Shown: positions 1-64,000 of the stretch, in pieces
Position numbering within the stretch: the stretch's first letter is position 1
How the letters are laid out: each line of letters begins with the position of its first letter
Origin: Melioribacter roseus P3M-2
GTDB lineage: Bacteria; Bacteroidota; Ignavibacteria; Ignavibacteriales; Melioribacteraceae
DNA: 64,000 nt
Assembly (NCBI RefSeq): GCF_000279145.1
Contig: NC_018178.1
Coordinates: forward strand, 1,674,001 to 1,738,000
Direction of reading: 5' to 3'
Notes under the pieces: generated by a model
Database searches by the model: none
What the model was told of the DNA's origin: nothing
What the model saw: only the letters and a program-made list of their open reading frames with translations
Program-made: the position numbers and the translations under genes

Positions 1-2
1 AA

Positions 3-359
3 GTATCGCTAAAAGAGATGGTAGATCATATCTACGGAAGGATCGATTTGGTTACGGATAAATTACGACCGAATATGTTTGTAAAAGAATTGACGCTCTA
101 TACAAAATATTATGAAAAACTAAGGCTGAAAAGCAAAACGGCGGAGAATTCTTTTGAAGAATTGGCCAAGAAAACGGAAATCCGATTGAAACAATTTCAC
201 GAGAATCTACTCGAAGGAATTAAATATTACCAAAAGATTATTCCGGAAATAATGGAAGAAAGTTACGATAAGAAACAGGAAATCCTGGCTTCGTTATATC
301 GACTCGAACAGAAATTAATCTCTTTTATTTACAGCGAAAGCCAACCCGTACTTAGCTGA
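3..359 (+). CDS. Unidentified helical protein, C-terminal part (5' end outside window)
   Basis: The reading frame is open to the left edge of the window, so this is probably the tail of a longer protein. An internal ATG at 18 exists but has no clear ribosome binding site. The 119 visible residues are charged and almost entirely helix-forming (many K, E, L), with no cysteine cluster, signal or membrane segment. I do not recognise the family. A strong terminator follows about 35 bases after the stop, so it ends its transcription unit and is separate from the phosphohexomutase gene downstream. Confidence 0.6.
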   Translation, partial: VSLKEMVDHIYGRIDLVTDKLRPNMFVKELTLYTKYYEKLRLKSKTAENSFEELAKKTEIRLKQFHENLLEGIKYYQKIIPEIMEESYDKKQEILASLYRLEQKLISFIYSESQPVLS

Positions 360-392
360 TAAGATAAGAATTTTCTCTATACCGATGGATTT

Positions 393-423
393 AATGCGAC
401 TTTAAAGGGGTCGCATTTTTTTT
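393..423 (+). terminator. Rho-independent terminator
   Basis: An 8-bp perfect stem (AATGCGAC at 393-400 with GTCGCATT at 410-417) is followed immediately by a T run to 423. It closes the transcription unit of the truncated gene at the left edge. Confidence 0.85.
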
Positions 424-493
424 AGATTGAAAGAGTATAATAACCGTTTTTTATTCCTAATATGCTTTATTAGTCATATTCGTCAAAATTCCT

Positions 494-501
494 TATTTTT
501 G
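494..501 (+). promoter_or_regulatory. Putative -7 box TATTTTTG of the phosphohexomutase gene
   Basis: The octamer fits the Bacteroidota primary-sigma -7 consensus TAnnTTTG and lies 24 bases before the chosen start codon at 526. No convincing -33 TTTG was found. The same octamer form recurs upstream of several first genes in this window. Confidence 0.45.
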
Positions 502-525
502 CACAAAAATTTTTCGGAGGTGTTG

Positions 526-1872
526 ATGGAAAGAATCCCTGGGTTCAAAGCGTATGATATTCGTGGGAAAGTCCCTTCTGAACTGAATGGCGATCTGGCT
601 TATAAAGTAGGCCGAGCCGTCGCAAAATATCTCGACGCCAAATTAATCGTAATCGGTCACGATGTTCGCCCTTCTTCTCCCGAATTATCGGAAGCTTTGG
701 CAAAAGGGCTTACGGATGCAGGATGCGACGTTATCGATATCGGATTGTGCGGCACGGAAATGATCTACTTTGCCACTCCTCATTTTAACGCCGACGGCGG
801 AGTGATGATTACAGCAAGCCATAATCCGCCCGAATATAACGGACTTAAATTTGTCAGAGAAGGCTCCAAACCTCTCGGTTACGATTCAGGACTGAACGAA
901 GTCGAAAAAATGATACTCAACGACGATTTGGGCGAAATTGCGGAAGTTAAAGGCGCGGTGCAAAAGAAAGACGTAATGGACGAGTTTATCCGCCATATAA
1001 ATAAATTCTACAATCCGGATAAAATTGCTCCTTTCAAAGTGGTTGTAAATGCCGGGAACGGCTGCGTAGGACCGGCGCTCGACAGGCTCGAAAAACTTCT
1101 TCCTATTAAAATGGTCAAAGTGTTTCACGAGCCCGACTCGCGATTCCCGAACGGAGTTCCGAATCCTCTTCTGCCGGAGAACAGACAACCGACCATCGAT
1201 GCCATCAAAGAAAGCGGAGCCGATCTAGGAGTAGCGTGGGACGGCGACTACGACCGCTGCTTTTTCTTCGACGAAAACGGCAATTTTATCGAAGGCTATT
1301 ATATTGTCGCTTTGCTGGCAAAATCGATTTTACGAAATCATCCCGGCGAAAAAATCGTTTACGATCCGCGTTTAACATGGAACACAGTTGACGTAGTTAC
1401 CAAAGCCGGAGGAGTGCCGGTTATTTCCAAGAGCGGACATGCGTTCATTAAACAAAAGATGAGGGAAGTAAACGCAATCTACGGCGGTGAAATGTCGGCT
1501 CATCATTACTTCAGGGAAAATTCTTACTCCGACAGCGGTTTGATTCCGTTCTTGCTGATTCTCCAGCTGCTTTCGGAAGAGAATGCCAAATTATCCGAGC
1601 TCGTAGGCGAAATGATTAAAGCTTATCCGTGCTCGGGAGAAATTAATTCAAAAATTCCCGACCCGGCTGGCAAACTGGCTGCCATTAAAGAAAAATACAG
1701 CGACGGAAAGATTGACGAACTCGACGGCGTTAGCGTGGAATATCCGGATTGGCGGTTTAATGTGAGAATGAGCAATACTGAACCTCTGTTGAGGCTCAAT
1801 GTGGAAGCCAGAGGCGACATCGAATTAATGCGTAAAAAAACAGAGGAATTGCTTAATTTTATCAGAAGTTAA
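526..1872 (+). CDS. manB: Phosphomannomutase/phosphoglucomutase
   Basis: Alpha-D-phosphohexomutase of 448 residues, interconverting hexose 1- and 6-phosphates in the cytoplasm to feed nucleotide-sugar and polysaccharide synthesis. The four-domain hallmarks appear in order: the phosphoserine loop TASHNP (Ser about 98), the metal loop DGDYDR (about 238), the sugar-binding loop GEMSAHHYF (about 321) and the phosphate-binding loop SNTEPLLRL (about 415). The frame is open further upstream, to an ATG at 427. The ATG at 526 is preferred because a GGAGG ribosome site precedes it and family homology starts with ERIPGFKAYDIRG. GEMSAHHYF is typical of PMM/PGM rather than GlmM. Which sugar is preferred cannot be read from sequence. 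Confidence 0.93.
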   Translation: MERIPGFKAYDIRGKVPSELNGDLAYKVGRAVAKYLDAKLIVIGHDVRPSSPELSEALAKGLTDAGCDVIDIGLCGTEMIYFATPHFNADGGVMITASHNPPEYNGLKFVREGSKPLGYDSGLNEVEKMILNDDLGEIAEVKGAVQKKDVMDEFIRHINKFYNPDKIAPFKVVVNAGNGCVGPALDRLEKLLPIKMVKVFHEPDSRFPNGVPNPLLPENRQPTIDAIKESGADLGVAWDGDYDRCFFFDENGNFIEGYYIVALLAKSILRNHPGEKIVYDPRLTWNTVDVVTKAGGVPVISKSGHAFIKQKMREVNAIYGGEMSAHHYFRENSYSDSGLIPFLLILQLLSEENAKLSELVGEMIKAYPCSGEINSKIPDPAGKLAAIKEKYSDGKIDELDGVSVEYPDWRFNVRMSNTEPLLRLNVEARGDIELMRKKTEELLNFIRS

Positions 1873-1926
1873 AACATTTTATTTAATTCGCCGTCTAAAA
1901 TGCACAATAAATAAGGGAGACTTATC

Positions 1927-2142
1927 ATGGGCGAGCAGGAAAAACCGATTGATGTGGATAAATTGCTGCAAAACAAACTTAAAGGCGTAAGCGTTAACAC
2001 GCTCGAAAATGCAATTGCAAAAGTAATCAGCGATTTGGTGGGCGAGGATTATAAGTGCACAATCAGCGAAGTTAAATACACGCTTTTCAGCGGAGCCGAC
2101 TTTCATGTTAAAGTTGAATTGACCTATAATCCTAACGAGTAA
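1927..2142 (+). CDS. Small acidic protein of unknown function
   Basis: 71 residues, preceded by an AAGGGAG ribosome site and starting 55 bases after the phosphohexomutase. It reads as a compact alpha/beta domain: a helical first half (VNTLENAIAKVISDLVG) and a beta-like second half. It has no signal, membrane helix or known motif. The good ribosome site and its position before a terminator suggest a real gene. I do not recognise the family. Confidence 0.65.
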   Translation: MGEQEKPIDVDKLLQNKLKGVSVNTLENAIAKVISDLVGEDYKCTISEVKYTLFSGADFHVKVELTYNPNE

Positions 2143-2155
2143 AATTTGATTTAGC

Positions 2156-2190
2156 GCGCGGAATCTTCTGATTCCGCGCATTCTGTTTTC
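2156..2190 (+). terminator. Rho-independent terminator
   Basis: A perfect 10-bp GC-rich stem (GCGCGGAATC at 2156-2165 with GATTCCGCGC at 2170-2179) has a TTCT loop and is followed by a T-rich stretch. It lies between the small 71-residue gene and the TrpF-like gene. Confidence 0.8.
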
Positions 2191-2209
2191 TCTCCTTTGG
2201 TCCATACTT

Positions 2210-2857
2210 ATGCATACCAGAGTTAAAATATGCTGCGTCAATTCGATTGAAGAAGCCTGGTTGGCAATAGAATTCGGAGCTTCCGCTATCGGATTGGTCG
2301 GGAAAATGCCGAGCGGTCCGGGTATAATACCCGACGACTTAATTCGTAAAATTGCGTCCGAAATTCCTCCGCCCGTTTCAACCTTTCTGCTTACAAGCGA
2401 AACTTCCGCCGATAAAATTGTCGAACATCATTCCAGAACCCACACGTCTGCAATTCAAATTGTCGACGAAGTTGAAACTTACGTCTACGCTTCGATAAGG
2501 AAAGCGCTCCCTTCCGTGAAAATCGTTCAGGTAGTGCATGTAACCGGAGAAGAATCGATTGATAAAGCCGTAATGATTTCTGAGAATGTCGATCTTATCC
2601 TGCTGGACAGCGGCAATCCGAATCTTAAAATAAAAGAGCTGGGCGGAACCGGAAGAACCCACAATTGGAAAATCAGCCGCAAAATAGTAGAACAATCAAC
2701 AGCGCCAGTCTTCCTTGCCGGAGGTCTAAATCCCGAAAATATTAACCGCGCTATCGAAGAAGTGAATCCGTTCGGGGTAGACGTATGCAGCGGCGTCAGA
2801 ACCGGCGGAAAATTAGACCCGCTTAAACTTGAGAAATTCTTTGCGGGTATATCTTAA
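2210..2857 (+). CDS. TrpF-like phosphoribosylanthranilate isomerase family protein
   Basis: A 215-residue (beta/alpha)8 barrel. The N-terminus VKICC keeps the catalytic-type cysteine of TrpF (Cys8 or Cys9), LILLDSG (about 132) supplies the second catalytic Asp, and LAGGLNPENI and GVDVCSGV form the phosphate-binding end of the barrel. The usual VQLHG strand is replaced by IQIVDE, and no other trp gene is in the window. It may therefore be a true PRAI encoded away from the operon, or a paralog with another substrate. Its stop overlaps the convergent aminotransferase gene by 4 bases. Confidence 0.7.
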   Translation: MHTRVKICCVNSIEEAWLAIEFGASAIGLVGKMPSGPGIIPDDLIRKIASEIPPPVSTFLLTSETSADKIVEHHSRTHTSAIQIVDEVETYVYASIRKALPSVKIVQVVHVTGEESIDKAVMISENVDLILLDSGNPNLKIKELGGTGRTHNWKISRKIVEQSTAPVFLAGGLNPENINRAIEEVNPFGVDVCSGVRTGGKLDPLKLEKFFAGIS

Positions 2858-3996
2858 ATGTTTTTTCCCGCCGACTTCTTAAGGATGTCGATCGTCCGGT
2901 CTATTTCGTCTTTAGTGTTGTAAAAATGAGGTGAAAAACGGATCAGACCCTGTCTCAGCGAACAATGAATTTCATGCCTTTCAAGCTCTTCAAATATTAT
3001 TTCGGGGTTGTCGACCGGTATTGTAACTATCCCAGCACGATTGCTTTCAGGAGTATTTTTTAACACGGGCTCGAAACCCGATTCGGATAATTGTTCGATA
3101 AAATAATTCGTATTTTCAAGAATTCTTTTTTCGATGTTCCCGATTCCGTATTTAGTAAAAATATCGAGCATGGCGTCGAATAGGGCAACGCCCAGAGTAT
3201 TCATTGTGCCGTTTTGAAAACGGTCGGCGTCTTTTTTTAGAATAAGATTGTAGTCCAACAAATTCCAGGCGTCTTCAACCGAAGTCCAGCCTACGAATTT
3301 CTGATCGATTTTTTCCTGCAATTCTTCAGTAATGTAAAAATACGCCAATCCTTCCATCGACATCAGCCATTTTTGAGTTCCGCCGGTTAAAAAATCCACG
3401 TTATATTTTTCTACGTCCGTATTAATTACGCCGACGCCTTGAATTGCATCGACGCAGAAAGTTATTCCTTTATTTCTGCATAATTTACCGATCTCTTCGA
3501 TATTTGCCCTGTAACCCGTAAGAAATTGCACCGAGCTTATCGAAATTAATTTTGTCCTTGTTGTTATGGCTTTTTCAATATCTTCCAGGTCGACCGTTCC
3601 GTTACGGTTTTTTACTATTGTAATTTCCACGCCGTGTTTTTTCAAATTCAAAAACGGATAGACATTCGAAGGAAATTCCAGGTCGTTTATTATAATTTGG
3701 TCGCCGGTTTTCCAGCTAAGTCCCTGCGCGAGTATGTTAAGACTGTTAGATACGTTATCCGTCCAGGCAATTCTGCCGCTTTTTGTATTGAGCAGGCGCG
3801 CAAGTTTGGATTTTGCAGAGGCGTTCCATCTCAGAAAAAATTTAAAGTTTTCGATTTTTTCGCCGCTCCTCTGGCGAGCATACAGTTCCAGCCGTTCCAG
3901 CAAAGGCTTTGACCATGGTCCGAGAGCCGCGTGATTGAAGTAGATTTGTTCTGTTTTTAAATGAGGAAAGAGATTCCTGATCTCGTTTATTTCCAT
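2854..3996 (-). CDS. Class V PLP-dependent aminotransferase (cysteine desulfurase-like)
   Basis: A 380-residue fold-type I PLP enzyme. The cofactor Asp lies in FCVDAIQGVG (Asp about 183) and the Schiff-base lysine in GGTQKW (Lys about 209). The N-terminal FNHAALGPWS resembles the isopenicillin N epimerase/selenocysteine-lyase-like branch (family knowledge). There is no conserved catalytic cysteine loop that would make it a clear IscS/SufS, and no Fe-S assembly genes lie nearby. The substrate is unknown. It is transcribed alone, convergent with the TrpF-like gene. Confidence 0.8.
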   Translation of the reverse strand: MEINEIRNLFPHLKTEQIYFNHAALGPWSKPLLERLELYARQRSGEKIENFKFFLRWNASAKSKLARLLNTKSGRIAWTDNVSNSLNILAQGLSWKTGDQIIINDLEFPSNVYPFLNLKKHGVEITIVKNRNGTVDLEDIEKAITTRTKLISISSVQFLTGYRANIEEIGKLCRNKGITFCVDAIQGVGVINTDVEKYNVDFLTGGTQKWLMSMEGLAYFYITEELQEKIDQKFVGWTSVEDAWNLLDYNLILKKDADRFQNGTMNTLGVALFDAMLDIFTKYGIGNIEKRILENTNYFIEQLSESGFEPVLKNTPESNRAGIVTIPVDNPEIIFEELERHEIHCSLRQGLIRFSPHFYNTKDEIDRTIDILKKSAGKNI

Positions 3997-4066
3997 AATT
4001 TTATTCCAGGCTATTTAAAAAATCTTTTTCGATCCGATAATAAATCAGAGATTCGGGAATATTAAA

Positions 4067-4225
4067 ATGAACAAGTTATTAGAATTAGCCGCTGCGTTTT
4101 ACGGAGTTTTGATACCGAAGAGATATAAAGAAAAGTTTTGCAAATTGGTAATTGAATATCTCGACGAACGTTACTCCGTTGAAACCGCAATCGGAATGGC
4201 ATTGAGAAAACTGAACTTGAACTAA
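4067..4225 (+). CDS. Small protein of 52 residues, unknown function
   Basis: A short frame from ATG 4067 to TAA 4223-4225 sits alone between two minus-strand genes and is followed by a strong hairpin. The protein is a single amphipathic helical domain with an even codon pattern like its neighbours (MNKLLELAAAFYGV at the start, AIGMALRKLNLN at the end). The ribosome site is weak. The terminator just downstream on the same strand and the 289-base gap it fills support a real small gene. Function unknown. Confidence 0.5.
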   Translation: MNKLLELAAAFYGVLIPKRYKEKFCKLVIEYLDERYSVETAIGMALRKLNLN

Positions 4226-4257
4226 TAAAAAGGGCTAGTTGACCCATAGTTATTGGA

Positions 4258-4286
4258 AGCCCCGCAGTGCGGGGCTGGCTGTTTTT
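4258..4286 (+). terminator. Terminator-like hairpin after the 52-residue gene
   Basis: A stem AGCCCCGC (4258-4265) / GCGGGGCT (4269-4276) with a 3-base loop is followed, after five bases, by TTTTT. It fits termination of the plus-strand small gene. On the minus strand no T run follows it. Confidence 0.6.
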
Positions 4287-6165
4287 AATTTTGTCTCCTT
4301 TCGAGAATCTCTTCCATCATGTCCATCACTTTATTCATCTTAGCCATTGTAAGATCGAATGCTTCCGAGGAGAGCGGATCGATGCCCGCCTTTTTAATTA
4401 AATCGATCGGATATTCGGAACTGCCGCCTTTCAATATATGGTAAAATTTGTCTACCGCCGGCTGCCCTTCGTTGACAATTTTTTCGGCAAAAGCAGTGGC
4501 GTAGATTAACGACGTCGAATACTGATAAACATAATAAGTGTAGTGGACAAAATGGGGAATGTATGCCCATTCGTATGCGACGTACGGATCAACTACGCAT
4601 ACTCCTTTGTCGTCGCCGTAATATTTTTTGACTATATCGTAATAAATATTACTCAAATCGTCGCCGGTAAGAGGCTCGCCGTTTTCCACTCGTTTGTGGA
4701 TTTCCCATTCGAACTCGGCAAATGAAGTCTGTCTGAAAATAGTAGTTCTTAACAAATCGAGATAAGAACCCAGCAGATAGAGTTTCTCTTCGTCGGATTT
4801 GACGTTGCTTACCATATAATTATTGAGCAATGTCTCGTTTATTGTCGAAGCAATCTCGGCAACAAATATCGAATATTGAGCGTTTACGAACGGCTGGTGT
4901 TTGTTTGAAAAATAGCTGTGCATTGTATGACCCAATTCGTGAGCAAGAGTCGAAACCGATTCGTAATCGTCCGTCCAGTTCATCAGTATGTACGGATGAA
5001 AATCGTAAGCCGCTCCGGAAGAATAAGCGCCGCTCCGTTTTCCTTTGTTCGGTATGAAATCGATCCATCTTTCCTCGAATGCTTTTTTGACTGTGTTGAC
5101 GTATTCCTCGCCGAGCGGTTTGAAAACGTCGAGTAATAATTTTTGACCTTCTTCCACGTCGTATTTGAATTCAACCGATTTAACCAGCGGAGTGTAAAGA
5201 TCGTAATAATGAAGAGTATCGACTCCGAGCATTCTTCTTTTGAGTTCGAGGAATCGATGAAGCGTCGGAAGATTTTTATGAATCTGTTCGATCAGAGTTT
5301 CGTATACGGAGACGGGAATATTGTTGACGTTGAGAGAACTTTCCAGAACGGAATTGTATTTTCTGTTCTTAGCGTAGAAATAATCGGCTTTTAACTTGCC
5401 GACCAAATTTGCGCCGATTGTATTTCGGAATTTCTTGTAATTTTCGAATGTCGACTGCATCACCAGTTGACGGTCTGCGCGGTTTTCGACAGTTCTATAT
5501 TTCGTATAGTTAGCCGAAGTTAATTCGACTTCCTCGCCGGTCGAAAGTATAACTACGGCATTCGGTTTTTCGGCGTTGTCGAATATGCTGTATACTTCGC
5601 CGGGAGTCGAAGTCATCAAACCCGCGCTTGCCAAAATTGCTTCCTCGTTTTCGGAAAGCGTATGATCTTCGAGACGTAGTATGTCCATCAAGTAGAATCG
5701 GAATTCGTCCAATTCCTTTTTCTCATATAGAAAGCGTTCTATTTTTTCCCGTCCCACTTTCAAAATTTCGGGATTGACAAATGAAGTGACTTCGGAAAAT
5801 TTGGTGCCGAGCGTAGTGGCTTTTTGATTCAGCGCCTGGTTCGAACTTATTCTGAGGTCTTCATCCGCAACGCGGAATGCATAATCCGAAAGTTTATAAT
5901 AATCTTTCAGCAGGTCGAAATAAGTTCTAAGAGCGCTGTATAGAACGTCCGCGCTTTTTCCGAGAGCGCCTTTATACTGCGAGAATTTTTCGATTTCAGT
6001 TTCTAACCGGTCGTGTTCTTTCTCCCAATCTTCGACGCTTTTATAGAGTATGGAATTATCCCATTTGTATTTATCGGGCGCTTCGTTTCTTTCGAGCGTC
6101 TGCGATTTACCGTTTTGGAGCATAGCAAATACCATTATTAGTGTTAGAAAAACTTTGGCTTTCAT
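4285..6165 (-). CDS. pepF: Oligoendopeptidase F-type M3 metallopeptidase, exported
   Basis: A 626-residue zinc peptidase that cleaves oligopeptides. The HExxH site is in AHELGHTMHSYF (about residue 410), with the third ligand expected in the EIAST region about 25-30 residues on. Length fits PepF (about 600). Unlike cytosolic PepF, it starts with a clear signal peptide (MKAKVFLTLIMVFAM... ending near GKSQ), so it should act in the periplasm. It lies 28 bases downstream of an OPT-family transporter in the same operon, suggesting that peptides are trimmed outside the inner membrane and then imported. Confidence 0.9.
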   Translation of the reverse strand: MKAKVFLTLIMVFAMLQNGKSQTLERNEAPDKYKWDNSILYKSVEDWEKEHDRLETEIEKFSQYKGALGKSADVLYSALRTYFDLLKDYYKLSDYAFRVADEDLRISSNQALNQKATTLGTKFSEVTSFVNPEILKVGREKIERFLYEKKELDEFRFYLMDILRLEDHTLSENEEAILASAGLMTSTPGEVYSIFDNAEKPNAVVILSTGEEVELTSANYTKYRTVENRADRQLVMQSTFENYKKFRNTIGANLVGKLKADYFYAKNRKYNSVLESSLNVNNIPVSVYETLIEQIHKNLPTLHRFLELKRRMLGVDTLHYYDLYTPLVKSVEFKYDVEEGQKLLLDVFKPLGEEYVNTVKKAFEERWIDFIPNKGKRSGAYSSGAAYDFHPYILMNWTDDYESVSTLAHELGHTMHSYFSNKHQPFVNAQYSIFVAEIASTINETLLNNYMVSNVKSDEEKLYLLGSYLDLLRTTIFRQTSFAEFEWEIHKRVENGEPLTGDDLSNIYYDIVKKYYGDDKGVCVVDPYVAYEWAYIPHFVHYTYYVYQYSTSLIYATAFAEKIVNEGQPAVDKFYHILKGGSSEYPIDLIKKAGIDPLSSEAFDLTMAKMNKVMDMMEEILERRQN

Positions 6166-6193
6166 AATAGTAATCCGTATTTAATTTTCAAAA

Positions 6194-8167
6194 TTATTCG
6201 CCTTTTCGAGCTCTGAGCGAATCCCAGATCATATAGACGCTTATTAAAGAAAACATAATGATTGCGAGCAATTCGGCGGCGTGCGATTCCTGCCAATCAT
6301 GATTAACCCAGTTATATCCGATATATCGGAGTATTGCGCTAAGAACCCCAAAGAGAGCGCCTCCTGCAATAAATCCGGAAGCGATCAGAGTTCCTCTTTC
6401 GCGACGGGAGTTGTTTAGTTGTTCGTCTTTACTGCGAGTCGATACAAAATGCGCAATTAAACCTCCCACGAGAAGCGGAGTGTTCAATTCAAGCGGAATA
6501 TACATGCCGAGCGCAAAAGGAAGAGCGGGAATTTTTATCATTGTAAGAATGAGCGCCAGAAGGGCTCCCGCCAGATAAAGCAGCCACGGCGCAGGTTGAT
6601 TTGACATCAACGGTTTGATTACAGCAGCCATAGCGTTTGCCTGCGGCGCTACGAGCGCGTTTTCTCCCGTGAATCCGTAAGTTTCGTTCAATACCATTAT
6701 GATCCATGCTACCGTGGCGGCGGAAAAAATAGTGCCTACGAATTTCCACTTTTCCTGTTTGTACGGCGACGAGCCGAGCCAGTAACCGATTTTAAGGTCA
6801 GTTATGAAAGCTCCAGCCTGCGACAGGGCTGTGCATACTACGCCGCCTATTATTAATGCCGAGACCATTCCCGCCGGACCGGTAAGTCCGACCGAAACAA
6901 GCACTACGGATGAAAGTATCAAAGTCATTAATGTCATACCCGAAACGGGATTGGTTCCCACGATTGCAATAGCAGTCGCTGCCACGGTTGTGAAAAGAAA
7001 TGATATGATTAAAACAATTAATAGTCCGATAAGCGCATGGAACAGGTTGTTTACAACTCCGAAAAAGAAGAAAATGAATATTAAAATGGTGGTAATAAAA
7101 AGTCCGACGAAAATAATCTTCATCGGTAAATCTCTTTGAGTTCGCTCGCTGTTCTCGTTAACTTTTTTTCCGAAGAGTTCCTGGAATCCGAGAGAGAAAG
7201 CTTTTTTAATAATTCCCGATGAGCGAATGATTCCGATAAATCCCGCCATGGCAATACCGCCGATGCCGATATGGCGCACATAATTTCTGAAAATTTGTTC
7301 GGCTGACATATCCTTAATCAATAAACTTATATTTGCGCCGACTGGAGTGGTGATATAATCGCCGAAGTATGCTATTACCGGAATTATAACAAACCACGAA
7401 AGAAAAGAACCCGCCGTAATTAAAGCCGAATATTTCAATCCGATAATGTATCCGAGTCCGAGGATGGCGGAACTTACGCTTAGTCTGAATTCGAGTTTGA
7501 TTTTATCTGCAATCGACTGTCCGACGGGAATTACTTTGGTAGTAAACAGTTCGCTCCACCAGCCGAAAGTAGCCACGACGAAATCGTAAATGCCTCCTAT
7601 TAAACCGGCAACCACCAGCACAATGGCGTGTTTGCCGCCTTTTTCGCCCGCTACCAGAACCTCGGTCGTTGCGGTGGCTTCGGGAAAGGGGAATTTACCG
7701 TGCATTTCCGAAACGAAATATTTTCTGAAAGGAATAAGAAACAGAATACCGAGAAAACCGCCCAAGGCTGATGCCAGAAAAATTTTGTAAAATTCGGCTT
7801 CCAGTTCAAGTATATAGAGAGCGGGAATAGTAAATATTGCCCCGGCTACAATTGTGCCCGATGTCGCGCCGATCGATTGAATGATCACATTCTGTCCCAG
7901 AGCGCCTTTCTTTCTCAATGCCGCTGAAAGACCGACCGCAAGTATAGCAATAGGAATTGCCGCTTCGAAAACCTGTCCGATTTTTAATCCCAGATAAGCC
8001 GCCGCTGCGGTAAAAATAATCGCCATTATTATTCCGGTAATGACCGAGTAGGGAGTTACTTCCGGATATTCTTTGTCCGAAAGCATAACCGGAATATATT
8101 TTTCGCCGGGTTTTAATTCCCTGTAGGCGTTTGACGGGAGTCCGTTTGTGTTTGGAGTCTCGTTCAT
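6194..8167 (-). CDS. OPT-family oligopeptide transporter
   Basis: A 657-residue inner-membrane protein with about 15 hydrophobic helices. The N-terminal block YPEVTPYSVITGI followed by AAAYLGLKIGQVFEAAIP is characteristic of the bacterial OPT family, and the SGTIVAGAIFTIPALYIL segment also fits. Such proteins import small peptides or, in relatives, metal chelates. The GGAGT ribosome site is well placed before ATG 8167. It sits between an unknown membrane protein and the exported PepF-like peptidase, which favours peptides as substrate. Confidence 0.88.
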   Translation of the reverse strand: MNETPNTNGLPSNAYRELKPGEKYIPVMLSDKEYPEVTPYSVITGIIMAIIFTAAAAYLGLKIGQVFEAAIPIAILAVGLSAALRKKGALGQNVIIQSIGATSGTIVAGAIFTIPALYILELEAEFYKIFLASALGGFLGILFLIPFRKYFVSEMHGKFPFPEATATTEVLVAGEKGGKHAIVLVVAGLIGGIYDFVVATFGWWSELFTTKVIPVGQSIADKIKLEFRLSVSSAILGLGYIIGLKYSALITAGSFLSWFVIIPVIAYFGDYITTPVGANISLLIKDMSAEQIFRNYVRHIGIGGIAMAGFIGIIRSSGIIKKAFSLGFQELFGKKVNENSERTQRDLPMKIIFVGLFITTILIFIFFFFGVVNNLFHALIGLLIVLIISFLFTTVAATAIAIVGTNPVSGMTLMTLILSSVVLVSVGLTGPAGMVSALIIGGVVCTALSQAGAFITDLKIGYWLGSSPYKQEKWKFVGTIFSAATVAWIIMVLNETYGFTGENALVAPQANAMAAVIKPLMSNQPAPWLLYLAGALLALILTMIKIPALPFALGMYIPLELNTPLLVGGLIAHFVSTRSKDEQLNNSRRERGTLIASGFIAGGALFGVLSAILRYIGYNWVNHDWQESHAAELLAIIMFSLISVYMIWDSLRARKGE

Positions 8168-8206
8168 ACATTACTCCTGTTTTTATTAGGATTGTATTTA
8201 TGTAAG

Positions 8207-9019
8207 TTAATAACCGTCGTTCAACTTGCTGTAGTCGAGTTCCGATCCCAGAGCGCTGTGAGGAATAAGATAAACTATGAACATCAGTAACGCTGCCCCG
8301 ATCACCCATCTTTCCGGTCTCGGAGATTTTTTCAATTTCAGATATGCAATAATCCAGCCGAACATTGCAACGAGAGTCTTATTGTCTGTTAAATCGTATC
8401 CGAACGGAAAGCCGGTCCAGAATTCTCCGAAAGCGTAATATTGCATAAGAGGTCCGAGAATAAAACCGCCCGCAAACAAAAGAATTATTGTAGTTAGCGT
8501 ATAAAATTTCAAATTCCCGTTTTTAACAAAACCTTCCATGCCCGCCCGCGCGCCGAATAACATAGCCGTAAACATGATGATCACGTGAGGAATCAATATG
8601 CTTGCAGGCACATCGCCTTTGAAACGAATTACAACCGTTTTGTCCGGCGGGAGATAAATCGATTCATTTTTATTGTGGAGTGCAATATAATATTCGAGTT
8701 TGCCCGCCGGAGGCTGCTTGGGCAGATAAGCTGTCAGAATCGAATCGCCTGTCATCTCAACTTTATTGTATTCTTTATCGAACTTATACCTGCGCCAGAA
8801 AAGCGCGCCCGTTATCCCGCCTCCTTTTGTATCGATTGAAATTCGATAATCGCTAGACGAGCTGTGGCTTCTGAGCAATTTGTATTCAATTGTTCTGCCG
8901 GCAAATTCAATTTTGTTTTTGTAAGGATAGGTGGGGCCGGTCATTCGTTGATAGACCGCCGACGATACCGTTATTAAAAAAGCAATAATCCAGAAAAGTA
9001 GTTTTTTCGATTTTGTCAT
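8207..9019 (-). CDS. Membrane protein of unknown function, first gene of OPT-pepF operon
   Basis: 270 residues: an N-terminal membrane anchor (about 8-23), an extracytoplasmic beta-rich region (about 30-135, with GGGITGALFWRRYKF), then about four transmembrane helices (about 140-255). I do not recognise the family. It is the promoter-proximal gene of an operon with the OPT transporter and PepF, 39 bases ahead of the transporter. It is therefore a candidate accessory or sensing component for peptide uptake (inference from position only). Confidence 0.7.
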   Translation of the reverse strand: MTKSKKLLFWIIAFLITVSSAVYQRMTGPTYPYKNKIEFAGRTIEYKLLRSHSSSSDYRISIDTKGGGITGALFWRRYKFDKEYNKVEMTGDSILTAYLPKQPPAGKLEYYIALHNKNESIYLPPDKTVVIRFKGDVPASILIPHVIIMFTAMLFGARAGMEGFVKNGNLKFYTLTTIILLFAGGFILGPLMQYYAFGEFWTGFPFGYDLTDNKTLVAMFGWIIAYLKLKKSPRPERWVIGAALLMFIVYLIPHSALGSELDYSKLNDGY

Positions 9020-9040
9020 AACGTTTTTGTAATGATAAAT

Positions 9041-9073
9041 TAAACTTATGAAATCCGTCAGATTTAACCAAAG
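9041..9073 (-). promoter_or_regulatory. Promoter of the membrane protein-OPT-pepF operon
   Basis: On the minus strand a TTTG (-33) at 9073-9070 is followed after 21 bases by TAAGTTTA (9048-9041), one mismatch from the Bacteroidota -7 box TAnnTTTG. The start codon at 9019 lies 21 bases further on. This is the only promoter in the window where both boxes are recognisable. Confidence 0.5.
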
Positions 9074-9092
9074 GAACCGACTCGTTTATCAA

Positions 9093-9275
9093 TCATTTCC
9101 CGGCCAGACATTTATTGTTTTTATTGTTGTACCTCTTGAAATGTTTGCACCAGACAGCGAGATCTTTTCTGCAAGCTCCTATTGCTTCGGGATTTGTAAA
9201 ATCGGCAAATTTACACGTGTAATCGCAGAAAAGGGGAAATTCCTTAATGTCGATTTTATTTTTCTTTTTACCCAT
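9093..9275 (-). CDS. Small cysteine-containing protein, possible metal binder
   Basis: 60 residues with five cysteines: CDYTC near residue 17, C35, C43 and C56. The spacing suggests a small metal or Fe-S binding domain, with basic ends. A good GGGAAG ribosome site precedes the ATG at 9275, which diverges from gmhA. I do not recognise the family. Four closely grouped cysteines in so short a protein make a chance frame unlikely. Confidence 0.6.
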   Translation of the reverse strand: MGKKKNKIDIKEFPLFCDYTCKFADFTNPEAIGACRKDLAVWCKHFKRYNNKNNKCLAGK

Positions 9276-9303
9276 TGTATCTTCCCGATAATTAAAAGTT
9301 TGT

Positions 9304-9311
9304 TATTTTTG
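9304..9311 (+). promoter_or_regulatory. Putative -7 box TATTTTTG of gmhA
   Basis: Matches TAnnTTTG exactly and lies 28 bases before the gmhA start codon, in the divergent region shared with the small cysteine protein. No clear -33 box was found. Confidence 0.45.
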
Positions 9312-9339
9312 GAAACAATAATAACAGGAAATATACAGA

Positions 9340-9924
9340 ATGTTCAACAGAAATCAATTTTTACGGAATTCCTTGCAGGAAAGCGCCGATACCAAATTAA
9401 AAATTGAACAAAAATGCACCGAAGACATTCTTAAAGCCGCCGACATGATAAAAGAAGCTTATAGAAAAGGCAGGAAAGTATTGTTATGCGGAAACGGAGG
9501 CAGCGCCGCCGACAGTCAGCATATTGCAACAGAATTGATGGTACGGCTCAGTCATCATATCGAAAGACCGGCTTTGCCCGCAATTGCTTTGACGACAGAT
9601 TCTTCGAATTTGACGGCGGGCGGAAACGATATCGGATTCGAAAATATATTTGCGCGTAACGTCGAAGGCCTCGGCAGCGAGGGAGATATTCTTATTGCAA
9701 TTTCAACGAGCGGCAATTCAGTTAATGTTATTAAAGCCGTAGACATGGCAAAGAAAAAAGGAATGAAATCGATCGGTCTGCTCGGAGGAAGCGGCGGCAA
9801 ATTAAAATCGCTGGTCGATAACGCGATTGTCGTTCCGTCTGAAAACGTTCAGAGGATTCAGGAAGGACATATTACAATCGCACACATAATCTGCGAAATA
9901 GTTGAAAACGAATTATTCGGATAA
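9340..9924 (+). CDS. gmhA: Phosphoheptose isomerase (sedoheptulose-7-phosphate isomerase)
   Basis: A 194-residue SIS-domain enzyme converting sedoheptulose 7-phosphate to D-glycero-D-manno-heptose 7-phosphate, the first step of ADP-heptose synthesis for lipopolysaccharide core. Seen: CGNGGSAADSQHIATEL (sugar-phosphate loop with the family's zinc/catalytic region), TTDSSNLTAGGNDIGFE, ISTSGNSVNVI, and the C-terminal IQEGHITIAHIICE helix. Length is exactly that of GmhA. It is monocistronic here, with the next gene convergent. Confidence 0.93.
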   Translation: MFNRNQFLRNSLQESADTKLKIEQKCTEDILKAADMIKEAYRKGRKVLLCGNGGSAADSQHIATELMVRLSHHIERPALPAIALTTDSSNLTAGGNDIGFENIFARNVEGLGSEGDILIAISTSGNSVNVIKAVDMAKKKGMKSIGLLGGSGGKLKSLVDNAIVVPSENVQRIQEGHITIAHIICEIVENELFG

Positions 9925-9931
9925 AGCAACG

Positions 9932-11206
9932 TTATTCGATTAGCTCGCCTTCTTTAAAAGACAGTTCGCCAATAAGATTGCCTTCGGGATCGTAAGTGAA
10001 AACTTTGCCGTTAATCAGGTTGTCTTTATAGGTAATGAAGTCTGCAAGCGTACCGTCCGGGTGATAATATTTGGAAATGCCCTGCCGCAATCCGTCCTTG
10101 AAATGTTCCTCGGCTTTTATATTTCCGTTTTTGTAGAAAGTTTTTACGTCGCCGGAGAGTTTGTCGTTTTTATAAAACATAACGCTTTTTAATTCCCCGG
10201 TGGAATAAAATGTTTTAGCTTCGCCTTCGCGAATTCCGTTAACATAATTAATCTCGGCTGTTTTAACGCCGTCTTCATCGAATAAGATTGCAATGCCGTT
10301 TTTCATGCCGAAGATGAAATTAACTACTTCTTTCAGAATACCGTCGTCGTAATAAAACCGCGCTTCGCCTTCCGGCTGGCCGGAGTTATAGTCGATTTCT
10401 TCTTTGATGAATCCTGAATCGTAATAGCGTAGAATTTTACCGTCGAGGTTGCCTTCTTTGAAATTGAGAATAGCTCTCAAAGCTCCGTTGTCGTAATATT
10501 CCGAAAAACTTTCTTCGACTTTGTCGAACTTGCCGCCTACGTCGTATCTTTCCCGTTTTACAATCTGTCCGCTGTCATAAGTGTCGATTACTTTAATAGA
10601 GCCGTCTGGATAATAAAAATACGAATTGCCGTCGAGCCGGTCGTTTTTATAGTTAGCTTCGAGCGCCACTACTCCGAAGTCGTAATAAACGCGGCTGACT
10701 CCTTCCAGTTTGTCGTCCACATAATTTCTTTCTACTTCGAGTTGCCCGTTTTCGTAAAATATTTTTGATACGCCGTTCAGCTTACCGTTTTTGTAGCTCC
10801 AGATTCCCTGAACCGCGCCGCTTTTGTAATAAGTTTTACTGAATCCTTCCAATTTATCGTTTACATAATTTGGCTCCGCCCACAATTCGCCTGTTTCGTA
10901 ATACCATCGCGAAACGCCTTCCAGTTTGCCGTTGACGTAATTCCATTCCATGCTCTTCGTACCGTCTTCGAAATACCAGACGGAAATTCCTTCTTCGAGA
11001 CCGTTTTTGAAATTCCATTCTTTCCAGAGCTGACCGCTCTCATAATATTCACGGTAGACGCCTTCTTTTTTCCCGTCGACGTAATAACCTTCGGCTTTGA
11101 TCCGTCCGTTTTCGTAGAATTCTTTTCTGAGTTCCGGTTTAGATTGTGCGTATAATATTACCGGAATAAAGAAGAAGAATGTTATTTTTATTAATTTGTA
11201 CTTCAT
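9932..11206 (-). CDS. Exported MORN_2 (YwqK-like) repeat protein, 16 repeats
   Basis: A 424-residue protein from ATG 11206; a start further upstream (11272) would put 22 residues before a good signal peptide (KYKLIKITFFFFIPVILYAQ), so it is not preferred. After the signal the chain is 16 tandem repeats of about 23 residues with the pattern (F/Y)YxNGxhxxexxYxxgxxxG, one of them degenerate and longer (about repeat 8). This is the MORN variant found in YwqK-type proteins, forming a long beta-hairpin solenoid. Partners and function are unknown; in other bacteria such proteins are often surface or toxin-neutralising. It probably faces the periplasm or outer surface. Confidence 0.82.
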   Translation of the reverse strand: MKYKLIKITFFFFIPVILYAQSKPELRKEFYENGRIKAEGYYVDGKKEGVYREYYESGQLWKEWNFKNGLEEGISVWYFEDGTKSMEWNYVNGKLEGVSRWYYETGELWAEPNYVNDKLEGFSKTYYKSGAVQGIWSYKNGKLNGVSKIFYENGQLEVERNYVDDKLEGVSRVYYDFGVVALEANYKNDRLDGNSYFYYPDGSIKVIDTYDSGQIVKRERYDVGGKFDKVEESFSEYYDNGALRAILNFKEGNLDGKILRYYDSGFIKEEIDYNSGQPEGEARFYYDDGILKEVVNFIFGMKNGIAILFDEDGVKTAEINYVNGIREGEAKTFYSTGELKSVMFYKNDKLSGDVKTFYKNGNIKAEEHFKDGLRQGISKYYHPDGTLADFITYKDNLINGKVFTYDPEGNLIGELSFKEGELIE

Positions 11207-11266
11207 AATCGGAGTCAAATTTGTCGGGACAAATATAAAGCTAATAAAATTAAATGGGTAATAAGT

Positions 11267-11665
11267 ATGCACACAATTAAACGGACAATACGCTTTTACG
11301 ATTCGGACCCAGCTGGAGTATTATTCTTCGGGAATTTGTTCAGATATTTGCATGCCGCATACGAGGACTTTTTAATAAAGAACAATTTAAAGAAATATTT
11401 TACGAGCGAGAAAATTCTTCTGCCGGTAATTCATTCCGAAGCCGATTTTCATAAACCGTTAAAGCCGTTCGATACGGTAACCATAAACGTAAGAGTATCG
11501 GGCGTAAAAGAATCTTCCTACGAAATAAACTATGAAGTATATAATAACAGGGAAGAGCTTGCAGCCAAGGGACGTACGGTTCATGTAGTAGTCGACGCCG
11601 ATTTTAAGAAGATAAAAATTCCGGACGATCTACGGCGCCTTCTGGAGTTACACTTGATTCAATAA
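11267..11665 (+). CDS. menI: Hotdog-fold acyl-CoA thioesterase, probable DHNA-CoA thioesterase
   Basis: A 132-residue 4HBT-type thioesterase. The motif RFYDSDPAGVLFFGNLFRYL with a following HAAYEDFL has the DxAG(V)xxFG...H..YE form of 1,4-dihydroxy-2-naphthoyl-CoA hydrolases. This step releases DHNA between MenB and MenA. The gene is convergent with menE and overlaps it by 18 bases. Adjacency to an otherwise complete men operon, with no other thioesterase in the set, supports the assignment. A generic acyl-CoA thioesterase is the alternative. Confidence 0.75.
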   Translation: MHTIKRTIRFYDSDPAGVLFFGNLFRYLHAAYEDFLIKNNLKKYFTSEKILLPVIHSEADFHKPLKPFDTVTINVRVSGVKESSYEINYEVYNNREELAAKGRTVHVVVDADFKKIKIPDDLRRLLELHLIQ

Positions 11666-13087
11666 TTTCGATAACTTTTCCAAATTTATTTTTCCCATTT
11701 CGTTTCTGGGGATTTCGGAAAGGAAGTAAAGTTTCTTGGGAATTTTATATGACGCGAGAAGAGATTTTAAGTCGTTTTTAATTTTTGTTCCGGCGATATC
11801 ATAATCTTTCTTGACGACCACTGCGGCTGAAATCCGGCTGCCCCATTTTTCATCGCGTTCTGCAAATACATAAGCGTCGGAAATATATTCGAGTTTTGTC
11901 AATGCTTTTAATACTTCTCCGGAGCTGACGTTAACTCCTCCGGTTATAATTATATCGTCCCGGCGTCCTTCGACGTAAAGAAAGCCTTCGTTGTCGAAAA
12001 ATCCAATGTCGCCAGTACGAAAATATTCTTCTGAACGATAAATTCTTTCCGGATGAAAAATTCCGACAAAATTGGATGGGGATTTAACGTAAATTTCGCC
12101 GCACTCTCCTGCCGGCAGAAATTTGTCGTTTTGCATTACTGCAATTTGACAGCCGGGCATCGGTTTGCCCGACGAATTGATTTTGTCTCGGCGTTTATAC
12201 ACTTCGAGTGCGGTTACCATTGAGCACGTTTCGGTAGACCCGTATACCTTAACGATATTCCATCCGAGTTCTGTCGCTCTGTTTACCAATCCTGCTTCGG
12301 CGGGAGCGCCTCCGAGAAAAACAGTTTTTGCAACCGGATTAAAATTCTCGTCGAGCAATGTTTTCAGTTGAGTAGGAACCAACGATAAAAAATCGAAAGT
12401 CTCTTCCTGCAATATTTTTTTTATCCGATCGAAAGTAGGATCGGGGAGGAGCTTTATTTGGTGCCGTAGCAGAAGGGCTCGGCATAGTATCATAAAACCG
12501 CCGATGTGATACAATGGAAGGGAAGCTAACCAGCGTGATTGTTCTGAAGGATTGAAAAATTCCGAAAATGAGAATACGCTGTTGTAAATAGTATCGAAAG
12601 TATGAACAATCCCTTTCGGTTTGCCGCCGCTGCCCGAAGTCAAAATAATCACGGCATGCCGCGACGAATCGAAGCGCGCCGCCGTATATTCTTTATCCGG
12701 ATTATTTTGAAACAGAAACTCCGCTTCGACAGAAGGAATATCTTTATCTAATCCGACCGGATTGCTGTCGTAGATCAGTATATCGGGTTTGATATTCTTT
12801 AATAATTCCGCCGATTCGTTTTCGGTAAGCCGGTAATTTATTGGAATAACGACCGCGCCGGAGATCCATATAGCGTTTACAAGCAGAAAAAAATTCAATT
12901 GATTTTTTGCCAACACCGCCGCTTTCGAACCTTCTTTTATGTCAAGGGTCTTCAACGACCGGGCGATGTTTGCAACCGTTTCGTAAATTTCCGCGTAGGT
13001 ATAATAATGTCCGTCGTATTCTACTGCTGCTGAGTCCGGCGAATTTTGAACCGCGGATAAAAGCCAATGATTATCGTTGCCGATCAA
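11648..13087 (-). CDS. menE: o-Succinylbenzoate-CoA ligase
   Basis: A 479-residue AMP-forming ligase activating o-succinylbenzoate to its CoA thioester. Seen: the ATP loop TSGSGGKPKGIVHT (about 150), YGSTETCSMV (about 265), FRTGDIGFFD and EGRRDDIIITGG in the hinge, and a C-terminal catalytic lysine context (NEMGKINLEKL). Last gene of the seven-gene men operon, 21 bases after menC. Confidence 0.9.
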   Translation of the reverse strand: MIGNDNHWLLSAVQNSPDSAAVEYDGHYYTYAEIYETVANIARSLKTLDIKEGSKAAVLAKNQLNFFLLVNAIWISGAVVIPINYRLTENESAELLKNIKPDILIYDSNPVGLDKDIPSVEAEFLFQNNPDKEYTAARFDSSRHAVIILTSGSGGKPKGIVHTFDTIYNSVFSFSEFFNPSEQSRWLASLPLYHIGGFMILCRALLLRHQIKLLPDPTFDRIKKILQEETFDFLSLVPTQLKTLLDENFNPVAKTVFLGGAPAEAGLVNRATELGWNIVKVYGSTETCSMVTALEVYKRRDKINSSGKPMPGCQIAVMQNDKFLPAGECGEIYVKSPSNFVGIFHPERIYRSEEYFRTGDIGFFDNEGFLYVEGRRDDIIITGGVNVSSGEVLKALTKLEYISDAYVFAERDEKWGSRISAAVVVKKDYDIAGTKIKNDLKSLLASYKIPKKLYFLSEIPRNEMGKINLEKLSKLLNQV

Positions 13088-13108
13088 TTTTATCCTGTTT
13101 ACGGGTTT

Positions 13109-14146
13109 CTATAGAATTAAATACTTTTTCGAAATTTTTAACAAATGCGGAATAATCGAATTTAATTTTCCGTTTTTAGGCGGCAGGGGATCGTAGAACG
13201 AAGCTTCGAGCATGTCATACACATCGAGACCGTGAGCGGTATACTCGGGAGCAAAAGAGGAAATAAATGTCAAAACGGATTTGCCAATTGTCGTTTCAAA
13301 GGCGGACGAGATAACGATTTGTTTATTTTGCCCGCGGGCATAATCGATTAAATCGATAGTATTAAAAATACCGAAACGAATAGAAGGCTTTACAACGATA
13401 TGTTTTATGTCGTAATTTTCAAGGATATCCAAGGCGTAGTTAAAACCTGGCAAAGTTTGGTCGAGCGCGACAGGTAAGCCCTGCTCTTTTGCCAATCTCA
13501 AGTTGTCATCGAGATTGTCCGCCGGGTCTTCGATGTATTCGATGTTGAAATTTTTTAATAAAGAAAGTCTTTCCACAGCGGTATGGTAATTCCATTTGCC
13601 GTTAACGTCGAGGCGAAGAACAATACTGTCGCCGTAGAGAGAATCGACTCTTTTTAATAGTTTCAAATCTTCATCAAAATCTTCTCTTCCCGCTTTAATT
13701 TTAATAACGCGGTATCCTTCTATTACTTTTTTCTCAATCCTTTTTAATGCCTCGTCAATGTCTTCCAAATCGATGATGACATTTACATTAATATTGCGCG
13801 GGTCCGGAATTATATTAAAAAAATCTTTCCTTTCCTTAAGCAGATAATAAAGGAGCGGTTGTTCCAATCCGTAACGTAGCGAATCGTCAATTTCAATTTT
13901 TTTTAAGTATTCCGCTGCGTCGTGTGTCTGCTCGGGAATATTCGGAAGAATTGAGTTCAGAATCTTTATAATATCTTCCGGATCGGCGTCCGGAGATAAA
14001 CAGACTTCGCCGAAGGAATAATAGCGATCGTCGATATTGAACTTAATTATTAAAAATTCTTTCTTGTTGAAAGAAACGGCGGCGTTTGAAAATTTTTTTT
14101 TGAATTTGAGTGCGTATTTAAAGTATTTATCGATACCTATTTTCAT
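13109..14146 (-). CDS. menC: o-Succinylbenzoate synthase
   Basis: A 345-residue enolase-superfamily enzyme dehydrating SHCHC to o-succinylbenzoate. The active-site set appears in order: KIKAG (KxK base), RLDVNGKW (Mg Asp), EYIEDP (Mg Glu), ALDQT (Mg Asp) and VVKPS (second Lys base). The N-terminal capping domain is divergent, as is usual in this family. The start codon overlaps the menA stop by 4 bases (ATGA), indicating translational coupling. Confidence 0.9.
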   Translation of the reverse strand: MKIGIDKYFKYALKFKKKFSNAAVSFNKKEFLIIKFNIDDRYYSFGEVCLSPDADPEDIIKILNSILPNIPEQTHDAAEYLKKIEIDDSLRYGLEQPLLYYLLKERKDFFNIIPDPRNINVNVIIDLEDIDEALKRIEKKVIEGYRVIKIKAGREDFDEDLKLLKRVDSLYGDSIVLRLDVNGKWNYHTAVERLSLLKNFNIEYIEDPADNLDDNLRLAKEQGLPVALDQTLPGFNYALDILENYDIKHIVVKPSIRFGIFNTIDLIDYARGQNKQIVISSAFETTIGKSVLTFISSFAPEYTAHGLDVYDMLEASFYDPLPPKNGKLNSIIPHLLKISKKYLIL

Positions 14147-15036
14147 AAGAGTATGCCCGCCGCAAATAAAACTCCGTAGAGCGCAGAAAGTTTTGCGGTA
14201 AGTTCGAGAGTGCGGTTTAGATCTTTCCCTTTTAACGTGAAAATCATCCGGATTAATTTTATCGACAGCGGCAAACTCAACAGAGGTAAAAACACCGCGA
14301 TAGTATTTTTATAGGTAAAGTAAACGACAAACAAAACCGCATAAGAGAGAATCATAAAAAAGACGTATTGATATCGAGTGAATTTTTCGCCCATTAATAC
14401 GGCCAGAGTATTCTTGCCGTTCATTCTGTCTTCTTCTCTGTCGCGATAATTATTAACCACGAGTATATTCGTTATCAATGCTCCTACCGGTACGGAAGCC
14501 CAGAATGCAAGCGGAGAAATGCGAGCTGCCTGCACATAGTATGTACCGGTTGTGCCGACGAGTCCGAAAAACAGAAATACTGCAATATCTCCCAAACCGT
14601 TATAAGCCAATGGGAGAGGTCCGGCGGTATATGCAATTCCCGCTAAGATCGAAACAATGCCGATAACCAATATCAGCCAGCCGCCCAGATAAACCAGATA
14701 AAGACCCATCAAGAAACTGAGTCCGAATGTAAGCGTAACTGCGAGCTTCATTTCGTTAACAGATATTAGTCCTGACGCTACCGCCCGTTGCGGTCCTGTC
14801 CTTTCTTTTTTGTCGGCGCCGTGTAAATAATCGTAAAGGTCGTTTGCAAAGTTTGTTCCTATTTGAATCAAGATGGAGCATAAAAGCGCGAAAAGCGCCG
14901 CCGCTGGATTAAACATTCCGTCGTATACGGCAATTGAAGTGCCTACAAGAACCGGCACTACCGCGGCAGGCAATGTCTTCGGTCGACTGGCAAGTATCCA
15001 CGCGTCAAGTTTTGATACGGTTGCAGAATTGCTCAT
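14143..15036 (-). CDS. menA: 1,4-Dihydroxy-2-naphthoate polyprenyltransferase
   Basis: A 297-residue UbiA-family membrane enzyme that prenylates DHNA to demethylmenaquinone. About eight hydrophobic helices. The first Asp-rich motif is [14 protein letters not shown] (about 70-83) and the second [14 protein letters not shown] (about 190). The start at 15036 is chosen because it lies two bases after the restored menB stop. A longer in-frame start (15093) would place 19 residues of menB-coding DNA in front of the protein. Confidence 0.92.
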
Positions 15037-15038
15037 AA

Positions 15039-15871
15039 CTATGGCACCCGTGGGAATTTTGAAAAATCGGGTTTCCTTTTTCGTTATATGCATTCTTGCC
15101 TTCCTGGGCTTCGTCGGTCATATAATAGAGTAGAGTGGCGTTGCCTGCCAATTCCTGAATTCCTGCTTGACCGTCGAGCTCTGCGTTGAATGCCGATTTA
15201 AGAAGTCTTATCGCTAGCGGACTTTTCTCTAGTATTTCTTTAGCCCATTGAACTCCTTCCTCTTCGAGCTGTTCGACCGGAACCACTTTGTTTACCAATC
15301 CCATCTCGTAAGCTTCGCGGGCGTTATACTGACGGCAAAGGTACCAAATTTCGCGCGCTTTTTTCTGTCCAACTATTCTTGCTAAATAACTGGCTCCGAA
15401 TCCTCCGTCGAAACTTCCGACTTTCGGCCCGGTCTGTCCGAAGATTGCGTTGTCTGCCGCAATTGTAAGATCGCAAACAACGTGAAGAACATGACCTCCT
15501 CCGATTGCATAACCTGCCACCAGCGCGATTACCGGTTTGGGAATACTTCGTATTTGTTTTTGAACGTCGAGTATATTCAAGCGCGGAACGCCGTCGCTTC
15601 CGACGTAACCTTTATCTCCGCGAACCGATTGGTCGCCGCCCGAGCAGAAAGCGTATTTCCCGTCTTTGGCGGGTCCTTTTCCTGTAAGTAAAATTACGCC
15701 TATCGACGAATCTTCGCGGGCGTCGTTGAAAGCGTCGTATAACTCTTTTGTGGTTTCTGGTCTGAATGCGTTTCTTTTTTCGGGACGATTGATGGTGATC
15801 TTGGCAATGCCGTCCATCTTTTCGTAGATGATGTCCTGATAATCTTTGGCTTTTATCCAGTTGAATTTCAT
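15039..15871 (-). CDS. menB: 1,4-Dihydroxy-2-naphthoyl-CoA synthase, frameshifted near 3' end as given
   Basis: A crotonase-fold enzyme closing the naphthoate ring of OSB-CoA. Seen: [35 protein letters not shown] (oxyanion hole) and [19 protein letters not shown] with the catalytic Asp. As given, the frame reads NAYNEK then [11 protein letters not shown]... and runs to 15005, overlapping menA. Adding one A to the A5 run at 15077-15081 restores [15 protein letters not shown]-stop, the standard MenB C-terminus, ending at 15039 with a normal total of 277 residues. The core enzyme is intact; the defect touches only the last 14 or so residues. Coordinates follow the restored reading. It overlaps menH by 4 bases. 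Confidence 0.9.
15077..15081 (-). other. A5 run where menB loses its frame
   Basis: On the coding strand GAAAAAGG. The conserved protein needs GAA AAA AGG, i.e. six As. This is the only place where the family C-terminus can be recovered with a single-base change. Confidence 0.85.
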
Positions 15872-16704
15872 GATATTTTTCCGTCGATAATTTTTGATAA
15901 AAATGAATTGAGCAAATTTACGAATTCTTCCGGCTTTTCTAAATGTACGTTGTGTCCTGCGCCTTCGACAATTTCGTGTTTCGAGGTTCGTATCATTTTA
16001 TTCATCCTGCCGGATATTTCTGAGTATTTCCGGTCGCCGCTCCCGCTGATAAGAAGAACGGGGAATTCGATGCTATTAAGTTTAGACCAGTGACTCGGCA
16101 TTAAACCCGTACTAAATCCCAAAAGGGAATTGGATAAACCGATAGCATTATTTTGCTTTCTTTTGTTCTTTATTTGTTCGAAGTTATCAAGTTTTTTCAG
16201 ACTTTCAAAGAGGGGCAGACCGAACCAGTAATCCACGAAATTATCGAGTCCGTTGCTTTTGATCTTTTCCGCTAAAAGAAAATCGTATTCAACCCTCTCT
16301 TTCTTCTCGTTATAGTCTTCCAGACCTGCCGTCGTACTTTCCAGAATAAGCGAAATCACATTGCCGGGATATTTTAACGAATATGAAAGAGCCGCTCTGC
16401 CGCCCATCGAATAGCCGCAGAGTATAAAATTATTATAACCCAGTTCTTTCATTAAAACATCGATATGCCTTACAAGCGCGCTGCATGTATATATGTTCGG
16501 GTCGTCGGGAGAATCGGACATTCCGTGTCCTATCAGATCGATGGCTACGGGATAAAATGAAGAATGCAGTCCGTCCATCAGAAATTCCCAGTCGCTCGAG
16601 TTGCCCGAAAACCCGTGTATGAAGAGTACGGGGATTCCCGACGAGTTTTTTCTTTTGCCCGTAATATAATTAATATGGACGTTGTCTATTTTCAGCCTCA
16701 TCAA
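15868..16704 (-). CDS. menH: Alpha/beta hydrolase, probable SHCHC synthase
   Basis: A 278-residue alpha/beta hydrolase placed between menD and menB, where MenH eliminates pyruvate from SEPHCHC. Catalytic triad visible: nucleophile in [11 protein letters not shown] (about 105), Asp in SGSGDRKYS (about 215-220), His in [12 protein letters not shown] (about 245). The [10 protein letters not shown] oxyanion loop is at about 30. Two adjacent Met codons (16704, 16701) are possible starts; both lie inside the end of menD (overlap about 35 bases). Confidence 0.85.
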
Positions 16705-18448
16705 TTAAGAAGTCGATTTTTTTCGCTATCCTTTGCCAGAGTATCGTCCTCATTCTTTTTGATTCGCCGGCATTGGTTTTAATTTCGATTACCGTAAGAC
16801 GGCGGCGTGAGCCCGAGGCTTTCAAATGTTGGATAAACTTCGATTTGGAATTTGCCGTAAGAAATTTACCGCCGTATGCTTCGACAAATTTACGAAAGTT
16901 TAAATTAAGAGGCGTAATAAAATTTTCCATGCAGATTTTTTTATAGCGCGAAATCGGGAGCGATTCGAAAATTCCCCCTCCGTTGTTATTGATCAAAATG
17001 ACGGTCAAAGGAATTCCGAATTTCATTGAGTTGTGGAGACCGTTTAGGTCGTGAAAGAATGCCAGGTCGCCCGTTATTAATAAAGTCGGCGATTTCGAAA
17101 CAGCGGATATGCCGAGCGCGGTCGAAGTAATTCCGTCAATGCCGCTTGCTCCTCTGTTGCAATGCAATGTTATCTTGTTGTCGTGTTTCGAAGCAAAAAA
17201 ATCGCTGTCCCGAATCGGCAGACTGTTCGAAATCATTACGTCGAATTCGCCTTTGAGATTTCCGAATACCGTGTCGGGTATTAATCCCTCGAAAGTTAAC
17301 TTGCTCTTTTTGAAAAACGATTCTTTTATTTCGCCTGCGGCATTGTTGAATTCGACAATTTTATTGAGCCAGCGATCATCCGGTTTGACTCTCAAAATGT
17401 CCAGGGCTTTGACGCAAAAATCGTACGGCTTCATCTTCAGAATTGTTTCGGCGGTCAAAGAAGGGTCGAACCTGTCGCCGTAGAGATTGATCAAAATTTT
17501 TTTTGCGGAAGAATCCCTGTAGAAATGAAGAATAATATTCGACGTAGGAGTTCCGCCGAATTGTAAGATGATTTCGGGTTGAAAGAACTCTATGAATTTT
17601 TTTGAATGAAGCAGGGAAGTCAGGTTTTCAATTATTATCTCTTTTTTGTGGACTCCGAAACGATACCCGGAGGCGGCGTCGGCAAAAATCGGATAGCCGA
17701 GTTTTTTCGACAACCGTGTTACTGCTTTTATAAATTTTGCGTCGTAATTGTTATAACCGAGAATTATCAAACCGCGTTTTAGATTTTTCAGGCTTTTGAC
17801 AACGTAGTCGAATGTAGTCCTGTTGTATTTTAACGGTTTTGCAACGGGAAGCTTCGTCCCGTATAATTTATCTAATAATGAACCGTCGATTTCGTCCGTG
17901 TATGAATCGGGCTCGAAAGGTTTGGCAAACGGGAAATTGATGTGAACTGGACCTCTGTCCTTGTTATATGATATTTCAAACAACTCGTCTGCGGCTTTTA
18001 TTATAGATAATAATCTTGAGTACTTTACGTCGGGAAGTCCCAAGTCCCTGAATAATCTAATATGATTTCGAAAAATATTGTCCTGATTGATAGTTTGATT
18101 TGCTCCGGTATTTCTGAGTTCGGGCGGTCGGTCGGCTGTGCACACAATCAATGGAACGCGCTGATAGTAAGCTTCGATTATCGCCGGATAAATTTCAGCC
18201 ACCGCCGTGCCGGAAGTTACGACAATAGCGGTCGGATAGCCCGTTTTTTTAGACATACCGAGCGCAAAGAAAGCGGCGGAGCGCTCGTCTACAATCTGAA
18301 ATGTTTTATTTTTTGAATTTGTAAATGCTAACGTCAGAGGAGTGCTGCGTGAACCCGGCGAAATTGTGGCATGCCGTACGCCTAATTTTTCAAGCCTCTT
18401 TACGAACAAATCACTCCAAAGAGTGTTCCGGTTTACAGATATCTTCAT
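16670..18448 (-). CDS. menD: SEPHCHC synthase (2-succinyl-5-enolpyruvyl-6-hydroxy-3-cyclohexene-1-carboxylate synthase)
   Basis: A 592-residue thiamine-diphosphate enzyme condensing isochorismate with 2-oxoglutarate. Seen: SPGSRSTPLTLAF near the N-terminus, VVTSGTAVAEIYPAIIEA, and CTADRPPELRNTGANQTINQ, all typical of MenD. The TPP/Mg region ITGDLAFFHDLNGLH (about 455) and INNNGGGIFESLP (about 485) are intact. It overlaps menF by 4 bases and menH by about 35, consistent with one polycistronic message. Confidence 0.93.
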   Translation of the reverse strand: MKISVNRNTLWSDLFVKRLEKLGVRHATISPGSRSTPLTLAFTNSKNKTFQIVDERSAAFFALGMSKKTGYPTAIVVTSGTAVAEIYPAIIEAYYQRVPLIVCTADRPPELRNTGANQTINQDNIFRNHIRLFRDLGLPDVKYSRLLSIIKAADELFEISYNKDRGPVHINFPFAKPFEPDSYTDEIDGSLLDKLYGTKLPVAKPLKYNRTTFDYVVKSLKNLKRGLIILGYNNYDAKFIKAVTRLSKKLGYPIFADAASGYRFGVHKKEIIIENLTSLLHSKKFIEFFQPEIILQFGGTPTSNIILHFYRDSSAKKILINLYGDRFDPSLTAETILKMKPYDFCVKALDILRVKPDDRWLNKIVEFNNAAGEIKESFFKKSKLTFEGLIPDTVFGNLKGEFDVMISNSLPIRDSDFFASKHDNKITLHCNRGASGIDGITSTALGISAVSKSPTLLITGDLAFFHDLNGLHNSMKFGIPLTVILINNNGGGIFESLPISRYKKICMENFITPLNLNFRKFVEAYGGKFLTANSKSKFIQHLKASGSRRRLTVIEIKTNAGESKRMRTILWQRIAKKIDFLIDEAENRQRPY

Positions 18449-19779
18449 GAATAGAATAAATTAAGTATTGGTTTTAGTTTTAGCTCTGTCTCTTTGAATT
18501 CTTCTTTGCTGTCCGAGCCGTCGACGATCCCGCATCCTGCAAACAGATATACGAAGTTGTTTCTTAACAGTCCGGAGCGAATCGATACCGTCAGCTCTGC
18601 ATTCCCTTCCGCATCCTTCCAGCCCAATATACCCGAATAAAGCCCGCGGTCGAAAGTCTCTAATTTTTTAATTAACCCGAGAGCTCGCTCTTTGGGCAAA
18701 CCGCATACGGCGGGAGTGGGAAAGAGTCTCTTTGTTAAATCGCCGGCTGGAACTTCTTTATTTATAACGGCGGTGACGGGAGTCCATAAATGTTGGATGT
18801 TTCTCAATTTCTTTATCCTCGGACGTTCGGGATGTTTAATATCGGAAGCGTAATCTTTTATTCTATCTAATATATAAGAAAGCACTGCATTATGCTCGAA
18901 TAAATTTTTAGAGTCATTCAATAAAGCTTCGGCAATTTCTTCGTCTTCGTTCTTGTCCTTTCCGCGCTTGGCGGATCCAGCCAGAGCGTCGATCGATAAT
19001 TTACTCTCTCTTATCGAGATAAATTTTTCGGGCGAAGCTCCGAAAAAAAGAGATCCTTTCCTACGCCATAAATATATATAACAGTCTGGATATCTTTCTT
19101 CCAAATTTAATATTATTTGAGAAACTTCCGCTTCTTTTTTTAGGGTCTTTACGAGATATCTTGCCAGAACCACTTTGTCAACGTAACCGCTTTTTATTTG
19201 ATCGAGCGCCGCGTCTATTTGCATGCGCCAGGTATTATAGTCGACTTGTCCGGAGTTAAGCTCCGTATGTTTTTCATTTCGCTCGACAGCTTCCGTCAGT
19301 TCCTTCAATCGACGAGAAAGACGATTTGAAACATCGGGGATATTCAGAAGGCTGTCATTTAAATTTGTCGTCAAAAAGTATTTACTTTCATATTTCATCA
19401 GTATAAATTCGGGCACAAACCATTCTTCTGTTTTGAAGTCGCTCCACAAATCCGTTTTCCTGGGAATCGGAAACATTGCTCCTCCAAAGAAGGTGGGTAT
19501 TCGTATGTCGGCGCTGAATTCGTGTCTTGAAATTTTTTCTGTTTCATTTTCAAATAAATTACCGAATGCAAGGTAGGATTTATTTTCGAAAGGAGTATTA
19601 AAGTAAAACCAAGAGCCGGTATCTTTTATTTCTTGAAATAAAGATTTGTAACTGTTACTGTCTATTTCTTCTATGTAAGAATAGACTGTATTATTATACG
19701 ATCTTATAATGTTTGAAGAATTAATAAATTCTAAAAAATTTTTATTGTTATATATCAAAGTTATGTTTAATTTTCTCAT
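18445..19779 (-). CDS. menF: Isochorismate synthase
   Basis: A 444-residue chorismate-binding enzyme making isochorismate for menaquinone. Seen: GASPEKFISI, ALAGSAKRGKDKNEDEEIA, PTPAVCGLPKERAL and ELTVSIRSGLL, which together form the Mg/chorismate site. The N-terminal third is divergent, as is common. It is the first gene of the seven-gene men operon. Directly upstream are three TACTAA repeats at 11-base spacing, and a MarR-family regulator diverges on the other side. Confidence 0.9.
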   Translation of the reverse strand: MRKLNITLIYNNKNFLEFINSSNIIRSYNNTVYSYIEEIDSNSYKSLFQEIKDTGSWFYFNTPFENKSYLAFGNLFENETEKISRHEFSADIRIPTFFGGAMFPIPRKTDLWSDFKTEEWFVPEFILMKYESKYFLTTNLNDSLLNIPDVSNRLSRRLKELTEAVERNEKHTELNSGQVDYNTWRMQIDAALDQIKSGYVDKVVLARYLVKTLKKEAEVSQIILNLEERYPDCYIYLWRRKGSLFFGASPEKFISIRESKLSIDALAGSAKRGKDKNEDEEIAEALLNDSKNLFEHNAVLSYILDRIKDYASDIKHPERPRIKKLRNIQHLWTPVTAVINKEVPAGDLTKRLFPTPAVCGLPKERALGLIKKLETFDRGLYSGILGWKDAEGNAELTVSIRSGLLRNNFVYLFAGCGIVDGSDSKEEFKETELKLKPILNLFYS

Positions 19780-19786
19780 TGAAAAA

Positions 19787-19819
19787 TACTAAAAAAATAC
19801 TAATTTGGTACTAAAGATA
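19787..19819. promoter_or_regulatory. Three TACTAA direct repeats at exact 11-bp spacing upstream of menF
   Basis: TACTAA occurs at 19787, 19798 and 19809 (TTAGTA on the menF strand), ending 8 bases before the menF start codon. Additional copies occur at 19906 (same orientation) and 19947 (inverted). An 11-base period places the units on one DNA face, as in binding arrays of OmpR/PhoB-type regulators. The MarR gene next door is another candidate. Confidence 0.4.
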
Positions 19820-19975
19820 TATAAAAAAGGAAAATGAGGTACGAAAAATTAATTTCCTTTTATCAATTAAATTTCATAAGTTATTACTCAGATGAAAAAA
19901 GTTCATACTAAAAACTGTTCAGAGGGATGGGGACCTGATTTTATCGTTAGTAATAATTAAACGAAGGAGTAAGTA

Positions 19976-20401
19976 ATGGCATCAGAAAAAACAGAAGCAG
20001 CAATGAAGCTGATTGAAAAACTGAACCGTACAGCCGATAAAATAAGAAAGGTCCAGGCAAAATACGTCTTCGAAAAAAAATTAACCGCTCCGCAGTTTGC
20101 GGTTCTTGAAATATTGAGCCGTACGGGTCCGGTGCCGTTGAAAAGAATCAGCGACGAAATGATGGTAACCGGCGCCAATATAACCTGCGTTGTCGACAAT
20201 CTTGAAAAAGAAGGATTCGTGCGACGCGTTCACTCGAAAGAAGACAGAAGGGTTATACTGGGCGAGCTTACGCCCGAAGGTAGGAAAAAAGTCGAAGGTA
20301 TTTTGCCCGAGTATATGGAAAAACTGGCTTCCCTTACTTCGGGGCTTACCGAAAGCGAACAAAAGCAATTAATCGCTCTTCTGGATAAATTAACGGTCTG
20401 A
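19976..20401 (+). CDS. MarR-family transcriptional regulator
   Basis: 141 residues with the winged-helix core: FAVLEILSRTGPVPLKRIS (recognition region), MMVTGANITCVVDNLEKEG, and the wing RRVHSKEDRRVILGELTPEG, which has the DxR signature of MarR proteins. The N- and C-terminal helices would make the dimer. A strong GAAGGAG ribosome site precedes the start. It diverges from the men operon and overlaps prmA convergently by 12 bases. The ligand is unknown; regulation of its own promoter and possibly of men is plausible. Confidence 0.85.
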   Translation: MASEKTEAAMKLIEKLNRTADKIRKVQAKYVFEKKLTAPQFAVLEILSRTGPVPLKRISDEMMVTGANITCVVDNLEKEGFVRRVHSKEDRRVILGELTPEGRKKVEGILPEYMEKLASLTSGLTESEQKQLIALLDKLTV

Positions 20402-21241
20402 GCGATATACGATCGAAAGCCATTCGCCCATCGATTTTTTATCGACTGGACGAAAACCGACGTTTACATAACGATTGTCTATATCATTCTCATCAGCATT
20501 AAGGAGACCGGAAAGAATTGCCAATCCGGTCTTCTTAACTTTCTTTTTGATCTCGTCTGCAATTTCTATCAAAATGTTTTTGTTTATGTTCGCCAGAACA
20601 ATGTCGAATTGTTCGTCTTCGATATCCGTTATTTCTCCGTGTATTATTTTTACTCTCTCTTCGACGTTGTTGAGAACAATGTTTTCATTCCCGTTCAAAT
20701 AGCACCATTCGTCGTTGTCGATTCCGAGCGCTCTTTCGGCGCCTAATTTTACGGCGGCAATGGCAAGCACTCCGGTGCCTGTCCCGACGTCGAGCGCCGC
20801 CGCGCCGGGTGAAACGTATTTTTCTATCATTTCGATCATCAATCTGGTCGTCTGGTGCTCGCCTGTTCCGAAAGACATTTTCGGATCGATTGTAATAACA
20901 ATTTGATCGCCTCGAGAATTATACTCTTTGAACGAAGGTTTAATCACTATTTTGTCCGTAACTTCAATTACCCTCACGTTCTTTTCGTATTCTTCGTTCC
21001 AGTTTTTGTTTTCTACCTCCGATTCCGATATCTCGTAACTTTCTATTAAATTGTTTCTGACCGCTTCGTCCAAAACTTTTTTGAACTCCTCGATTGAAAT
21101 TCGATTGGATGCGTCGTAATAAATAATAAGAGAGGTGTCGGTTTCGTTTATCCCTTCGATCGGAAGATCCCACAATAAACCGCTTAGCAATTCGTAATTA
21201 CGCGGTATAGAAGTTATATTAACCTGTTTATATGTTTTCAT
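20390..21241 (-). CDS. prmA: Ribosomal protein L11 methyltransferase
   Basis: A 283-residue SAM-dependent methyltransferase. The C-terminal half carries the SAM loop ALDVGTGTGVLAIAAVKLGA and the family motif IDPKMSFGTGEHQTTRLMIE, with VLANINKNILIEIADEI as motif IV. The N-terminal 100 residues are the L11-recognition part. It overlaps dacB by 4 bases (ATGA), so both are probably co-translated. Confidence 0.9.
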   Translation of the reverse strand: MKTYKQVNITSIPRNYELLSGLLWDLPIEGINETDTSLIIYYDASNRISIEEFKKVLDEAVRNNLIESYEISESEVENKNWNEEYEKNVRVIEVTDKIVIKPSFKEYNSRGDQIVITIDPKMSFGTGEHQTTRLMIEMIEKYVSPGAAALDVGTGTGVLAIAAVKLGAERALGIDNDEWCYLNGNENIVLNNVEERVKIIHGEITDIEDEQFDIVLANINKNILIEIADEIKKKVKKTGLAILSGLLNADENDIDNRYVNVGFRPVDKKSMGEWLSIVYRSDR

Positions 21242-22647
21242 TTTGTCCCTTCTTTTATTGACAAAATTTCAATTATCTTTTCCTGATAATTATACGCTTC
21301 TTTTCTGCCGTTTATAAAATTTTGAAAAAAAACTGTCACAGCAAGCAAATGATTATTACCGTCGCGTACGAATCCCGATATATTTCCTACTCCGCTTAAG
21401 GTTCCGGTCTTGCCGCGGAAGCGCCTTTTTAATTTCGTCCTGTGCTTCAACGTGCCGTCGTAACCGGCAAGGGGAAGCATGTTATAGATTTTTACGAAAA
21501 TGTCGGGTTCGTTATAAAATAAATATCTCCACAGTTTGGAGACCGTTTCGGTATTTATCAAATTGTAAAACGATAAACCCGATCCGTCCACTATTCTGTA
21601 GAGTCGATCGTCTGCACCGATTAACGACATCAAACTGTCAATTAATTCGATTCCTTTTTCGGTGGTGTAAGGAGGTTCGTAGCAGCACGAAGAAATTACT
21701 TTTAATACCGCTTCAGCGCAGAGGTTATCGCTTTCCTTGAGCATTCGGGTAAGAACTGTGTCGATGTTTCTTCTGACTTCGTAAAATATATCATCGCACT
21801 TCTCGTGCCTTTTGAACCCGGTATTGCCTTCGAAATTTATTCCCTCGTGAGTGAGAAGTTCTGTAAAACGATTTAAAGAAAATTTATTCGGATTGCCGAC
21901 GCTTACGTTTATGGTATCCGCTGTGAATCGGGAATCAATTTCTCCGTTCAATTTAATAATTAGTGTGTCGTTATTTATAATTCTTTTCGGTTCGATTATG
22001 TTTTTCCCGGATTCAACAAAGTTGATATCGTCGACAATTCTGATCAGTCTGCTTTCCGGAATCGTACGGAAAGTAATCTTGCCGTTAGAATTTTCGAGAA
22101 TTATTGATATTGTATTGCCGTTCAAATTGAAAGCGGAAACATAAGGAGCGAAAGAATAAGGATCGTCGTCCCACATCCATCCTTTTCCCCACTTGCTTGT
22201 ATCGACCGCCGTTATATCCGCGTAGATATTTCCTTCGATTGAAGTAACGCCTCTGTTTTTGAGTTCGACAATAAATTTCGATAATTCATTTTCCGAAAGA
22301 AGAGGATCGGCGGAGCATTTAATGAAAAGATCGCCTTTAAGGACAGAGTCTTCGAAAACGCCGTGAGCGTGGAATTCTGTTGAGAATTCAAAGTCGTCGT
22401 TGAAAATCGACGCCGCCGCTGCTGTAAACAATTTGGTAATTGATGCGGGTCTTAAGAGAAGTTTGTTGTTTTTGGCGTATAAGCAATTGTCGTCTGTAAG
22501 GTCGTAAATATCGACAGCTGGAATTGTGGAAGTGAAGAAAGGCTCTGCCAATAAGGAATCGAGCTTAAGCCGGATGTCGTTTTCTAATTTCTGAGGATGG
22601 AGCGTGGAACAGAATAGAGTTATAAATAAAATTAATTTTATTTTCAC
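21238..22647 (-). CDS. dacB: D-alanyl-D-alanine carboxypeptidase/endopeptidase (PBP4 class)
   Basis: A 469-residue S13-family penicillin-binding protein with a signal peptide (LILFITLFCSTLHPQ). Active-site motifs: SITK (Ser about 69, Lys 72), SDN in MLKESDNLCAEAV (about 305) and KTG in RGKTGTLSGVGNISG (about 413). The large insert between the SxxK and SDN motifs is typical of PBP4. It trims or cuts peptidoglycan cross-links in the periplasm. It overlaps prmA by 4 bases and follows the TatD/radical-SAM gene by 8. Confidence 0.93.
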   Translation of the reverse strand: MKIKLILFITLFCSTLHPQKLENDIRLKLDSLLAEPFFTSTIPAVDIYDLTDDNCLYAKNNKLLLRPASITKLFTAAAASIFNDDFEFSTEFHAHGVFEDSVLKGDLFIKCSADPLLSENELSKFIVELKNRGVTSIEGNIYADITAVDTSKWGKGWMWDDDPYSFAPYVSAFNLNGNTISIILENSNGKITFRTIPESRLIRIVDDINFVESGKNIIEPKRIINNDTLIIKLNGEIDSRFTADTINVSVGNPNKFSLNRFTELLTHEGINFEGNTGFKRHEKCDDIFYEVRRNIDTVLTRMLKESDNLCAEAVLKVISSCCYEPPYTTEKGIELIDSLMSLIGADDRLYRIVDGSGLSFYNLINTETVSKLWRYLFYNEPDIFVKIYNMLPLAGYDGTLKHRTKLKRRFRGKTGTLSGVGNISGFVRDGNNHLLAVTVFFQNFINGRKEAYNYQEKIIEILSIKEGTK

Positions 22648-22655
22648 TTTGGCTT

Positions 22656-24014
22656 CTAAAAATATTCTCTTTCTCTGAATTCAACTCCGAGTTCTTCGGC
22701 GACGAATTTTTTTGCTCTTTCCGCGTCGACGCCGTTGATGCCCACAATAGACATTACGACTTTAGAATATTTTTTTGCCTTCCGCGCAAAATCGAGCATC
22801 TCTGCGTGCATCGAAGGATCGACTCTCATTAATTTGGCATATTGTTCGGGGTCGACGGAATTCAAACTTATCGATACTACGTCTATTAATCCCTCGAGTT
22901 CCGGAGTAATATCGCGTTTGTTAATATAATTTCCGTGTCCGTCGGTATTGAGTCGAGTCTTTCCGCCGTTTTCTTTGACATAACAGGCAACTTCCTTTAC
23001 AACGTCCCATCTGATTGTAGGTTCTCCGTAGCCGCAAAATACAACTTCTTTGTATTGCTTCGGATCGCCGATTTCTTTAATATAAACGCGAGCCTCCGGT
23101 TCTTCCGATTTTTTCATCTTCAGATTATAGCCGTTAATTACAGCGTCGCCTTTTCTGTCGCAGAAAATACAGTCGGCATTGCACCTGTTCGTAACGTTGA
23201 CGTAGAGCGAATTGCCGATTTTATAAGTATAACTAAGCTCCGGTTTTTTTCCGATGCCGAAAAGTTTGTACGCATTATAATTGGTCGTCCTTGCTACGTC
23301 TTCAACGGTTATATCGTGGAGTTCGGCAATCTTCTCCGCGATTAATCTGATATAAGAAGGTTCGTTTCTTTTGCCTCTGTGAGGCGCCGGAGTCATAAAC
23401 GGCGAGTCGGTTTCGAGAAGCATGTTTTCAACGGAAATCTTTTTGACGATATTTCTGAGTGTGTTTGCCTTGCTGAAAGTAATGTTGCCGGTAAACGAAA
23501 CGAAATGTCTCAGTTCAATTAACTTTCGAGCTTCTTCCAGGCTTCCCGAAAAACAATGGAACTGGGCTTTCAAAGGAGTGTCTTTATATTTTTCGATTAT
23601 CTCCATTATGTCGTCCGAAGCTTCGCGGTTGTGTACGATAATGGGAAGCTTCAATTCGAGCGCGAGTTCTATTTGCGCTTCGAAAGCTTTAATTTGTTTC
23701 TCCCGGGGAGAAAAATCGTAATAATAATCGAGTCCGATTTCGCCTATAGCCACAATTTTTTCGTGTTTCGATAGGTCTCTCAGCTTGTCGATCAACGAAT
23801 CTTCCCATTCGTTTGTATCGTGCGGATGAATTCCGACGGATGCATAAATGAAGTCGTATTTATCGGCAAGTTCAATTGCCTGTGCTGCGGAAGCCAGATC
23901 GGTTGCCGGAACGAGTATGTAATCTACGCCCGCCTGACGCGCATTTCGGATAACTTCTTCGAGGTCGTCGTTAAAATTAGGATAGAATAAATGAGCGTGA
24001 GTATCTATAAACAT
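22656..24014 (-). CDS. TatD-family hydrolase fused to a TatD-associated radical SAM domain
   Basis: A 452-residue two-domain protein. Residues 1-255 are a TatD metal-dependent nuclease: FIDTHAHL, GEIGLDYYYD, IIVHNREASDD, HCFSGS and LLETDSPFM give the metal ligands. From about 260 a radical SAM domain follows, with the cluster motif CNADCIFC (Cys 278, 282, 285) and the glycine-rich VVFCGYGEPTIRWD. A family of short radical SAM proteins linked to TatD is known; here both are one polypeptide with no frame problem at the junction. The radical reaction is unknown. Confidence 0.85.
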   Translation of the reverse strand: MFIDTHAHLFYPNFNDDLEEVIRNARQAGVDYILVPATDLASAAQAIELADKYDFIYASVGIHPHDTNEWEDSLIDKLRDLSKHEKIVAIGEIGLDYYYDFSPREKQIKAFEAQIELALELKLPIIVHNREASDDIMEIIEKYKDTPLKAQFHCFSGSLEEARKLIELRHFVSFTGNITFSKANTLRNIVKKISVENMLLETDSPFMTPAPHRGKRNEPSYIRLIAEKIAELHDITVEDVARTTNYNAYKLFGIGKKPELSYTYKIGNSLYVNVTNRCNADCIFCDRKGDAVINGYNLKMKKSEEPEARVYIKEIGDPKQYKEVVFCGYGEPTIRWDVVKEVACYVKENGGKTRLNTDGHGNYINKRDITPELEGLIDVVSISLNSVDPEQYAKLMRVDPSMHAEMLDFARKAKKYSKVVMSIVGINGVDAERAKKFVAEELGVEFREREYF

Positions 24015-24029
24015 TTTGATTTCCGATTA

Positions 24030-25025
24030 TTAAACAATTTCTCCGATAATTCGTCCGTGTTCGCCCGCAGTTTTGAGCAAATCGAGAGCTTTGTCGACGT
24101 CGTTTTTGTCCAGAATGGCAATGAGCCCTATACCCAGATTGAAAACGTGTCTCATCTCTTCGTCGTCAATTTCGCCGGTTTTTTGAATAAGTTTGAATAT
24201 CGGCGGAACTTCCCACGAGTTCCAATCGATTTTGATCGTCAACCCTTCGGGAACCACTCTTTTCGTATTGCCGATTATTCCGCCGCCTGTAATGTGCGAA
24301 AACGCCGCAACGTTTAAATTTTCTTTCAGAATATTAATCGATTTCAGATACGACTTATGGATTTTAAGAAGTTCGTCGCCGAGGGAGCCTTCGAATTCGT
24401 CGAATTTGTCTTCCGGTTTGAACTTATCGAAAAGCGCTTTTCGGGCAAGCGAATATCCGTTTGTGTGCAACCCGGTCGAAGGTAGTCCGATGAGCGCGTC
24501 TCCTTTTTTAACGCGGGAACCGTCTATGATTTTTTCCTTTTCTACAATGCCGACGATCGTACCGGATATGTCATATTCGTCCGGCGCGTAGAGGCCGGGC
24601 ATCTCGGCGGTTTCGCCCCCGATAAGAGCCACTCCGTTTTCTTTGCATGCAATCGAAAATCCTTTGAAGATTTGTTCGGCTTTTTCGGGCTCGAGTTTTC
24701 CGAATGCCAGATAATCCATAAAATATTGCGGTTCGGCGCCGCAAACGGCAATGTCGTTTACGCAATGATTTACGAGATCCTGTCCGATTGTATCGTGACG
24801 GTTCATTTTGAAAGCGATTTTAATTTTTGTGCCTACGCCGTCGACGCTCGAAACGAGAACGGGATTTTTCCAGCGTTTAAGGTCAATTTGATAAAAAGCG
24901 CCGAAATGTCCGATACCGCTTAATACGTTTTCGTTAAACGTCGACTTGGCATATCCTTTTATTTTGTCGACGGTTTTTTCGCCGGCTTCTATATTAACCC
25001 CGGCGTCCTTGTAGTTAACTGCCAC
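24030..25025 (-). CDS. purM: Phosphoribosylformylglycinamidine cyclo-ligase (AIR synthetase)
   Basis: Catalyses the ATP-dependent ring closure of FGAM to AIR in purine synthesis. Seen: YKDAGVNIEAGEKTVD at the start, VDGVGTKIKIAF, HCVNDIAVCGAEPQYFMDYLA, GGETAEMPG and SHITGGGIIGNTKR. The frame extends to a TTG at 25055, but a GTG at 25025 (MAVNYKDAGV) has a GGGG ribosome site and begins where family homology begins. The TTG lies inside a -7 box. The GTG start gives 331 residues. Confidence 0.92.
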   Translation of the reverse strand: MAVNYKDAGVNIEAGEKTVDKIKGYAKSTFNENVLSGIGHFGAFYQIDLKRWKNPVLVSSVDGVGTKIKIAFKMNRHDTIGQDLVNHCVNDIAVCGAEPQYFMDYLAFGKLEPEKAEQIFKGFSIACKENGVALIGGETAEMPGLYAPDEYDISGTIVGIVEKEKIIDGSRVKKGDALIGLPSTGLHTNGYSLARKALFDKFKPEDKFDEFEGSLGDELLKIHKSYLKSINILKENLNVAAFSHITGGGIIGNTKRVVPEGLTIKIDWNSWEVPPIFKLIQKTGEIDDEEMRHVFNLGIGLIAILDKNDVDKALDLLKTAGEHGRIIGEIV

Positions 25026-25052
25026 GTTAAAATCCCCGATAAATTTTATCTG

Positions 25053-25060
25053 CAAATATA
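25053..25060 (-). promoter_or_regulatory. Putative -7 box TATATTTG of purM
   Basis: An exact TAnnTTTG on the minus strand, 27 bases before the GTG start of purM. Its presence here argues against the alternative TTG start at 25055, which would lie within the promoter. Confidence 0.5.
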
Positions 25061-25157
25061 AGCATTAAAAATGGAAACTTTCCTGTGTCTCAGTTTGTAA
25101 CACGCAACGCTTGATTAAAGTTTTCATCTAATCCTGTATAATTCTGTTAATTTTTGG

Positions 25158-25165
25158 TATTTTTG
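25158..25165 (+). promoter_or_regulatory. Putative -7 box TATTTTTG of hrcA
   Basis: An exact TAnnTTTG, 32 bases before the preferred hrcA start. No CIRCE operator (TTAGCACTC-N9-GAGTGCTAA) is visible in this intergenic region. Confidence 0.45.
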
Positions 25166-25197
25166 CAGGTGCGATTTCAGATTATATGGTAAAAGTT

Positions 25198-26247
25198 ATG
25201 TCAGATTATCAGTTAAAGGACAGGGAAAAGGCAATACTAAGGTTTGTGATTCATCAGTTCATATTGACCGCAAATCCGGTCGGCTCGAGGAATATTTCAA
25301 AAAAATATAATATCGGGCTGTCGCCGGCTACGATACGAAATATTATGGCTGACCTCGAAGAATTGGGATACCTGGACCATCCGCATACGTCTGCCGGACG
25401 GGTTCCGACAGACAAAGGGTATCGCGTTTACGTCGATTCGCTGATGGAACCGCCGTATCTCGACAGGAAAACGAAAGAGGTTATCGACGCCAATCTGAAC
25501 GCGCATCCTTCTTATGAAACGGACGACCTGCTTAAAATTACGACCAGCATTTTGAGTAATCTTACCGATCAGCTGGCAATGGTAACCTATCCTAAAATTG
25601 AACAGGCAAAACTCGAAAGAATTCAGATTGTCCGTTTGTCGTCAACAAGAATTTTAGTGGTTGTTACCATTCAATCCGGTTTGATAAGAACCATAACCCT
25701 GGAGCTCGACGCCGAAATTGAAGAGGAAAATATTGAAACCGTTCAACTCTTTCTGAACGAAAGACTCTCCGGATTAAAGTTTTCCGAGATACGTTCTACT
25801 ATTGCCGAAAGAATTAAAGATATCGACGAAACAAAATATAAGCCGATTGTCCGTGTTTTTCTCGATTCGGTTGATCGAATTTTTACTGACATCAGCAGCG
25901 ACAAAGTAGTTGTAAAAGGCGCTAAGAATATACTTAAGCAGCCGGAGTTTGCCGATCACGAACAGTTTCAAAGCGTAATCGAGCTGATTGAAAACAAAGA
26001 CATCATTATACATGTTCTCGATAAGAAGCGGCAAACCCAAAAAGACGACCTGGTTATTTCGATCGGAAAAGAAAACCAGGACGAAAAACTGAGCGAATAC
26101 AGCATGATAACGAAAGAATATAAAATAGGAGACCTTGAGGGCACCGTTGGAATTATGGGTCCCAAAAGGATGAATTATTCTAAAATAATCGCAGCCGTGG
26201 TTTATATTGCAAATCAATTAACCGAGGAGTTAACAAAACAGAGATGA
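25198..26247 (+). CDS. hrcA: Heat-inducible transcription repressor HrcA
   Basis: A repressor of chaperone genes acting at CIRCE operators. The N-terminal winged helix shows NPVGSRNISKKYNIGLSPAT and IRNIMADLEELGYLDHPHTS with AGRVPTDKGYRVYVD, a near-perfect HrcA signature. The C-terminal part ends in VGIMGPKRMNYSKII, also conserved. ATG 25198 (349 residues) is preferred over ATG 25186 because it leaves a longer leader after the -7 box; the two differ by four residues. It is the first gene of hrcA-grpE-dnaJ and overlaps grpE by 4 bases. No CIRCE element was seen, so its targets (for example groESL or dnaK) are presumably elsewhere. Confidence 0.93.
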   Translation: MSDYQLKDREKAILRFVIHQFILTANPVGSRNISKKYNIGLSPATIRNIMADLEELGYLDHPHTSAGRVPTDKGYRVYVDSLMEPPYLDRKTKEVIDANLNAHPSYETDDLLKITTSILSNLTDQLAMVTYPKIEQAKLERIQIVRLSSTRILVVVTIQSGLIRTITLELDAEIEEENIETVQLFLNERLSGLKFSEIRSTIAERIKDIDETKYKPIVRVFLDSVDRIFTDISSDKVVVKGAKNILKQPEFADHEQFQSVIELIENKDIIIHVLDKKRQTQKDDLVISIGKENQDEKLSEYSMITKEYKIGDLEGTVGIMGPKRMNYSKIIAAVVYIANQLTEELTKQR

Positions 26248-26879
26248 CTATGAAAAAGAAAGCTCAAAAAAAGAGTAAGGAAGAGGTTAAAATAAATCAG
26301 GAACAGGAACTCAATAAAGCCGATCAAAATCAGAGTCCGGAAGAATCCGAAAATAAAGAAAGCGAAAAGGAGAAGGATATTATTAAAGAATTAAATGAGA
26401 AATTAGAGAAACTGGAAAAAGAAAATTCTGAATTAAAGGATACTCTTTTAAGAAAAGTAGCGGAATTCGAAAATTATAAAAGACGCACCGAACAAGACCA
26501 GCTCAATATTATTAAATACGCCGCCGAACCTTTCATAAAGAATATTTTGGCGGTCTACGACGATCTGGAACGTTCTTTGGGTCACATGAACGAAAACAAT
26601 AATTACGAAGCGATGAAAAAAGGTTTGGAGCTGGTTTTCGATAAATTCACCAAAACACTCGAGGCTCAGGGAGTTAAAAAAATAGAAGCCAAAGGCCAAC
26701 CTTTCGATTTCGAAATGCACGAAGCTTTAATGCAGCAGCCTGTCGAAGGCTTGCCCCCTCACACTGTAGTGGACGTAGTTGAACCGGGCTATATGTATAA
26801 AGACAAAGTGATTCGTCATGCCAAGGTGATTGTAAGCGCCGAAACTCCCGAAAATCAAAATAACGAGGAAGGACAATAA
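26244..26879 (+). CDS. grpE: Nucleotide exchange factor GrpE
   Basis: A 211-residue co-chaperone that releases ADP from DnaK. A charged, disordered N-terminus (K/E-rich to about residue 45) precedes the long dimerising helix ([17 protein letters not shown]...) with [17 protein letters not shown]. The C-terminal beta domain ends with [20 protein letters not shown], the GrpE signature. The first ATG overlaps the hrcA stop (ATGA); a second ATG two codons on (26250) is equally usable. Confidence 0.94.
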
Positions 26880-26881
26880 AT

Positions 26882-28000
26882 ATGGCTAAGAGAGATTATT
26901 ACGAAGTCCTGGGTGTGAGCAGGGACGCTTCGCAGGATGAAATTAAGAAGGCGTACCGGAAATTGGCGATGCAATATCATCCCGACCGTAATCCGGGAAA
27001 TAAGGAAGCCGAAGAAAAATTCAAAGAAGCCGCCGAAGCTTACGAAGTTTTGAGCAATGCCGAAAAAAGAGCCAAATACGACCGTTTCGGACACGGCGGA
27101 TTGAAAGGCGGACAGGACTTTCACGGATTTGACAACGTCAACGATATCTTCAGTCATTTTTCCGATATTTTCGGCGGCGCTTTCGGCGGTTCTTCTATCT
27201 TCGATGATTTCTTCGGCGGTACGTCTTCAAGAAGGTCGCAAAGACGCAGTACGGGAACTCCAGGATCCGACATAAAAATAAATTTAAAATTGACGCTCGA
27301 AGAAATTGCAAGAGGCACAACCAAAAAAATCAAACTGAAGAAATATATCAAATGCGATGCATGCGGCGGTTCCGGCGCAAAAGCCGGCACGGGACATAAG
27401 ACCTGTACTGTATGCAACGGAAGCGGAGAAATTCGCCAGGTTTCCAAATCGATCTTCGGACAGTTCGTAAACATAACCACCTGTAATAATTGCGGCGGCT
27501 CAGGTAAAATTGTAGCCGAACCGTGCGTCAAATGCTCCGGCGACGGTCGTGTTTACGGCGAAACTACTATAAAAGTTAATGTTCCGGCGGGAGTGCACGA
27601 AGGCAGCTATATGACTCTGCGCGGAGAAGGAAACGCCGGCAAAAACGGCGGTCCGGCAGGCGATATAATAGTTGTTTTTCAGGAACAACCGCACGAATAT
27701 TTTACGCGCGAAGGCGACGATGTTATTTACGAACTTACAATCAGTTTTCCGGAAGCTGTGCTCGGAACCGAAGTGGAAGTTCCAACCTTGACGGGTAGAG
27801 CCAAACTTAAAATTGAACCGGGAATACAACCGGGAAAATTTCTGCGTATGAGAGAAAAAGGAATTCAGCACCTCAACAGCCATGGAGCAGGCGATCAATT
27901 AGTACGCATTAACATACACGTACCTAAAAAAGTAAATGCAAAAGAAAAAGAACTCCTGAAAGAACTGTTGAATATGCCGAATATTAAAGTGGATAATTAA
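26882..28000 (+). CDS. dnaJ: Chaperone DnaJ
   Basis: A 372-residue class A J-protein that stimulates DnaK ATPase. The J domain is at 1-70 with QYHPDRNPG (HPD). A Gly/Phe-rich linker (about 75-120) includes [18 protein letters not shown]. The four zinc-binding repeats are [24 protein letters not shown] and CVKCSGDG, followed by the substrate-binding beta domains ([19 protein letters not shown]). Two bases after grpE. dnaK is not in this window. Confidence 0.96.
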
Positions 28001-28048
28001 TATTTGTATATTATTAGATTATAACTTAAATTTAAACGCAACAGTTAG

Positions 28049-28564
28049 TTGAGGTGCGACATCGGACTAATCTACAATTTTACGCGTAAACTCGGATTTA
28101 CACAGTCGGAAATCCGGGTTATTTTCTACCTGATTTTTTTTCTTATCGTCGGGGGCGTATTCAATTATTTTCTCAGAACTCACGGCAGTAAGGTCTTTCT
28201 TTACAATTACAAGCAAGACGACAGCTTATTTTTAAGCAGCGTTGAATTGGACGACCTGGTTCACGAATCAAAAATAATCGAAAATAATGTTGATATTAAA
28301 CCGGAACTTTTAGATTTTAGGGAGACAAAAATTCGGGTTAATAACAATAATACGGCAGAATCCGAGATTATACCCGTTAACGTTAATAATGCGGGAATTG
28401 ACGAACTTATAAAACTGCCGGGCATCGGAATCAAGACGGCCGAAGCCATTATCCAATACCGGAGTAAATACGGCAAATTTAATAAGATTGAAGATTTGCT
28501 GAATGTAAAAGGTATTGGCAGTTCAAAACTCGAGACGATAAAAGACAAAATTATTGTAAAATAA
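28049..28564 (+). CDS. ComEA-like helix-hairpin-helix membrane protein
   Basis: A 171-residue protein with one N-terminal membrane helix (about 24-42), a variable periplasmic linker and a C-terminal ComEA-type double HhH domain: VNVNNAGIDELIKLPGIG and YGKFNKIEDLLNVKGIG. Such domains bind DNA without sequence specificity; in ComEA they receive incoming DNA during competence. The start is uncertain. No ATG is available; TTG 28049 is the only common start before the membrane helix, while a GAGGTG ribosome-like site at 28051-28056 lies after it. The first residues should be treated as tentative. Confidence 0.75.
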   Translation: MRCDIGLIYNFTRKLGFTQSEIRVIFYLIFFLIVGGVFNYFLRTHGSKVFLYNYKQDDSLFLSSVELDDLVHESKIIENNVDIKPELLDFRETKIRVNNNNTAESEIIPVNVNNAGIDELIKLPGIGIKTAEAIIQYRSKYGKFNKIEDLLNVKGIGSSKLETIKDKIIVK

Positions 28565-28584
28565 GAAGATTTATCGGAGGAATA

Positions 28585-29142
28585 ATGTCTTACAAGTCTG
28601 AACCATGGTACATCCATGCAATTCTCTACGCGATTATAGCTGTGCTGGTCTTTGTATTAATAAAAGTAGCATATCTCGATCCGAAGGCAGTTCTCGAACA
28701 GGAGCAATTCTATAAAAAAGAATCGCGACTTAGAATGTCGAATCTGAGATCCGCTGAAAGACTGTGGCACGAAAAGTACAACCGTTACACCGATTCGATT
28801 GACAGCCTTATGGCATTTCTGAAAAACGACCCTTCGGTTAAAGAAGCAATTGAAGGCGTCGATTCGATTACGGGCAGACCCACAAATCCGTTCCTCAATT
28901 TAAGCGACGGAAATCTTGTATGGGATTCAATAACTCATTCGCCGAAATCGGGCAAACCTTATTTGCTGCAGGTCGATACTTCCGTATCAATCGATACTAT
29001 TATTGACCGCAGAGGAAGAATTATTAATATCGATACCATAAGAATTATCGGTCAAAGATATTATATCGAATGCCCCGACGGTTACGGCACAATCGGAGAT
29101 CTCAGAAGCGACGCTCTGCAAAATACCGCTTCATGGGAATAA
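28585..29142 (+). CDS. Membrane-anchored pilin-like protein of unknown function
   Basis: 185 residues with a good ribosome site (CGGAGGAATA before ATG). One membrane helix (about 11-29) is followed by RMSNLRSAERLWHEKYNRYT and DSIDSLMAFL, which resembles the segment after the N-terminal helix of type II/IV pseudopilins (LR.A...YY...G.Y..SLD.L). The canonical prepilin peptidase site is missing and about 20 extra residues separate helix and motif. It is flanked by ComEA-like and PilM-like genes. The assignment is from pattern only. Confidence 0.6.
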   Translation: MSYKSEPWYIHAILYAIIAVLVFVLIKVAYLDPKAVLEQEQFYKKESRLRMSNLRSAERLWHEKYNRYTDSIDSLMAFLKNDPSVKEAIEGVDSITGRPTNPFLNLSDGNLVWDSITHSPKSGKPYLLQVDTSVSIDTIIDRRGRIINIDTIRIIGQRYYIECPDGYGTIGDLRSDALQNTASWE

Positions 29143-29160
29143 TTTAAGTATTGAGTCGTT

Positions 29161-30087
29161 GTGTTTCAAAATCATGTAGGCATAAATTTAACTGAATCAA
29201 AGCTGCAGTTAGTTGAAATAAGCTATAAAAACAATTCGTTCTTTCTGGAGAATATCGATCAGACGGCGCTCGGTCGACCATTTAGAGTTTCTTCCGACGA
29301 CGATGAAAACTGGCAAAAAAAAACTCTCGATATTCTCCAGGATGCTTTTAATAAACTTCCCGTAAAAACAAATCTTACTTCCAGGTTTTCTTCTTTTACC
29401 CTTTCGAACTCCTTTTTTACGGTCTTCGAGATTCCGTACGAACATTCGCTTACCAGAAGAGATCTGATGGAGCATATCAAATGGGAAGTTTCGGTTCTGT
29501 TTCCGGAAACGAAGCCCGAGGACTTTCTTGTTCAGTATATTGAAGTCGATAAATCGGATATCCGCAAGGAAAACAGGTTGATTGTTTTTTTATTGAAGAG
29601 GAAATTGGCAAACCTGATCAAACAATTTTGTCTCCGCAACGGACTTACTTTGAAATATATCGACAACGCCCACCTGTCGTCGCTTGCGTTTTTTTATCTT
29701 TCGAAAAATAAATTTATTGATAAAATTACATTCAGCTTTTATATCGAACAGGATTATTCTTCGTTTATGGCGCTCGAAGGCGTCACTCCCTTTTATTTCA
29801 AAAAATATGACAATCAAAGCGACTTGATTACATCGGTCGAAAATACAATCGGTAAACTTTCGGAATACGGGGTCGACTACGGCAAAGTCGACAATTTTGT
29901 CATCAGCGGACAAAGCCTCACGGACGAGTTCATCAATAAATTCGGCGAAAAATTTCCCAAGAAAATTATTAAGGTCAATCCCTTCGAGTATTTCAAAACC
30001 ACCGAACAGGTAACGAAGAATCCGCTCTACCTTTCGCAGCGCAATTCATTTACCGCAGCCACGGGAATTGCAATAAGGATTGTTTGA
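29161..30087 (+). CDS. PilM-like actin-fold protein
   Basis: 308 residues from a GTG start. The N-terminus VGINLTESKLQLVEISYK matches the first phosphate loop of PilM/FtsA-like ATPases (VGIDIGSSSIKLVEL), though divergent. LTRRDLMEHIKWEVSVLFPE corresponds to the PilM helix preceding the dimer surface, and NFVISGQSLTDEF resembles the later nucleotide motif. PilM is the cytoplasmic platform protein of type IV pili. No PilN/O/P/Q genes follow, so its partners are unknown. The first phosphate loop lacks the usual DxG, so ATP binding is not assured. Confidence 0.6.
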   Translation: MFQNHVGINLTESKLQLVEISYKNNSFFLENIDQTALGRPFRVSSDDDENWQKKTLDILQDAFNKLPVKTNLTSRFSSFTLSNSFFTVFEIPYEHSLTRRDLMEHIKWEVSVLFPETKPEDFLVQYIEVDKSDIRKENRLIVFLLKRKLANLIKQFCLRNGLTLKYIDNAHLSSLAFFYLSKNKFIDKITFSFYIEQDYSSFMALEGVTPFYFKKYDNQSDLITSVENTIGKLSEYGVDYGKVDNFVISGQSLTDEFINKFGEKFPKKIIKVNPFEYFKTTEQVTKNPLYLSQRNSFTAATGIAIRIV

Positions 30088-30089
30088 AT

Positions 30090-30638
30090 ATGAGAATTAT
30101 ATCCGGAAAATTCAAAGGCAGAACGATTAAATTTCCCAAATCGAAATTGGTAAGACCGACTACGGACAAAGTTAAGGAATCGATTTTTAATTACCTGAAC
30201 AACATAATCGACTTCGAAGATATAAAAGTGTGCGATATATATGCAGGATCCGGCTCGCTGGGGCTCGAAGCTCTGAGCCGGGGCGCGGGATTGACGCACT
30301 TCGTTGAAAAAGATTTTTTTGTTTCGAAAACGCTCAGGGAAAACATAGAAGCTTTGGGAGTGGAAGATAATACGCGAATCTATCGTATGGAAGCTCTCAG
30401 ATTTTCTAGTCAAACCGTTCACGAAGTTTACGATTTGATATTAGCCGACCCTCCATTTTTCAAGGACGACATCCATAAAGTTGTTAAAAAAATAATCGCG
30501 AACGGATTTTTGTCGGAAGCCGGCATTATGATCATAGAGCGTTCGATTCAGACATACGAAAAAGACAAAACGGAATTCGAACGCGAACCGATAAAAAAAC
30601 TGGGCGACAGTTTGATTTATCAGTTTGATTTTCGATGA
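30090..30638 (+). CDS. rsmD: 16S rRNA (guanine966-N2)-methyltransferase
   Basis: A 182-residue methyltransferase acting on 30S ribosome precursors. Seen: MRIISGKFKGRTIKFP at the start, RPTTDKVKESIFNYL, the SAM loop CDIYAGSGSLGLEALSRGA and the catalytic ILADPPFF (the DPPF/Y motif of N2-guanine methylases). The ATG at 30090 is preferred over a TTG at 30084 because RsmD homologs begin at MRII. It follows the PilM-like gene by two bases. Confidence 0.92.
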   Translation: MRIISGKFKGRTIKFPKSKLVRPTTDKVKESIFNYLNNIIDFEDIKVCDIYAGSGSLGLEALSRGAGLTHFVEKDFFVSKTLRENIEALGVEDNTRIYRMEALRFSSQTVHEVYDLILADPPFFKDDIHKVVKKIIANGFLSEAGIMIIERSIQTYEKDKTEFEREPIKKLGDSLIYQFDFR

Positions 30639-30692
30639 CTGGCATTTTTTTATTATTATTGAATTATCGATTTTAGATTGGATGGAATCAAA

Positions 30693-31172
30693 ATGGCAAA
30701 AGTAATTTATCCCGGAACTTTCGACCCCGTTACAAACGGACATATCGATATAGTGGAAAGAGCGAGCGAACTTTTCGACGAGGTGGTGGTAACGGTTGCC
30801 AATAATCCGATGAAAACGGCTCTGTTTTCGGTCGAGGAACGATTGGAAATGCTGCGTGAAAGCTTGAAAGATATTAAAAATGTCGAAGTGGATTCTTTTA
30901 ACGGATTGGTCGTGGAGCATGCAAAACAGGTGGGGGCTATCGGCATAATCAGAGGTTTGAGAGCCGTGAGCGATTTTGAGTATGAATTTCAGATGGCTTT
31001 GATGAACCGCAAACTCGCCGGGGATATTACCACTATTTTATTGATGCCTCATGATAAATACACTTATTTGAATTCCACTATAGTTAGGAATCTTGCTCAG
31101 TTTCACGGGAACGTATCGGATTTTGTCCCTGCGATAGTCGAGAAAAAATTGAAAGAAAAATTCGGCTATTAA
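30693..31172 (+). CDS. coaD: Phosphopantetheine adenylyltransferase
   Basis: A 159-residue enzyme for the fourth step of coenzyme A synthesis. Seen: YPGTFDPVTNGHIDIVERA (nucleotidyltransferase T/HxGH motif), GLRAVSDFEYEFQMALMNRKL and the C-terminal YTYLNSTIVRNLAQFHGNVS with the ISSTxxR equivalent (NSTIVR). ATG 30693 gives the standard length; a TTG five codons upstream is less likely. The gene ends one base before the convergent symporter gene. Confidence 0.95.
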   Translation: MAKVIYPGTFDPVTNGHIDIVERASELFDEVVVTVANNPMKTALFSVEERLEMLRESLKDIKNVEVDSFNGLVVEHAKQVGAIGIIRGLRAVSDFEYEFQMALMNRKLAGDITTILLMPHDKYTYLNSTIVRNLAQFHGNVSDFVPAIVEKKLKEKFGY

Positions 31173-33290
31173 TCACATTTCTTTTTCGCCGTAAAGGATT
31201 CTTCCTTCAATAAACAAACCCGATTCAAGATGGCGTTTTCGGATGTAAACTATACCGTCTTCATTGTGAGGCTCTCCGTACACCGTATGAACGGATTTCA
31301 AGCCGCCCAAATATTTCCTTGCGTCGCATAAATATACAAGATCGCCGGGATGAGCTTCCATTTTATGCATGTCTTTTTCAGAAAAATTGATTATGTCTTC
31401 ATTGTCGTCCGTAATCAATTTCCAATGTACAAAAGCTTTCTCTCCTTCGCGCTCGTTAAGTTTGCTGCCTTTGAAAAATTCCTTGGCTTTGTGAATCGAC
31501 CAGATTGTCAATCCTGTCGTTTGAGCTTCGGGATCGTATTTCACGTAATGAGTGGTTATTAATGCAACGAAGAACGACATAATAAGCGATAACGAGAAAA
31601 GAACTTCCACAGAAGCAAAATCGAGGCGCAACAAAGTAACGAGAACGTCTGTCAAGACCATTGCAACGCTGAAGGCAATCATGCCGTACATGATTAGATT
31701 GTGGCGTTTGTTTTTATAAATTTTTGTTGACAATTTTTTGAGTTGACGCTGAAATACAGTAACCAGAACCGCAAGAGCTCCGCAGACAATCAAATTGTAG
31801 AGAGCGCTCATGTAAGTATAAGGATGAACCGGATCGAAAGGTGTGCCGTGCGCAATAGGACGTATCAATTCATACGGGAAACGATTGCCCAACAGCATTA
31901 ACGATATGCCTCCGATGACTGTAGTTACCAGTCCTGCGGGCGTATACTTTTTCCAGAAAGCGCCCAGAAAAATTGCAATCATCAAAGGCGGAGTTAGCGT
32001 AGCGTGGAAAAACGCATGCGCCTGATAAATCGTGGGATACGAAACAAATCCATAGACAGCCAGGACGCCCAGGAATGTAAACGCTACCGTCGAAAGTCTC
32101 GCTACGAGCATCGCTTTCTTTTCGTCGAGACGCTTACCCCTGTCGAGTTTCTTCAGCCAGATTCTGAGCGGCTTGTCAACGTCGTTTACATAAATTGCAG
32201 AAGCGGCGTTAACCAAAGTGCTTACGGTCGACATCAATGCCGCCGCAATTGCAGCTACTACGAATCCGAATACGCCGGGACCGGTCAATATATTGGCAAC
32301 CACTACAAAAATCGTGTCGGGATTGGTATTCGGCGGCAGTATATCGGGATTCATTTCCGAGATTGCTTTGGCTACCCATCCGCCTCCGCCGACAACCACG
32401 GCGGAAATAGGCAGCATGAACAATATGTTTGCCGCCGCGGCTTTTCTGCCTTCGTGTACGTTTTTTGTAGCCATGAATCTCATTATCAATCCCATATTCA
32501 TAAACAGGAATCCTACCGAACCGGCAATTGCGTCTTCCCAGAAAATTCCCACGGAATTGAATTCCGCCGGCGAGTTATAACCGGCAAAGGGAAGTTTCCA
32601 GCTCGTAGGCAATAAATTCCAGAAGGCGTCCCATCCGCCGACGTATGAAATACCGAGGAAGAAGACGAGCAAACCCGCAAAAACCAGCATCATTCCCTGA
32701 ACCAGGTCGGTAAATATAACAGCCGTTTGTCCGCCGAAAGTTATGTAAGCCCCCGTAATGACCGCGGTAACCCAAATCAATCCCATTAATGTAATATGAA
32801 AGTTTATTCCGAAAATCGACATCGATTCGGGCATGAGGGGCAAAATTGCTTTGCCCATAGTAAGGAAACCGATGCCGACATAACCCGTTAAATAGAGAAG
32901 TTGAAGTATTGTAACCAGAAATCTTGCGGCGGGAGAAAATCTTCTTTCGAAATATTCGGGTATCGATCTGATTTTTGAATAGACAATTATCGGCAGCCAT
33001 CCGAACATAAAAAGCGGTACGAAGAACCAGTCGTTTATATACGACATCGACGAAGAAAAACCGTATTTGAAACCCATTGCGGAATATTTGATAAAACTAT
33101 GGCTGCTTATACCCGTTGCCACAATCGACATTGCAATAAGCCACCAGCTGAAACGCCTTCCGCCGAAGAAAAAGTCGTTTGTGTCTTTATTGTACTTGGC
33201 AAAATAGGTGCCGAAAAGGAGCATTGCAATCATATAAACGACCAGAACTATCCAGTCGGTTTGAGTTCCGATATTTGTCATAGTATTCAT
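31173..33290 (-). CDS. Sodium:solute symporter (SSS family) with extra C-terminal cytoplasmic region
   Basis: 705 residues from ATG 33290. The SSS core has about 13 membrane helices: FFFGGRRFSWWLIAMSIVAT, IPEYFERRF, ITGAYITFGGQTAVIFTDLV (sodium-site region) and AALMSTVSTLVNAASAIYVN (SNF-type). The substrate is not evident (sugars, myo-inositol or carboxylates are possible). After the last helix, about 115 extra residues form a soluble tail (WSIHKAKEFFKGSKLNEREG to the end) that is not part of the core family. The TTG/ATG further upstream (33317) would overlap the small gene before it. Confidence 0.85.
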   Translation of the reverse strand: MNTMTNIGTQTDWIVLVVYMIAMLLFGTYFAKYNKDTNDFFFGGRRFSWWLIAMSIVATGISSHSFIKYSAMGFKYGFSSSMSYINDWFFVPLFMFGWLPIIVYSKIRSIPEYFERRFSPAARFLVTILQLLYLTGYVGIGFLTMGKAILPLMPESMSIFGINFHITLMGLIWVTAVITGAYITFGGQTAVIFTDLVQGMMLVFAGLLVFFLGISYVGGWDAFWNLLPTSWKLPFAGYNSPAEFNSVGIFWEDAIAGSVGFLFMNMGLIMRFMATKNVHEGRKAAAANILFMLPISAVVVGGGGWVAKAISEMNPDILPPNTNPDTIFVVVANILTGPGVFGFVVAAIAAALMSTVSTLVNAASAIYVNDVDKPLRIWLKKLDRGKRLDEKKAMLVARLSTVAFTFLGVLAVYGFVSYPTIYQAHAFFHATLTPPLMIAIFLGAFWKKYTPAGLVTTVIGGISLMLLGNRFPYELIRPIAHGTPFDPVHPYTYMSALYNLIVCGALAVLVTVFQRQLKKLSTKIYKNKRHNLIMYGMIAFSVAMVLTDVLVTLLRLDFASVEVLFSLSLIMSFFVALITTHYVKYDPEAQTTGLTIWSIHKAKEFFKGSKLNEREGEKAFVHWKLITDDNEDIINFSEKDMHKMEAHPGDLVYLCDARKYLGGLKSVHTVYGEPHNEDGIVYIRKRHLESGLFIEGRILYGEKEM

Positions 33291-33297
33291 AATTTTC

Positions 33298-33513
33298 TCA
33301 TAAATATAGTGCGGCAATTATTAGAAAGGCATGAAGAGCCATAAAATAGAAGTATCCGAATATTAAGGCTTTCCACCAGAAACGGTGGCGTTTTTGTCTC
33401 ATATCGAGAGCTTTGGATTTTCGGATAATTATTAAACCCATTAAAAAGAAAATCCCGCCTCCAGCATATAGATAGATAAAAGGCAGCCAGGTGTTCATAA
33501 AATCGAGTTTCAT
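33298..33513 (-). CDS. Small two-helix membrane protein next to the symporter
   Basis: 71 residues from ATG 33513 (preceded by an AAAGG ribosome site). Two hydrophobic helices (WLPFIYLYAGGGIFFLMGLI and FGYFYFMALHAFLIIAALYL) are joined by a short basic loop. A start at 33615 would add 34 polar residues and lacks a ribosome site. It ends seven bases before the symporter start, so the two are likely co-expressed. The arrangement recalls small subunits of some SSS transporters, but the sequence does not match the DUF4212 type I know. Confidence 0.6.
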   Translation of the reverse strand: MKLDFMNTWLPFIYLYAGGGIFFLMGLIIIRKSKALDMRQKRHRFWWKALIFGYFYFMALHAFLIIAALYL

Positions 33514-33697
33514 ATCCAAAACCTTTTTAAAATCGTCTATCAAGTTAGGACGCTCGGAAATTAATCGCAAATTAATTTTGGTTTTCCAGTTCGATTTTGA
33601 ATTCTGCGAAGACAATAAAATGATTGCATTTAAGCTGGTGTGTATCTAAATTAAGCTTCTAAAATTAATTTTTTTCTAAAAACGGAGGTTGTCTTAT

Positions 33698-35788
33698 ATG
33701 GCTATGATGGCACGGATGAGGAGTTTAGCTCCGTGGTTCATACTAATGGTTGGCGGTATGTTTGTTCTGTTTATGGTAATTTCGGATTCGCGTGTCCTTG
33801 AGTTTTTGGGACAGCAATCGCAGAATGTAGGCTCGATTAACGGGGAAAGCATTTCCTACCAGGAATTTTCCAATATGGTCGAAAGAGCCCGTCAAAATCA
33901 GGAACAGGCTACCGGTCAGTCAATAGATGAAAACCAGATGGATTTTTTCAGAGACCAGGTGTGGGATGCTCTGGTTACTCAAAAATTAATCGACGAAAAA
34001 ATTAAAGAATTTGGAATAGTTGTCACAGACGACGAAGTAAGGGACGCTCTCTTAGGCCCGAATCCGCCTGCTGAACTGAGACAACAATTTACCGATTCGA
34101 CGGGAAATTTCAACAGGCAGTTGTACGAACAGGCCATGAGAGACCCGCGTAATAAAGAAATTGTCCTCTATTATGAAGATTTAATCAGAGAACAACTCAA
34201 ACAACGCAAACTTCAGGAATATCTTTTTGCTTCGGTGATTGTAAGCGAGCAGGAAATTAAAGACGCTTTCGTTAAACAAAACATTAAAATGAAAGCCGAT
34301 TATATTCAGTTGAATCCGAATATTATTCCCGATAAAGACGTTAATGTAACGGACGAAGAACTAAGAGAATATTACGAGAGCAATAAAAAAGATTTCAAAG
34401 TTGAACCGGCGCGGAAAATTAAATACGTTCTGTTCCGGAGAGTTCCTTCGAAGAAGGATTCGCTAGGTATTAAAAGCAATCTCGAAGCAATTGTCGCTAA
34501 ATTGAAAGACGATACCGCTTCCTTCAAATCTTATGTGGAAATCTACTCGGACGTACCCTTCTCCAAAGATACCGTTTCGTTAACCGCAATTCCCGCGGAA
34601 GCACAAGACCTGATTTATAACGGCAATGTAGGGGATATTATCGGGCCGGTTGCAACAAGCCAGGGATATATTGTCTATCGTATTGTGGGTAAAGTTAGCG
34701 GCAACAATCCGGTAGTAAGAGCTTCGCATATACTGGTGCGTTCGTCGGCAAATGACGGCGAAGATTTGAAAAAGGCAAACGAAATTTATAATCAGTTGAT
34801 AAACGGCGCCGATTTTGAAAGTCTGGCAAAAGAAAAATCTCAAGACCCCGGCAGCGCTTCCAGCGGCGGCGATCTGGGCTGGTTTGGCAAAGGACAAATG
34901 GTTAAAGAATTCGAAGACGCCTGCTTTAACGGACAGGTCGGCGTAGTTCAAAAACCCGTTAAGACCAATTACGGTTACCACATTATTAAAGTGACCGGCA
35001 AAACAAATACGGAATATGTAATCGAAAAAATAGTAAACCGCATTCAGATGTCGGCCTCTTCGTTGGACGATTTATACCAAAGCGCGTCGGATTTTTCCTA
35101 CATTGCAAAAGAAAACGGTTTCGAATCGGAAGCTGAATTGATGAACTATAACGTGGTCGAAACTCCGCCTTTCTATGAAGGAAGCCAATTCATACCCGGA
35201 CTCGGCGGCAACAGAGCCCTTGTTAAGTGGGCGTTCGAAAACAGCGTAGGCGAAATAAGCGATGTCTTCAAAGTGCCCGCAGGTTATGTGGTCGCGATGG
35301 TTTCCGACAAAATAAAAGCGGGATTTAAAGAATTCGACGAAGTTAAAGACATTGTTCGCAATCGCGTCTTACGCGAAAAGAAATTCGAGAAAGCTATGTC
35401 GATTGCAGAACAAATCCGCGTCCGCCTGGGCGACAACGGCGACCCCGAAGTCGCTATGGAAGTATGGGGTGGAATTCGTATCGACTCTACGGGAGAATTT
35501 ACCGCGGCGTCAACAATTCCGAGATTGGGACAGGAATTTGCTTTTACCGAATATTGTCTCAAAGGCGAACTGAACAAATGGTCGAACCCTGTTAAAGGCA
35601 ACAACGGAGTTTATCTTATTAAAGTAAGATACAGGACCAAATTTGTGCCCGAAACATATCAACTCCAAAAAACCGGGTTGGCAACGCAACTTCTCAACAG
35701 AAAGAAAAATACTCTTTTGAGTCAATGGATTCAAAAACTCAAAGACGAAGCCGACATAGTCGATAACCGTCATCTCTTCTATAGATAA
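33698..35788 (+). CDS. PpiD/SurA-type peptidyl-prolyl isomerase, membrane anchored
   Basis: 696 residues. An N-terminal membrane helix (about 10-30) anchors a periplasmic foldase. The SurA-like N domain ([20 protein letters not shown]...) is followed by a parvulin PPIC domain (about 340-435) with [32 protein letters not shown] and [12 protein letters not shown]. The C-terminal half is helical, with another parvulin-like degenerate segment ([15 protein letters not shown]). It assists folding of exported proteins. ATG 33698 has CGGAGG nine bases ahead; a TTG three codons before is less likely. Confidence 0.88.
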
Positions 35789-35795
35789 TTTAAAC

Positions 35796-35820
35796 GAGGG
35801 GCAATCGCCCCTCTTTTTTT
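35796..35820 (+). terminator. Rho-independent terminator
   Basis: A 7-bp GC-rich stem (GAGGGGC 35796-35802 / GCCCCTC 35807-35813) with an AATC loop is followed directly by seven Ts. It ends the foldase gene. Confidence 0.9.
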
Positions 35821-35861
35821 ATCCTTTCTATTTTTTCCTCAATGATTTATCTTTAATCCCG

Positions 35862-36563
35862 ATGAAACGATTGTTAATCATATACTTATTGTCGGTTGCG
35901 TCGCTTAACGCCCAGCTTTCGGAGATATCGCTTACGGGTAATTATACGACAACTTCAAAATTGTTTTTGCACCCCGAGGCTTCGAACCCGGACATAAAAT
36001 ATATTTATGAAGAGTTGAACGACATTTACAGTATAACGGCGGAAATACGTTATGGCATATCGGAATCGATCGAAACGGCTCTGGCATTCGAAACAATACG
36101 CAAAACAATAGCCAGAGACGATTTCAATCTCAACGGCGCTGCAATATCGATTGAAGAAGGTTATAAATTATACCCGATTGATCTCAGCGTCTATTACCGG
36201 CTTCCGTTTTCGTCGGATAAATTTAAGTTTTTTATGGGCGGCGGTGTTGGCGTTTATATCGGTAAGATGATAAGGAATGTGGTTAATGTTTCGACGGAAA
36301 ATGCCGGTTTCAATATCGATTTCGGCATTCAGGCTTCGTTGGGTATCGATTATTATATTAACGATAAGATTGCGCTGCGCGGTCATATTCGTTTCCGCGA
36401 TCCCGAAATAAAACTGAAAAGCAAATATACGGACGTATTTGTGAACTATGAAGGGAGAATCTATTTGATCTATCCCGATGAGTATACGACCAAAGTAAAC
36501 ATCGACGGCATTACATTCGGCATCGGTATTGTCGTAAACCTTGTAGGAATTATGCCGTTCTGA
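35862..36563 (+). CDS. Outer-membrane beta-barrel protein
   Basis: 233 residues with a signal peptide (MKRLLIIYLLSVASLNAQ). The mature part alternates hydrophobic and polar residues in strands separated by turns (for example YPIDLSVYYRLPFSSDKF, FKFFMGGGVGVYIGKMIR, IDYYINDKIALRGHIRFR) and ends in a C-terminal F (NLVGIMPF), typical of porin-like barrels. Roughly eight to ten strands. Function is unknown; it may be structural or a small-molecule pore. Confidence 0.75.
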   Translation: MKRLLIIYLLSVASLNAQLSEISLTGNYTTTSKLFLHPEASNPDIKYIYEELNDIYSITAEIRYGISESIETALAFETIRKTIARDDFNLNGAAISIEEGYKLYPIDLSVYYRLPFSSDKFKFFMGGGVGVYIGKMIRNVVNVSTENAGFNIDFGIQASLGIDYYINDKIALRGHIRFRDPEIKLKSKYTDVFVNYEGRIYLIYPDEYTTKVNIDGITFGIGIVVNLVGIMPF

Positions 36564-36625
36564 TTAATTAACTATTTCTCGTAAGTTGCTTATATTTCGA
36601 GCCAATAAAAAAAGTAATCGGAAGA

Positions 36626-37174
36626 ATGATTATTTATCTGACAGGCTTCATGACGAGCGGCAAAAGTACTGTGGGTCCCATTTTGGCCAATGTCCTGGGA
36701 CTCGACTTTTACGACCTGGACGAAGAGATAGTAAAACGGGAAGGGATGTCGATTGTCGATATATTCGAACAAAAAGGCGAAAGTTATTTCAGGAAAGTTG
36801 AAACGCGGCTCCTGAAAGAAATATCGAATAACGACGATGTGATAATATCGCTTGGCGGGGGAACGATTACCATCGATGAAAATCTTAAATTCATGAAAGA
36901 AAACGGTTTTATTGTTTACCTCAAAGTTGACAACGAAACTCTTTATAGAAGATTGAAAAACAAAACCGACAGACCGTTGTTCAAAGACCTAGTGATGAAT
37001 GAAAACGGCAAAGAAGAATTTATTAAAAGGATTAATAACTTGCTCGATAAACGAAGTCGTTACTACGAGCAGGCGGATCTGACAATCGAATGCGACTCGC
37101 GTCCGGTAGGTCTTACTGTAGACAGAATAGCTCAAAGTATTCAGAGGAAAATAAATGAAAAAAATAAACATTAA
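36626..37174 (+). CDS. aroK: Shikimate kinase
   Basis: A 182-residue P-loop kinase making shikimate 3-phosphate. Walker A is TGFMTSGKSTVG (residues about 5-16). FYDLDEEIVKREGMSI has the conserved Asp, FRKVETRLLKEI binds shikimate (Arg), ISLGGGTI is the Walker B-like region and NKTDRPLF the lid Arg. The last 20 bases overlap aroB, so the two shikimate steps are coupled. Confidence 0.93.
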   Translation: MIIYLTGFMTSGKSTVGPILANVLGLDFYDLDEEIVKREGMSIVDIFEQKGESYFRKVETRLLKEISNNDDVIISLGGGTITIDENLKFMKENGFIVYLKVDNETLYRRLKNKTDRPLFKDLVMNENGKEEFIKRINNLLDKRSRYYEQADLTIECDSRPVGLTVDRIAQSIQRKINEKNKH

Positions 37175-38252
37175 CGCTCCTTCCCGGAATTACGACGTTT
37201 TTATCGGGAACAATGTAATTAATAAGTATTCATCCAAAATTAACTCGCTTGCAGGTTACAATGATTCGATTATCATCGTCGATTCGAATGTGTACAGGCT
37301 GCACAAAGAAAAAATAGAAAGTATGATTAAAGGTCTGAAAGGCAACGTCGTTGTATATAAATTCAAAGCGGATGAAAAAAATAAATCTTTAGATAGTCTG
37401 AAAAAAATATTCGATTTAATGCTACGCAAAAATCTCGGAAGGAGTTCGTTCTTAATCGCCTTAGGAGGAGGCATAACGGGTGACTTGGGCGGATTTGCGG
37501 CGTCGGTTTACGCCAGAGGAATCGGCTATATCCATATTCCCACGACTCTGCTAGCCATGGTCGACAGCGCAATCGGAGGTAAAACCGGAATAAACTACGG
37601 TCATACGAAAAATATTATCGGCTCTTTTTATCAACCGGAATCGGTCTTGATTGATACGGAATTTATTAAAACGCTTCCGCGCGACGAACTGCTTTGCGGT
37701 CTCGGCGAAGTAATCAAATACGGCTTGTTGATCGGAGACGATTTCTTTGATTATGTTGCAAAAAACTATAGAAAGGCATTTGACTATAATTACTCGTTTC
37801 TCAATAAAGTTATTCGCGAGTCGGTTTCTTTAAAAGGCAGCATTGTTGAAAAAGACGAAAATGAAAAAAGCGGACTACGAAAAATTCTGAACCTGGGACA
37901 TACGTTCGCTCATGCAATCGAAGTCGAACAAAATCATAAAATCAAACACGGTCAGGCGGTAATTGCGGGCATTGCATGCGCTTTGCACCTTTCGAATAAA
38001 TTGGGGATGATGAACGATGAATATCTCGAAAAGTACCTGTCTTTGATAATCGAATTCAGAAACGAAATTAAATTAAAGCAATATAATCCGGAAACGCTCT
38101 ATAAAATTATGTTCCGCGACAAAAAAAATAAAAAAGGCTCGATTAATTTTGTGTTGCTGGAAAAAGCGGGCAAACTTATTATCGACGCCGAAGCCGATAA
38201 ACGAGACGCGCTTTATGCAATTAATAACGGTCTTCAATATTTTTGCGAATAA
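37155..38252 (+). CDS. aroB: 3-Dehydroquinate synthase
   Basis: A 365-residue NAD- and zinc-dependent enzyme cyclising DAHP to 3-dehydroquinate. Seen: ALGGGITGDLGGFAASVYARG (NAD loop), IPTTLLAMVDSAIGGKTGINY, GLGEVIKYGLL (zinc Glu), LNLGHTFAHAIE (zinc His) and HGQAVIAGI (zinc His). Full length. It begins inside the end of aroK, forming an aroK-aroB pair. Confidence 0.95.
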   Translation: MKKININAPSRNYDVFIGNNVINKYSSKINSLAGYNDSIIIVDSNVYRLHKEKIESMIKGLKGNVVVYKFKADEKNKSLDSLKKIFDLMLRKNLGRSSFLIALGGGITGDLGGFAASVYARGIGYIHIPTTLLAMVDSAIGGKTGINYGHTKNIIGSFYQPESVLIDTEFIKTLPRDELLCGLGEVIKYGLLIGDDFFDYVAKNYRKAFDYNYSFLNKVIRESVSLKGSIVEKDENEKSGLRKILNLGHTFAHAIEVEQNHKIKHGQAVIAGIACALHLSNKLGMMNDEYLEKYLSLIIEFRNEIKLKQYNPETLYKIMFRDKKNKKGSINFVLLEKAGKLIIDAEADKRDALYAINNGLQYFCE

Positions 38253-38258
38253 TCGGAA

Positions 38259-39917
38259 ATGAAAAAAATTCTGATAATATTTTTAATCGTAGTAGGAATC
38301 GTTCCGGCAGAAACCAAAAGAGAAACGCGCGCAGTATGGGTGGCAACGAATCATCGTCTCGACTGGCCTCCGCCGACTTTTGATATCGACATCCAAAAAA
38401 AGGCATTGATTGAAATTTTCGATTCGGTTAAAGCCAAAAAATTAAATACGGTTTACTTCCAGGTCAGAAGCAACGGAACGGTTATGTTCAATTCTTCATA
38501 CGACCCTCCAAGCCCTTACGTATCGCCCGGATTTGACGTCCTTGCTTTTGCAACGGAAGAAGCTCATAAGAGAGGGCTCGAACTTCACGCCTGGATAAAC
38601 GCCGTTCAGGTTTTTGCGTCGAATTCTTTGACGGTCGATTCGAATCATATCGCCGTTCGAAAACCCGAATGGATATTAAGGCACAAAGACGAAAACGGAG
38701 TGTCGCTGTGGCTCGATATAGGACGACCGGAAGTAAGAAATTATCTCAAGAATCTGGTTACGGAATTAATTGAAAGGTACGACGTCGACGGCATACAGCT
38801 CGATTATATCAGATATCCCGGAAATAATATAGACGACGATTACTCTTATGCCAATTACGGCGGCAATGAAAATCGCGACGAATGGCGTAGAAACAATGTG
38901 ACGGAATTGATCGAGTCGATTTATAAAAACGTGAAATCGGTAAAGCCGTACGTAAAAGTAGGAGCAACGCCGATCGGCATCTACAGAAACCTGAAAGGAA
39001 TGTACGGCTGGGAAGGATATTCCCAGGTTTATCAAGATTCGCGTGAATGGCTGCGCAGAGGAATTCTCGATTATATTGCCCCGCAAGTCTATTGGTCTTT
39101 CGAAGATCAGACCGCATTTGATAAAATTGCGCGCGAGTGGGTCGAAAATTCTTTCGGTAAAAACGTGATAGTCGGTATAGCCGCTTATAAACCAGAAGTA
39201 AAAGCCGTAATAAATAAAATGGTCGAATTCTCCCAAAAGATAGGCGCGGACGGAATCGCTTTCTTCAGATATTCGAATATTAAGGAAATCCGGATCGCTT
39301 CCTTCGCAAATATTTCCATACCACAGCGGCTGCAAGACGCGGAAACTGTTAATGACTTTCGGCTTTCTACTTTTACAGCCGAATACTCGGAGAAATACAA
39401 CTCGATAGAATTGAATTGGCAAAAGAATACCGGAAATTCGTCGGATGAAAGATATTACGCTCTTTATTGCCTGCCCGATTCGAATTCTGAGTTGAGTAAC
39501 GAATATTTAATTGATATAATTCCTGCCGCGTTAAACTCCTGGAATTTGGAAATAAACCGATTGAAATTTCCAAAGTGTTATTTCGCAATTACTTCTTTGA
39601 ACAAATACTGGCAGGAGAGCAATCGGGACTTCCATCTGCCGTATATAGATTTCTTCGAAGATTTTAGGGATATCCTGTCTTACGACTCCAAACCGGCGCT
39701 CGTAAAAGGCAGCGGAGGCGAAGTAAAATTATTAATTTTCGGCGAGGATAAAGAAACAATCGAAGTTGAATATAAATCGGAACAAGAATACGTGCTTAAA
39801 GAATATACGTTGGAGACGGGTAAGAACATCATTGTTGAAAAAGATGCTCCGGCGGAATTGAAATATGTTATTATCACATTCAAAAAATCCAATAAAAAGA
39901 ACGAACTGAAATTTTAA
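38259..39917 (+). CDS. Family 10-like glycoside hydrolase (GHL10), exported
   Basis: 552 residues with a signal peptide (MKKILIIFLIVVGIVPAE). The GHL10 catalytic region (PF02638 type) spans about 20-345: TRAVWVATNHRLDWPP, YFQVRSNGTVMFNSSYDPPS, LHAWINAVQVF, VDGIQLDYIRYPGN and YIAPQVYWSFEDQTAFDKI. A C-terminal Fn3-like region follows. In relatives such proteins act on polysaccharide or peptidoglycan; the substrate here is unknown. It starts six bases after aroB but is functionally unrelated. Confidence 0.82.
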   Translation: MKKILIIFLIVVGIVPAETKRETRAVWVATNHRLDWPPPTFDIDIQKKALIEIFDSVKAKKLNTVYFQVRSNGTVMFNSSYDPPSPYVSPGFDVLAFATEEAHKRGLELHAWINAVQVFASNSLTVDSNHIAVRKPEWILRHKDENGVSLWLDIGRPEVRNYLKNLVTELIERYDVDGIQLDYIRYPGNNIDDDYSYANYGGNENRDEWRRNNVTELIESIYKNVKSVKPYVKVGATPIGIYRNLKGMYGWEGYSQVYQDSREWLRRGILDYIAPQVYWSFEDQTAFDKIAREWVENSFGKNVIVGIAAYKPEVKAVINKMVEFSQKIGADGIAFFRYSNIKEIRIASFANISIPQRLQDAETVNDFRLSTFTAEYSEKYNSIELNWQKNTGNSSDERYYALYCLPDSNSELSNEYLIDIIPAALNSWNLEINRLKFPKCYFAITSLNKYWQESNRDFHLPYIDFFEDFRDILSYDSKPALVKGSGGEVKLLIFGEDKETIEVEYKSEQEYVLKEYTLETGKNIIVEKDAPAELKYVIITFKKSNKKNELKF

Positions 39918-39929
39918 AACGAGTTTTAT

Positions 39930-40490
39930 ATGGGAAAAAACAAATCAAAAAAGAGTAAAAATCAAAACAAAATGATTAAGATTGTAGCCGCCTTGGCCGC
40001 GGTCGTTTTTTTGATCTATCTGTTAAATTTACCCGGACTTTTTATGAAAAAAGAAAAAGGCAACGAGGAATTGAACGCGGCGTTGAAAAACAAAACTGCT
40101 TTTTCTTTCGTGAAAGAAGGAGAGCTTTCTTTCGTTAATAATAAAGACGAGCAGATTGTTAAGATCGACGTGGAAATAGCCGACGACGATATTCAACGCG
40201 CCACCGGTTTGATGTATCGAGAATATATGGCTGAAAATCAGGGCATGCTTTTCATCTTTCCGCACGAAAGTCCGCAATCTTTCTGGATGAAGAACACTAT
40301 ACTGCCGCTCGATATAATATTTGTAGACGCCGGCGGGAATATCGTTAAAATTCATAAGTACACCACTCCATATTCCGAAACGTCGTATCAGTCGGGCAAA
40401 CCCGCAAAATACGTCGTGGAAGTTAACGCCGGCTTTGCGGATAAATACGGAATCCGGGAAGGCGATCGAATTGTCTGGCGTAGATTATAA
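39930..40490 (+). CDS. DUF192 protein, membrane anchored
   Basis: 186 residues: a lysine-rich N-terminus, one membrane helix (about 17-36) and a C-terminal DUF192 domain (about 75-185) with the family blocks RATGLMYREYMAENQGMLF, FPHESPQSFWMKNTILPLD and VVEVNAGFADKYGIREGD. The domain is a small beta barrel of unknown role. It ends in a periplasmic position, 39 bases before the stop of the convergent YrdC-like gene. Confidence 0.85.
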   Translation: MGKNKSKKSKNQNKMIKIVAALAAVVFLIYLLNLPGLFMKKEKGNEELNAALKNKTAFSFVKEGELSFVNNKDEQIVKIDVEIADDDIQRATGLMYREYMAENQGMLFIFPHESPQSFWMKNTILPLDIIFVDAGGNIVKIHKYTTPYSETSYQSGKPAKYVVEVNAGFADKYGIREGDRIVWRRL

Positions 40491-40494
40491 ATGA

Positions 40495-40522
40495 ACTGTC
40501 CCGATCGTTCGACCGGGACAGT
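40495..40522. repeat. Inverted repeat between convergent genes
   Basis: A 9-bp stem ACTGTCCCG (40495-40503) / CGGGACAGT (40514-40522) lies between the DUF192 gene and the YrdC-like gene. A poly-A stretch follows on the plus strand, so neither strand has the T run right after the stem that defines a clear terminator. It may still stop transcription in the minus direction weakly. Confidence 0.5.
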
Positions 40523-40529
40523 AAAAAAA

Positions 40530-41144
40530 TTACACAACGAACATACTGATATCGCCGGCGCCTTCGCGAATGATTTCCGGTTCTTCTTCGCTCAGGTCGA
40601 TTATACTCGAAGGTTTTCCTTCGAGAGCGCCGACCGACAGCATTAAGTCGATTTGATTGTTGAATATCAATCGTATTTCTTCGGGATCGTATAAAATTTC
40701 TCCTTTTCTGTTAGTAACGCTTGTGCTTATAATAGGATTGCCCAACTCCTTTGCCAGCATCAAAGCAACTTTATTGTCGGGAATTCTAATACCTACTGTT
40801 TTTCGTTTAGTCCATAATTTTTTAGGCACTTCTCTCGCCGCCGGCAGTACGAATGTATACGGACCGGGCAGCAATTTTTTCATTGCTTTGTAGGCATAGT
40901 CCGACACCTTGGCGTATTTGGAAATATCTTTCAGGTCGGGACAAATGAAACTGAAGAGTTTGGTTCCAGAGTCCTGTTTTATGGTATAAATTCGTTCGAG
41001 GGCTTCATGGTTGAAAATATCGCAGCCGATACCGTAAACAGTATCGGTGGGATAAATAATCACACCTCCGCTGCGTAATACGTCGACGGCTTTGTTGATG
41101 AATCTTTGCTGGGGCGTAATGGGATGCAATTCATAAAATTCCAT
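40530..41144 (-). CDS. YrdC/Sua5-family protein (threonylcarbamoyladenylate synthase-like)
   Basis: A 204-residue YrdC-domain protein. Seen: GGVIIYPTDTVYGIGCD, LLPGPYTFVLPA, VGIRIPDN and NPIISTSVTNRKGE, the nucleotide and tRNA-precursor binding surfaces. The C-terminus lacks the Sua5 extension. Family members include TsaC (t6A synthesis) and YciO (paralog of uncertain role); this one resembles YciO at SPICPDLKDISKYA-like positions (SFICPDLKDISKYA), so the exact role is open. Strong AGGAGG ribosome site. Confidence 0.85.
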   Translation of the reverse strand: MEFYELHPITPQQRFINKAVDVLRSGGVIIYPTDTVYGIGCDIFNHEALERIYTIKQDSGTKLFSFICPDLKDISKYAKVSDYAYKAMKKLLPGPYTFVLPAAREVPKKLWTKRKTVGIRIPDNKVALMLAKELGNPIISTSVTNRKGEILYDPEEIRLIFNNQIDLMLSVGALEGKPSSIIDLSEEEPEIIREGAGDISMFVV

Positions 41145-41298
41145 TTGTCCTCCTTTTATCTGTTTGGATAGGATTGATGCGGTTGATTTTACGACGTCAT
41201 TTCAACAAGCTTTAACTTACACTATAATGTTAGAAGTTATTTTCAAATTGTCAACAAAAAAAGATAAATTTCGATTCGAATTTTAAGAGGATGCTGAA

Positions 41299-42456
41299 AT
41301 GTTCAGGAAAATACCCAAACCGGTAATTGTTCTGGGCGTAATCAGTTTTTTTACCGATTTTGCCAGCGAAATGCTCTATCCTGTAACGCCGCTCTTTTTG
41401 ACCGCCGTACTCGGCTCTTCGATGGCTGTGGTGGGACTTATCGAAGGTTTGGCGGAAATCACCGCCGGACTGATGAAAGGATACTTCGGCTTACTTTCGG
41501 ATAAAACGGGGAAACGTAAAATTTTCGTACAAGTTGGTTACGGGCTTTCCGGCGTAGTTAAATCGCTGCCCGGAATTTTCCCGTATGTTTCTACGGTATT
41601 TATTTCCCGTATTGCAGACAGAATAGGCAAAGGAATCAGAACTTCGCCAAGGGATGCGCTGCTCGGAAGTTATTCGAACAAAAATAATTCCGGAGCGGTT
41701 TTCGGTTTTCATCGTTCGATGGATACTCTGGGCGCCGTAGCCGGACCTCTGGCGGCAATAATACTTCTTTATTTCTTTCCGGCGAATTATATTCTTGTTT
41801 ATCTTATAGCATTTATTCCTTCTATGCTGGCTATTGCATTCACGTTTTTCGTAAAAGAAGTCAAAACGCCGCCGGCCGAAAACGGAAGTAGTATAACATT
41901 CATGACGTTCTGGAAAACCGCTCCTGCAAATTATAAATACGTGGTCTCGATAATTACTTTGTTTTCTATAGTCAACAGCAGCGATGTGTTCCTGATTCTG
42001 CGCTCTCAGGATATTTCAAATTCTGATGCCCTTGCCATTGCGGGATACGTTTTCTTTAATATCGTCTATGCCACGACGTCGTATCCGCTCGGAATGATTT
42101 CGGATAAGATAGGCAAGAAATATATTGTCTCTGCGGGTCTGACGGTCTTTTCAATTGTCTATTTGATATTCGCGTTATATCAATCGATTATAATTATCTG
42201 GTTGTGTTTTGCTCTTTACGGCATATACTCGGCGTCTACGGAAGGTATAATAAAAGCGTGGGTAAACGATCTGGTAGACCCTTCATTTAAAGGATCGGCT
42301 ATCGGGCTGTTGAACGGCATGATGAGCCTCGGTGTGTTGAGCGGATCGTTTTTTACGGGATTGCTGTGGGATGCGTACGGATTTCAACTGCCATTCTTGA
42401 TATCTTCGGCCGTCAGTCTTATCGCGGCTCTAATGCTGTTGGTAAAAAAAATTTAA
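41299..42456 (+). CDS. Major facilitator superfamily transporter
   Basis: 385 residues with about 12 hydrophobic helices. The N-terminal SFFTDFASEMLYPVTPLFL and loop GLLSDKTGKRKIFVQVGYG (MFS signature between helices 2 and 3) are clear, with GKGIRTSPRDALLGSY next, a motif of a bacterial drug/unknown-solute exporter subgroup. A second GMISDKIGKKYIVSAG loop marks the repeat. Substrate unknown. The preceding AGAGGA ribosome site fits ATG 41299. It overlaps rseC convergently by 4 bases. Confidence 0.85.
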   Translation: MFRKIPKPVIVLGVISFFTDFASEMLYPVTPLFLTAVLGSSMAVVGLIEGLAEITAGLMKGYFGLLSDKTGKRKIFVQVGYGLSGVVKSLPGIFPYVSTVFISRIADRIGKGIRTSPRDALLGSYSNKNNSGAVFGFHRSMDTLGAVAGPLAAIILLYFFPANYILVYLIAFIPSMLAIAFTFFVKEVKTPPAENGSSITFMTFWKTAPANYKYVVSIITLFSIVNSSDVFLILRSQDISNSDALAIAGYVFFNIVYATTSYPLGMISDKIGKKYIVSAGLTVFSIVYLIFALYQSIIIIWLCFALYGIYSASTEGIIKAWVNDLVDPSFKGSAIGLLNGMMSLGVLSGSFFTGLLWDAYGFQLPFLISSAVSLIAALMLLVKKI

Positions 42457-42899
42457 TAGTTTAACTTGGCTCTGGATACCGAAATAATTTTGGGGTTCGG
42501 GAAATTGAAAAATTTTTTTGAAGCGAATGAAAAGAATGCGTAGTAAACGCCCGTAATTAATATTGCTATGACGAAGGATGTCAGCTCGTCGCCCGGGAAC
42601 ATAAATTCTAATGAGTAAGCCGCAGTTATACTGATTATAAAAATCAAAACGGGAAGACCGTAAAGAAGGAAAGCCGATTTAAAAATGGTTGATCCGCTGA
42701 TTGCAATTTTAACTTTGTCGCCCGGAGCGGCTCCAAAAGGATCGTGTGCTACAATTATTTTTTTATCGTCCCCCCGGGGTTTGCAAATTAATCGCGCGGA
42801 ACATTCTGTGCAGTCGGTTACATCTTCCAGAACGACCTCTGAAAATTTGCCCAACGACCTGGATACTATTCCTTCTTCTATTAATAATTCTTCTTTCAT
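42453..42899 (-). CDS. rseC: RseC/SoxR-reducing-system family protein, last gene of rnf operon
   Basis: 148 residues of the RseC-MucC family: a cysteine-rich N-terminal part (CTECSARLIC, about 30-40), then two membrane helices (about 75-95 and 103-122). RseC-type proteins accompany Rnf clusters and, in E. coli, help keep SoxR reduced (family knowledge). It is one base after rnfB, so it completes the operon rnfC-D-G-E-A-apbE-rnfB-rseC. Confidence 0.85.
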   Translation of the reverse strand: MKEELLIEEGIVSRSLGKFSEVVLEDVTDCTECSARLICKPRGDDKKIIVAHDPFGAAPGDKVKIAISGSTIFKSAFLLYGLPVLIFIISITAAYSLEFMFPGDELTSFVIAILITGVYYAFFSFASKKFFNFPNPKIISVSRAKLNY

Positions 42900-42900
42900 G

Positions 42901-43725
42901 TCAGTTCAGAGAAACAGTCATTTTATTTTTCTCGATTTTTTTTATTGCGCGTGTCGAACACTTCTCAATCGGAATTTCCCCGGGATTCAATAACTCGTAA
43001 TTTATGACCGCAAGGTTGTCTATAATTTCAACGGCGCCATTCGAATTTCGGGCGCAAATGCCGCATCCGATACAAGCCGCCGAGCAATTCTCTTTGGAAG
43101 TTTTGGGGTCGTCGTGGCTTTTGCAATAGACGAACAAATCTCTCTCAGCCGGATGCATTTCGATTATTCCGCGCGGGCAGGCTTGAGCGCACAGTCCGCA
43201 GCCTTTGCAAAGCTCTTCGATTACGACGGGGAGTTTGTCGTTACCGATATAGATTGCATTGAATTTGCAAGCCTCTACACAATCGCCGCCGCCGAGGCAA
43301 CCGTAGCTGCATTTTTTATCGCCTCCGGCTACAATGTCCGTCAAAGCGCACTTCGAAGGTCCTTTGTAGTGAACGTCTTTATTTTTAGCTTTGCCGTCGC
43401 CGCCGCCGCAAAGGATACGCGGTAAAAGTTTTATTGCGTTGACGCCGTCGCCGCCTGTAAGTTTTGCAATTTCCGCGGCTGCTTCTTCGTCGCATACCGG
43501 GCAGGAAGTAGGAGCTAATTTCCCTTCGACTACTTTGACTGCAAAATCGTAACAACCGGCATTGCCGCAGGCGCCGCAGTTTGCATTGGGAAGGAGTTCG
43601 CTAACTTTTGCAATTAGAGGATTTTCTTCCACTCTCAATTTCCTGTCGGCAAACGCGAGTCCGCCGGCGAATATGAATCCGAGTCCTCCCATGGTTGCCA
43701 AAGCTATTATCAATATCGAGTCCAT
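42901..43725 (-). CDS. rnfB: Rnf electron transport complex subunit B
   Basis: A 274-residue iron-sulfur subunit. N-terminal membrane helix (about 4-26), then a 4Fe-4S domain CGACGNAGCYDF with a fourth Cys in SCPVC. Ferredoxin-like clusters follow in the C-terminal part: CSYGCLGGGDCVEAC, CKGCGLCAQACP, and CSAACIGCGICA. RnfB is the entry point for electrons from reduced ferredoxin. The start overlaps the apbE stop by one base. Confidence 0.94.
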   Translation of the reverse strand: MDSILIIALATMGGLGFIFAGGLAFADRKLRVEENPLIAKVSELLPNANCGACGNAGCYDFAVKVVEGKLAPTSCPVCDEEAAAEIAKLTGGDGVNAIKLLPRILCGGGDGKAKNKDVHYKGPSKCALTDIVAGGDKKCSYGCLGGGDCVEACKFNAIYIGNDKLPVVIEELCKGCGLCAQACPRGIIEMHPAERDLFVYCKSHDDPKTSKENCSAACIGCGICARNSNGAVEIIDNLAVINYELLNPGEIPIEKCSTRAIKKIEKNKMTVSLN

Positions 43726-44690
43726 TATTCCCCCGCGATATATTTATCGAAATTAAGAGATTTGCGGATTGTCCCTGACGAGTCGACAAAAACCGCTTCG
43801 GTATTTTCGAGCGAGTTTATCAAATTCAAAGCCTCGTCAATTTCCATTACGAAAAGAGCGGTCGACAGAGCGTCGGCGGTCATAGCGTCAGGCGCAATTA
43901 CGGTAACCGATTCATAATGACCGGCAGGTTTGCCCGTCACGGGATTGAAAATATGCGTAATCCTTTTACCGTTCGAATCGATATATTTTTCATAGTCGCC
44001 CGAAGTCGCCACCCCGAAGCCGTCGACTTTTATGACCGCGAGAAAATCGTTCGGATTTCGCGGATGCTGAATTCCGACTTTCCAATCTTTCCCTCTGGCA
44101 AAAATTTCGCCGCCCACGTTAATCAGATATTCTTTAACGCCGTAATTTGATAGCAGATTTGCAATCCTGTCGGCGGCGTAGCCGGGGATACAGGAATTGA
44201 AATTTATTTTGACGCCGGCAGGTTTGACGAGTATATTCGGTTCGCGCAGAGTAATATGTTTCCATCCGGAATTCGAAAGAGCATTTTGAATTTCTCCTTC
44301 GGAAGGAATGCGATAATTGTCTTCGTCGTTATCGAAACCGTAGAGCAACCCGAGGTTTGCAACGGCGGGATCAAACGCTCCGCCGGTTAACTTCCACAAT
44401 TCGTCGCATCTTCTCATAACGTGAAATATTTCACGGTCAATAAGAATTTCGTCGGCAATTGTATTGTTAATTTTCCACATCGGATTGCCGTCGATGTAAG
44501 TTGAAAATAGAGTGTCGAGTCGGCGCGCTTCCTCGAATGAAGCCGTTATTGCTTTGTTTGCAGTTACTTCGTTTACCCCCCGAACCTGTATTTCTATGGC
44601 GCTTCCCATTACGATTGAAACGCGCTTGTAAGTTGTGTCCTCGGAACAGGCAGCCGCGAGCAAAATCAATATGACAAGATATTTTTTCAT
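43725..44690 (-). CDS. apbE: FAD:protein FMN transferase, lipoprotein
   Basis: 321 residues, starting with a lipoprotein signal (lipobox LAAAC about 15). It transfers FMN from FAD covalently to Thr in RnfD and RnfG. The Mg/FAD motif DAMTADALSTALFVM is intact, as are VMGSAIEIQV and LINVGGEIFARG. The gene sits inside the rnf operon between rnfA and rnfB, next to its substrates, which each carry the acceptor motif. Direct overlap with rnfB gives tight coupling. Confidence 0.93.
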   Translation of the reverse strand: MKKYLVILILLAAACSEDTTYKRVSIVMGSAIEIQVRGVNEVTANKAITASFEEARRLDTLFSTYIDGNPMWKINNTIADEILIDREIFHVMRRCDELWKLTGGAFDPAVANLGLLYGFDNDEDNYRIPSEGEIQNALSNSGWKHITLREPNILVKPAGVKINFNSCIPGYAADRIANLLSNYGVKEYLINVGGEIFARGKDWKVGIQHPRNPNDFLAVIKVDGFGVATSGDYEKYIDSNGKRITHIFNPVTGKPAGHYESVTVIAPDAMTADALSTALFVMEIDEALNLINSLENTEAVFVDSSGTIRKSLNFDKYIAGE

Positions 44691-44691
44691 T

Positions 44692-45264
44692 TCAAATCAT
44701 TCCCGCAAAACCCATGAATGCCAGAGCAAGTAGCCCGGCGGTAATTAAAGTTATTGGAGCGCCTTTGAATGCTTCGGGTACGTCGGCCATTTCGAGTTCC
44801 TCGCGTATTCCAGCCATAATAACCAAAGCCATTGTAAATCCAGCTCCGGCTCCAAGTCCGAAAAAAATGCTCTCCATAAACGAATAATTTCTCATCGACA
44901 ATAATAAGGCGAGCCCCAATATAGCGCAATTAGTAGTTATTAAAGGCAGGAAAATACCGAGCGATCGATAAATCGGCTGGCTTACCTTCTTGATTACCAT
45001 TTCTACAAATTGAACAAGAGAAGCGATAACCAATATGAACGAAGGTATCTGAAGAAATTCTAGATTGTAAGGAAGCAATATTTTGAAATAAAGAATCCAG
45101 CTTACTACGGCGCTTATAACCATAACGAACGTCGTAGCCATTCCCATCGATATCGAAGACGAAATTTTATTAGAAACTCCGATAAAAGGGCAAATTCCCA
45201 GAAAGAGCGAAAGCACAAAATTGTTAACTATAGCCGCCGATATGAAAATAATCAAAAGTTCCAT
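44692..45264 (-). CDS. rnfA: Rnf electron transport complex subunit A
   Basis: A 190-residue integral membrane subunit with six helices, homologous to RnfE in the other orientation. Seen: NNFVLSLFLGICPFIGVS (with the Cys that binds the membrane-embedded 2Fe-2S cluster), ITTNCAILGLALL (second Cys) and GAGAGFTMALVIMAGIREEL. Length is exactly that of RnfA. It overlaps rnfE by one base. Confidence 0.95.
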   Translation of the reverse strand: MELLIIFISAAIVNNFVLSLFLGICPFIGVSNKISSSISMGMATTFVMVISAVVSWILYFKILLPYNLEFLQIPSFILVIASLVQFVEMVIKKVSQPIYRSLGIFLPLITTNCAILGLALLLSMRNYSFMESIFFGLGAGAGFTMALVIMAGIREELEMADVPEAFKGAPITLITAGLLALAFMGFAGMI

Positions 45265-45938
45265 TAAACTTTACCCTCCCCGAGAGTTGCTCTGCTTTCT
45301 TTATATTCGGTTATAACCGAATCGATATCGGACTTTTTCTTTTTGTTCACGTAGCCGTTTGCTAATCCCATCATTAATCCGAGAGTAATAAAAGCACCGG
45401 CAGGCAAAATCATGATTAACAGAGGTTCGAAGGAGTCCGGTAAAATCCGGTAGGCGAAGACAGTTCCGTTGCCGAATAATTCGCGAATGCTTCCCATTAA
45501 AGTAAGGGCAATTAAAAAACCGGCGCCGTTGCCGAGCGCATCGAGCAAAGAACGAAGCGGATTGTTCTTGGAAGCAAAAGCTTCGGCTCTGCCGAGAATC
45601 AAACAGTTGACTACAATTAAAGGCACAAAAGGACCGAGCGCTTTGCTCAATTCGGGAAATTTTGCCTTCATTACCAGGTCGGCTATGGTTACAAAAGTAG
45701 CGATTATAACAATATACGCCGCTATGCGCACCTGATTGGGAATCCATTTTCTGATTAACGATATCAACAAACTCGAAAAAATCAGCACGAATGTTGTTGC
45801 CATAGCCATTGCCACGCCGTTAATTGCGGAGACTGTAACCGCAAGCGTTGGGCACATTCCGAGCGCCTGTTTAAACGTCGGATTGATTTCCCATAATCCT
45901 TTGGTAAATTCTTTCCAGTATGAAATTTGTTTTTTCAT
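45264..45938 (-). CDS. rnfE: Rnf electron transport complex subunit E
   Basis: A 224-residue six-helix subunit, paralog of RnfA. Seen: NPTFKQALGMCPTLAVTVSA and PLIVVNCLILGRAEAFASKN, which carry the two cysteine positions of the half-channel, and GNGAGFLIALTLMGSIREL. It overlaps the ends of both rnfG (4 bases) and rnfA (1 base). Confidence 0.95.
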   Translation of the reverse strand: MKKQISYWKEFTKGLWEINPTFKQALGMCPTLAVTVSAINGVAMAMATTFVLIFSSLLISLIRKWIPNQVRIAAYIVIIATFVTIADLVMKAKFPELSKALGPFVPLIVVNCLILGRAEAFASKNNPLRSLLDALGNGAGFLIALTLMGSIRELFGNGTVFAYRILPDSFEPLLIMILPAGAFITLGLMMGLANGYVNKKKKSDIDSVITEYKESRATLGEGKV

Positions 45939-46498
45939 AGTTTATTCGATTGCTTTTCGATTCTTGCTTTTTCTAACACGTCGTTAATAATTTTGCAAAC
46001 GGATTTGGAGGAAATGGTCGCTCCTGTAATCGCCTCTATTTCGTTCGGCTTTTCCGGCGCTTTGCCTTTAACCCAATTTACCGACGGTAGAGCGGATAAA
46101 TTTTTGAATTGATTCCTAAATTCGTCTTCAGTAATTAGGGAGCCGAGTCCGGGCGTTTCGACCTGTTCCAGAATTTCGATTGCCGTAATTTTGGCAAGCG
46201 CCGTATCCGTTCCGATCATTAGTCTGATCTTTCCCTGAAAGCCGTTGCCTTCGGCTACAATGGAATAACCGGCAGGAACGCTTTTTTCGTCATAAACTTT
46301 ATAGACTTCGCCTAAGTCGGTTTCAATTTTCTTATAGCTTTTTGCATTATTATGCACCAGATAAATAGCGGCTTCGGTCTCGGCAATTCTGTTAGCTTCG
46401 ATATGAGGAGCCGCCCAGTTCGAAACGCCTGATAGAACCGCTCCCGACGCCAAAGCTATTGAAGTAAGCGCGATAATCATTTTAATGCTGTTGTTCAT
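45935..46498 (-). CDS. rnfG: Rnf electron transport complex subunit G
   Basis: 187 residues from ATG 46498 (MNNSIKMI); the frame opens further upstream but that part overlaps rnfD. One N-terminal membrane helix (about 5-24) anchors a periplasmic FMN-binding domain. The covalent FMN site is in IEAITGATISSKSV, the [S/T]GAT form recognised by ApbE. VETPGLGSLI is the other conserved block. The ATGA overlap with rnfD confirms the start. Confidence 0.93.
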   Translation of the reverse strand: MNNSIKMIIALTSIALASGAVLSGVSNWAAPHIEANRIAETEAAIYLVHNNAKSYKKIETDLGEVYKVYDEKSVPAGYSIVAEGNGFQGKIRLMIGTDTALAKITAIEILEQVETPGLGSLITEDEFRNQFKNLSALPSVNWVKGKAPEKPNEIEAITGATISSKSVCKIINDVLEKARIEKQSNKL

Positions 46499-47469
46499 TT
46501 TGCCTCCCCGAAAATTTTCGGGTGCGTCAATCTGTTGATAAGCGGCACAAAAGCGTTCATTATTAAAATGCCGTACATTACTCCTTCCGGCAGACCTCCG
46601 AAGAGTCGTATTACTACTATTATAAGCGAGATCAATAAACCGTAAATCCACATGCCCGCGGAAGTATAAGGAGAAGTTACCCAATCGGTCGCCATGAAGA
46701 ATGCGCCCAATAAAAATCCGCCGCTGAAAAGATGAAACAGAGGATTGGGATATTTGATCGGATCAATAAACCAGAAAATTGAACCGAACAGAATCAATCC
46801 CAAAATCATAGATAACGGTATTCGCCAATTGACAATTTTAATCCCGATCAAAAATACGCCTCCGATTATAATCGCCAAGGCGGAAGTCTCTCCAATCGAA
46901 CCGCCTACGTTCCCGATAATCAAAGGTTCGATTCCCGTTATCATTTTGTCGAATTTGAAAGCTGCAAGCGGCGTTGCCGACGTAACCGTGTCGACTGCAA
47001 AATTCGGTTTGCTCCATGTCGTCATTGCGACGGGATATGCCGCCTGGAGAAAAGCTCTACCGACGAGAGCCGGATTAAAAATATTAAAACCGAGTCCGCC
47101 GAATAATTCTTTCCCGATAATAATTGCGAACGCCGAACCGATGGCGGCGGATGTCAATGAAAAATTCGGAGGTATGATTAAACCGAGAAGCAACCCCGTT
47201 AAAAACGCGCTTCCGTCATAAATCGTAATTTCGGATTTCCTGATTATTTTAACGACTATCTCGGATAAAACAGCCGCTGCGCAACTTACGCCGATTACGA
47301 CCAACTGATATAATCCGAAAAATACCGCAGCCGAAATTAGAGCCGGCAGCAAAGATAAATTTACCAGCCACATTACCTGTTGAGTTGTAAATTTGGAATG
47401 AACATGAGGCGAACTGCTCAGTTCCAATCCCGAAATTACATTGACCGTTTGATTTGCCGAATTAGACAT
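46495..47469 (-). CDS. rnfD: Rnf electron transport complex subunit D
   Basis: A 324-residue membrane subunit (about nine helices). Covalent FMN acceptor Thr in DTVTSATPLAAF (T in the SAT core). SPHVHSKFTTQQVMWLVNLS near the N-terminus and GGYLIG-like MATDWVTSPYTSAGMWIYG near the C-terminus are family signatures. It is thought to carry ions with RnfA/E. Start overlaps nothing; the stop overlaps rnfG by 4 bases. Confidence 0.95.
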   Translation of the reverse strand: MSNSANQTVNVISGLELSSSPHVHSKFTTQQVMWLVNLSLLPALISAAVFFGLYQLVVIGVSCAAAVLSEIVVKIIRKSEITIYDGSAFLTGLLLGLIIPPNFSLTSAAIGSAFAIIIGKELFGGLGFNIFNPALVGRAFLQAAYPVAMTTWSKPNFAVDTVTSATPLAAFKFDKMITGIEPLIIGNVGGSIGETSALAIIIGGVFLIGIKIVNWRIPLSMILGLILFGSIFWFIDPIKYPNPLFHLFSGGFLLGAFFMATDWVTSPYTSAGMWIYGLLISLIIVVIRLFGGLPEGVMYGILIMNAFVPLINRLTHPKIFGEAK

Positions 47470-47482
47470 TGATTTATCTTAT

Positions 47483-48802
47483 TTAATTTGTCTTTTGTTT
47501 TAATAAAGCAGAAGATTTCCGTTTCCCGTATCTGATCCATTGCACAAGGGGAATACCCGCAGGACAATTGTATGTACATGTGCCGCATTCCATACAGGTC
47601 TGCAATCCGATATCAATCGCTTCTTCGAATTTGTCGAATCTTGAAAATTTATATAAACGCGTGGGCGCGAGATCGAGCGGACAAACGGACAAACATCTGC
47701 CGCAATTCAAACAGTTGCTTTCTTTTATTCCGGGCGCTTCTTTTCCCGTAAGAACCAATATTCCCGAAGTGGCTTTTGTAACGGGGGAATTCAAATCGAA
47801 TTGCGCAAATCCCATCATCGGTCCGCCCGCTACTATTTTTTTTGCGTTTTCTTTAATGCCTCCGCAGTAATCGATAATGTTTTTTAAAGGCGTTCCGACA
47901 GGCACAATAAGATTTTTGGGCTCGACTATTCCGAGTCCGGAGACTGTTAAAAATGCATTTATCTGAGGCTCCCCTTTTACAACGGCGTTGTAAATGGAAA
48001 CCGCCGTGCCGACATTATGAATAATGCAACCGACGTCAAAAGGCAGTTTGCCGGGAGGAACTTCTCTTCCTGTAACGGCTTTTATCAACATTTTCTCAGC
48101 GCCCTGAGGATATTTTGTTTTTAATACTTTAAGAGAAATGTTTTCTTCGTTTCTCAAAACATTTTCCAGTTTTTTAATGGCTTCCGGCTTATTGTCTTCA
48201 ACGCCGATTATTCCGTAAAGCACGCCTGCAGCTTTCAAGATCAATTTCAGACCTGTAATCACTTCTTCCGTTTTTTCGATAAGGAATCGGTAGTCTCTCG
48301 TAAGGTATGGTTCGCACTCGCAAGCGTTAAGAATAACGTAATCGATTTTTTTGTCCGGCGGAGGCGATAATTTTACATAAGTAGGAAATGCCGCCCCGCC
48401 CTGTCCGACAATGCCGGCTTGTTTAACTCGTTCTATTATTTTTTCGCGGGCAACTGTGACGGGATTGAGCGGTTCCATCAGATCGTCTTCATCAATATCC
48501 GAGCGATTTATTATTACTGCCTCCGACCGTATTCCCGTTAACGTTATTATCGAAGTGGTTTTGTTAATTTTTCCGGTAACAGGAGAATGAATCGGAGCGG
48601 ATATAAAACCGTCGGGTTCGGCTATCATCTCGCCTTTCCTGACGGCGTCGCCTTTCTTCTTCAATAATAACGCTTGTTTGCCTGCGTGCTGAGAAAGAGG
48701 TAAACAAATTTGCTCCGGAAGAGGTAAGAACTCGAAAGGTTTTTCCGAAGTTAGTTCTTTCATCTCTGCCGGATGAACTCCGCCTTTAAAAGTCGTGGTC
48801 AT
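47483..48802 (-). CDS. rnfC: Rnf electron transport complex subunit C
   Basis: A 439-residue peripheral subunit that reduces NAD+. Seen: TFKGGVHPAEMKEL at the start, the Complex-I-like flavin/NAD fold (KIDYVILNACECEPYLTRDY, EGEPQINAFLTVSGLG, IIDYCGG) and two 4Fe-4S motifs CLNCGRCLSVCP (about 370) and CMECGTCTYNCP (about 405). First gene of rnfCDGEA-apbE-rnfB-rseC. A GGGGAGG ribosome site is close to the ATG. The Rnf complex couples ferredoxin oxidation to NAD+ reduction and ion transport; whether sodium or protons are moved is not visible. Confidence 0.95.
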   Translation of the reverse strand: MTTTFKGGVHPAEMKELTSEKPFEFLPLPEQICLPLSQHAGKQALLLKKKGDAVRKGEMIAEPDGFISAPIHSPVTGKINKTTSIITLTGIRSEAVIINRSDIDEDDLMEPLNPVTVAREKIIERVKQAGIVGQGGAAFPTYVKLSPPPDKKIDYVILNACECEPYLTRDYRFLIEKTEEVITGLKLILKAAGVLYGIIGVEDNKPEAIKKLENVLRNEENISLKVLKTKYPQGAEKMLIKAVTGREVPPGKLPFDVGCIIHNVGTAVSIYNAVVKGEPQINAFLTVSGLGIVEPKNLIVPVGTPLKNIIDYCGGIKENAKKIVAGGPMMGFAQFDLNSPVTKATSGILVLTGKEAPGIKESNCLNCGRCLSVCPLDLAPTRLYKFSRFDKFEEAIDIGLQTCMECGTCTYNCPAGIPLVQWIRYGKRKSSALLKQKTN

Positions 48803-48825
48803 CTCCTCCCCGTATTATGAATAGA

Positions 48826-48843
48826 ATAATTAACATAAATTAT
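48826..48843. repeat. Short AT-rich inverted repeat upstream of rnfC
   Basis: ATAATT (48826-48831) and AATTAT (48838-48843) form a perfect 6-bp inverted repeat with a 6-base spacer, 24 bases before the rnfC start. It could be an operator of the rnf operon, but in AT-rich DNA such repeats occur by chance. The rest of the 185-base gap to the metallophosphoesterase gene holds nothing else I can identify. Confidence 0.25.
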
Positions 48844-48987
48844 GCCATAGGGAAATAAAAAAGTTGCAAAATTGAATTGGCATATTGAAGCGGGAATGGT
48901 AATCTAAAGCAGTTAAACAGAGTCTATATCTGTTATTATTTCAGGTTAAGAAAATTATCTTCTCTTTTGTAAGAATTACCGTCCGGT

Positions 48988-49893
48988 CTATAATATTGCC
49001 GGCTCCCGAAAGTAATCCGACATTTTTGAGTTTACTTGCGGTAAAACTTCCGGGCTGATATTAAGATTATTCGGATCGATATCGACGAGGAAGAGTGAAG
49101 AACCGGCGCCGTCGACCGACGCTCCTGCGTTTAATATTACGATTCCTTTCCGTTCGTAGAGTTTCATGTCGTGACTGTGTCCGTGCATAATAATACGTAC
49201 GCCGCGCCGTTTGAAAAGCGACAACAATTTCTTCTTGCCCCTCAGTTTCATTGTATGGCTTTCGATACGGCTCCAAATTGATTTTCCCGAACTTTTGCTC
49301 TCTTCCGAATTTTTGTAGAAGTGGTGATGTATCAATACGATTTTTTCTTTGCTCTCCATCTCAGCGGCGGACAGCAGCATGTCGATTTCCTCGCGTTCCG
49401 ATTTACTCACTTTCCCGTTCGATGCAAAAGGATTTTTCAGCTTGGAATAATAATCGACCGAATTGATGCCGATTAAAGCTATATCGTTTAGGATTTTCAA
49501 ATAAGGAAAACGCTTTCCTTCGTTTACCGTTACGGTCGAGTCGAAAAGACTGCTGAAGTGTTCGCAAAATATTTCCACTTTTAATTCGTAATTTGTTTTT
49601 TCGCAGCGGGAAGGAAAATCGATTATATCCGACGCAAGTTCTACCCCGCCGAATATATCGTGATTGCCGATTACAACGGAAACTCTGTCCGAATGAAACA
49701 GATCGTATTTTATTAATAGTTCTCTCAAATCGGCAAAATCTCTTTCGTCCGAATTGTCCGATATATCTCCAGTTATTACGATATGGTCGGCCAGATTATT
49801 GAGAGCAAATTCAATCAACCTCTCGGTTTTTTCCAAATTCTTTCTTCTGAACTTCCTGTTCAGATGGAGGTCGGATATATGAGCTATTTTCAT
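48988..49893 (-). CDS. Calcineurin-like metallophosphoesterase
   Basis: A 301-residue dinuclear metal phosphoesterase. The metal ligands are in order: ISDLHLN (DxH, about 6-12), ITGDISD (GD), IGNHDIFGG (GNHD), LIHHHFY (H), MHGHSHDM (GHxH). No signal peptide, so cytoplasmic. The substrate class (nucleotide, lipid A-type or protein phosphate) is unknown. It diverges from the sugar operon and has its own array of TTAACA-type repeats immediately upstream, suggesting a phosphate-response role (inference). Confidence 0.88.
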   Translation of the reverse strand: MKIAHISDLHLNRKFRRKNLEKTERLIEFALNNLADHIVITGDISDNSDERDFADLRELLIKYDLFHSDRVSVVIGNHDIFGGVELASDIIDFPSRCEKTNYELKVEIFCEHFSSLFDSTVTVNEGKRFPYLKILNDIALIGINSVDYYSKLKNPFASNGKVSKSEREEIDMLLSAAEMESKEKIVLIHHHFYKNSEESKSSGKSIWSRIESHTMKLRGKKKLLSLFKRRGVRIIMHGHSHDMKLYERKGIVILNAGASVDGAGSSLFLVDIDPNNLNISPEVLPQVNSKMSDYFREPAIL

Positions 49894-49929
49894 AAAAAGA
49901 ATAAATTTATTTGATGTAAATTTAGCGGT

Positions 49930-49973
49930 CTAATGTTAAGAGAGTTTTACCGTAATGTTAAGTAAAAATTAAG
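49930..49973 (-). promoter_or_regulatory. Pho-box-like array facing the metallophosphoesterase gene
   Basis: On the minus strand four consecutive 11-base units start at 49973, 49962, 49951 and 49940: CTTAATTTTTA, CTTAACATTAC, GGTAAAACTCT, CTTAACATTAG. Three of the four share CTTAA(C/T). The 11-base period and TTAACA core are those of PhoP/PhoB-type direct-repeat operators. The array ends 36 bases before the start codon at 49893. Confidence 0.5.
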
Positions 49974-50038
49974 TATTCTTTTTGAAGCCTAAATGGAATT
50001 TGACTAAATTCGAGTGGGGAAATAATAAAAATGATGAC

Positions 50039-50082
50039 TTAACAATTTGATAACGGTTATCTAACGTTTTCTTAACAATAAA
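50039..50082 (+). promoter_or_regulatory. Pho-box-like array facing the surface-sugar operon
   Basis: Four consecutive 11-base units on the plus strand start at 50039, 50050, 50061 and 50072: TTAACAATTTG, ATAACGGTTAT, CTAACGTTTTC, TTAACAATAAA. All carry TAAC at the same phase. It lies 50 bases before the first gene of the sugar operon. The opposed array in the same intergenic region uses the same core, TTAACA(A/T)T, so one regulator probably binds both. Confidence 0.55.
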
Positions 50083-50132
50083 TAAAAAATTTTTTCCCAG
50101 TTTTGTATTTTCTCAAATAAAGATAATTCAAT

Positions 50133-51140
50133 ATGAAAAAGAAAATACTCTTCATAGGCGGTTCTCTCAATCAAACTACAATGATGCATAAAATATCGAA
50201 GTATTTCGAAGATTACGATTGCTATTTCACCCCGTTTTACGACGACGGATATATCGGATGGTTTGCTTCCAAAGGGATACTCGATTTTACGATTCTCGGA
50301 GGCAATTTCAAAAAGATGACGCTTGAATACCTCGAAAGCAACAATCTGAAAATCGATTACAAAGGCAAGCGGCACGATTACGATCTGGTCTATACGTGCG
50401 CCGATCTGATCGTTCCCAAGAATATCAGAAACAAAAAATTGATCCTCGTTCAGGAAGGCATGACCGACCCCGAAAATTTCGCATTCTATCTTGTAAAATA
50501 TTTTAATTTCCCTCGTTGGATAGCAAGCACATCCACGATGGGAATGTCGAATCTCTACGATATTTTCTGTGTTGCTTCCGAAGGGTATAAAGAATTATTC
50601 GCGCGCAAAGGAGCCGACCCGAATAAAATTTTCGTAACCGGAATACCCAACTTCGACAACGCTAAAGAATTTTTGAACAACGATTTTCCCCATAAGAATT
50701 ACGTGCTCGTCGCCACTTCCGATACGAGAGAGACCTTTAAATACGAAAACAGAAAAAAGTTTATTAAAAAATGCGTGAAGATTGCAAACGGGCGGCAGTT
50801 GATTTTCAAACTTCACCCGAATGAAAATGCGGAAAGGGCGACTCGGGAAATCAATAAATACGCTCCGGGAGCTTTAGTCTATCACAACGCAAACACAAAT
50901 CATATGATTGCCAATTGCGATGTGCTGATTACAAAATATTCGTCGGTCGTTTATATAGGATTGGCTTTGGGTAAAGAAGTTTATTCGTCGTTCGACATCG
51001 AAGAGCTCAAAAAACTTATGCCTATTCAAAATAACGGTACGTCTGCCGAAAGGATCGCAAAGCTGGGGCTCCATTTTCTCGAGTCGCCGAGCAATTCATT
51101 GAATGAAATTCATCAGAATTTCGATTTGATTACGGCATGA
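50133..51140 (+). CDS. Putative GT-B-type glycosyl/glycerophosphotransferase
   Basis: 335 residues. The N-terminal half is divergent; the C-terminal half reads as a GT-B nucleotide-sugar domain: FVTGIPNFDNAKEFL, LIFKLHPNENAERATREI and ANCDVLITKYSSVVYIGLAL, the last resembling the C-terminal site of CDP-glycerol:polyglycerol phosphate transferases and UDP-GlcNAc 2-epimerases. No signal or membrane helix. First gene of an eight-gene operon; its stop overlaps the next gene by 4 bases. The donor could be the CMP-sugar made by the following genes (inference). Confidence 0.6.
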   Translation: MKKKILFIGGSLNQTTMMHKISKYFEDYDCYFTPFYDDGYIGWFASKGILDFTILGGNFKKMTLEYLESNNLKIDYKGKRHDYDLVYTCADLIVPKNIRNKKLILVQEGMTDPENFAFYLVKYFNFPRWIASTSTMGMSNLYDIFCVASEGYKELFARKGADPNKIFVTGIPNFDNAKEFLNNDFPHKNYVLVATSDTRETFKYENRKKFIKKCVKIANGRQLIFKLHPNENAERATREINKYAPGALVYHNANTNHMIANCDVLITKYSSVVYIGLALGKEVYSSFDIEELKKLMPIQNNGTSAERIAKLGLHFLESPSNSLNEIHQNFDLITA

Positions 51141-51942
51141 AAATAGTCGCCGTCATACAGGCTCGAATGACTTCGACGCGCCTACCCGGCAAGGTGATGC
51201 TGCCGGTTCTCGGTCAGCCGCTGCTATCGAGAATGATCGAACGCGCGCGAAAATCGGTTATGGCCGATGAAATTGTCGTGGCTACTTCCGATCAAAAAGA
51301 AGACGACCCGATAGAGAGATTATGCAAAGAGACAAATGTTGAATGCTTCCGGGGGCATTTAACCGATCTTCTCGACCGGCATTACAAGGCGGGTTTGATA
51401 TACGGAGCCGACGCGGTCGTTAAAATCCCGTCCGACTGCCCGCTCATCGATCCGGCAATTATCGACAAAGTGCTGAAATGTTTTTCCGACGGTAATTTCG
51501 ATTACGTAAGCAACCTTCATCCGGCTACATATCCCGACGGAAACGACGTCGAAATAATGTCGATCGAAGCGCTCGAAAAAGCCTGGCGTAATGCCCAAAA
51601 AAATTACGAGCGCGAGCATACTACGCCTTATTTTTGGGAAAATCCTCATTTGTTCGAATTAGGCAATGTCGTATGGGAAACGGGACTAAATTATTCGACT
51701 ACAATGCGCTGGACGATCGACTACGAGGAAGACTATCGCTTTGTCAAAAGAGTATTCGAAGAGCTTTATCCGGTCAAACCGGATTTCGGCTTGAATGATA
51801 TTCTCGATTTGCTCGAACGAAAACCCGAAATAAAAAAATAAACGAAAAATATCTAGGCAAATACTGGTACGAAAATCATCTGGACGAACTCAATAACATC
51901 GAAGAATATAAATCGGCAATTAATAAAAAGACGGATAAATGA
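51137..51942 (+). CDS. SpsF-like cytidylyltransferase (CMP-sugar synthetase family), frameshifted near 3' end as given
   Basis: A CTP_transf_3-type enzyme activating an acidic sugar with CMP. Seen: VAVIQARMTSTRLPGKVMLP (nucleotide loop), KIPSDCPLIDP and MRWTIDYEEDYRFVKRVFEE. As given the frame stops at 51839-51841 after KPEIKK. Adding one A to the A7 run at 51832-51838 continues it as INEKYLGKYWYENHLDEL and on to TGA 51940-51942, three bases before the next start, giving 268 residues. The tail KPEIKKIN...YLG..WY..HLDEL fits SpsF-family C-termini as I know them. Coordinates follow the restored reading. Confidence 0.8.
51832..51838 (+). other. A7 run where the spsF-like gene loses its frame
   Basis: In ATAAAAAAATAAAC the codons ATA AAA AAA are followed by the stop TAA. 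One extra A gives ATA AAA AAA ATA AAC, and the frame stays open for 33 more codons of coding-like sequence up to the next gene. Confidence 0.75.
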
Positions 51943-51945
51943 ATT

Positions 51946-53283
51946 ATGGCAAACAAAATAAGACTTGACAACGATTATCCGGTTATAACCAAATCGGATG
52001 AACTCTACAGCAGGGCGCTCGGATTAATTCCTTCAGTAACGCAAACTTTGGCTAAAGGCCCCACTCAATGGATTAACGGCGTTGCGCCGAAATATTTGGT
52101 CAAAGGAAAAGGCTCGCACGTGTGGGACGCCGACGGCAACGAGTATATCGATTTTTTAATGGGAGTCGGTCCATTGTCGTTAGGTTACGCATATCCGCGA
52201 GTGGACGAAGCGATTAAAAAGCAATTAGAAGACGGAATTACGTTTTCGATGATGCATCCATTGGAAGTGGAAGTGGCCGAAATGATACGAGACGTTATTC
52301 CGAATGCCGAAGCGGTCAGATACAGTAAAACCGGAGCCGACGTAACGAGCGCCGCAGTTAGACTGGCAAGAGCCTATACGGGAAAAAACAAAATTCTCTG
52401 TTGCGGTTATCACGGCTGGCACGATTGGTACGTTTCGGTTACGGCGCGCAATTACGGCATACCGGAAGAAGTTCAGAAATTAACTTTTACTTTTGATTAC
52501 AACAATATCGATTCGCTGAAGAATTCGATCGACGACGATACCGCCGCCGTTATACTCGAACCGGTCGTCTTTCAGGAACCGAAAGATAATTTTCTGCATA
52601 AAGTTGCCGATTTGTGCAATGAAAAAGGTATTGTCTTAATCTTCGACGAAATGTGGACGGGTTTTCGCATGGCGTTAGGCGGCGCTCAGGAATATTTCGG
52701 CATTACTCCCGACCTGGCGACTTATTCCAAGGCTGTCGCAAACGGAATGCCGATTGCGATACTTACGGGTAAAAAGGAAATAATGAAACTTGCCGACGAG
52801 GACATCTTCTTCTACACTACATTCGGCGGCGAAGCGCTTTCGCTTGCAGCGGCTAAAGCCACTATCGAAGAAATGAAAGAGAAAAACGTGATCCCGTTTC
52901 TCGATAAACAGGGTAGGAAAATCAAAGACGGCTACAACGAAATCGCCTCGAAACTCGGGCTCGATACTACAAAAGCCGTAGGATACAACTGGCGTTCGAT
53001 GGCTACGTTCGATCCGAAAGGAGGAGACCCGCTTTTGCAAAAATCCTTCATGCAGCAGGAGATGATTAAGCGCGGAGTGCTATGGCAGGGATTTCACAAT
53101 ATCAGTTTTTCGCATACTGACGAAGATATCGACTATACGCTTGGGGCTTTGGAAGAATCCTTGACGCTTCTTAAGAAAGCCATAGAAAACAACAATCTCA
53201 AATCGCTTCTCAGAGGCAAACCCGTCGAACCCGTTTTCAGAAAGACGGATAATTTTAATATGAAACCGGCTGCAAAAAAGTGA
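51946..53283 (+). CDS. Class III PLP aminotransferase, glutamate-1-semialdehyde aminomutase-like
   Basis: A 445-residue fold-type I PLP enzyme of the HemL-like group. Seen: GVAPKYLVKGKGSHVWDADG and YIDFLMGVGPLSLGY at the start, YSKTGADVTSAAVRLARAYT (PLP phosphate loop), LIFDEMWTGFR (cofactor Asp) and TYSKAVANGMPIAILTG with the Schiff-base Lys. It lies in a sugar operon between a CMP-sugar synthetase and an SDR, so amination of a keto-sugar is a better guess than tetrapyrrole synthesis. Sugar aminotransferases are usually of the DegT/DnrJ type, which makes this placement notable. Confidence 0.82.
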   Translation: MANKIRLDNDYPVITKSDELYSRALGLIPSVTQTLAKGPTQWINGVAPKYLVKGKGSHVWDADGNEYIDFLMGVGPLSLGYAYPRVDEAIKKQLEDGITFSMMHPLEVEVAEMIRDVIPNAEAVRYSKTGADVTSAAVRLARAYTGKNKILCCGYHGWHDWYVSVTARNYGIPEEVQKLTFTFDYNNIDSLKNSIDDDTAAVILEPVVFQEPKDNFLHKVADLCNEKGIVLIFDEMWTGFRMALGGAQEYFGITPDLATYSKAVANGMPIAILTGKKEIMKLADEDIFFYTTFGGEALSLAAAKATIEEMKEKNVIPFLDKQGRKIKDGYNEIASKLGLDTTKAVGYNWRSMATFDPKGGDPLLQKSFMQQEMIKRGVLWQGFHNISFSHTDEDIDYTLGALEESLTLLKKAIENNNLKSLLRGKPVEPVFRKTDNFNMKPAAKK

Positions 53284-53290
53284 GAATGTG

Positions 53291-54094
53291 ATGGAATTAT
53301 TTACGCTCGAAAATAAGGTCGCCGTTGTTACCGGAGCGCTCGGCTTGCTCGGAAGGGAGCATTGCAAAGCGTTATCGTCCGCCGGCGCAACCGTCGTTGT
53401 TACGGATATCGACGGAGAAAAAGCCTCGGAATTTGCCCGGGAATTATCAGGCAATTCTATCGGACTCGGAATGGATGTAACAAACCCGGAGTCGATTAAA
53501 AAGGCAAGAGATATAATCCTTCAAAAATTCGGGCATATAGATGTGCTGGTGAACAACGCGGCAATCAACGATATGTTCGAAAATCCGAAAGCCGCGGCGG
53601 AGGAATCCAAATTCGAAAATTATCCGCTGGCATTATGGCAAAAATCTCTCGACGTTAATCTTACGGGAGTTTTTCTAACTTCGCAGATACTCGGAACGCC
53701 GATGGCCGAAAGAGGCAAAGGAAGCATTATAAATATCGCTTCCACATACGGAATCGTTGCGCCGGATCAATCGCTCTATCGCAATAAAGAAGGTGCTCAA
53801 TCGTTCCACAAACCTCCGGCGTATTCGGTTACAAAAGGCGGCGTTATAATGTTTACCAGATACCTCGCCGCATATTGGGGGCGCAAAGGTGTGCGCGTTA
53901 ACGCCCTTAGCCCGGGGGGAGTTGAAAATAACCAGGACAATTTCTTCGTCGAAAAATATTCTTCGAAAACGCCGCTCGGAAGAATGGCTAAACGCAACGA
54001 CTATTGGGGAGCCTTGATCTTCCTTGCCAGCGACGCCTCGGAATATATGACCGGCGCTAATCTGGTGGTCGACGGCGGATGGACCTGCTGGTAA
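53291..54094 (+). CDS. Short-chain dehydrogenase/reductase
   Basis: A 267-residue classical SDR: TGALGLLGREHCKALSSAG (TGxxxGxG-type NAD(P) loop), VLVNNAAIND, IINIASTYGIV (catalytic Ser), YSVTKGG (Tyr and Lys), and LSPGGVENNQDNF. The Asp at the end of the second strand (VVTDID) favours NAD(H). ATG 53291 is preferred over a GTG one codon earlier. In the operon it could oxidise or reduce a hydroxyl of the sugar acted on by the adjacent aminotransferase (inference). Confidence 0.85.
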   Translation: MELFTLENKVAVVTGALGLLGREHCKALSSAGATVVVTDIDGEKASEFARELSGNSIGLGMDVTNPESIKKARDIILQKFGHIDVLVNNAAINDMFENPKAAAEESKFENYPLALWQKSLDVNLTGVFLTSQILGTPMAERGKGSIINIASTYGIVAPDQSLYRNKEGAQSFHKPPAYSVTKGGVIMFTRYLAAYWGRKGVRVNALSPGGVENNQDNFFVEKYSSKTPLGRMAKRNDYWGALIFLASDASEYMTGANLVVDGGWTCW

Positions 54095-54124
54095 AATATT
54101 ATTACACTCAATAAGGAATTTAAA

Positions 54125-54663
54125 ATGTCTAAAAAAAGATTACAAAAAAGGAACTCTATAAAAAAGCCACAAAAATAAAATTGGTTCTTACGGATGTAGA
54201 CGGCGTGTTAACCGATACCGGAGTTTATTATTCCGCCCAGGGAGAGTTGATGAAACGTTTTTCCATTCGGGACGGAATGGGCGTAGAACGCTTGAGAACG
54301 CTTGTCGACGTCGAAACGGGAATAGTTACCCGCGAAGATACCAACATTGTTAAAACGCGCGCCGTTAAACTTAAGATTGAGGAACTGCACATGGGAGTTC
54401 TGGAAAAAGAAAAACTTGTGGATGATATTTTGAAGAGAAAAAATCTTACTAAAGACGAAGTGGCTTTTATCGGCGACGATACCAACGACGTCGGTATTAT
54501 GAAACTTGTGGGACTTGCCGCGTGTCCTTCGGATGCAACCCGTTTTGCCAAGAAAGTTGCGGACGTTGTTTTGGAGCATCCCGGCGGCTACGGCGCATTC
54601 CGCGACCTTGCCGAACTGATTATCGACGCCAAAACGAAAGCCACGAAAAAGGGTAAGAAATGA
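54125..54663 (+). CDS. KdsC-like HAD phosphatase, frameshifted near 5' end as given
   Basis: A small C0-type HAD phosphatase. Seen: LVLTDVDGVLTDTGVYYS (DxD nucleophile), FSIRDGMGVERLR, GIVTREDTNIVKTRA, VAFIGDDTNDVGIMKLVGL and GYGAFRDLAELI. The natural start is ATG 54125, after an AAGGA ribosome site, but that frame ends at a stop after 17 codons. Adding one A to the A6 run at 54144-54149 joins it as KKELYKKATKIKLVLTDVDG, giving 179 residues, normal for KdsC. A TTG at 54181 is the only start in the intact frame and would lack the N-terminal strand. Overlaps the next gene by 4 bases (ATGA). Probably dephosphorylates the NeuB-like product. Confidence 0.82.
54144..54149 (+). other. A6 run where the kdsC-like gene loses its frame
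   Basis: Reads CAAAAAAGGAAC. Seven As would give CAA AAA AAG GAA CTC, joining the ATG 54125 frame to the HAD frame. Confidence 0.8.
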
Positions 54664-55529
54664 GAGTAAAGGTAGGTGGAAAATTTATCGGCGAGGGCGA
54701 GCCGGTCTATGTCATAGCCGAGATCGGAATTAATCACAACGGGTCGCTCGAACTGGCTAAAAAACTGATCGACGGCGCCGTCTTTGCTGGGTGCGACGCC
54801 GTAAAATTTCAGAAACGGACTCCTGAATTATGCGTTCCGAAAGATCAATGGCATCTCGAACGCGATACGCCATGGGGAAGAATTACTTATATAGAATACC
54901 GTCATAAAGTCGAATTCGGTTACGACGAATATGCCGAGATAGACAAATATTGTAAATCAAAAGGGATCGATTGGTTCGCCTCTGCATGGGACGAAGAAGC
55001 CGTCGATTTCCTCGAGCAATTCGAACCCGTTATGTATAAAGTAGCCTCGGCGTCGCTTACAGACGATAAATTGTTGTCCAGAATTAAATCGACGGGCAAA
55101 CCGATTATGCTTTCGACGGGCATGTCCACGCTCGAAGAAGTAGACCGCGCAGTCAATTATCTCGGAAAGAAAAACTTACTTATCGCACAGTCGACTTCGA
55201 GTTATCCGTGCAGTCTGGAAGAACTGAACTTACGCGTTATTGATACATACAAAAAAAGATATCCCGAAATTCCGATAGGCTATTCCGGGCACGAAACCGG
55301 ATTGGCTCCGTCGCTTGCGGCAGTGGCTCTGGGCGCTGTATTCGTAGAACGGCATATTACGCTCGACCGAGCAATGTGGGGAACAGACCAGGCGGCGTCG
55401 GTTGAAATCGGCGGAATGTACAGACTTGTAAAAGATATACGCGACATCGAAAAAGCTCTCGGCGACGGCGTTAAAAGAGTTTACGAAAGCGAATTAAAAA
55501 GTAAAATAAAACTGCGAAGGAGCGGATAA
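54660..55529 (+). CDS. NeuB-like nonulosonate synthase without SAF domain
   Basis: A 289-residue TIM-barrel enzyme condensing phosphoenolpyruvate with a sugar aldehyde. Seen: VYVIAEIGINHNGSLELAKK, GCDAVKFQKRTPELCVPKDQ, WFASAWDEEAVDFLEQFEPV, YKVASASLTDDKLL and PIGYSGHETGLAPSLAAVAL with the metal-site VERHITLD. The barrel is complete, but the C-terminal SAF (antifreeze-like) domain of sialic acid synthases is missing: usual length is about 340-350. Genes next door (KdsC-like, CMP-sugar synthetase-like) fit KDN- or sialic-acid-like synthesis. Start overlaps the phosphatase stop. Confidence 0.87.
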   Translation: MRVKVGGKFIGEGEPVYVIAEIGINHNGSLELAKKLIDGAVFAGCDAVKFQKRTPELCVPKDQWHLERDTPWGRITYIEYRHKVEFGYDEYAEIDKYCKSKGIDWFASAWDEEAVDFLEQFEPVMYKVASASLTDDKLLSRIKSTGKPIMLSTGMSTLEEVDRAVNYLGKKNLLIAQSTSSYPCSLEELNLRVIDTYKKRYPEIPIGYSGHETGLAPSLAAVALGAVFVERHITLDRAMWGTDQAASVEIGGMYRLVKDIRDIEKALGDGVKRVYESELKSKIKLRRSG

Positions 55530-57472
55530 TGAAAAGAATAATTACTTTGGCGTTTTTTTTAATCATCCCTTTTTATCTCGGCGCCGGTCAATATGAAGTT
55601 GAATCTCCCTCAAAAAAACTGAGAGTTACAATCAATACGGACGGTCGTCTTACTTATTCGGTTTCTTACGAAAACGAGATGATTATAAACCCTTCGGAAA
55701 TTTCGTTGATGCTCGACAAAGGAATATTGGGAAAGAATCCGTCGGTAAAAAACAACTCGGTCAAATATGTCAATCGCGAACTTAAACCTGTCGTAAGACA
55801 AAAATACGCGGTCATTAAAGACGAATTCAACGAATTGCGTTTGGACTTCGAAAATAATTTTACTCTCTTTGTAAGAGTTTACGACGAAGGTTTCGGTTAC
55901 AGAATATCGACGTCGTTTGAAGATTCTATTACGGTCAAAGAAGAAATTTTTGAGGCAAATTTTGCAAACGATTTCAACGTCTATTTCCCGCAGGAAGAGA
56001 GTTTTATGTCTCACTCGGAACGTCTTTATAAATATCTTCCGTTAAGTGAGATTGACGAAAAAAGTTTTTGCTCGCTTCCCGCTTTGGTCGATCTGAATAA
56101 CTCAATTAAAGTTGCAATCACCGAAGCCGATCTATACGATTATGCGGGTCTCTATCTAAGAGGCGCCAATTCTACCGTTCTGAAAGGATTGTTCCCTTAC
56201 TATCCCGCCGAAACGGAAATGAAAAGCGACAGGGACGTTTATGTGACTAAACGTAAAGATTATATAGCGCGAACGAACGGAACGAGAAATTTTCCGTGGA
56301 GAGTGTTCGTAGTTACAGATAACGACGGCGCCTTAATCGAAAATACGATGGTCTATAAACTTGCTGAGCCGCACGACCCTCATATTGATTTCTCCTGGGT
56401 AAAACCGGGCAAGGTGGCATGGGATTGGTGGAATGCAAACAATATTTATAAAGTCGATTTCAGAGCCGGAATCAATACCGCCACTTACAAATATTATATC
56501 GATTTTGCTTCGCAGCACGGAATCGAATATGTAATACTCGACGAAGGCTGGTACAAGTTAGGCAATCTCCTGGAAGAAAGTCCGGATATAAACGTAAAAG
56601 AAATAGTCGACTACGCCAAAGAAAAAAACGTCGGAATAATTCTATGGGTAATCTGGAAAACTCTCGACGACCAGTTTGAAGAAGCAATGACTCTTTTTGA
56701 AAAGCTCGGCGTAAAGGGAATTAAAGTCGATTTTATGCAAAGGGACGACGCCTGGATGGTGAATTACTATTATAAAGTTGCGCGCGAAGCCGCCAAACGG
56801 AAACTGCTCGTCGATTTTCACGGCGCTTATAAACCTACGGGATTGTACAGAACTTATCCGAATGTTCTAACCAGCGAGGGAGTTCTGGGACTCGAACACA
56901 ATAAATGGAGCGAAGACGTAACTCCCGAACACAATACTACTATTCCGTTTATTAGAATGCTCGCCGGTCCGATGGACTATACTCCCGGTGCGATGAATAA
57001 CGCCGTTAAAGGTAATTTCAGGGATATCTTTACTCAGCCGATGAGTCAGGGTACGAGATGCCATCAGCTTGCCATGTATATAATTTACGAAAGCCCTCTG
57101 CAAATGCTTGCGGACAGTCCTACAAATTATCTGCGCGAAAAAGAGTCGCTCGAATTTCTTTCGATCGTTCCGGCAGTGTGGGACGACACAAAAGTTCTGG
57201 ATGCTAAGGTGGGCGATTATGTAGTTATGGCAAGAAGATCGGGCAATAAATGGTTTGTGGGAGCTATGACTGATTGGAACGCAAGAACTTTAAAGCTCGA
57301 GCTTTCGTTCTTGGATGAAAACAGGAATTACGAAATTACAATTTATCGGGACGGCATTAACGCCGACAGAAACGGAAACGATTATAAGATTGTCAGATCG
57401 ACTGTGAAAAAGGGCGAAGTGATTGAAATTAATCTGGCACCCGGCGGCGGATGCGCGGCGGTAATCGAATAA
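55529..57472 (+). CDS. GH97 alpha-glycosidase, exported
   Basis: 647 residues with a signal peptide (RIITLAFFLIIPFYLGAG). The N-terminal beta-sandwich begins with VESPSKKLRVTINTDGRLTY, a GH97 mark. The barrel region shows KVAWDWWNANNIYKVDFRAG, YVILDEGWYKLGNL, GVKGIKVDFMQRDDAWMV and NVLTSEGVLGLEHNKWSED. The Asp in KVDFM is where retaining GH97 alpha-galactosidases place their nucleophile (family recollection), so alpha-galactosidase is the leading guess over SusB-type glucosidase. Its start overlaps the NeuB-like stop by one base. Confidence 0.85.
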   Translation: MKRIITLAFFLIIPFYLGAGQYEVESPSKKLRVTINTDGRLTYSVSYENEMIINPSEISLMLDKGILGKNPSVKNNSVKYVNRELKPVVRQKYAVIKDEFNELRLDFENNFTLFVRVYDEGFGYRISTSFEDSITVKEEIFEANFANDFNVYFPQEESFMSHSERLYKYLPLSEIDEKSFCSLPALVDLNNSIKVAITEADLYDYAGLYLRGANSTVLKGLFPYYPAETEMKSDRDVYVTKRKDYIARTNGTRNFPWRVFVVTDNDGALIENTMVYKLAEPHDPHIDFSWVKPGKVAWDWWNANNIYKVDFRAGINTATYKYYIDFASQHGIEYVILDEGWYKLGNLLEESPDINVKEIVDYAKEKNVGIILWVIWKTLDDQFEEAMTLFEKLGVKGIKVDFMQRDDAWMVNYYYKVAREAAKRKLLVDFHGAYKPTGLYRTYPNVLTSEGVLGLEHNKWSEDVTPEHNTTIPFIRMLAGPMDYTPGAMNNAVKGNFRDIFTQPMSQGTRCHQLAMYIIYESPLQMLADSPTNYLREKESLEFLSIVPAVWDDTKVLDAKVGDYVVMARRSGNKWFVGAMTDWNARTLKLELSFLDENRNYEITIYRDGINADRNGNDYKIVRSTVKKGEVIEINLAPGGGCAAVIE

Positions 57473-57487
57473 AAATAATTGCGAAGT

Positions 57488-58291
57488 ATGGAATTCGAAT
57501 CGTATGAATTAATATCGTATGCGGTTATCGTTATGACCGCGGTTTTGTTCGTCTTGCTCGAAAGGATATTTCCTTACAATAAAGGGCAGGAAGCGCTGCG
57601 CAAAGGATTCTTTGACGATTTGGCGTTCTACACAATCGCGCAAAGCTACATACTCGGTATTTTTATATTTACCGTAATCATAAATGGAATCGATAATGCT
57701 ACCGGCTTGTCGCGGCTCGGTTTGTTTGCCAATGTACCGATCTGGATTCAGTTAATCTTTTTTACCGTAACGCACGATTTTTATATCTATTGGATGCACA
57801 GGTGGCAGCATCGAAATAAATTCTTATGGCGGCTTCACGAAGCGCATCATTCGCCGCAAAAAGTCGATTGGCTTTCGGGATCGAGAAGCCATGCGTTCGA
57901 AATCCTTATAAATCAGACCGTGGAGTTTATGCCGATAGTTTTGCTCGGTTCGCCGCCGGAAGTAATTGCGTACAAAGGAGTAATTAGCGCGGTCTGGGGA
58001 ATGTATATCCATTCGAATCTGAATGTACGGACGGGCAGGTTACAATACGTTATTAACGGACCGGAGATGCACCGTTGGCACCACACTACCGGCAAAGGCA
58101 GAAACAGGAATTTTGCAACCAAACTTGCCATATGGGATTGGCTCTTCAATTCGGCTTTCTTGCCAGGCGATAAAGCCGAGCAGTACGGATTAAAAACGTT
58201 TTTTCCCGACAACTATTTCAAGCAGTTTCTTTTCGCATTCAGACCCTTTAAGAAAAAGAAAAACAGCCTGCTCGACAGATTGTTTCGCTGA
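57488..58291 (+). CDS. Fatty acid hydroxylase/sterol desaturase family membrane protein
   Basis: 267 residues with about four membrane helices and the eight-histidine di-iron set: HDFYIYWMHRWQH, RLHEAHHSPQKVDW and MHRWHHTTGKGRNRNF. The family hydroxylates or desaturates lipids. It starts 15 bases after the GH97 gene and ends the operon. It could modify a lipid tail of a surface glycolipid (inference). A TTG at 57479 is a possible but less likely start. Confidence 0.85.
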   Translation: MEFESYELISYAVIVMTAVLFVLLERIFPYNKGQEALRKGFFDDLAFYTIAQSYILGIFIFTVIINGIDNATGLSRLGLFANVPIWIQLIFFTVTHDFYIYWMHRWQHRNKFLWRLHEAHHSPQKVDWLSGSRSHAFEILINQTVEFMPIVLLGSPPEVIAYKGVISAVWGMYIHSNLNVRTGRLQYVINGPEMHRWHHTTGKGRNRNFATKLAIWDWLFNSAFLPGDKAEQYGLKTFFPDNYFKQFLFAFRPFKKKKNSLLDRLFR

Positions 58292-58317
58292 AAATCGGGC
58301 AGACTGACTGATTAAGA

Positions 58318-59889
58318 TTACAATCCCGGAATTATTTTGTCGCCGGGGTATTGGACGGAAAAAGTATATCGCGCTGTTTTTGTTTCTTCCGGTTCCAGTT
58401 TTACCTTCCACTCGATAATTCCCGTGGAGGGATTAAAACTTGCCCCGCCGCTTTCAATGAGCTCTACTTTAATATCTTCGTTCTTTGACACGGGGATGTT
58501 GTCCTGCAACGTAATCTCAACCGGTATTCTTTTCTTGTTATTCAACGATAATTCGTAAGTAAAACTACGCACGACATTTTTACTGAGGAATTTACCTTCT
58601 TTATAATCCCTTATTAATTTTCTTTTGGCAATTACAGATTGGTCTCGTCCCGCTGAAATCCGGAGAGTATCCGAGGCGGTATTTGTTTCGATGTAGCTTT
58701 TTCCGGCGTACGTGTTTTCGAGATAAATATTGACTTCGCCTTCGAGCAAATCGAATTGTTTCCAGTTAACTAAATCGATAACCAAGAAGGCGTTTTCGTC
58801 GTGCTTGGGAACGGCGTAATATTTATAGTAAGCTTCGGCTTCGAAATCGTTTATCAGTACGGAATGCGGTATGCCGTCGGAAGGGATTGTATAGCTTAAG
58901 GCGGGCACAAAATCGGTCGTTAATATGTTTTGTTCCTGCCGGAAGGATTGGGTTAAAACGGCATTATTAAGAACGTCTTCCGACGCAATTGCCGCGGTTT
59001 CTCTCTTCAATTTCGGCGCAGCTCCGTAATAAACCGGTTGATCGTAAAAATCGATCATCCACGTATTCAGCTCCGGTTTTATGTTGCTTCTTTGCGGATT
59101 TCGCGTAGACAGAATTACTTTTACATTTCGCCAATCTATTCCGCTCCGCTGCCGTATATCTGCTTTGTACGAAATCACCGGAGGCTCCCGCAGATTATTA
59201 ATTCTTATGTCGTAATTGGGACGCCAGCCCGCGTCGTCTGTCATATAAGAGACGTCGATTGACACGGACTGATCCGAAGGCGAGAGGAGCGCGATTTTTA
59301 AGTCGTGCTGCGGGCGTGAATCTTTGAGGTGTTCGATTTGCTTCTTCAATTTTTCGATATTGTTTTTTATAGTTTCATTGGCTGCGTCGAGTTTTCGAAT
59401 GGCGGCTTTAATTTCGGTCAAACGTTCGCCGTAATATCTTCCCAATTTTTTAATATTGTCGATCAAACGGGAGGCGTCGCTTTCTTTTAATTCTTTATTG
59501 GCGACTATCAATTCCCATTCGGCTTTCAGGATATCTATCCCGTCGTTATTGTCCTTTAATTTTTCTTCGAGGATTTTCAAAGAATCTTCCAGACTTTTGA
59601 TCCTTTCGCCGTTAACGTTCTTTTTCAGGAAATTGATTTCTTTTGTAATCGAAAGTATTGACACGTCCCCGTCGATTTTAATATTGACGCTGGCAGGGTC
59701 GAAATTCCCGGCAAGTCCTTCCAGGAAAATTTCGTTCTCGCCTTTATTTAATTTCACTGCGGCGGTATGTTTCAATTCCGCTCCGTTGATGTAAACTTTT
59801 ACTTCCTTAAGATTTGTCTTAGCCGTTTGGGCGGGAAAGAGATTTACGCTGTGGAAAACCGTCAGTAATACAAATAAAATTCGTTTCAT
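58318..59889 (-). CDS. DUF4139 domain protein (mucoidy inhibitor A-like), exported
   Basis: 523 residues with a signal peptide (MKRILFVLLTVFHSVNLFPAQ). An N-terminal DUF4140-type strand-rich part (KEVKVYINGAELKHTAAVKL) is followed by a coiled coil (about 90-195) and a DUF4139 beta domain with SYMTDDAGWRPNYDIRI and GIDWRNVKVILSTRNPQ. Function of the family is unknown; it is periplasmic or outer surface. Single gene, convergent with the sugar operon (about 26 bases apart). Confidence 0.82.
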   Translation of the reverse strand: MKRILFVLLTVFHSVNLFPAQTAKTNLKEVKVYINGAELKHTAAVKLNKGENEIFLEGLAGNFDPASVNIKIDGDVSILSITKEINFLKKNVNGERIKSLEDSLKILEEKLKDNNDGIDILKAEWELIVANKELKESDASRLIDNIKKLGRYYGERLTEIKAAIRKLDAANETIKNNIEKLKKQIEHLKDSRPQHDLKIALLSPSDQSVSIDVSYMTDDAGWRPNYDIRINNLREPPVISYKADIRQRSGIDWRNVKVILSTRNPQRSNIKPELNTWMIDFYDQPVYYGAAPKLKRETAAIASEDVLNNAVLTQSFRQEQNILTTDFVPALSYTIPSDGIPHSVLINDFEAEAYYKYYAVPKHDENAFLVIDLVNWKQFDLLEGEVNIYLENTYAGKSYIETNTASDTLRISAGRDQSVIAKRKLIRDYKEGKFLSKNVVRSFTYELSLNNKKRIPVEITLQDNIPVSKNEDIKVELIESGGASFNPSTGIIEWKVKLEPEETKTARYTFSVQYPGDKIIPGL

Positions 59890-59977
59890 TCTTTGCCTCT
59901 TATCTGTTGGTTTTTTATACCCGGCTTTTTGACCGCCGGTTCCTCAATAACGTCTTTATATTGAACGGGTCTTTATT

Positions 59978-59985
59978 TATCTTTG
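59978..59985 (+). promoter_or_regulatory. Putative -7 box TATCTTTG of the two-component operon
   Basis: An exact TAnnTTTG, 40 bases before the kinase start. TTTA at 59955-59958 lies 19 bases upstream and could act as a weak -33 box. Confidence 0.45.
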
Positions 59986-60025
59986 TAAATCGATTTAATG
60001 CGTTGAAACGGTCAGAAAGCATGCA

Positions 60026-61540
60026 ATGAAAAAGTTATTAATTGAATTTCTCAAAAAACATTTCAAGGAAATCGCCTCGAATTGGGCTGCCAAACTAAAA
60101 CAACTTTTCAAAGATAAACTTTCGGATTCTCAAATAGAAACATTTACCGAAAGTTCTTTGCTTACGTTTATCGACGTTCTGGAAGAAGGCGACTATAAAA
60201 TAGCGGATTTATACCTGATCGAAATATACACGCTCTGCTCGAATCTGAATATGAGTTTAATCGACGTCAGCCAGCTTTTCAGCCAGGGCAGATATGCCAT
60301 CCTCAATATTATCGAAACCGAACTGACGGGTTATAACGATCCGATAATTCTTCTCGGATTTATCGACGAAATAATCGAGCAGCTTTATGCGCGGTACAGT
60401 ATGCTTCATCAGGAAGCCAAGATGAACGAACTGAAACACGACCGCGACCGTCTGGCTTCCAAACTCGAATTGAGCCAGCAATACCTTAAAAATATACTTC
60501 ACACTTCCGATTCGGCCATTATGATGGTGGACGAAAACGAAACGTTCATCGCCTGGAATAAAGGCGCCGAAAGAATTTTCGGATATACAGAAGAAGAAAT
60601 TATAGGAAAGCCGTCCTCGTTTCTTTTGCCCGAAGGAGAAAAATATCAAAACGAATTGAAGGAAATTCAGGAAGAAGTAAAGGAAGGAGCGACAAAAATT
60701 CTCGAAACGGAGAGAAGGACGAAAGACGGCAGAATACTGAGCGTAAAACTGAGCGTGTCGAAATTGCCCGGGAGCAACGGCGGTTACGCCGGCAGGTCGA
60801 TAATTATTAAAGACTTTACCGAGTTCAAAAAGCTGCAGGCTCAAATCGACCAGTCGGAAAAATTAGCCGTCATTGGTCAACTGGCGGCGGGAGTGGCGCA
60901 CGAAATCGGCAATCCGCTGGCTTCTATTTCGTCGCTCGTTCAAATTCTACAACGAAAAAGCAACGACCCTTTTTTTACGGAACAATTGTCCAACATCAAG
61001 GAAAACATCGACAGAATTTCAAAAATCGTTAGAGAACTCGTCGACTTTTCTAGACCTCCGAGTTACGAAAAATCGATGAGCGACATTACGGATATAATCA
61101 AAACCGCATTGGGGATTGTTAAATACGATAAACGCGTTAAAAAAGTAAAATTCGAAACCGACTTGAAAGAATCGCTGCCGAGAATTAATATAGCTACGGA
61201 TCAGATCCTCCAGGTCTTCGTAAACATATTGATTAACGCTCTCGACGCCATTGAAGGCAACGGTCGCATTACGGTTAAATCCGATTACGACAGAGAATTC
61301 ATCTACGTCAGTTTCTCGGACGACGGCTGCGGTATGGACGAAAACACCGTCAAACAAATTTTCGACCCGTTCTTTACAACAAAAGAAGTGGGCAAAGGCA
61401 CCGGACTCGGACTATCAGTCAGTTACGGTATAATCAAACAATACAACGGAGAAATAACCGTCGAAAGTAAGTTGAACGAAGGCAGCACTTTTACGGTTAA
61501 AATCCCGATCAAAGAAAACACGAAAAGTAATATGAGGTAA
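60026..61540 (+). CDS. PAS-containing sensor histidine kinase with RsbRD-like N-terminus
   Basis: A 504-residue soluble kinase. Residues about 1-130 are a helical bundle resembling the RsbRD N-terminal domain (LTFIDVLEEGDYKIADLYL); 150-275 is a PAS domain (IMMVDENETFIAWNKGAERI, FGYTEEEIIG). Then HisKA with AAGVAHEIGNPLASISSLVQ (phospho-His) and HATPase_c with QVFVNILINALDAI (N box), DDGCGMD (G1), FDPFFTTKEVGKGTGLGLS (F and G2). No membrane helix, so it senses a cytoplasmic signal. It is four bases before the NtrC-type regulator. Confidence 0.9.
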   Translation: MKKLLIEFLKKHFKEIASNWAAKLKQLFKDKLSDSQIETFTESSLLTFIDVLEEGDYKIADLYLIEIYTLCSNLNMSLIDVSQLFSQGRYAILNIIETELTGYNDPIILLGFIDEIIEQLYARYSMLHQEAKMNELKHDRDRLASKLELSQQYLKNILHTSDSAIMMVDENETFIAWNKGAERIFGYTEEEIIGKPSSFLLPEGEKYQNELKEIQEEVKEGATKILETERRTKDGRILSVKLSVSKLPGSNGGYAGRSIIIKDFTEFKKLQAQIDQSEKLAVIGQLAAGVAHEIGNPLASISSLVQILQRKSNDPFFTEQLSNIKENIDRISKIVRELVDFSRPPSYEKSMSDITDIIKTALGIVKYDKRVKKVKFETDLKESLPRINIATDQILQVFVNILINALDAIEGNGRITVKSDYDREFIYVSFSDDGCGMDENTVKQIFDPFFTTKEVGKGTGLGLSVSYGIIKQYNGEITVESKLNEGSTFTVKIPIKENTKSNMR

Positions 61541-61544
61541 ATTT

Positions 61545-62921
61545 ATGGCAGCCAGAATTTTAATTGCAGACGATGAAAAACCGATCAGAGATTCGTTGAA
61601 AATGGTTCTCGAAGACGAAGGCTATTCGACCGACGTTGTCGGCGACGGCGAAGAAGCTCTGGAAAAAATTAAATCGGATAAATTCGACATCGTTATTACA
61701 GATATAAAAATGCCCAAACTCGACGGCATTCAATTGCTAGAACAAGCGTCGAAAATATCTCCGGAAACTTTTTTTGTGATAATGACTGCCTACGCATCGG
61801 TCAACACTGCAATCGACGCATTGCGCCAGGGCGCTTACGACTATCTCATTAAGCCGGTTGAATTCGACGACTTGATTATCAGAATTAAAAGACTGCTCGA
61901 ATACAAGAATCTCGCTTTCGAAAATAAATCCCTCAGACAACGTATTTCTACGGAAGCGGATTTTTCAAATCTGATCGGAAAGAGCGAACCGATGCGGAAA
62001 GTATTTTCGATTATTACCCAGGTCGCTCCTACAAACAGCAACGTTCTGATTATCGGTAAAAGCGGAACGGGTAAGGAACTCGTAGCAAAAGCAATTCATT
62101 ATAACAGCAACAGAAGGGACAAAATGTTCCTGCCGATTAACTGCGGCGCCATTTCGGAAAATCTTATCGAGAGCGAATTATTCGGACATAAAAAAGGCTC
62201 TTTTACCGGCGCGACGGAAGACAAGCTCGGGCTTTTCAAAGTTGCCGACGGCGGCACGCTCTTCCTGGACGAAATCGGCGACCTGCCTTTGAATATGCAG
62301 GTTAAACTTCTGCGGGCGATTGAAGACCGAGCCTTTATTCCCGTCGGCGGCGTTAAACCCGTAAGCACCGACGTTAGAATTATTGCGGCTACAAATCAGA
62401 ACTTGTATGAAAAAACAAAAACCGGCGAGTTCAGGGAAGACCTCTATTATCGTTTGAACGTTGTCGAAATCAATCTGCCCGCATTGAACGAAAGGAAAGA
62501 AGACATTCCGTTGCTCGTTAATCATTTTATCGAGAAATACAGCAAGGAAATGGGAAAAAAAATAATCGGCACAGACAACGATACGATGCGAATTCTGTTG
62601 AATCACGAATGGCCCGGCGGCGTAAGAGAACTCGAGAACGTAATTGAAAGAGCTATTATTTTCAGCAGCAAGGAGCTGATTACAGTCGAGAATTTGCCCG
62701 AATATCTGAAAGGCGTGCCGATGGCGCACGACTATCCCGACTCGCTCAAAGAAGCGATGCGAAGTTTCGAACGCGAACATATTCTTAAAGTGATGAAAAA
62801 ATACGACTACAATAAGGACGAAGTAGCCAAAGCGCTCGAAATCGGACTATCGTCTCTCTACAGAAAAATGGACGAATTGAATATTCCGACTAAATTGTCG
62901 CAGGAGGAAGATAATCTTTAA
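61545..62921 (+). CDS. NtrC-family sigma-54-dependent response regulator
   Basis: 458 residues, three domains: receiver (1-120) with IVITDIKMPKLDG (phospho-Asp), K in YLIKPVEF; AAA+ (about 140-370) with Walker A IIGKSGTGKELVAKAIH, the sigma-54 contact loop GSFTGAT (the usual GAFTGA with Ser), Walker B GGTLFLDEIGDLP and the arginine finger region; and a C-terminal Fis-type helix-turn-helix (KDEVAKALEIGLSSLYRKM). Partner of the kinase just upstream. No sigma-54 promoter (TGGCAC-N5-TTGCA) was found in this window, so targets are elsewhere. Confidence 0.94.
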   Translation: MAARILIADDEKPIRDSLKMVLEDEGYSTDVVGDGEEALEKIKSDKFDIVITDIKMPKLDGIQLLEQASKISPETFFVIMTAYASVNTAIDALRQGAYDYLIKPVEFDDLIIRIKRLLEYKNLAFENKSLRQRISTEADFSNLIGKSEPMRKVFSIITQVAPTNSNVLIIGKSGTGKELVAKAIHYNSNRRDKMFLPINCGAISENLIESELFGHKKGSFTGATEDKLGLFKVADGGTLFLDEIGDLPLNMQVKLLRAIEDRAFIPVGGVKPVSTDVRIIAATNQNLYEKTKTGEFREDLYYRLNVVEINLPALNERKEDIPLLVNHFIEKYSKEMGKKIIGTDNDTMRILLNHEWPGGVRELENVIERAIIFSSKELITVENLPEYLKGVPMAHDYPDSLKEAMRSFEREHILKVMKKYDYNKDEVAKALEIGLSSLYRKMDELNIPTKLSQEEDNL

Positions 62922-62939
62922 TCAAACAGGAGAATTTAA

Positions 62940-63290
62940 ATGGAAAAAGATTTTGGCGTAACAGGGTTTATCGAAAACGGAAATTATCAGTGGGAGAATG
63001 TCGGCGAAGGAGTTAAAAGGAAAATACTCGGATACGACAAAGACCTGATGCTCGTACTCGTTGAGTTCGATAAAGGAGCTGTCGGGTATACTCACAAGCA
63101 CCCGCACAAGCAAATCTCTTATATTGTCAAAGGGTCGTTCGAAGTCGAAATCGAAGGACAAAAAAAAGTTCTTAAAGCGGGCGACGTTTTCTTCGTTCAG
63201 CCGGACCTCAATCATTCGGTGCTTGCGCTCGAAGACAGCGCGCTGATAGACGTCTTCAATCCTTACAGAGAAGATTTTATCAAACAATAA
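62940..63290 (+). CDS. Cupin-domain protein
   Basis: A 116-residue single-domain cupin. The two motifs are GYTHKHPHKQISYIVKGSFE (metal His and Glu positions) and VFFVQPDLNHSVLALED. Small cupins bind metals or sugars; the role here is unknown. It follows the sigma-54 regulator by 18 bases with a CAGGAGA ribosome site. Confidence 0.85.
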   Translation: MEKDFGVTGFIENGNYQWENVGEGVKRKILGYDKDLMLVLVEFDKGAVGYTHKHPHKQISYIVKGSFEVEIEGQKKVLKAGDVFFVQPDLNHSVLALEDSALIDVFNPYREDFIKQ

Positions 63291-63298
63291 GGTCGAAA

Positions 63299-64000
63299 AT
63301 GAAAAAATTTATTTTGTTTACGGCTATGCTTGTCTTTTCCTCGGCGGTATCAGCCCAGATTAATATTCCTTATACTCATTATCGTTTACAGAACGGGCTG
63401 AACGTTATACTGCACGAAGATCATACGACTCCTACGGTTTCCGTCAATATCTGGTATCATGTCGGTTCGGGATACGAAAAGCCGGGGAGAACCGGATTCG
63501 CGCATCTATTCGAACATCTTATGTTTGAGGGTTCCAAGAACGTTCAAGAAGGCGAATTCGACAAACTGCTCGAAGCCGCGGGCGGGCAGAACAACGGCTC
63601 GACTACGGAAGACCGAACTAATTATTACGAAGATATTCCGTCGAACGCTCTTGAACTTGCGCTCTTTTTGGAATCCGATCGAATGGGATATCTTCTCGAC
63701 GCAATGACTCCCGAAAAAGTAAACGGGCAGAGAGAAGTCGTTAAAAACGAGAGAAGACAAAGCTACGAAAACAGACCTTACGGACTTGCATGGGAAACAA
63801 TCTATAAAAATTTGTATCCGGAAGGTCATCCTTATTCCTGGCCGGTAATCGGATCGATGGCCGACCTCGACGCCGCTTCATACGAAGATGTGGTTGAATT
63901 CTTCAAAACTTATTATGCGCCTAACAACGCTTCGCTCGTTATTGCCGGAGATATCGATCCGGAAGAAACTTTGAAGCTGGTTGAAAAGTGGTTTGGCGAA
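63299..64000 (+). CDS. M16-family zinc peptidase, N-terminal part (truncated by window end)
   Basis: The frame from ATG 63299 runs past the right edge; 234 residues are visible. A signal peptide (ILFTAMLVFSSAVSAQ) directs export. The inverted zinc motif HLFEH is in GFAHLFEHLMFEGSKNV, with the third ligand expected in NERRQSYE. The segment YPEGHPYSWPVIGSMADLDA is also typical. The family usually has a second, inactive half, which would lie beyond the window. Confidence 0.92.
   Translation, partial: MKKFILFTAMLVFSSAVSAQINIPYTHYRLQNGLNVILHEDHTTPTVSVNIWYHVGSGYEKPGRTGFAHLFEHLMFEGSKNVQEGEFDKLLEAAGGQNNGSTTEDRTNYYEDIPSNALELALFLESDRMGYLLDAMTPEKVNGQREVVKNERRQSYENRPYGLAWETIYKNLYPEGHPYSWPVIGSMADLDAASYEDVVEFFKTYYAPNNASLVIAGDIDPEETLKLVEKWFGE

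Follow-up and report, generated by a model that had tools for sequence, protein, structure and literature searches.

Opposed Pho-box-like arrays between a metallophosphoesterase gene and a CMP-nonulosonate-type sugar operon of Melioribacter roseus: a probable divergent phosphate-starvation promoter

The locus and its two arrays

The stretch of DNA analyzed here, hereafter called the window, comprises 64,000 nucleotides of Melioribacter roseus P3M-2 and corresponds to positions 1674001-1738000 of its single-contig, 3,300,414-base genome. An intergenic region of low GC content (23% versus a background of 42%) separates a phosphoesterase gene from a divergently oriented sugar operon, and carries two arrays of 11-bp units on opposite strands. 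The features of the locus are the following:

48988..49893, minus strand: calcineurin-like metallophosphoesterase (PF00149, 7e-19; no signal peptide seen)
49917..49924, minus strand: predicted -7 box TAAATTTA (5/6 to TAnnTTTG; 15 nt past the start of unit 4 of array 1)
49929..49972, minus strand: array 1, four 11-bp units TTAATTTTTAC TTAACATTACG GTAAAACTCTC TTAACATTAGA, toward the phosphoesterase
50039..50082, plus strand: array 2, four 11-bp units TTAACAATTTG ATAACGGTTAT CTAACGTTTTC TTAACAATAAA, toward the sugar operon
50098..50105, plus strand: predicted -7 box CAGTTTTG (5/6 to TAnnTTTG; 26 nt, i.e. 15+11, past the start of unit 4 of array 2)
50133..51140, plus strand: GT-B fold transferase/epimerase-like protein, named w335 here (weak PF04464 and PF02350)
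51137..51841, plus strand: CMP-sugar cytidylyltransferase, KdsB/NeuA-like (PF02348, 2.5e-33)
51946..53283, plus strand: class-III (glutamate-semialdehyde type) aminotransferase (PF00202, 8e-50)
53288..54094, plus strand: short-chain dehydrogenase (SDR; PF13561, 1e-49)
54181..54663, plus strand: KdsC/KDN-9-phosphate phosphatase-like HAD protein (NF058599, 1.4e-43; TIGR01670, 128 bits)
54660..55529, plus strand: NeuB-family nonulosonate synthase (PF03102, 2e-77)
55529..57472, plus strand: GH97 glycoside hydrolase (PF10566, 6e-115)
57479..58291, plus strand: fatty-acyl/sterol hydroxylase family protein (PF04116, 1e-29; NF052566 (OlsE), 120 bits)

A preliminary description of this DNA had proposed two opposed Pho-box-like arrays, and its account of their bases agrees with what we find. 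All four plus-strand units at 50039-50082 have TAAC in phase, three of the four units that it placed at 49973-49930 on the minus strand (CTTAATTTTTA, CTTAACATTAC, GGTAAAACTCT and CTTAACATTAG) have CTTAA(C/T), and TTAACA(A/T)T is present in both arrays; our register of array 1 is the earlier one moved by one base. Profile matches to both sides of the region likewise bear out that one array points toward a calcineurin-like phosphoesterase and the other toward a sugar operon. The third unit of array 1 is weak, and array 2, in which the first base is off in two units, is the weaker of the two arrays.

The residues of the binuclear metal site of the phosphoesterase are invariant or nearly so, and its fold is nearest to those of Rv0805 and GpdQ; a sequence search of the PDB with this protein gave no match. 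On the same strand, 3' of the phosphoesterase gene, lies an Rnf electron-transport cluster (43725-48802; RnfC by Pfam, ApbE-like and membrane subunits by eye), and RnfC is also found beside the phosphoesterase in some relatives. On the other side, the structural model of w335 has a pLDDT of 90 and is nearest to UDP-GlcNAc 2-epimerases and TagF, a PDB sequence search with w335 giving one weak TagF-like match. The HAD protein scores below the cut-off of NF058599 (149 versus 180 bits) and above that of TIGR01670. Judged by its families (NeuB, the KdsC/KDN-phosphatase-like HAD protein and the KdsB/NeuA-like transferase), the product of the operon is predicted to be a CMP-activated nonulosonate-type sugar.

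Array scores and the link to pst genes

When the 64 kb were scanned for four TTAAC units at 11-bp spacing, the two arrays were the top match of their respective strands (18/20 and 17/20), and all period-11 TTAAC scores of at least 15 lay within this one intergenic region. To avoid circularity, an 11-position matrix was trained without any site of this region, using 60 units taken from 15 pst or TonB-receptor operon promoters, of which M. roseus itself supplied one and its relatives 14. Its consensus is TTAACATTnnC, i.e. TTAAC, then mostly ATT, and C or G at position 11. Applied to sets of four units, the matrix gave 31.7 bits for array 1 (minus strand, 49972) and 22.9 bits for array 2 (plus strand, 50039), while the next independent site in the 64-kb window, overlapping registers aside, scored -3.9 bits. 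Neither array's score was attained when the intergenic region was shuffled 1000 times with its dinucleotide composition kept, a control that allows for its AT-richness.

Genome-wide, the exact pattern TAAC(7)TAAC(7)TAAC is present at three places only, namely this region, the pst cluster and 1244227-1244252. Looser patterns were not enriched: with one mismatch the TAAC pattern had 17 matches genome-wide versus 41 for its reversed control, and a pattern count at three mismatches likewise showed no enrichment over the reversed control, so that exact or matrix-scored arrays alone were used. The pattern searches covered the whole genome, and the matrix scan covered the window plus 226 kb of other stretches (overlaps included). 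These 226 kb contained only two more sites above 15 bits, at the pst cluster (43.2 bits) and at 1244253 on the minus strand (31.6 bits). The latter is a third strong array (1244210-1244253), which is followed 15 nt on by TATTTTCG and faces a 131-aa ORF that has no Pfam or NCBIfam match; the array and this ORF are a probable further member of the Pho regulon. An imperfect TTAAC array at 928129-928155, ahead of an apparent remnant of an ATPase gene, is probably due to chance. In 1.59 Mb of DNA from relatives, made up of loci chosen for these genes, no array of at least 20 bits lay within a gene. Footprinting within the genus did not set the arrays apart from the rest (79/88 versus 130/151 identical) and was uninformative, because the genomes are too close.

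The exact pattern TTAAC(6)TTAAC(6)TTAAC occurs at one place only in the genome, 3079822-3079859. This array is located 47 bp 5' of a cluster, assumed here to be a single transcript, that has the order TonB receptor - secreted protein - hypothetical protein - porin-like protein - pstS - pstC - pstA - pstB - pstB - phoU. Among 20 loci of relatives that were selected by the exact array alone, pst genes are downstream in seven, and the same TonB-receptor/partner-protein pair is directly downstream in ten more; the other three are the present phosphoesterase/sugar locus itself (L120), a locus with a partner-protein-like gene (L119) and one with an unidentified gene (L127). Enrichment near phosphate genes had been set beforehand as one test of the Pho-box reading, and the array at the pst cluster and 17 of these 20 loci provide it. 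According to our own tally, the 164 genomes of the order contain 97 exact arrays (in 59 genomes) versus 13 for the reversed pattern. At two loci (L118 and L126) the array is immediately preceded by phoB and phoR and immediately followed by pst, and at two others (L161 and L162) the phosphoesterase gene and its array are located between pstB and phoB. Two hallmarks of a Pho box are present: tandem 11-bp half-sites in phase, and a site 5' of pst in the genome itself and in its relatives. The array-headed TonB-receptor/partner pair is similar to the TonB transporter and partner lipoprotein that Flavobacterium johnsoniae induces at low phosphate, along with PhoB, PlcP and a lipid glycosyltransferase (PMC8115612).

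The arrays also have a defined position relative to the predicted promoters. At the pst promoters, TAnnTTTG lies 15 nt past the start of unit four; where additional weaker units come after it, the distance is 26 or 37 nt. Scored against this motif, the pst set averages 4.6 out of 6 at offset 15 and 1-3 elsewhere. TAnnTTTG is the -7 consensus of the Bacteroidota, to which each predicted -7 box of the window has one mismatch. Arrays facing the phosphoesterase have their -7 score peak at the same offset (4.8), those facing the sugar operon have weaker peaks, at 15 and 26, and on the array 2 side the congener has the same arrangement of the -7 box. With this spacing the arrays would cover the -33 region, as they do where PhoB activates; in other words, and as in a Pho box, the sites are predicted to adjoin or overlap the -35/-33 region at a fixed distance from the -10/-7 box.

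Conservation of the layout and linked lipid genes

Orthologues of the phosphoesterase are present in 31 of 58 relatives, and its divergent neighbor is usually the GT-B gene w335. Arrays above 15 bits in both directions are found in the window, in the congener (whose equivalent of array 2 scores 21.9 bits; L087) and in about ten further genera, most of which share the sugar operon beside the phosphoesterase. In two of these genera NeuB, with or without a glycosyltransferase 2 gene, replaces the w335 operon; a single overlapping stretch yields both array scores at one such locus (L089). The gene order that the operon retains is w335 - cytidylyltransferase - (split transketolase) - aminotransferase - SDR - HAD phosphatase - NeuB - (GH97) - OlsE-like hydroxylase, GH97 being part of the operon in some genera only.

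A separate set of 76 w335 loci allowed the two arrays to be followed individually. In the 19 loci with a divergent phosphoesterase, an array faces the phosphoesterase in 16 and both arrays are present in 11. In the 57 loci without it, where the gene on the divergent side is mostly an unrelated one (LD-carboxypeptidase, LysE and others), an array points away from w335 in only one and faces w335 in 18, some of them in Bacteroidales and some in MAGs labelled Nitrospirae; the remaining 39 of these 57 operons have no array. Since the presence of an array tracks the phosphoesterase or w335 separately, each array appears to belong with its own gene. The two-faced layout was also seen with other genes: in an uncultured member of the Bacteroidales (L205:1-1707), opposed arrays lie between an LpxH-like phosphoesterase gene and a family-4 glycosyltransferase gene.

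Two observations suggest that the operon has to do with lipids. Firstly, OlsE is the only NCBIfam match of the hydroxylase encoded by its last gene, and secondly, an OlsF-type ornithine-lipid synthase gene follows the operon in 12 loci of relatives. The match to OlsE (120 bits) misses the cut-off of 475 bits, and we therefore rejected an assignment as OlsE proper and use the term OlsE-like. The OlsF copies of two relatives score 674 and 719 bits versus an NCBIfam cut-off of 620, and at three loci (L211, L216 and L228) the operon ends with OlsF and the phosphoesterase as its final pair of genes, separated by 2 to 31 bp. A search of the M. roseus genome for OlsF gave no match, and a search for the lipid glycosyltransferase of the relatives gave only a far-away relative of 26% identity. 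At another locus (L209:14622-16464), an OlsF gene is preceded, at a distance of about 45 bp, by an array of its own that scores 22.5 bits. In one relative (G001), a gene similar to those of diglucosyl-diacylglycerol synthases adjoins the phosphoesterase gene; both are part of a phosphate island (L125:1969-13077) that also contains an array-headed TonB receptor, an M28 peptidase, a PstS-like binding protein, DUF6938, opposed arrays, a glycosyltransferase 2 gene and NeuB. The phosphoesterase is a plausible PlcP candidate: it is a calcineurin-like metallophosphoesterase with the metal-site motifs, it clusters with lipid genes, and it is predicted to be under Pho-box control.

A probable divergent phosphate-starvation promoter

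The likeness of the arrays to those of the pst promoters, the conservation of the layout, the spacing to the -7 boxes and the linkage to particular genes can all be read from the DNA. They support the proposal that the arrays are Pho boxes, and in our view the arrays are real and very probably of this kind. We estimate a probability of about 0.87 for the reading of the region as a divergent phosphate-starvation promoter; for the part in which it drives a phosphate-sparing remodelling of envelope or lipids, taken alone, the chances are somewhat better than even. Points that speak against the reading are the weaker array 2, the single mismatch in either -7 box, the below-cut-off scores of the PhoB-like regulator and the number of OmpR-type domains (both described below), the missing OlsF match in this genome and the 39 array-less w335 operons among the 57 that have no divergent phosphoesterase.

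We infer that the binder is PhoB and that it activates rather than represses. Each arm would offer phosphorylated PhoB a Pho box of four in-phase 11-bp half-sites, the last strong unit of which starts 15 or 26 nt 5' of a Bacteroidota-type -7 box. With this spacing, tandem PhoB would sit on the -33 region and recruit RNA polymerase outward in both directions, so that low phosphate would probably turn on both arms: on one side the cytoplasmic metallophosphoesterase, and on the other side a surface-remodelling operon for a CMP-activated nonulosonate-type sugar, with its GT-B protein and OlsE-like lipid hydroxylase. The phosphoesterase, PlcP-like in its action, would free phosphate from phospholipid, and the response would likely serve to exchange envelope lipids or glycans that contain phosphate for others that do not. 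A more specific version, which as a whole we consider doubtful, is that the divergent pair forms one lipid-remodelling machine in Ignavibacteria and some other phyla. The phosphoesterase would then dismantle phospholipids under starvation, and the operon would make an unknown acidic lipid that takes the place of anionic phospholipid but contains no phosphate. In this lipid, the GT-B protein would have attached a nonulosonate-type (KDN/Kdo-like) sugar to diacylglycerol or a (hydroxylated) ornithine lipid.

Activation of both arms is not the only way in which PhoB could act here. At low phosphate it might be a repressor of either arm or of both, like B. subtilis PhoP at the tag genes, or a single arm might work with the other array being auxiliary, in line with the lower strength of array 2 and with its -7 box lying one unit further off. 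We consider this improbable, given that the array-to--7 spacing equals that of the pst promoters, which are PhoB-activated in known systems, and that an array stays with its own gene when the neighbor differs.

Slightly less probable still is that another regulator of the OmpR family, for example of an envelope-stress type, binds the arrays and also acts on pst, phosphate not being the main signal. Arrays of 11 bp are general for OmpR/PhoB proteins, and the genome encodes five OmpR-type DNA-binding (Trans_reg_C) domains. The best models for the PhoB-like regulator among them (2713999-2714697) are Bacteroidota PhoB and PhoB, both under their NCBIfam cut-offs (249 versus 270 and 226 versus 296), and those for the adjoining kinase are PnpS/PhoR, also under cut-off. 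This candidate PhoB/PhoR pair (2713999-2715718) adjoins neither the window nor pst. On the other hand, the strongest arrays of many genera are located 5' of pst and of its outer-membrane partners, two genomes have phoBR next to both the array and pst, and two more have phoB beside the phosphoesterase, all of which argues for PhoB. A further response regulator and histidine kinase (2374539-2376566) are apparently broken by stop codons or frameshifts.

Finally, chance repeats in AT-rich intergenic DNA, an explanation suggested by the 23% GC of the region and the unenriched loose patterns, can be dismissed in view of the shuffles, the margin of 27 bits over the next independent site of the 64 kb, the conservation in about ten other genera and the association of arrays with genes in the 76 w335 loci.

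A divergent promoter activated by PhoB at low phosphate would belong to a kind of system that is already known. The PhoB boxes of E. coli and the PhoP boxes of B. subtilis are also in-phase 11-bp direct repeats, located immediately 5' of the core promoters of phosphate-starvation genes such as pst, and those of B. subtilis PhoP are direct repeats of TTAACA, the core also seen here. The arrays described here differ from both in having the consensus TTAACATTnnC, usually four or more units, and a fixed distance from a TAnnTTTG -7 box. B. subtilis PhoP also governs the switch from teichoic to teichuronic acid through the divergent tagAB/tagDEF promoter and the tua operon. The two cases would share a divergent, phosphate-controlled promoter region and the exchange of a phosphate polymer for a phosphate-free acidic sugar polymer; however, the genes are unrelated, the envelope here is Gram-negative, and both arms look activated. 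Lipid remodelling by PlcP under phosphate starvation (PMC4796936) and ornithine lipids at low phosphate (PMC12186959) are further precedents. As in PlcP/Agt and OlsF/OlsBA remodelling, a calcineurin-like phosphoesterase is linked to a predicted Pho box, and relatives cluster it with diglucosyl-DAG-synthase-like or OlsF/OlsE-like genes (PMC4796936, PMC8115612, PMC12186959). In contrast to those systems, the phosphoesterase is paired here with a CMP-nonulosonate-type sugar operon that encodes a GT-B protein; the enzyme is a PlcP candidate only, and the genome has no detectable OlsF.

The literature searched, which included few subscription journals, yielded neither a Pho-box consensus for Ignavibacteria or Bacteroidetes nor a description of this clade consensus, of the conserved back-to-back layout or of the linked nonulosonate/OlsE/OlsF gene set. 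The results provide a usable model of Pho box and promoter for Ignavibacteria and their relatives, most of which are known only from metagenomes and whose phosphate regulons may thereby become readable from sequence. They also connect phosphate starvation with a CMP-nonulosonate-type operon that is widely conserved but uncharacterised and has OlsE/OlsF-like genes, a connection that predicts a phosphate-free envelope lipid or glycan in Melioribacter.
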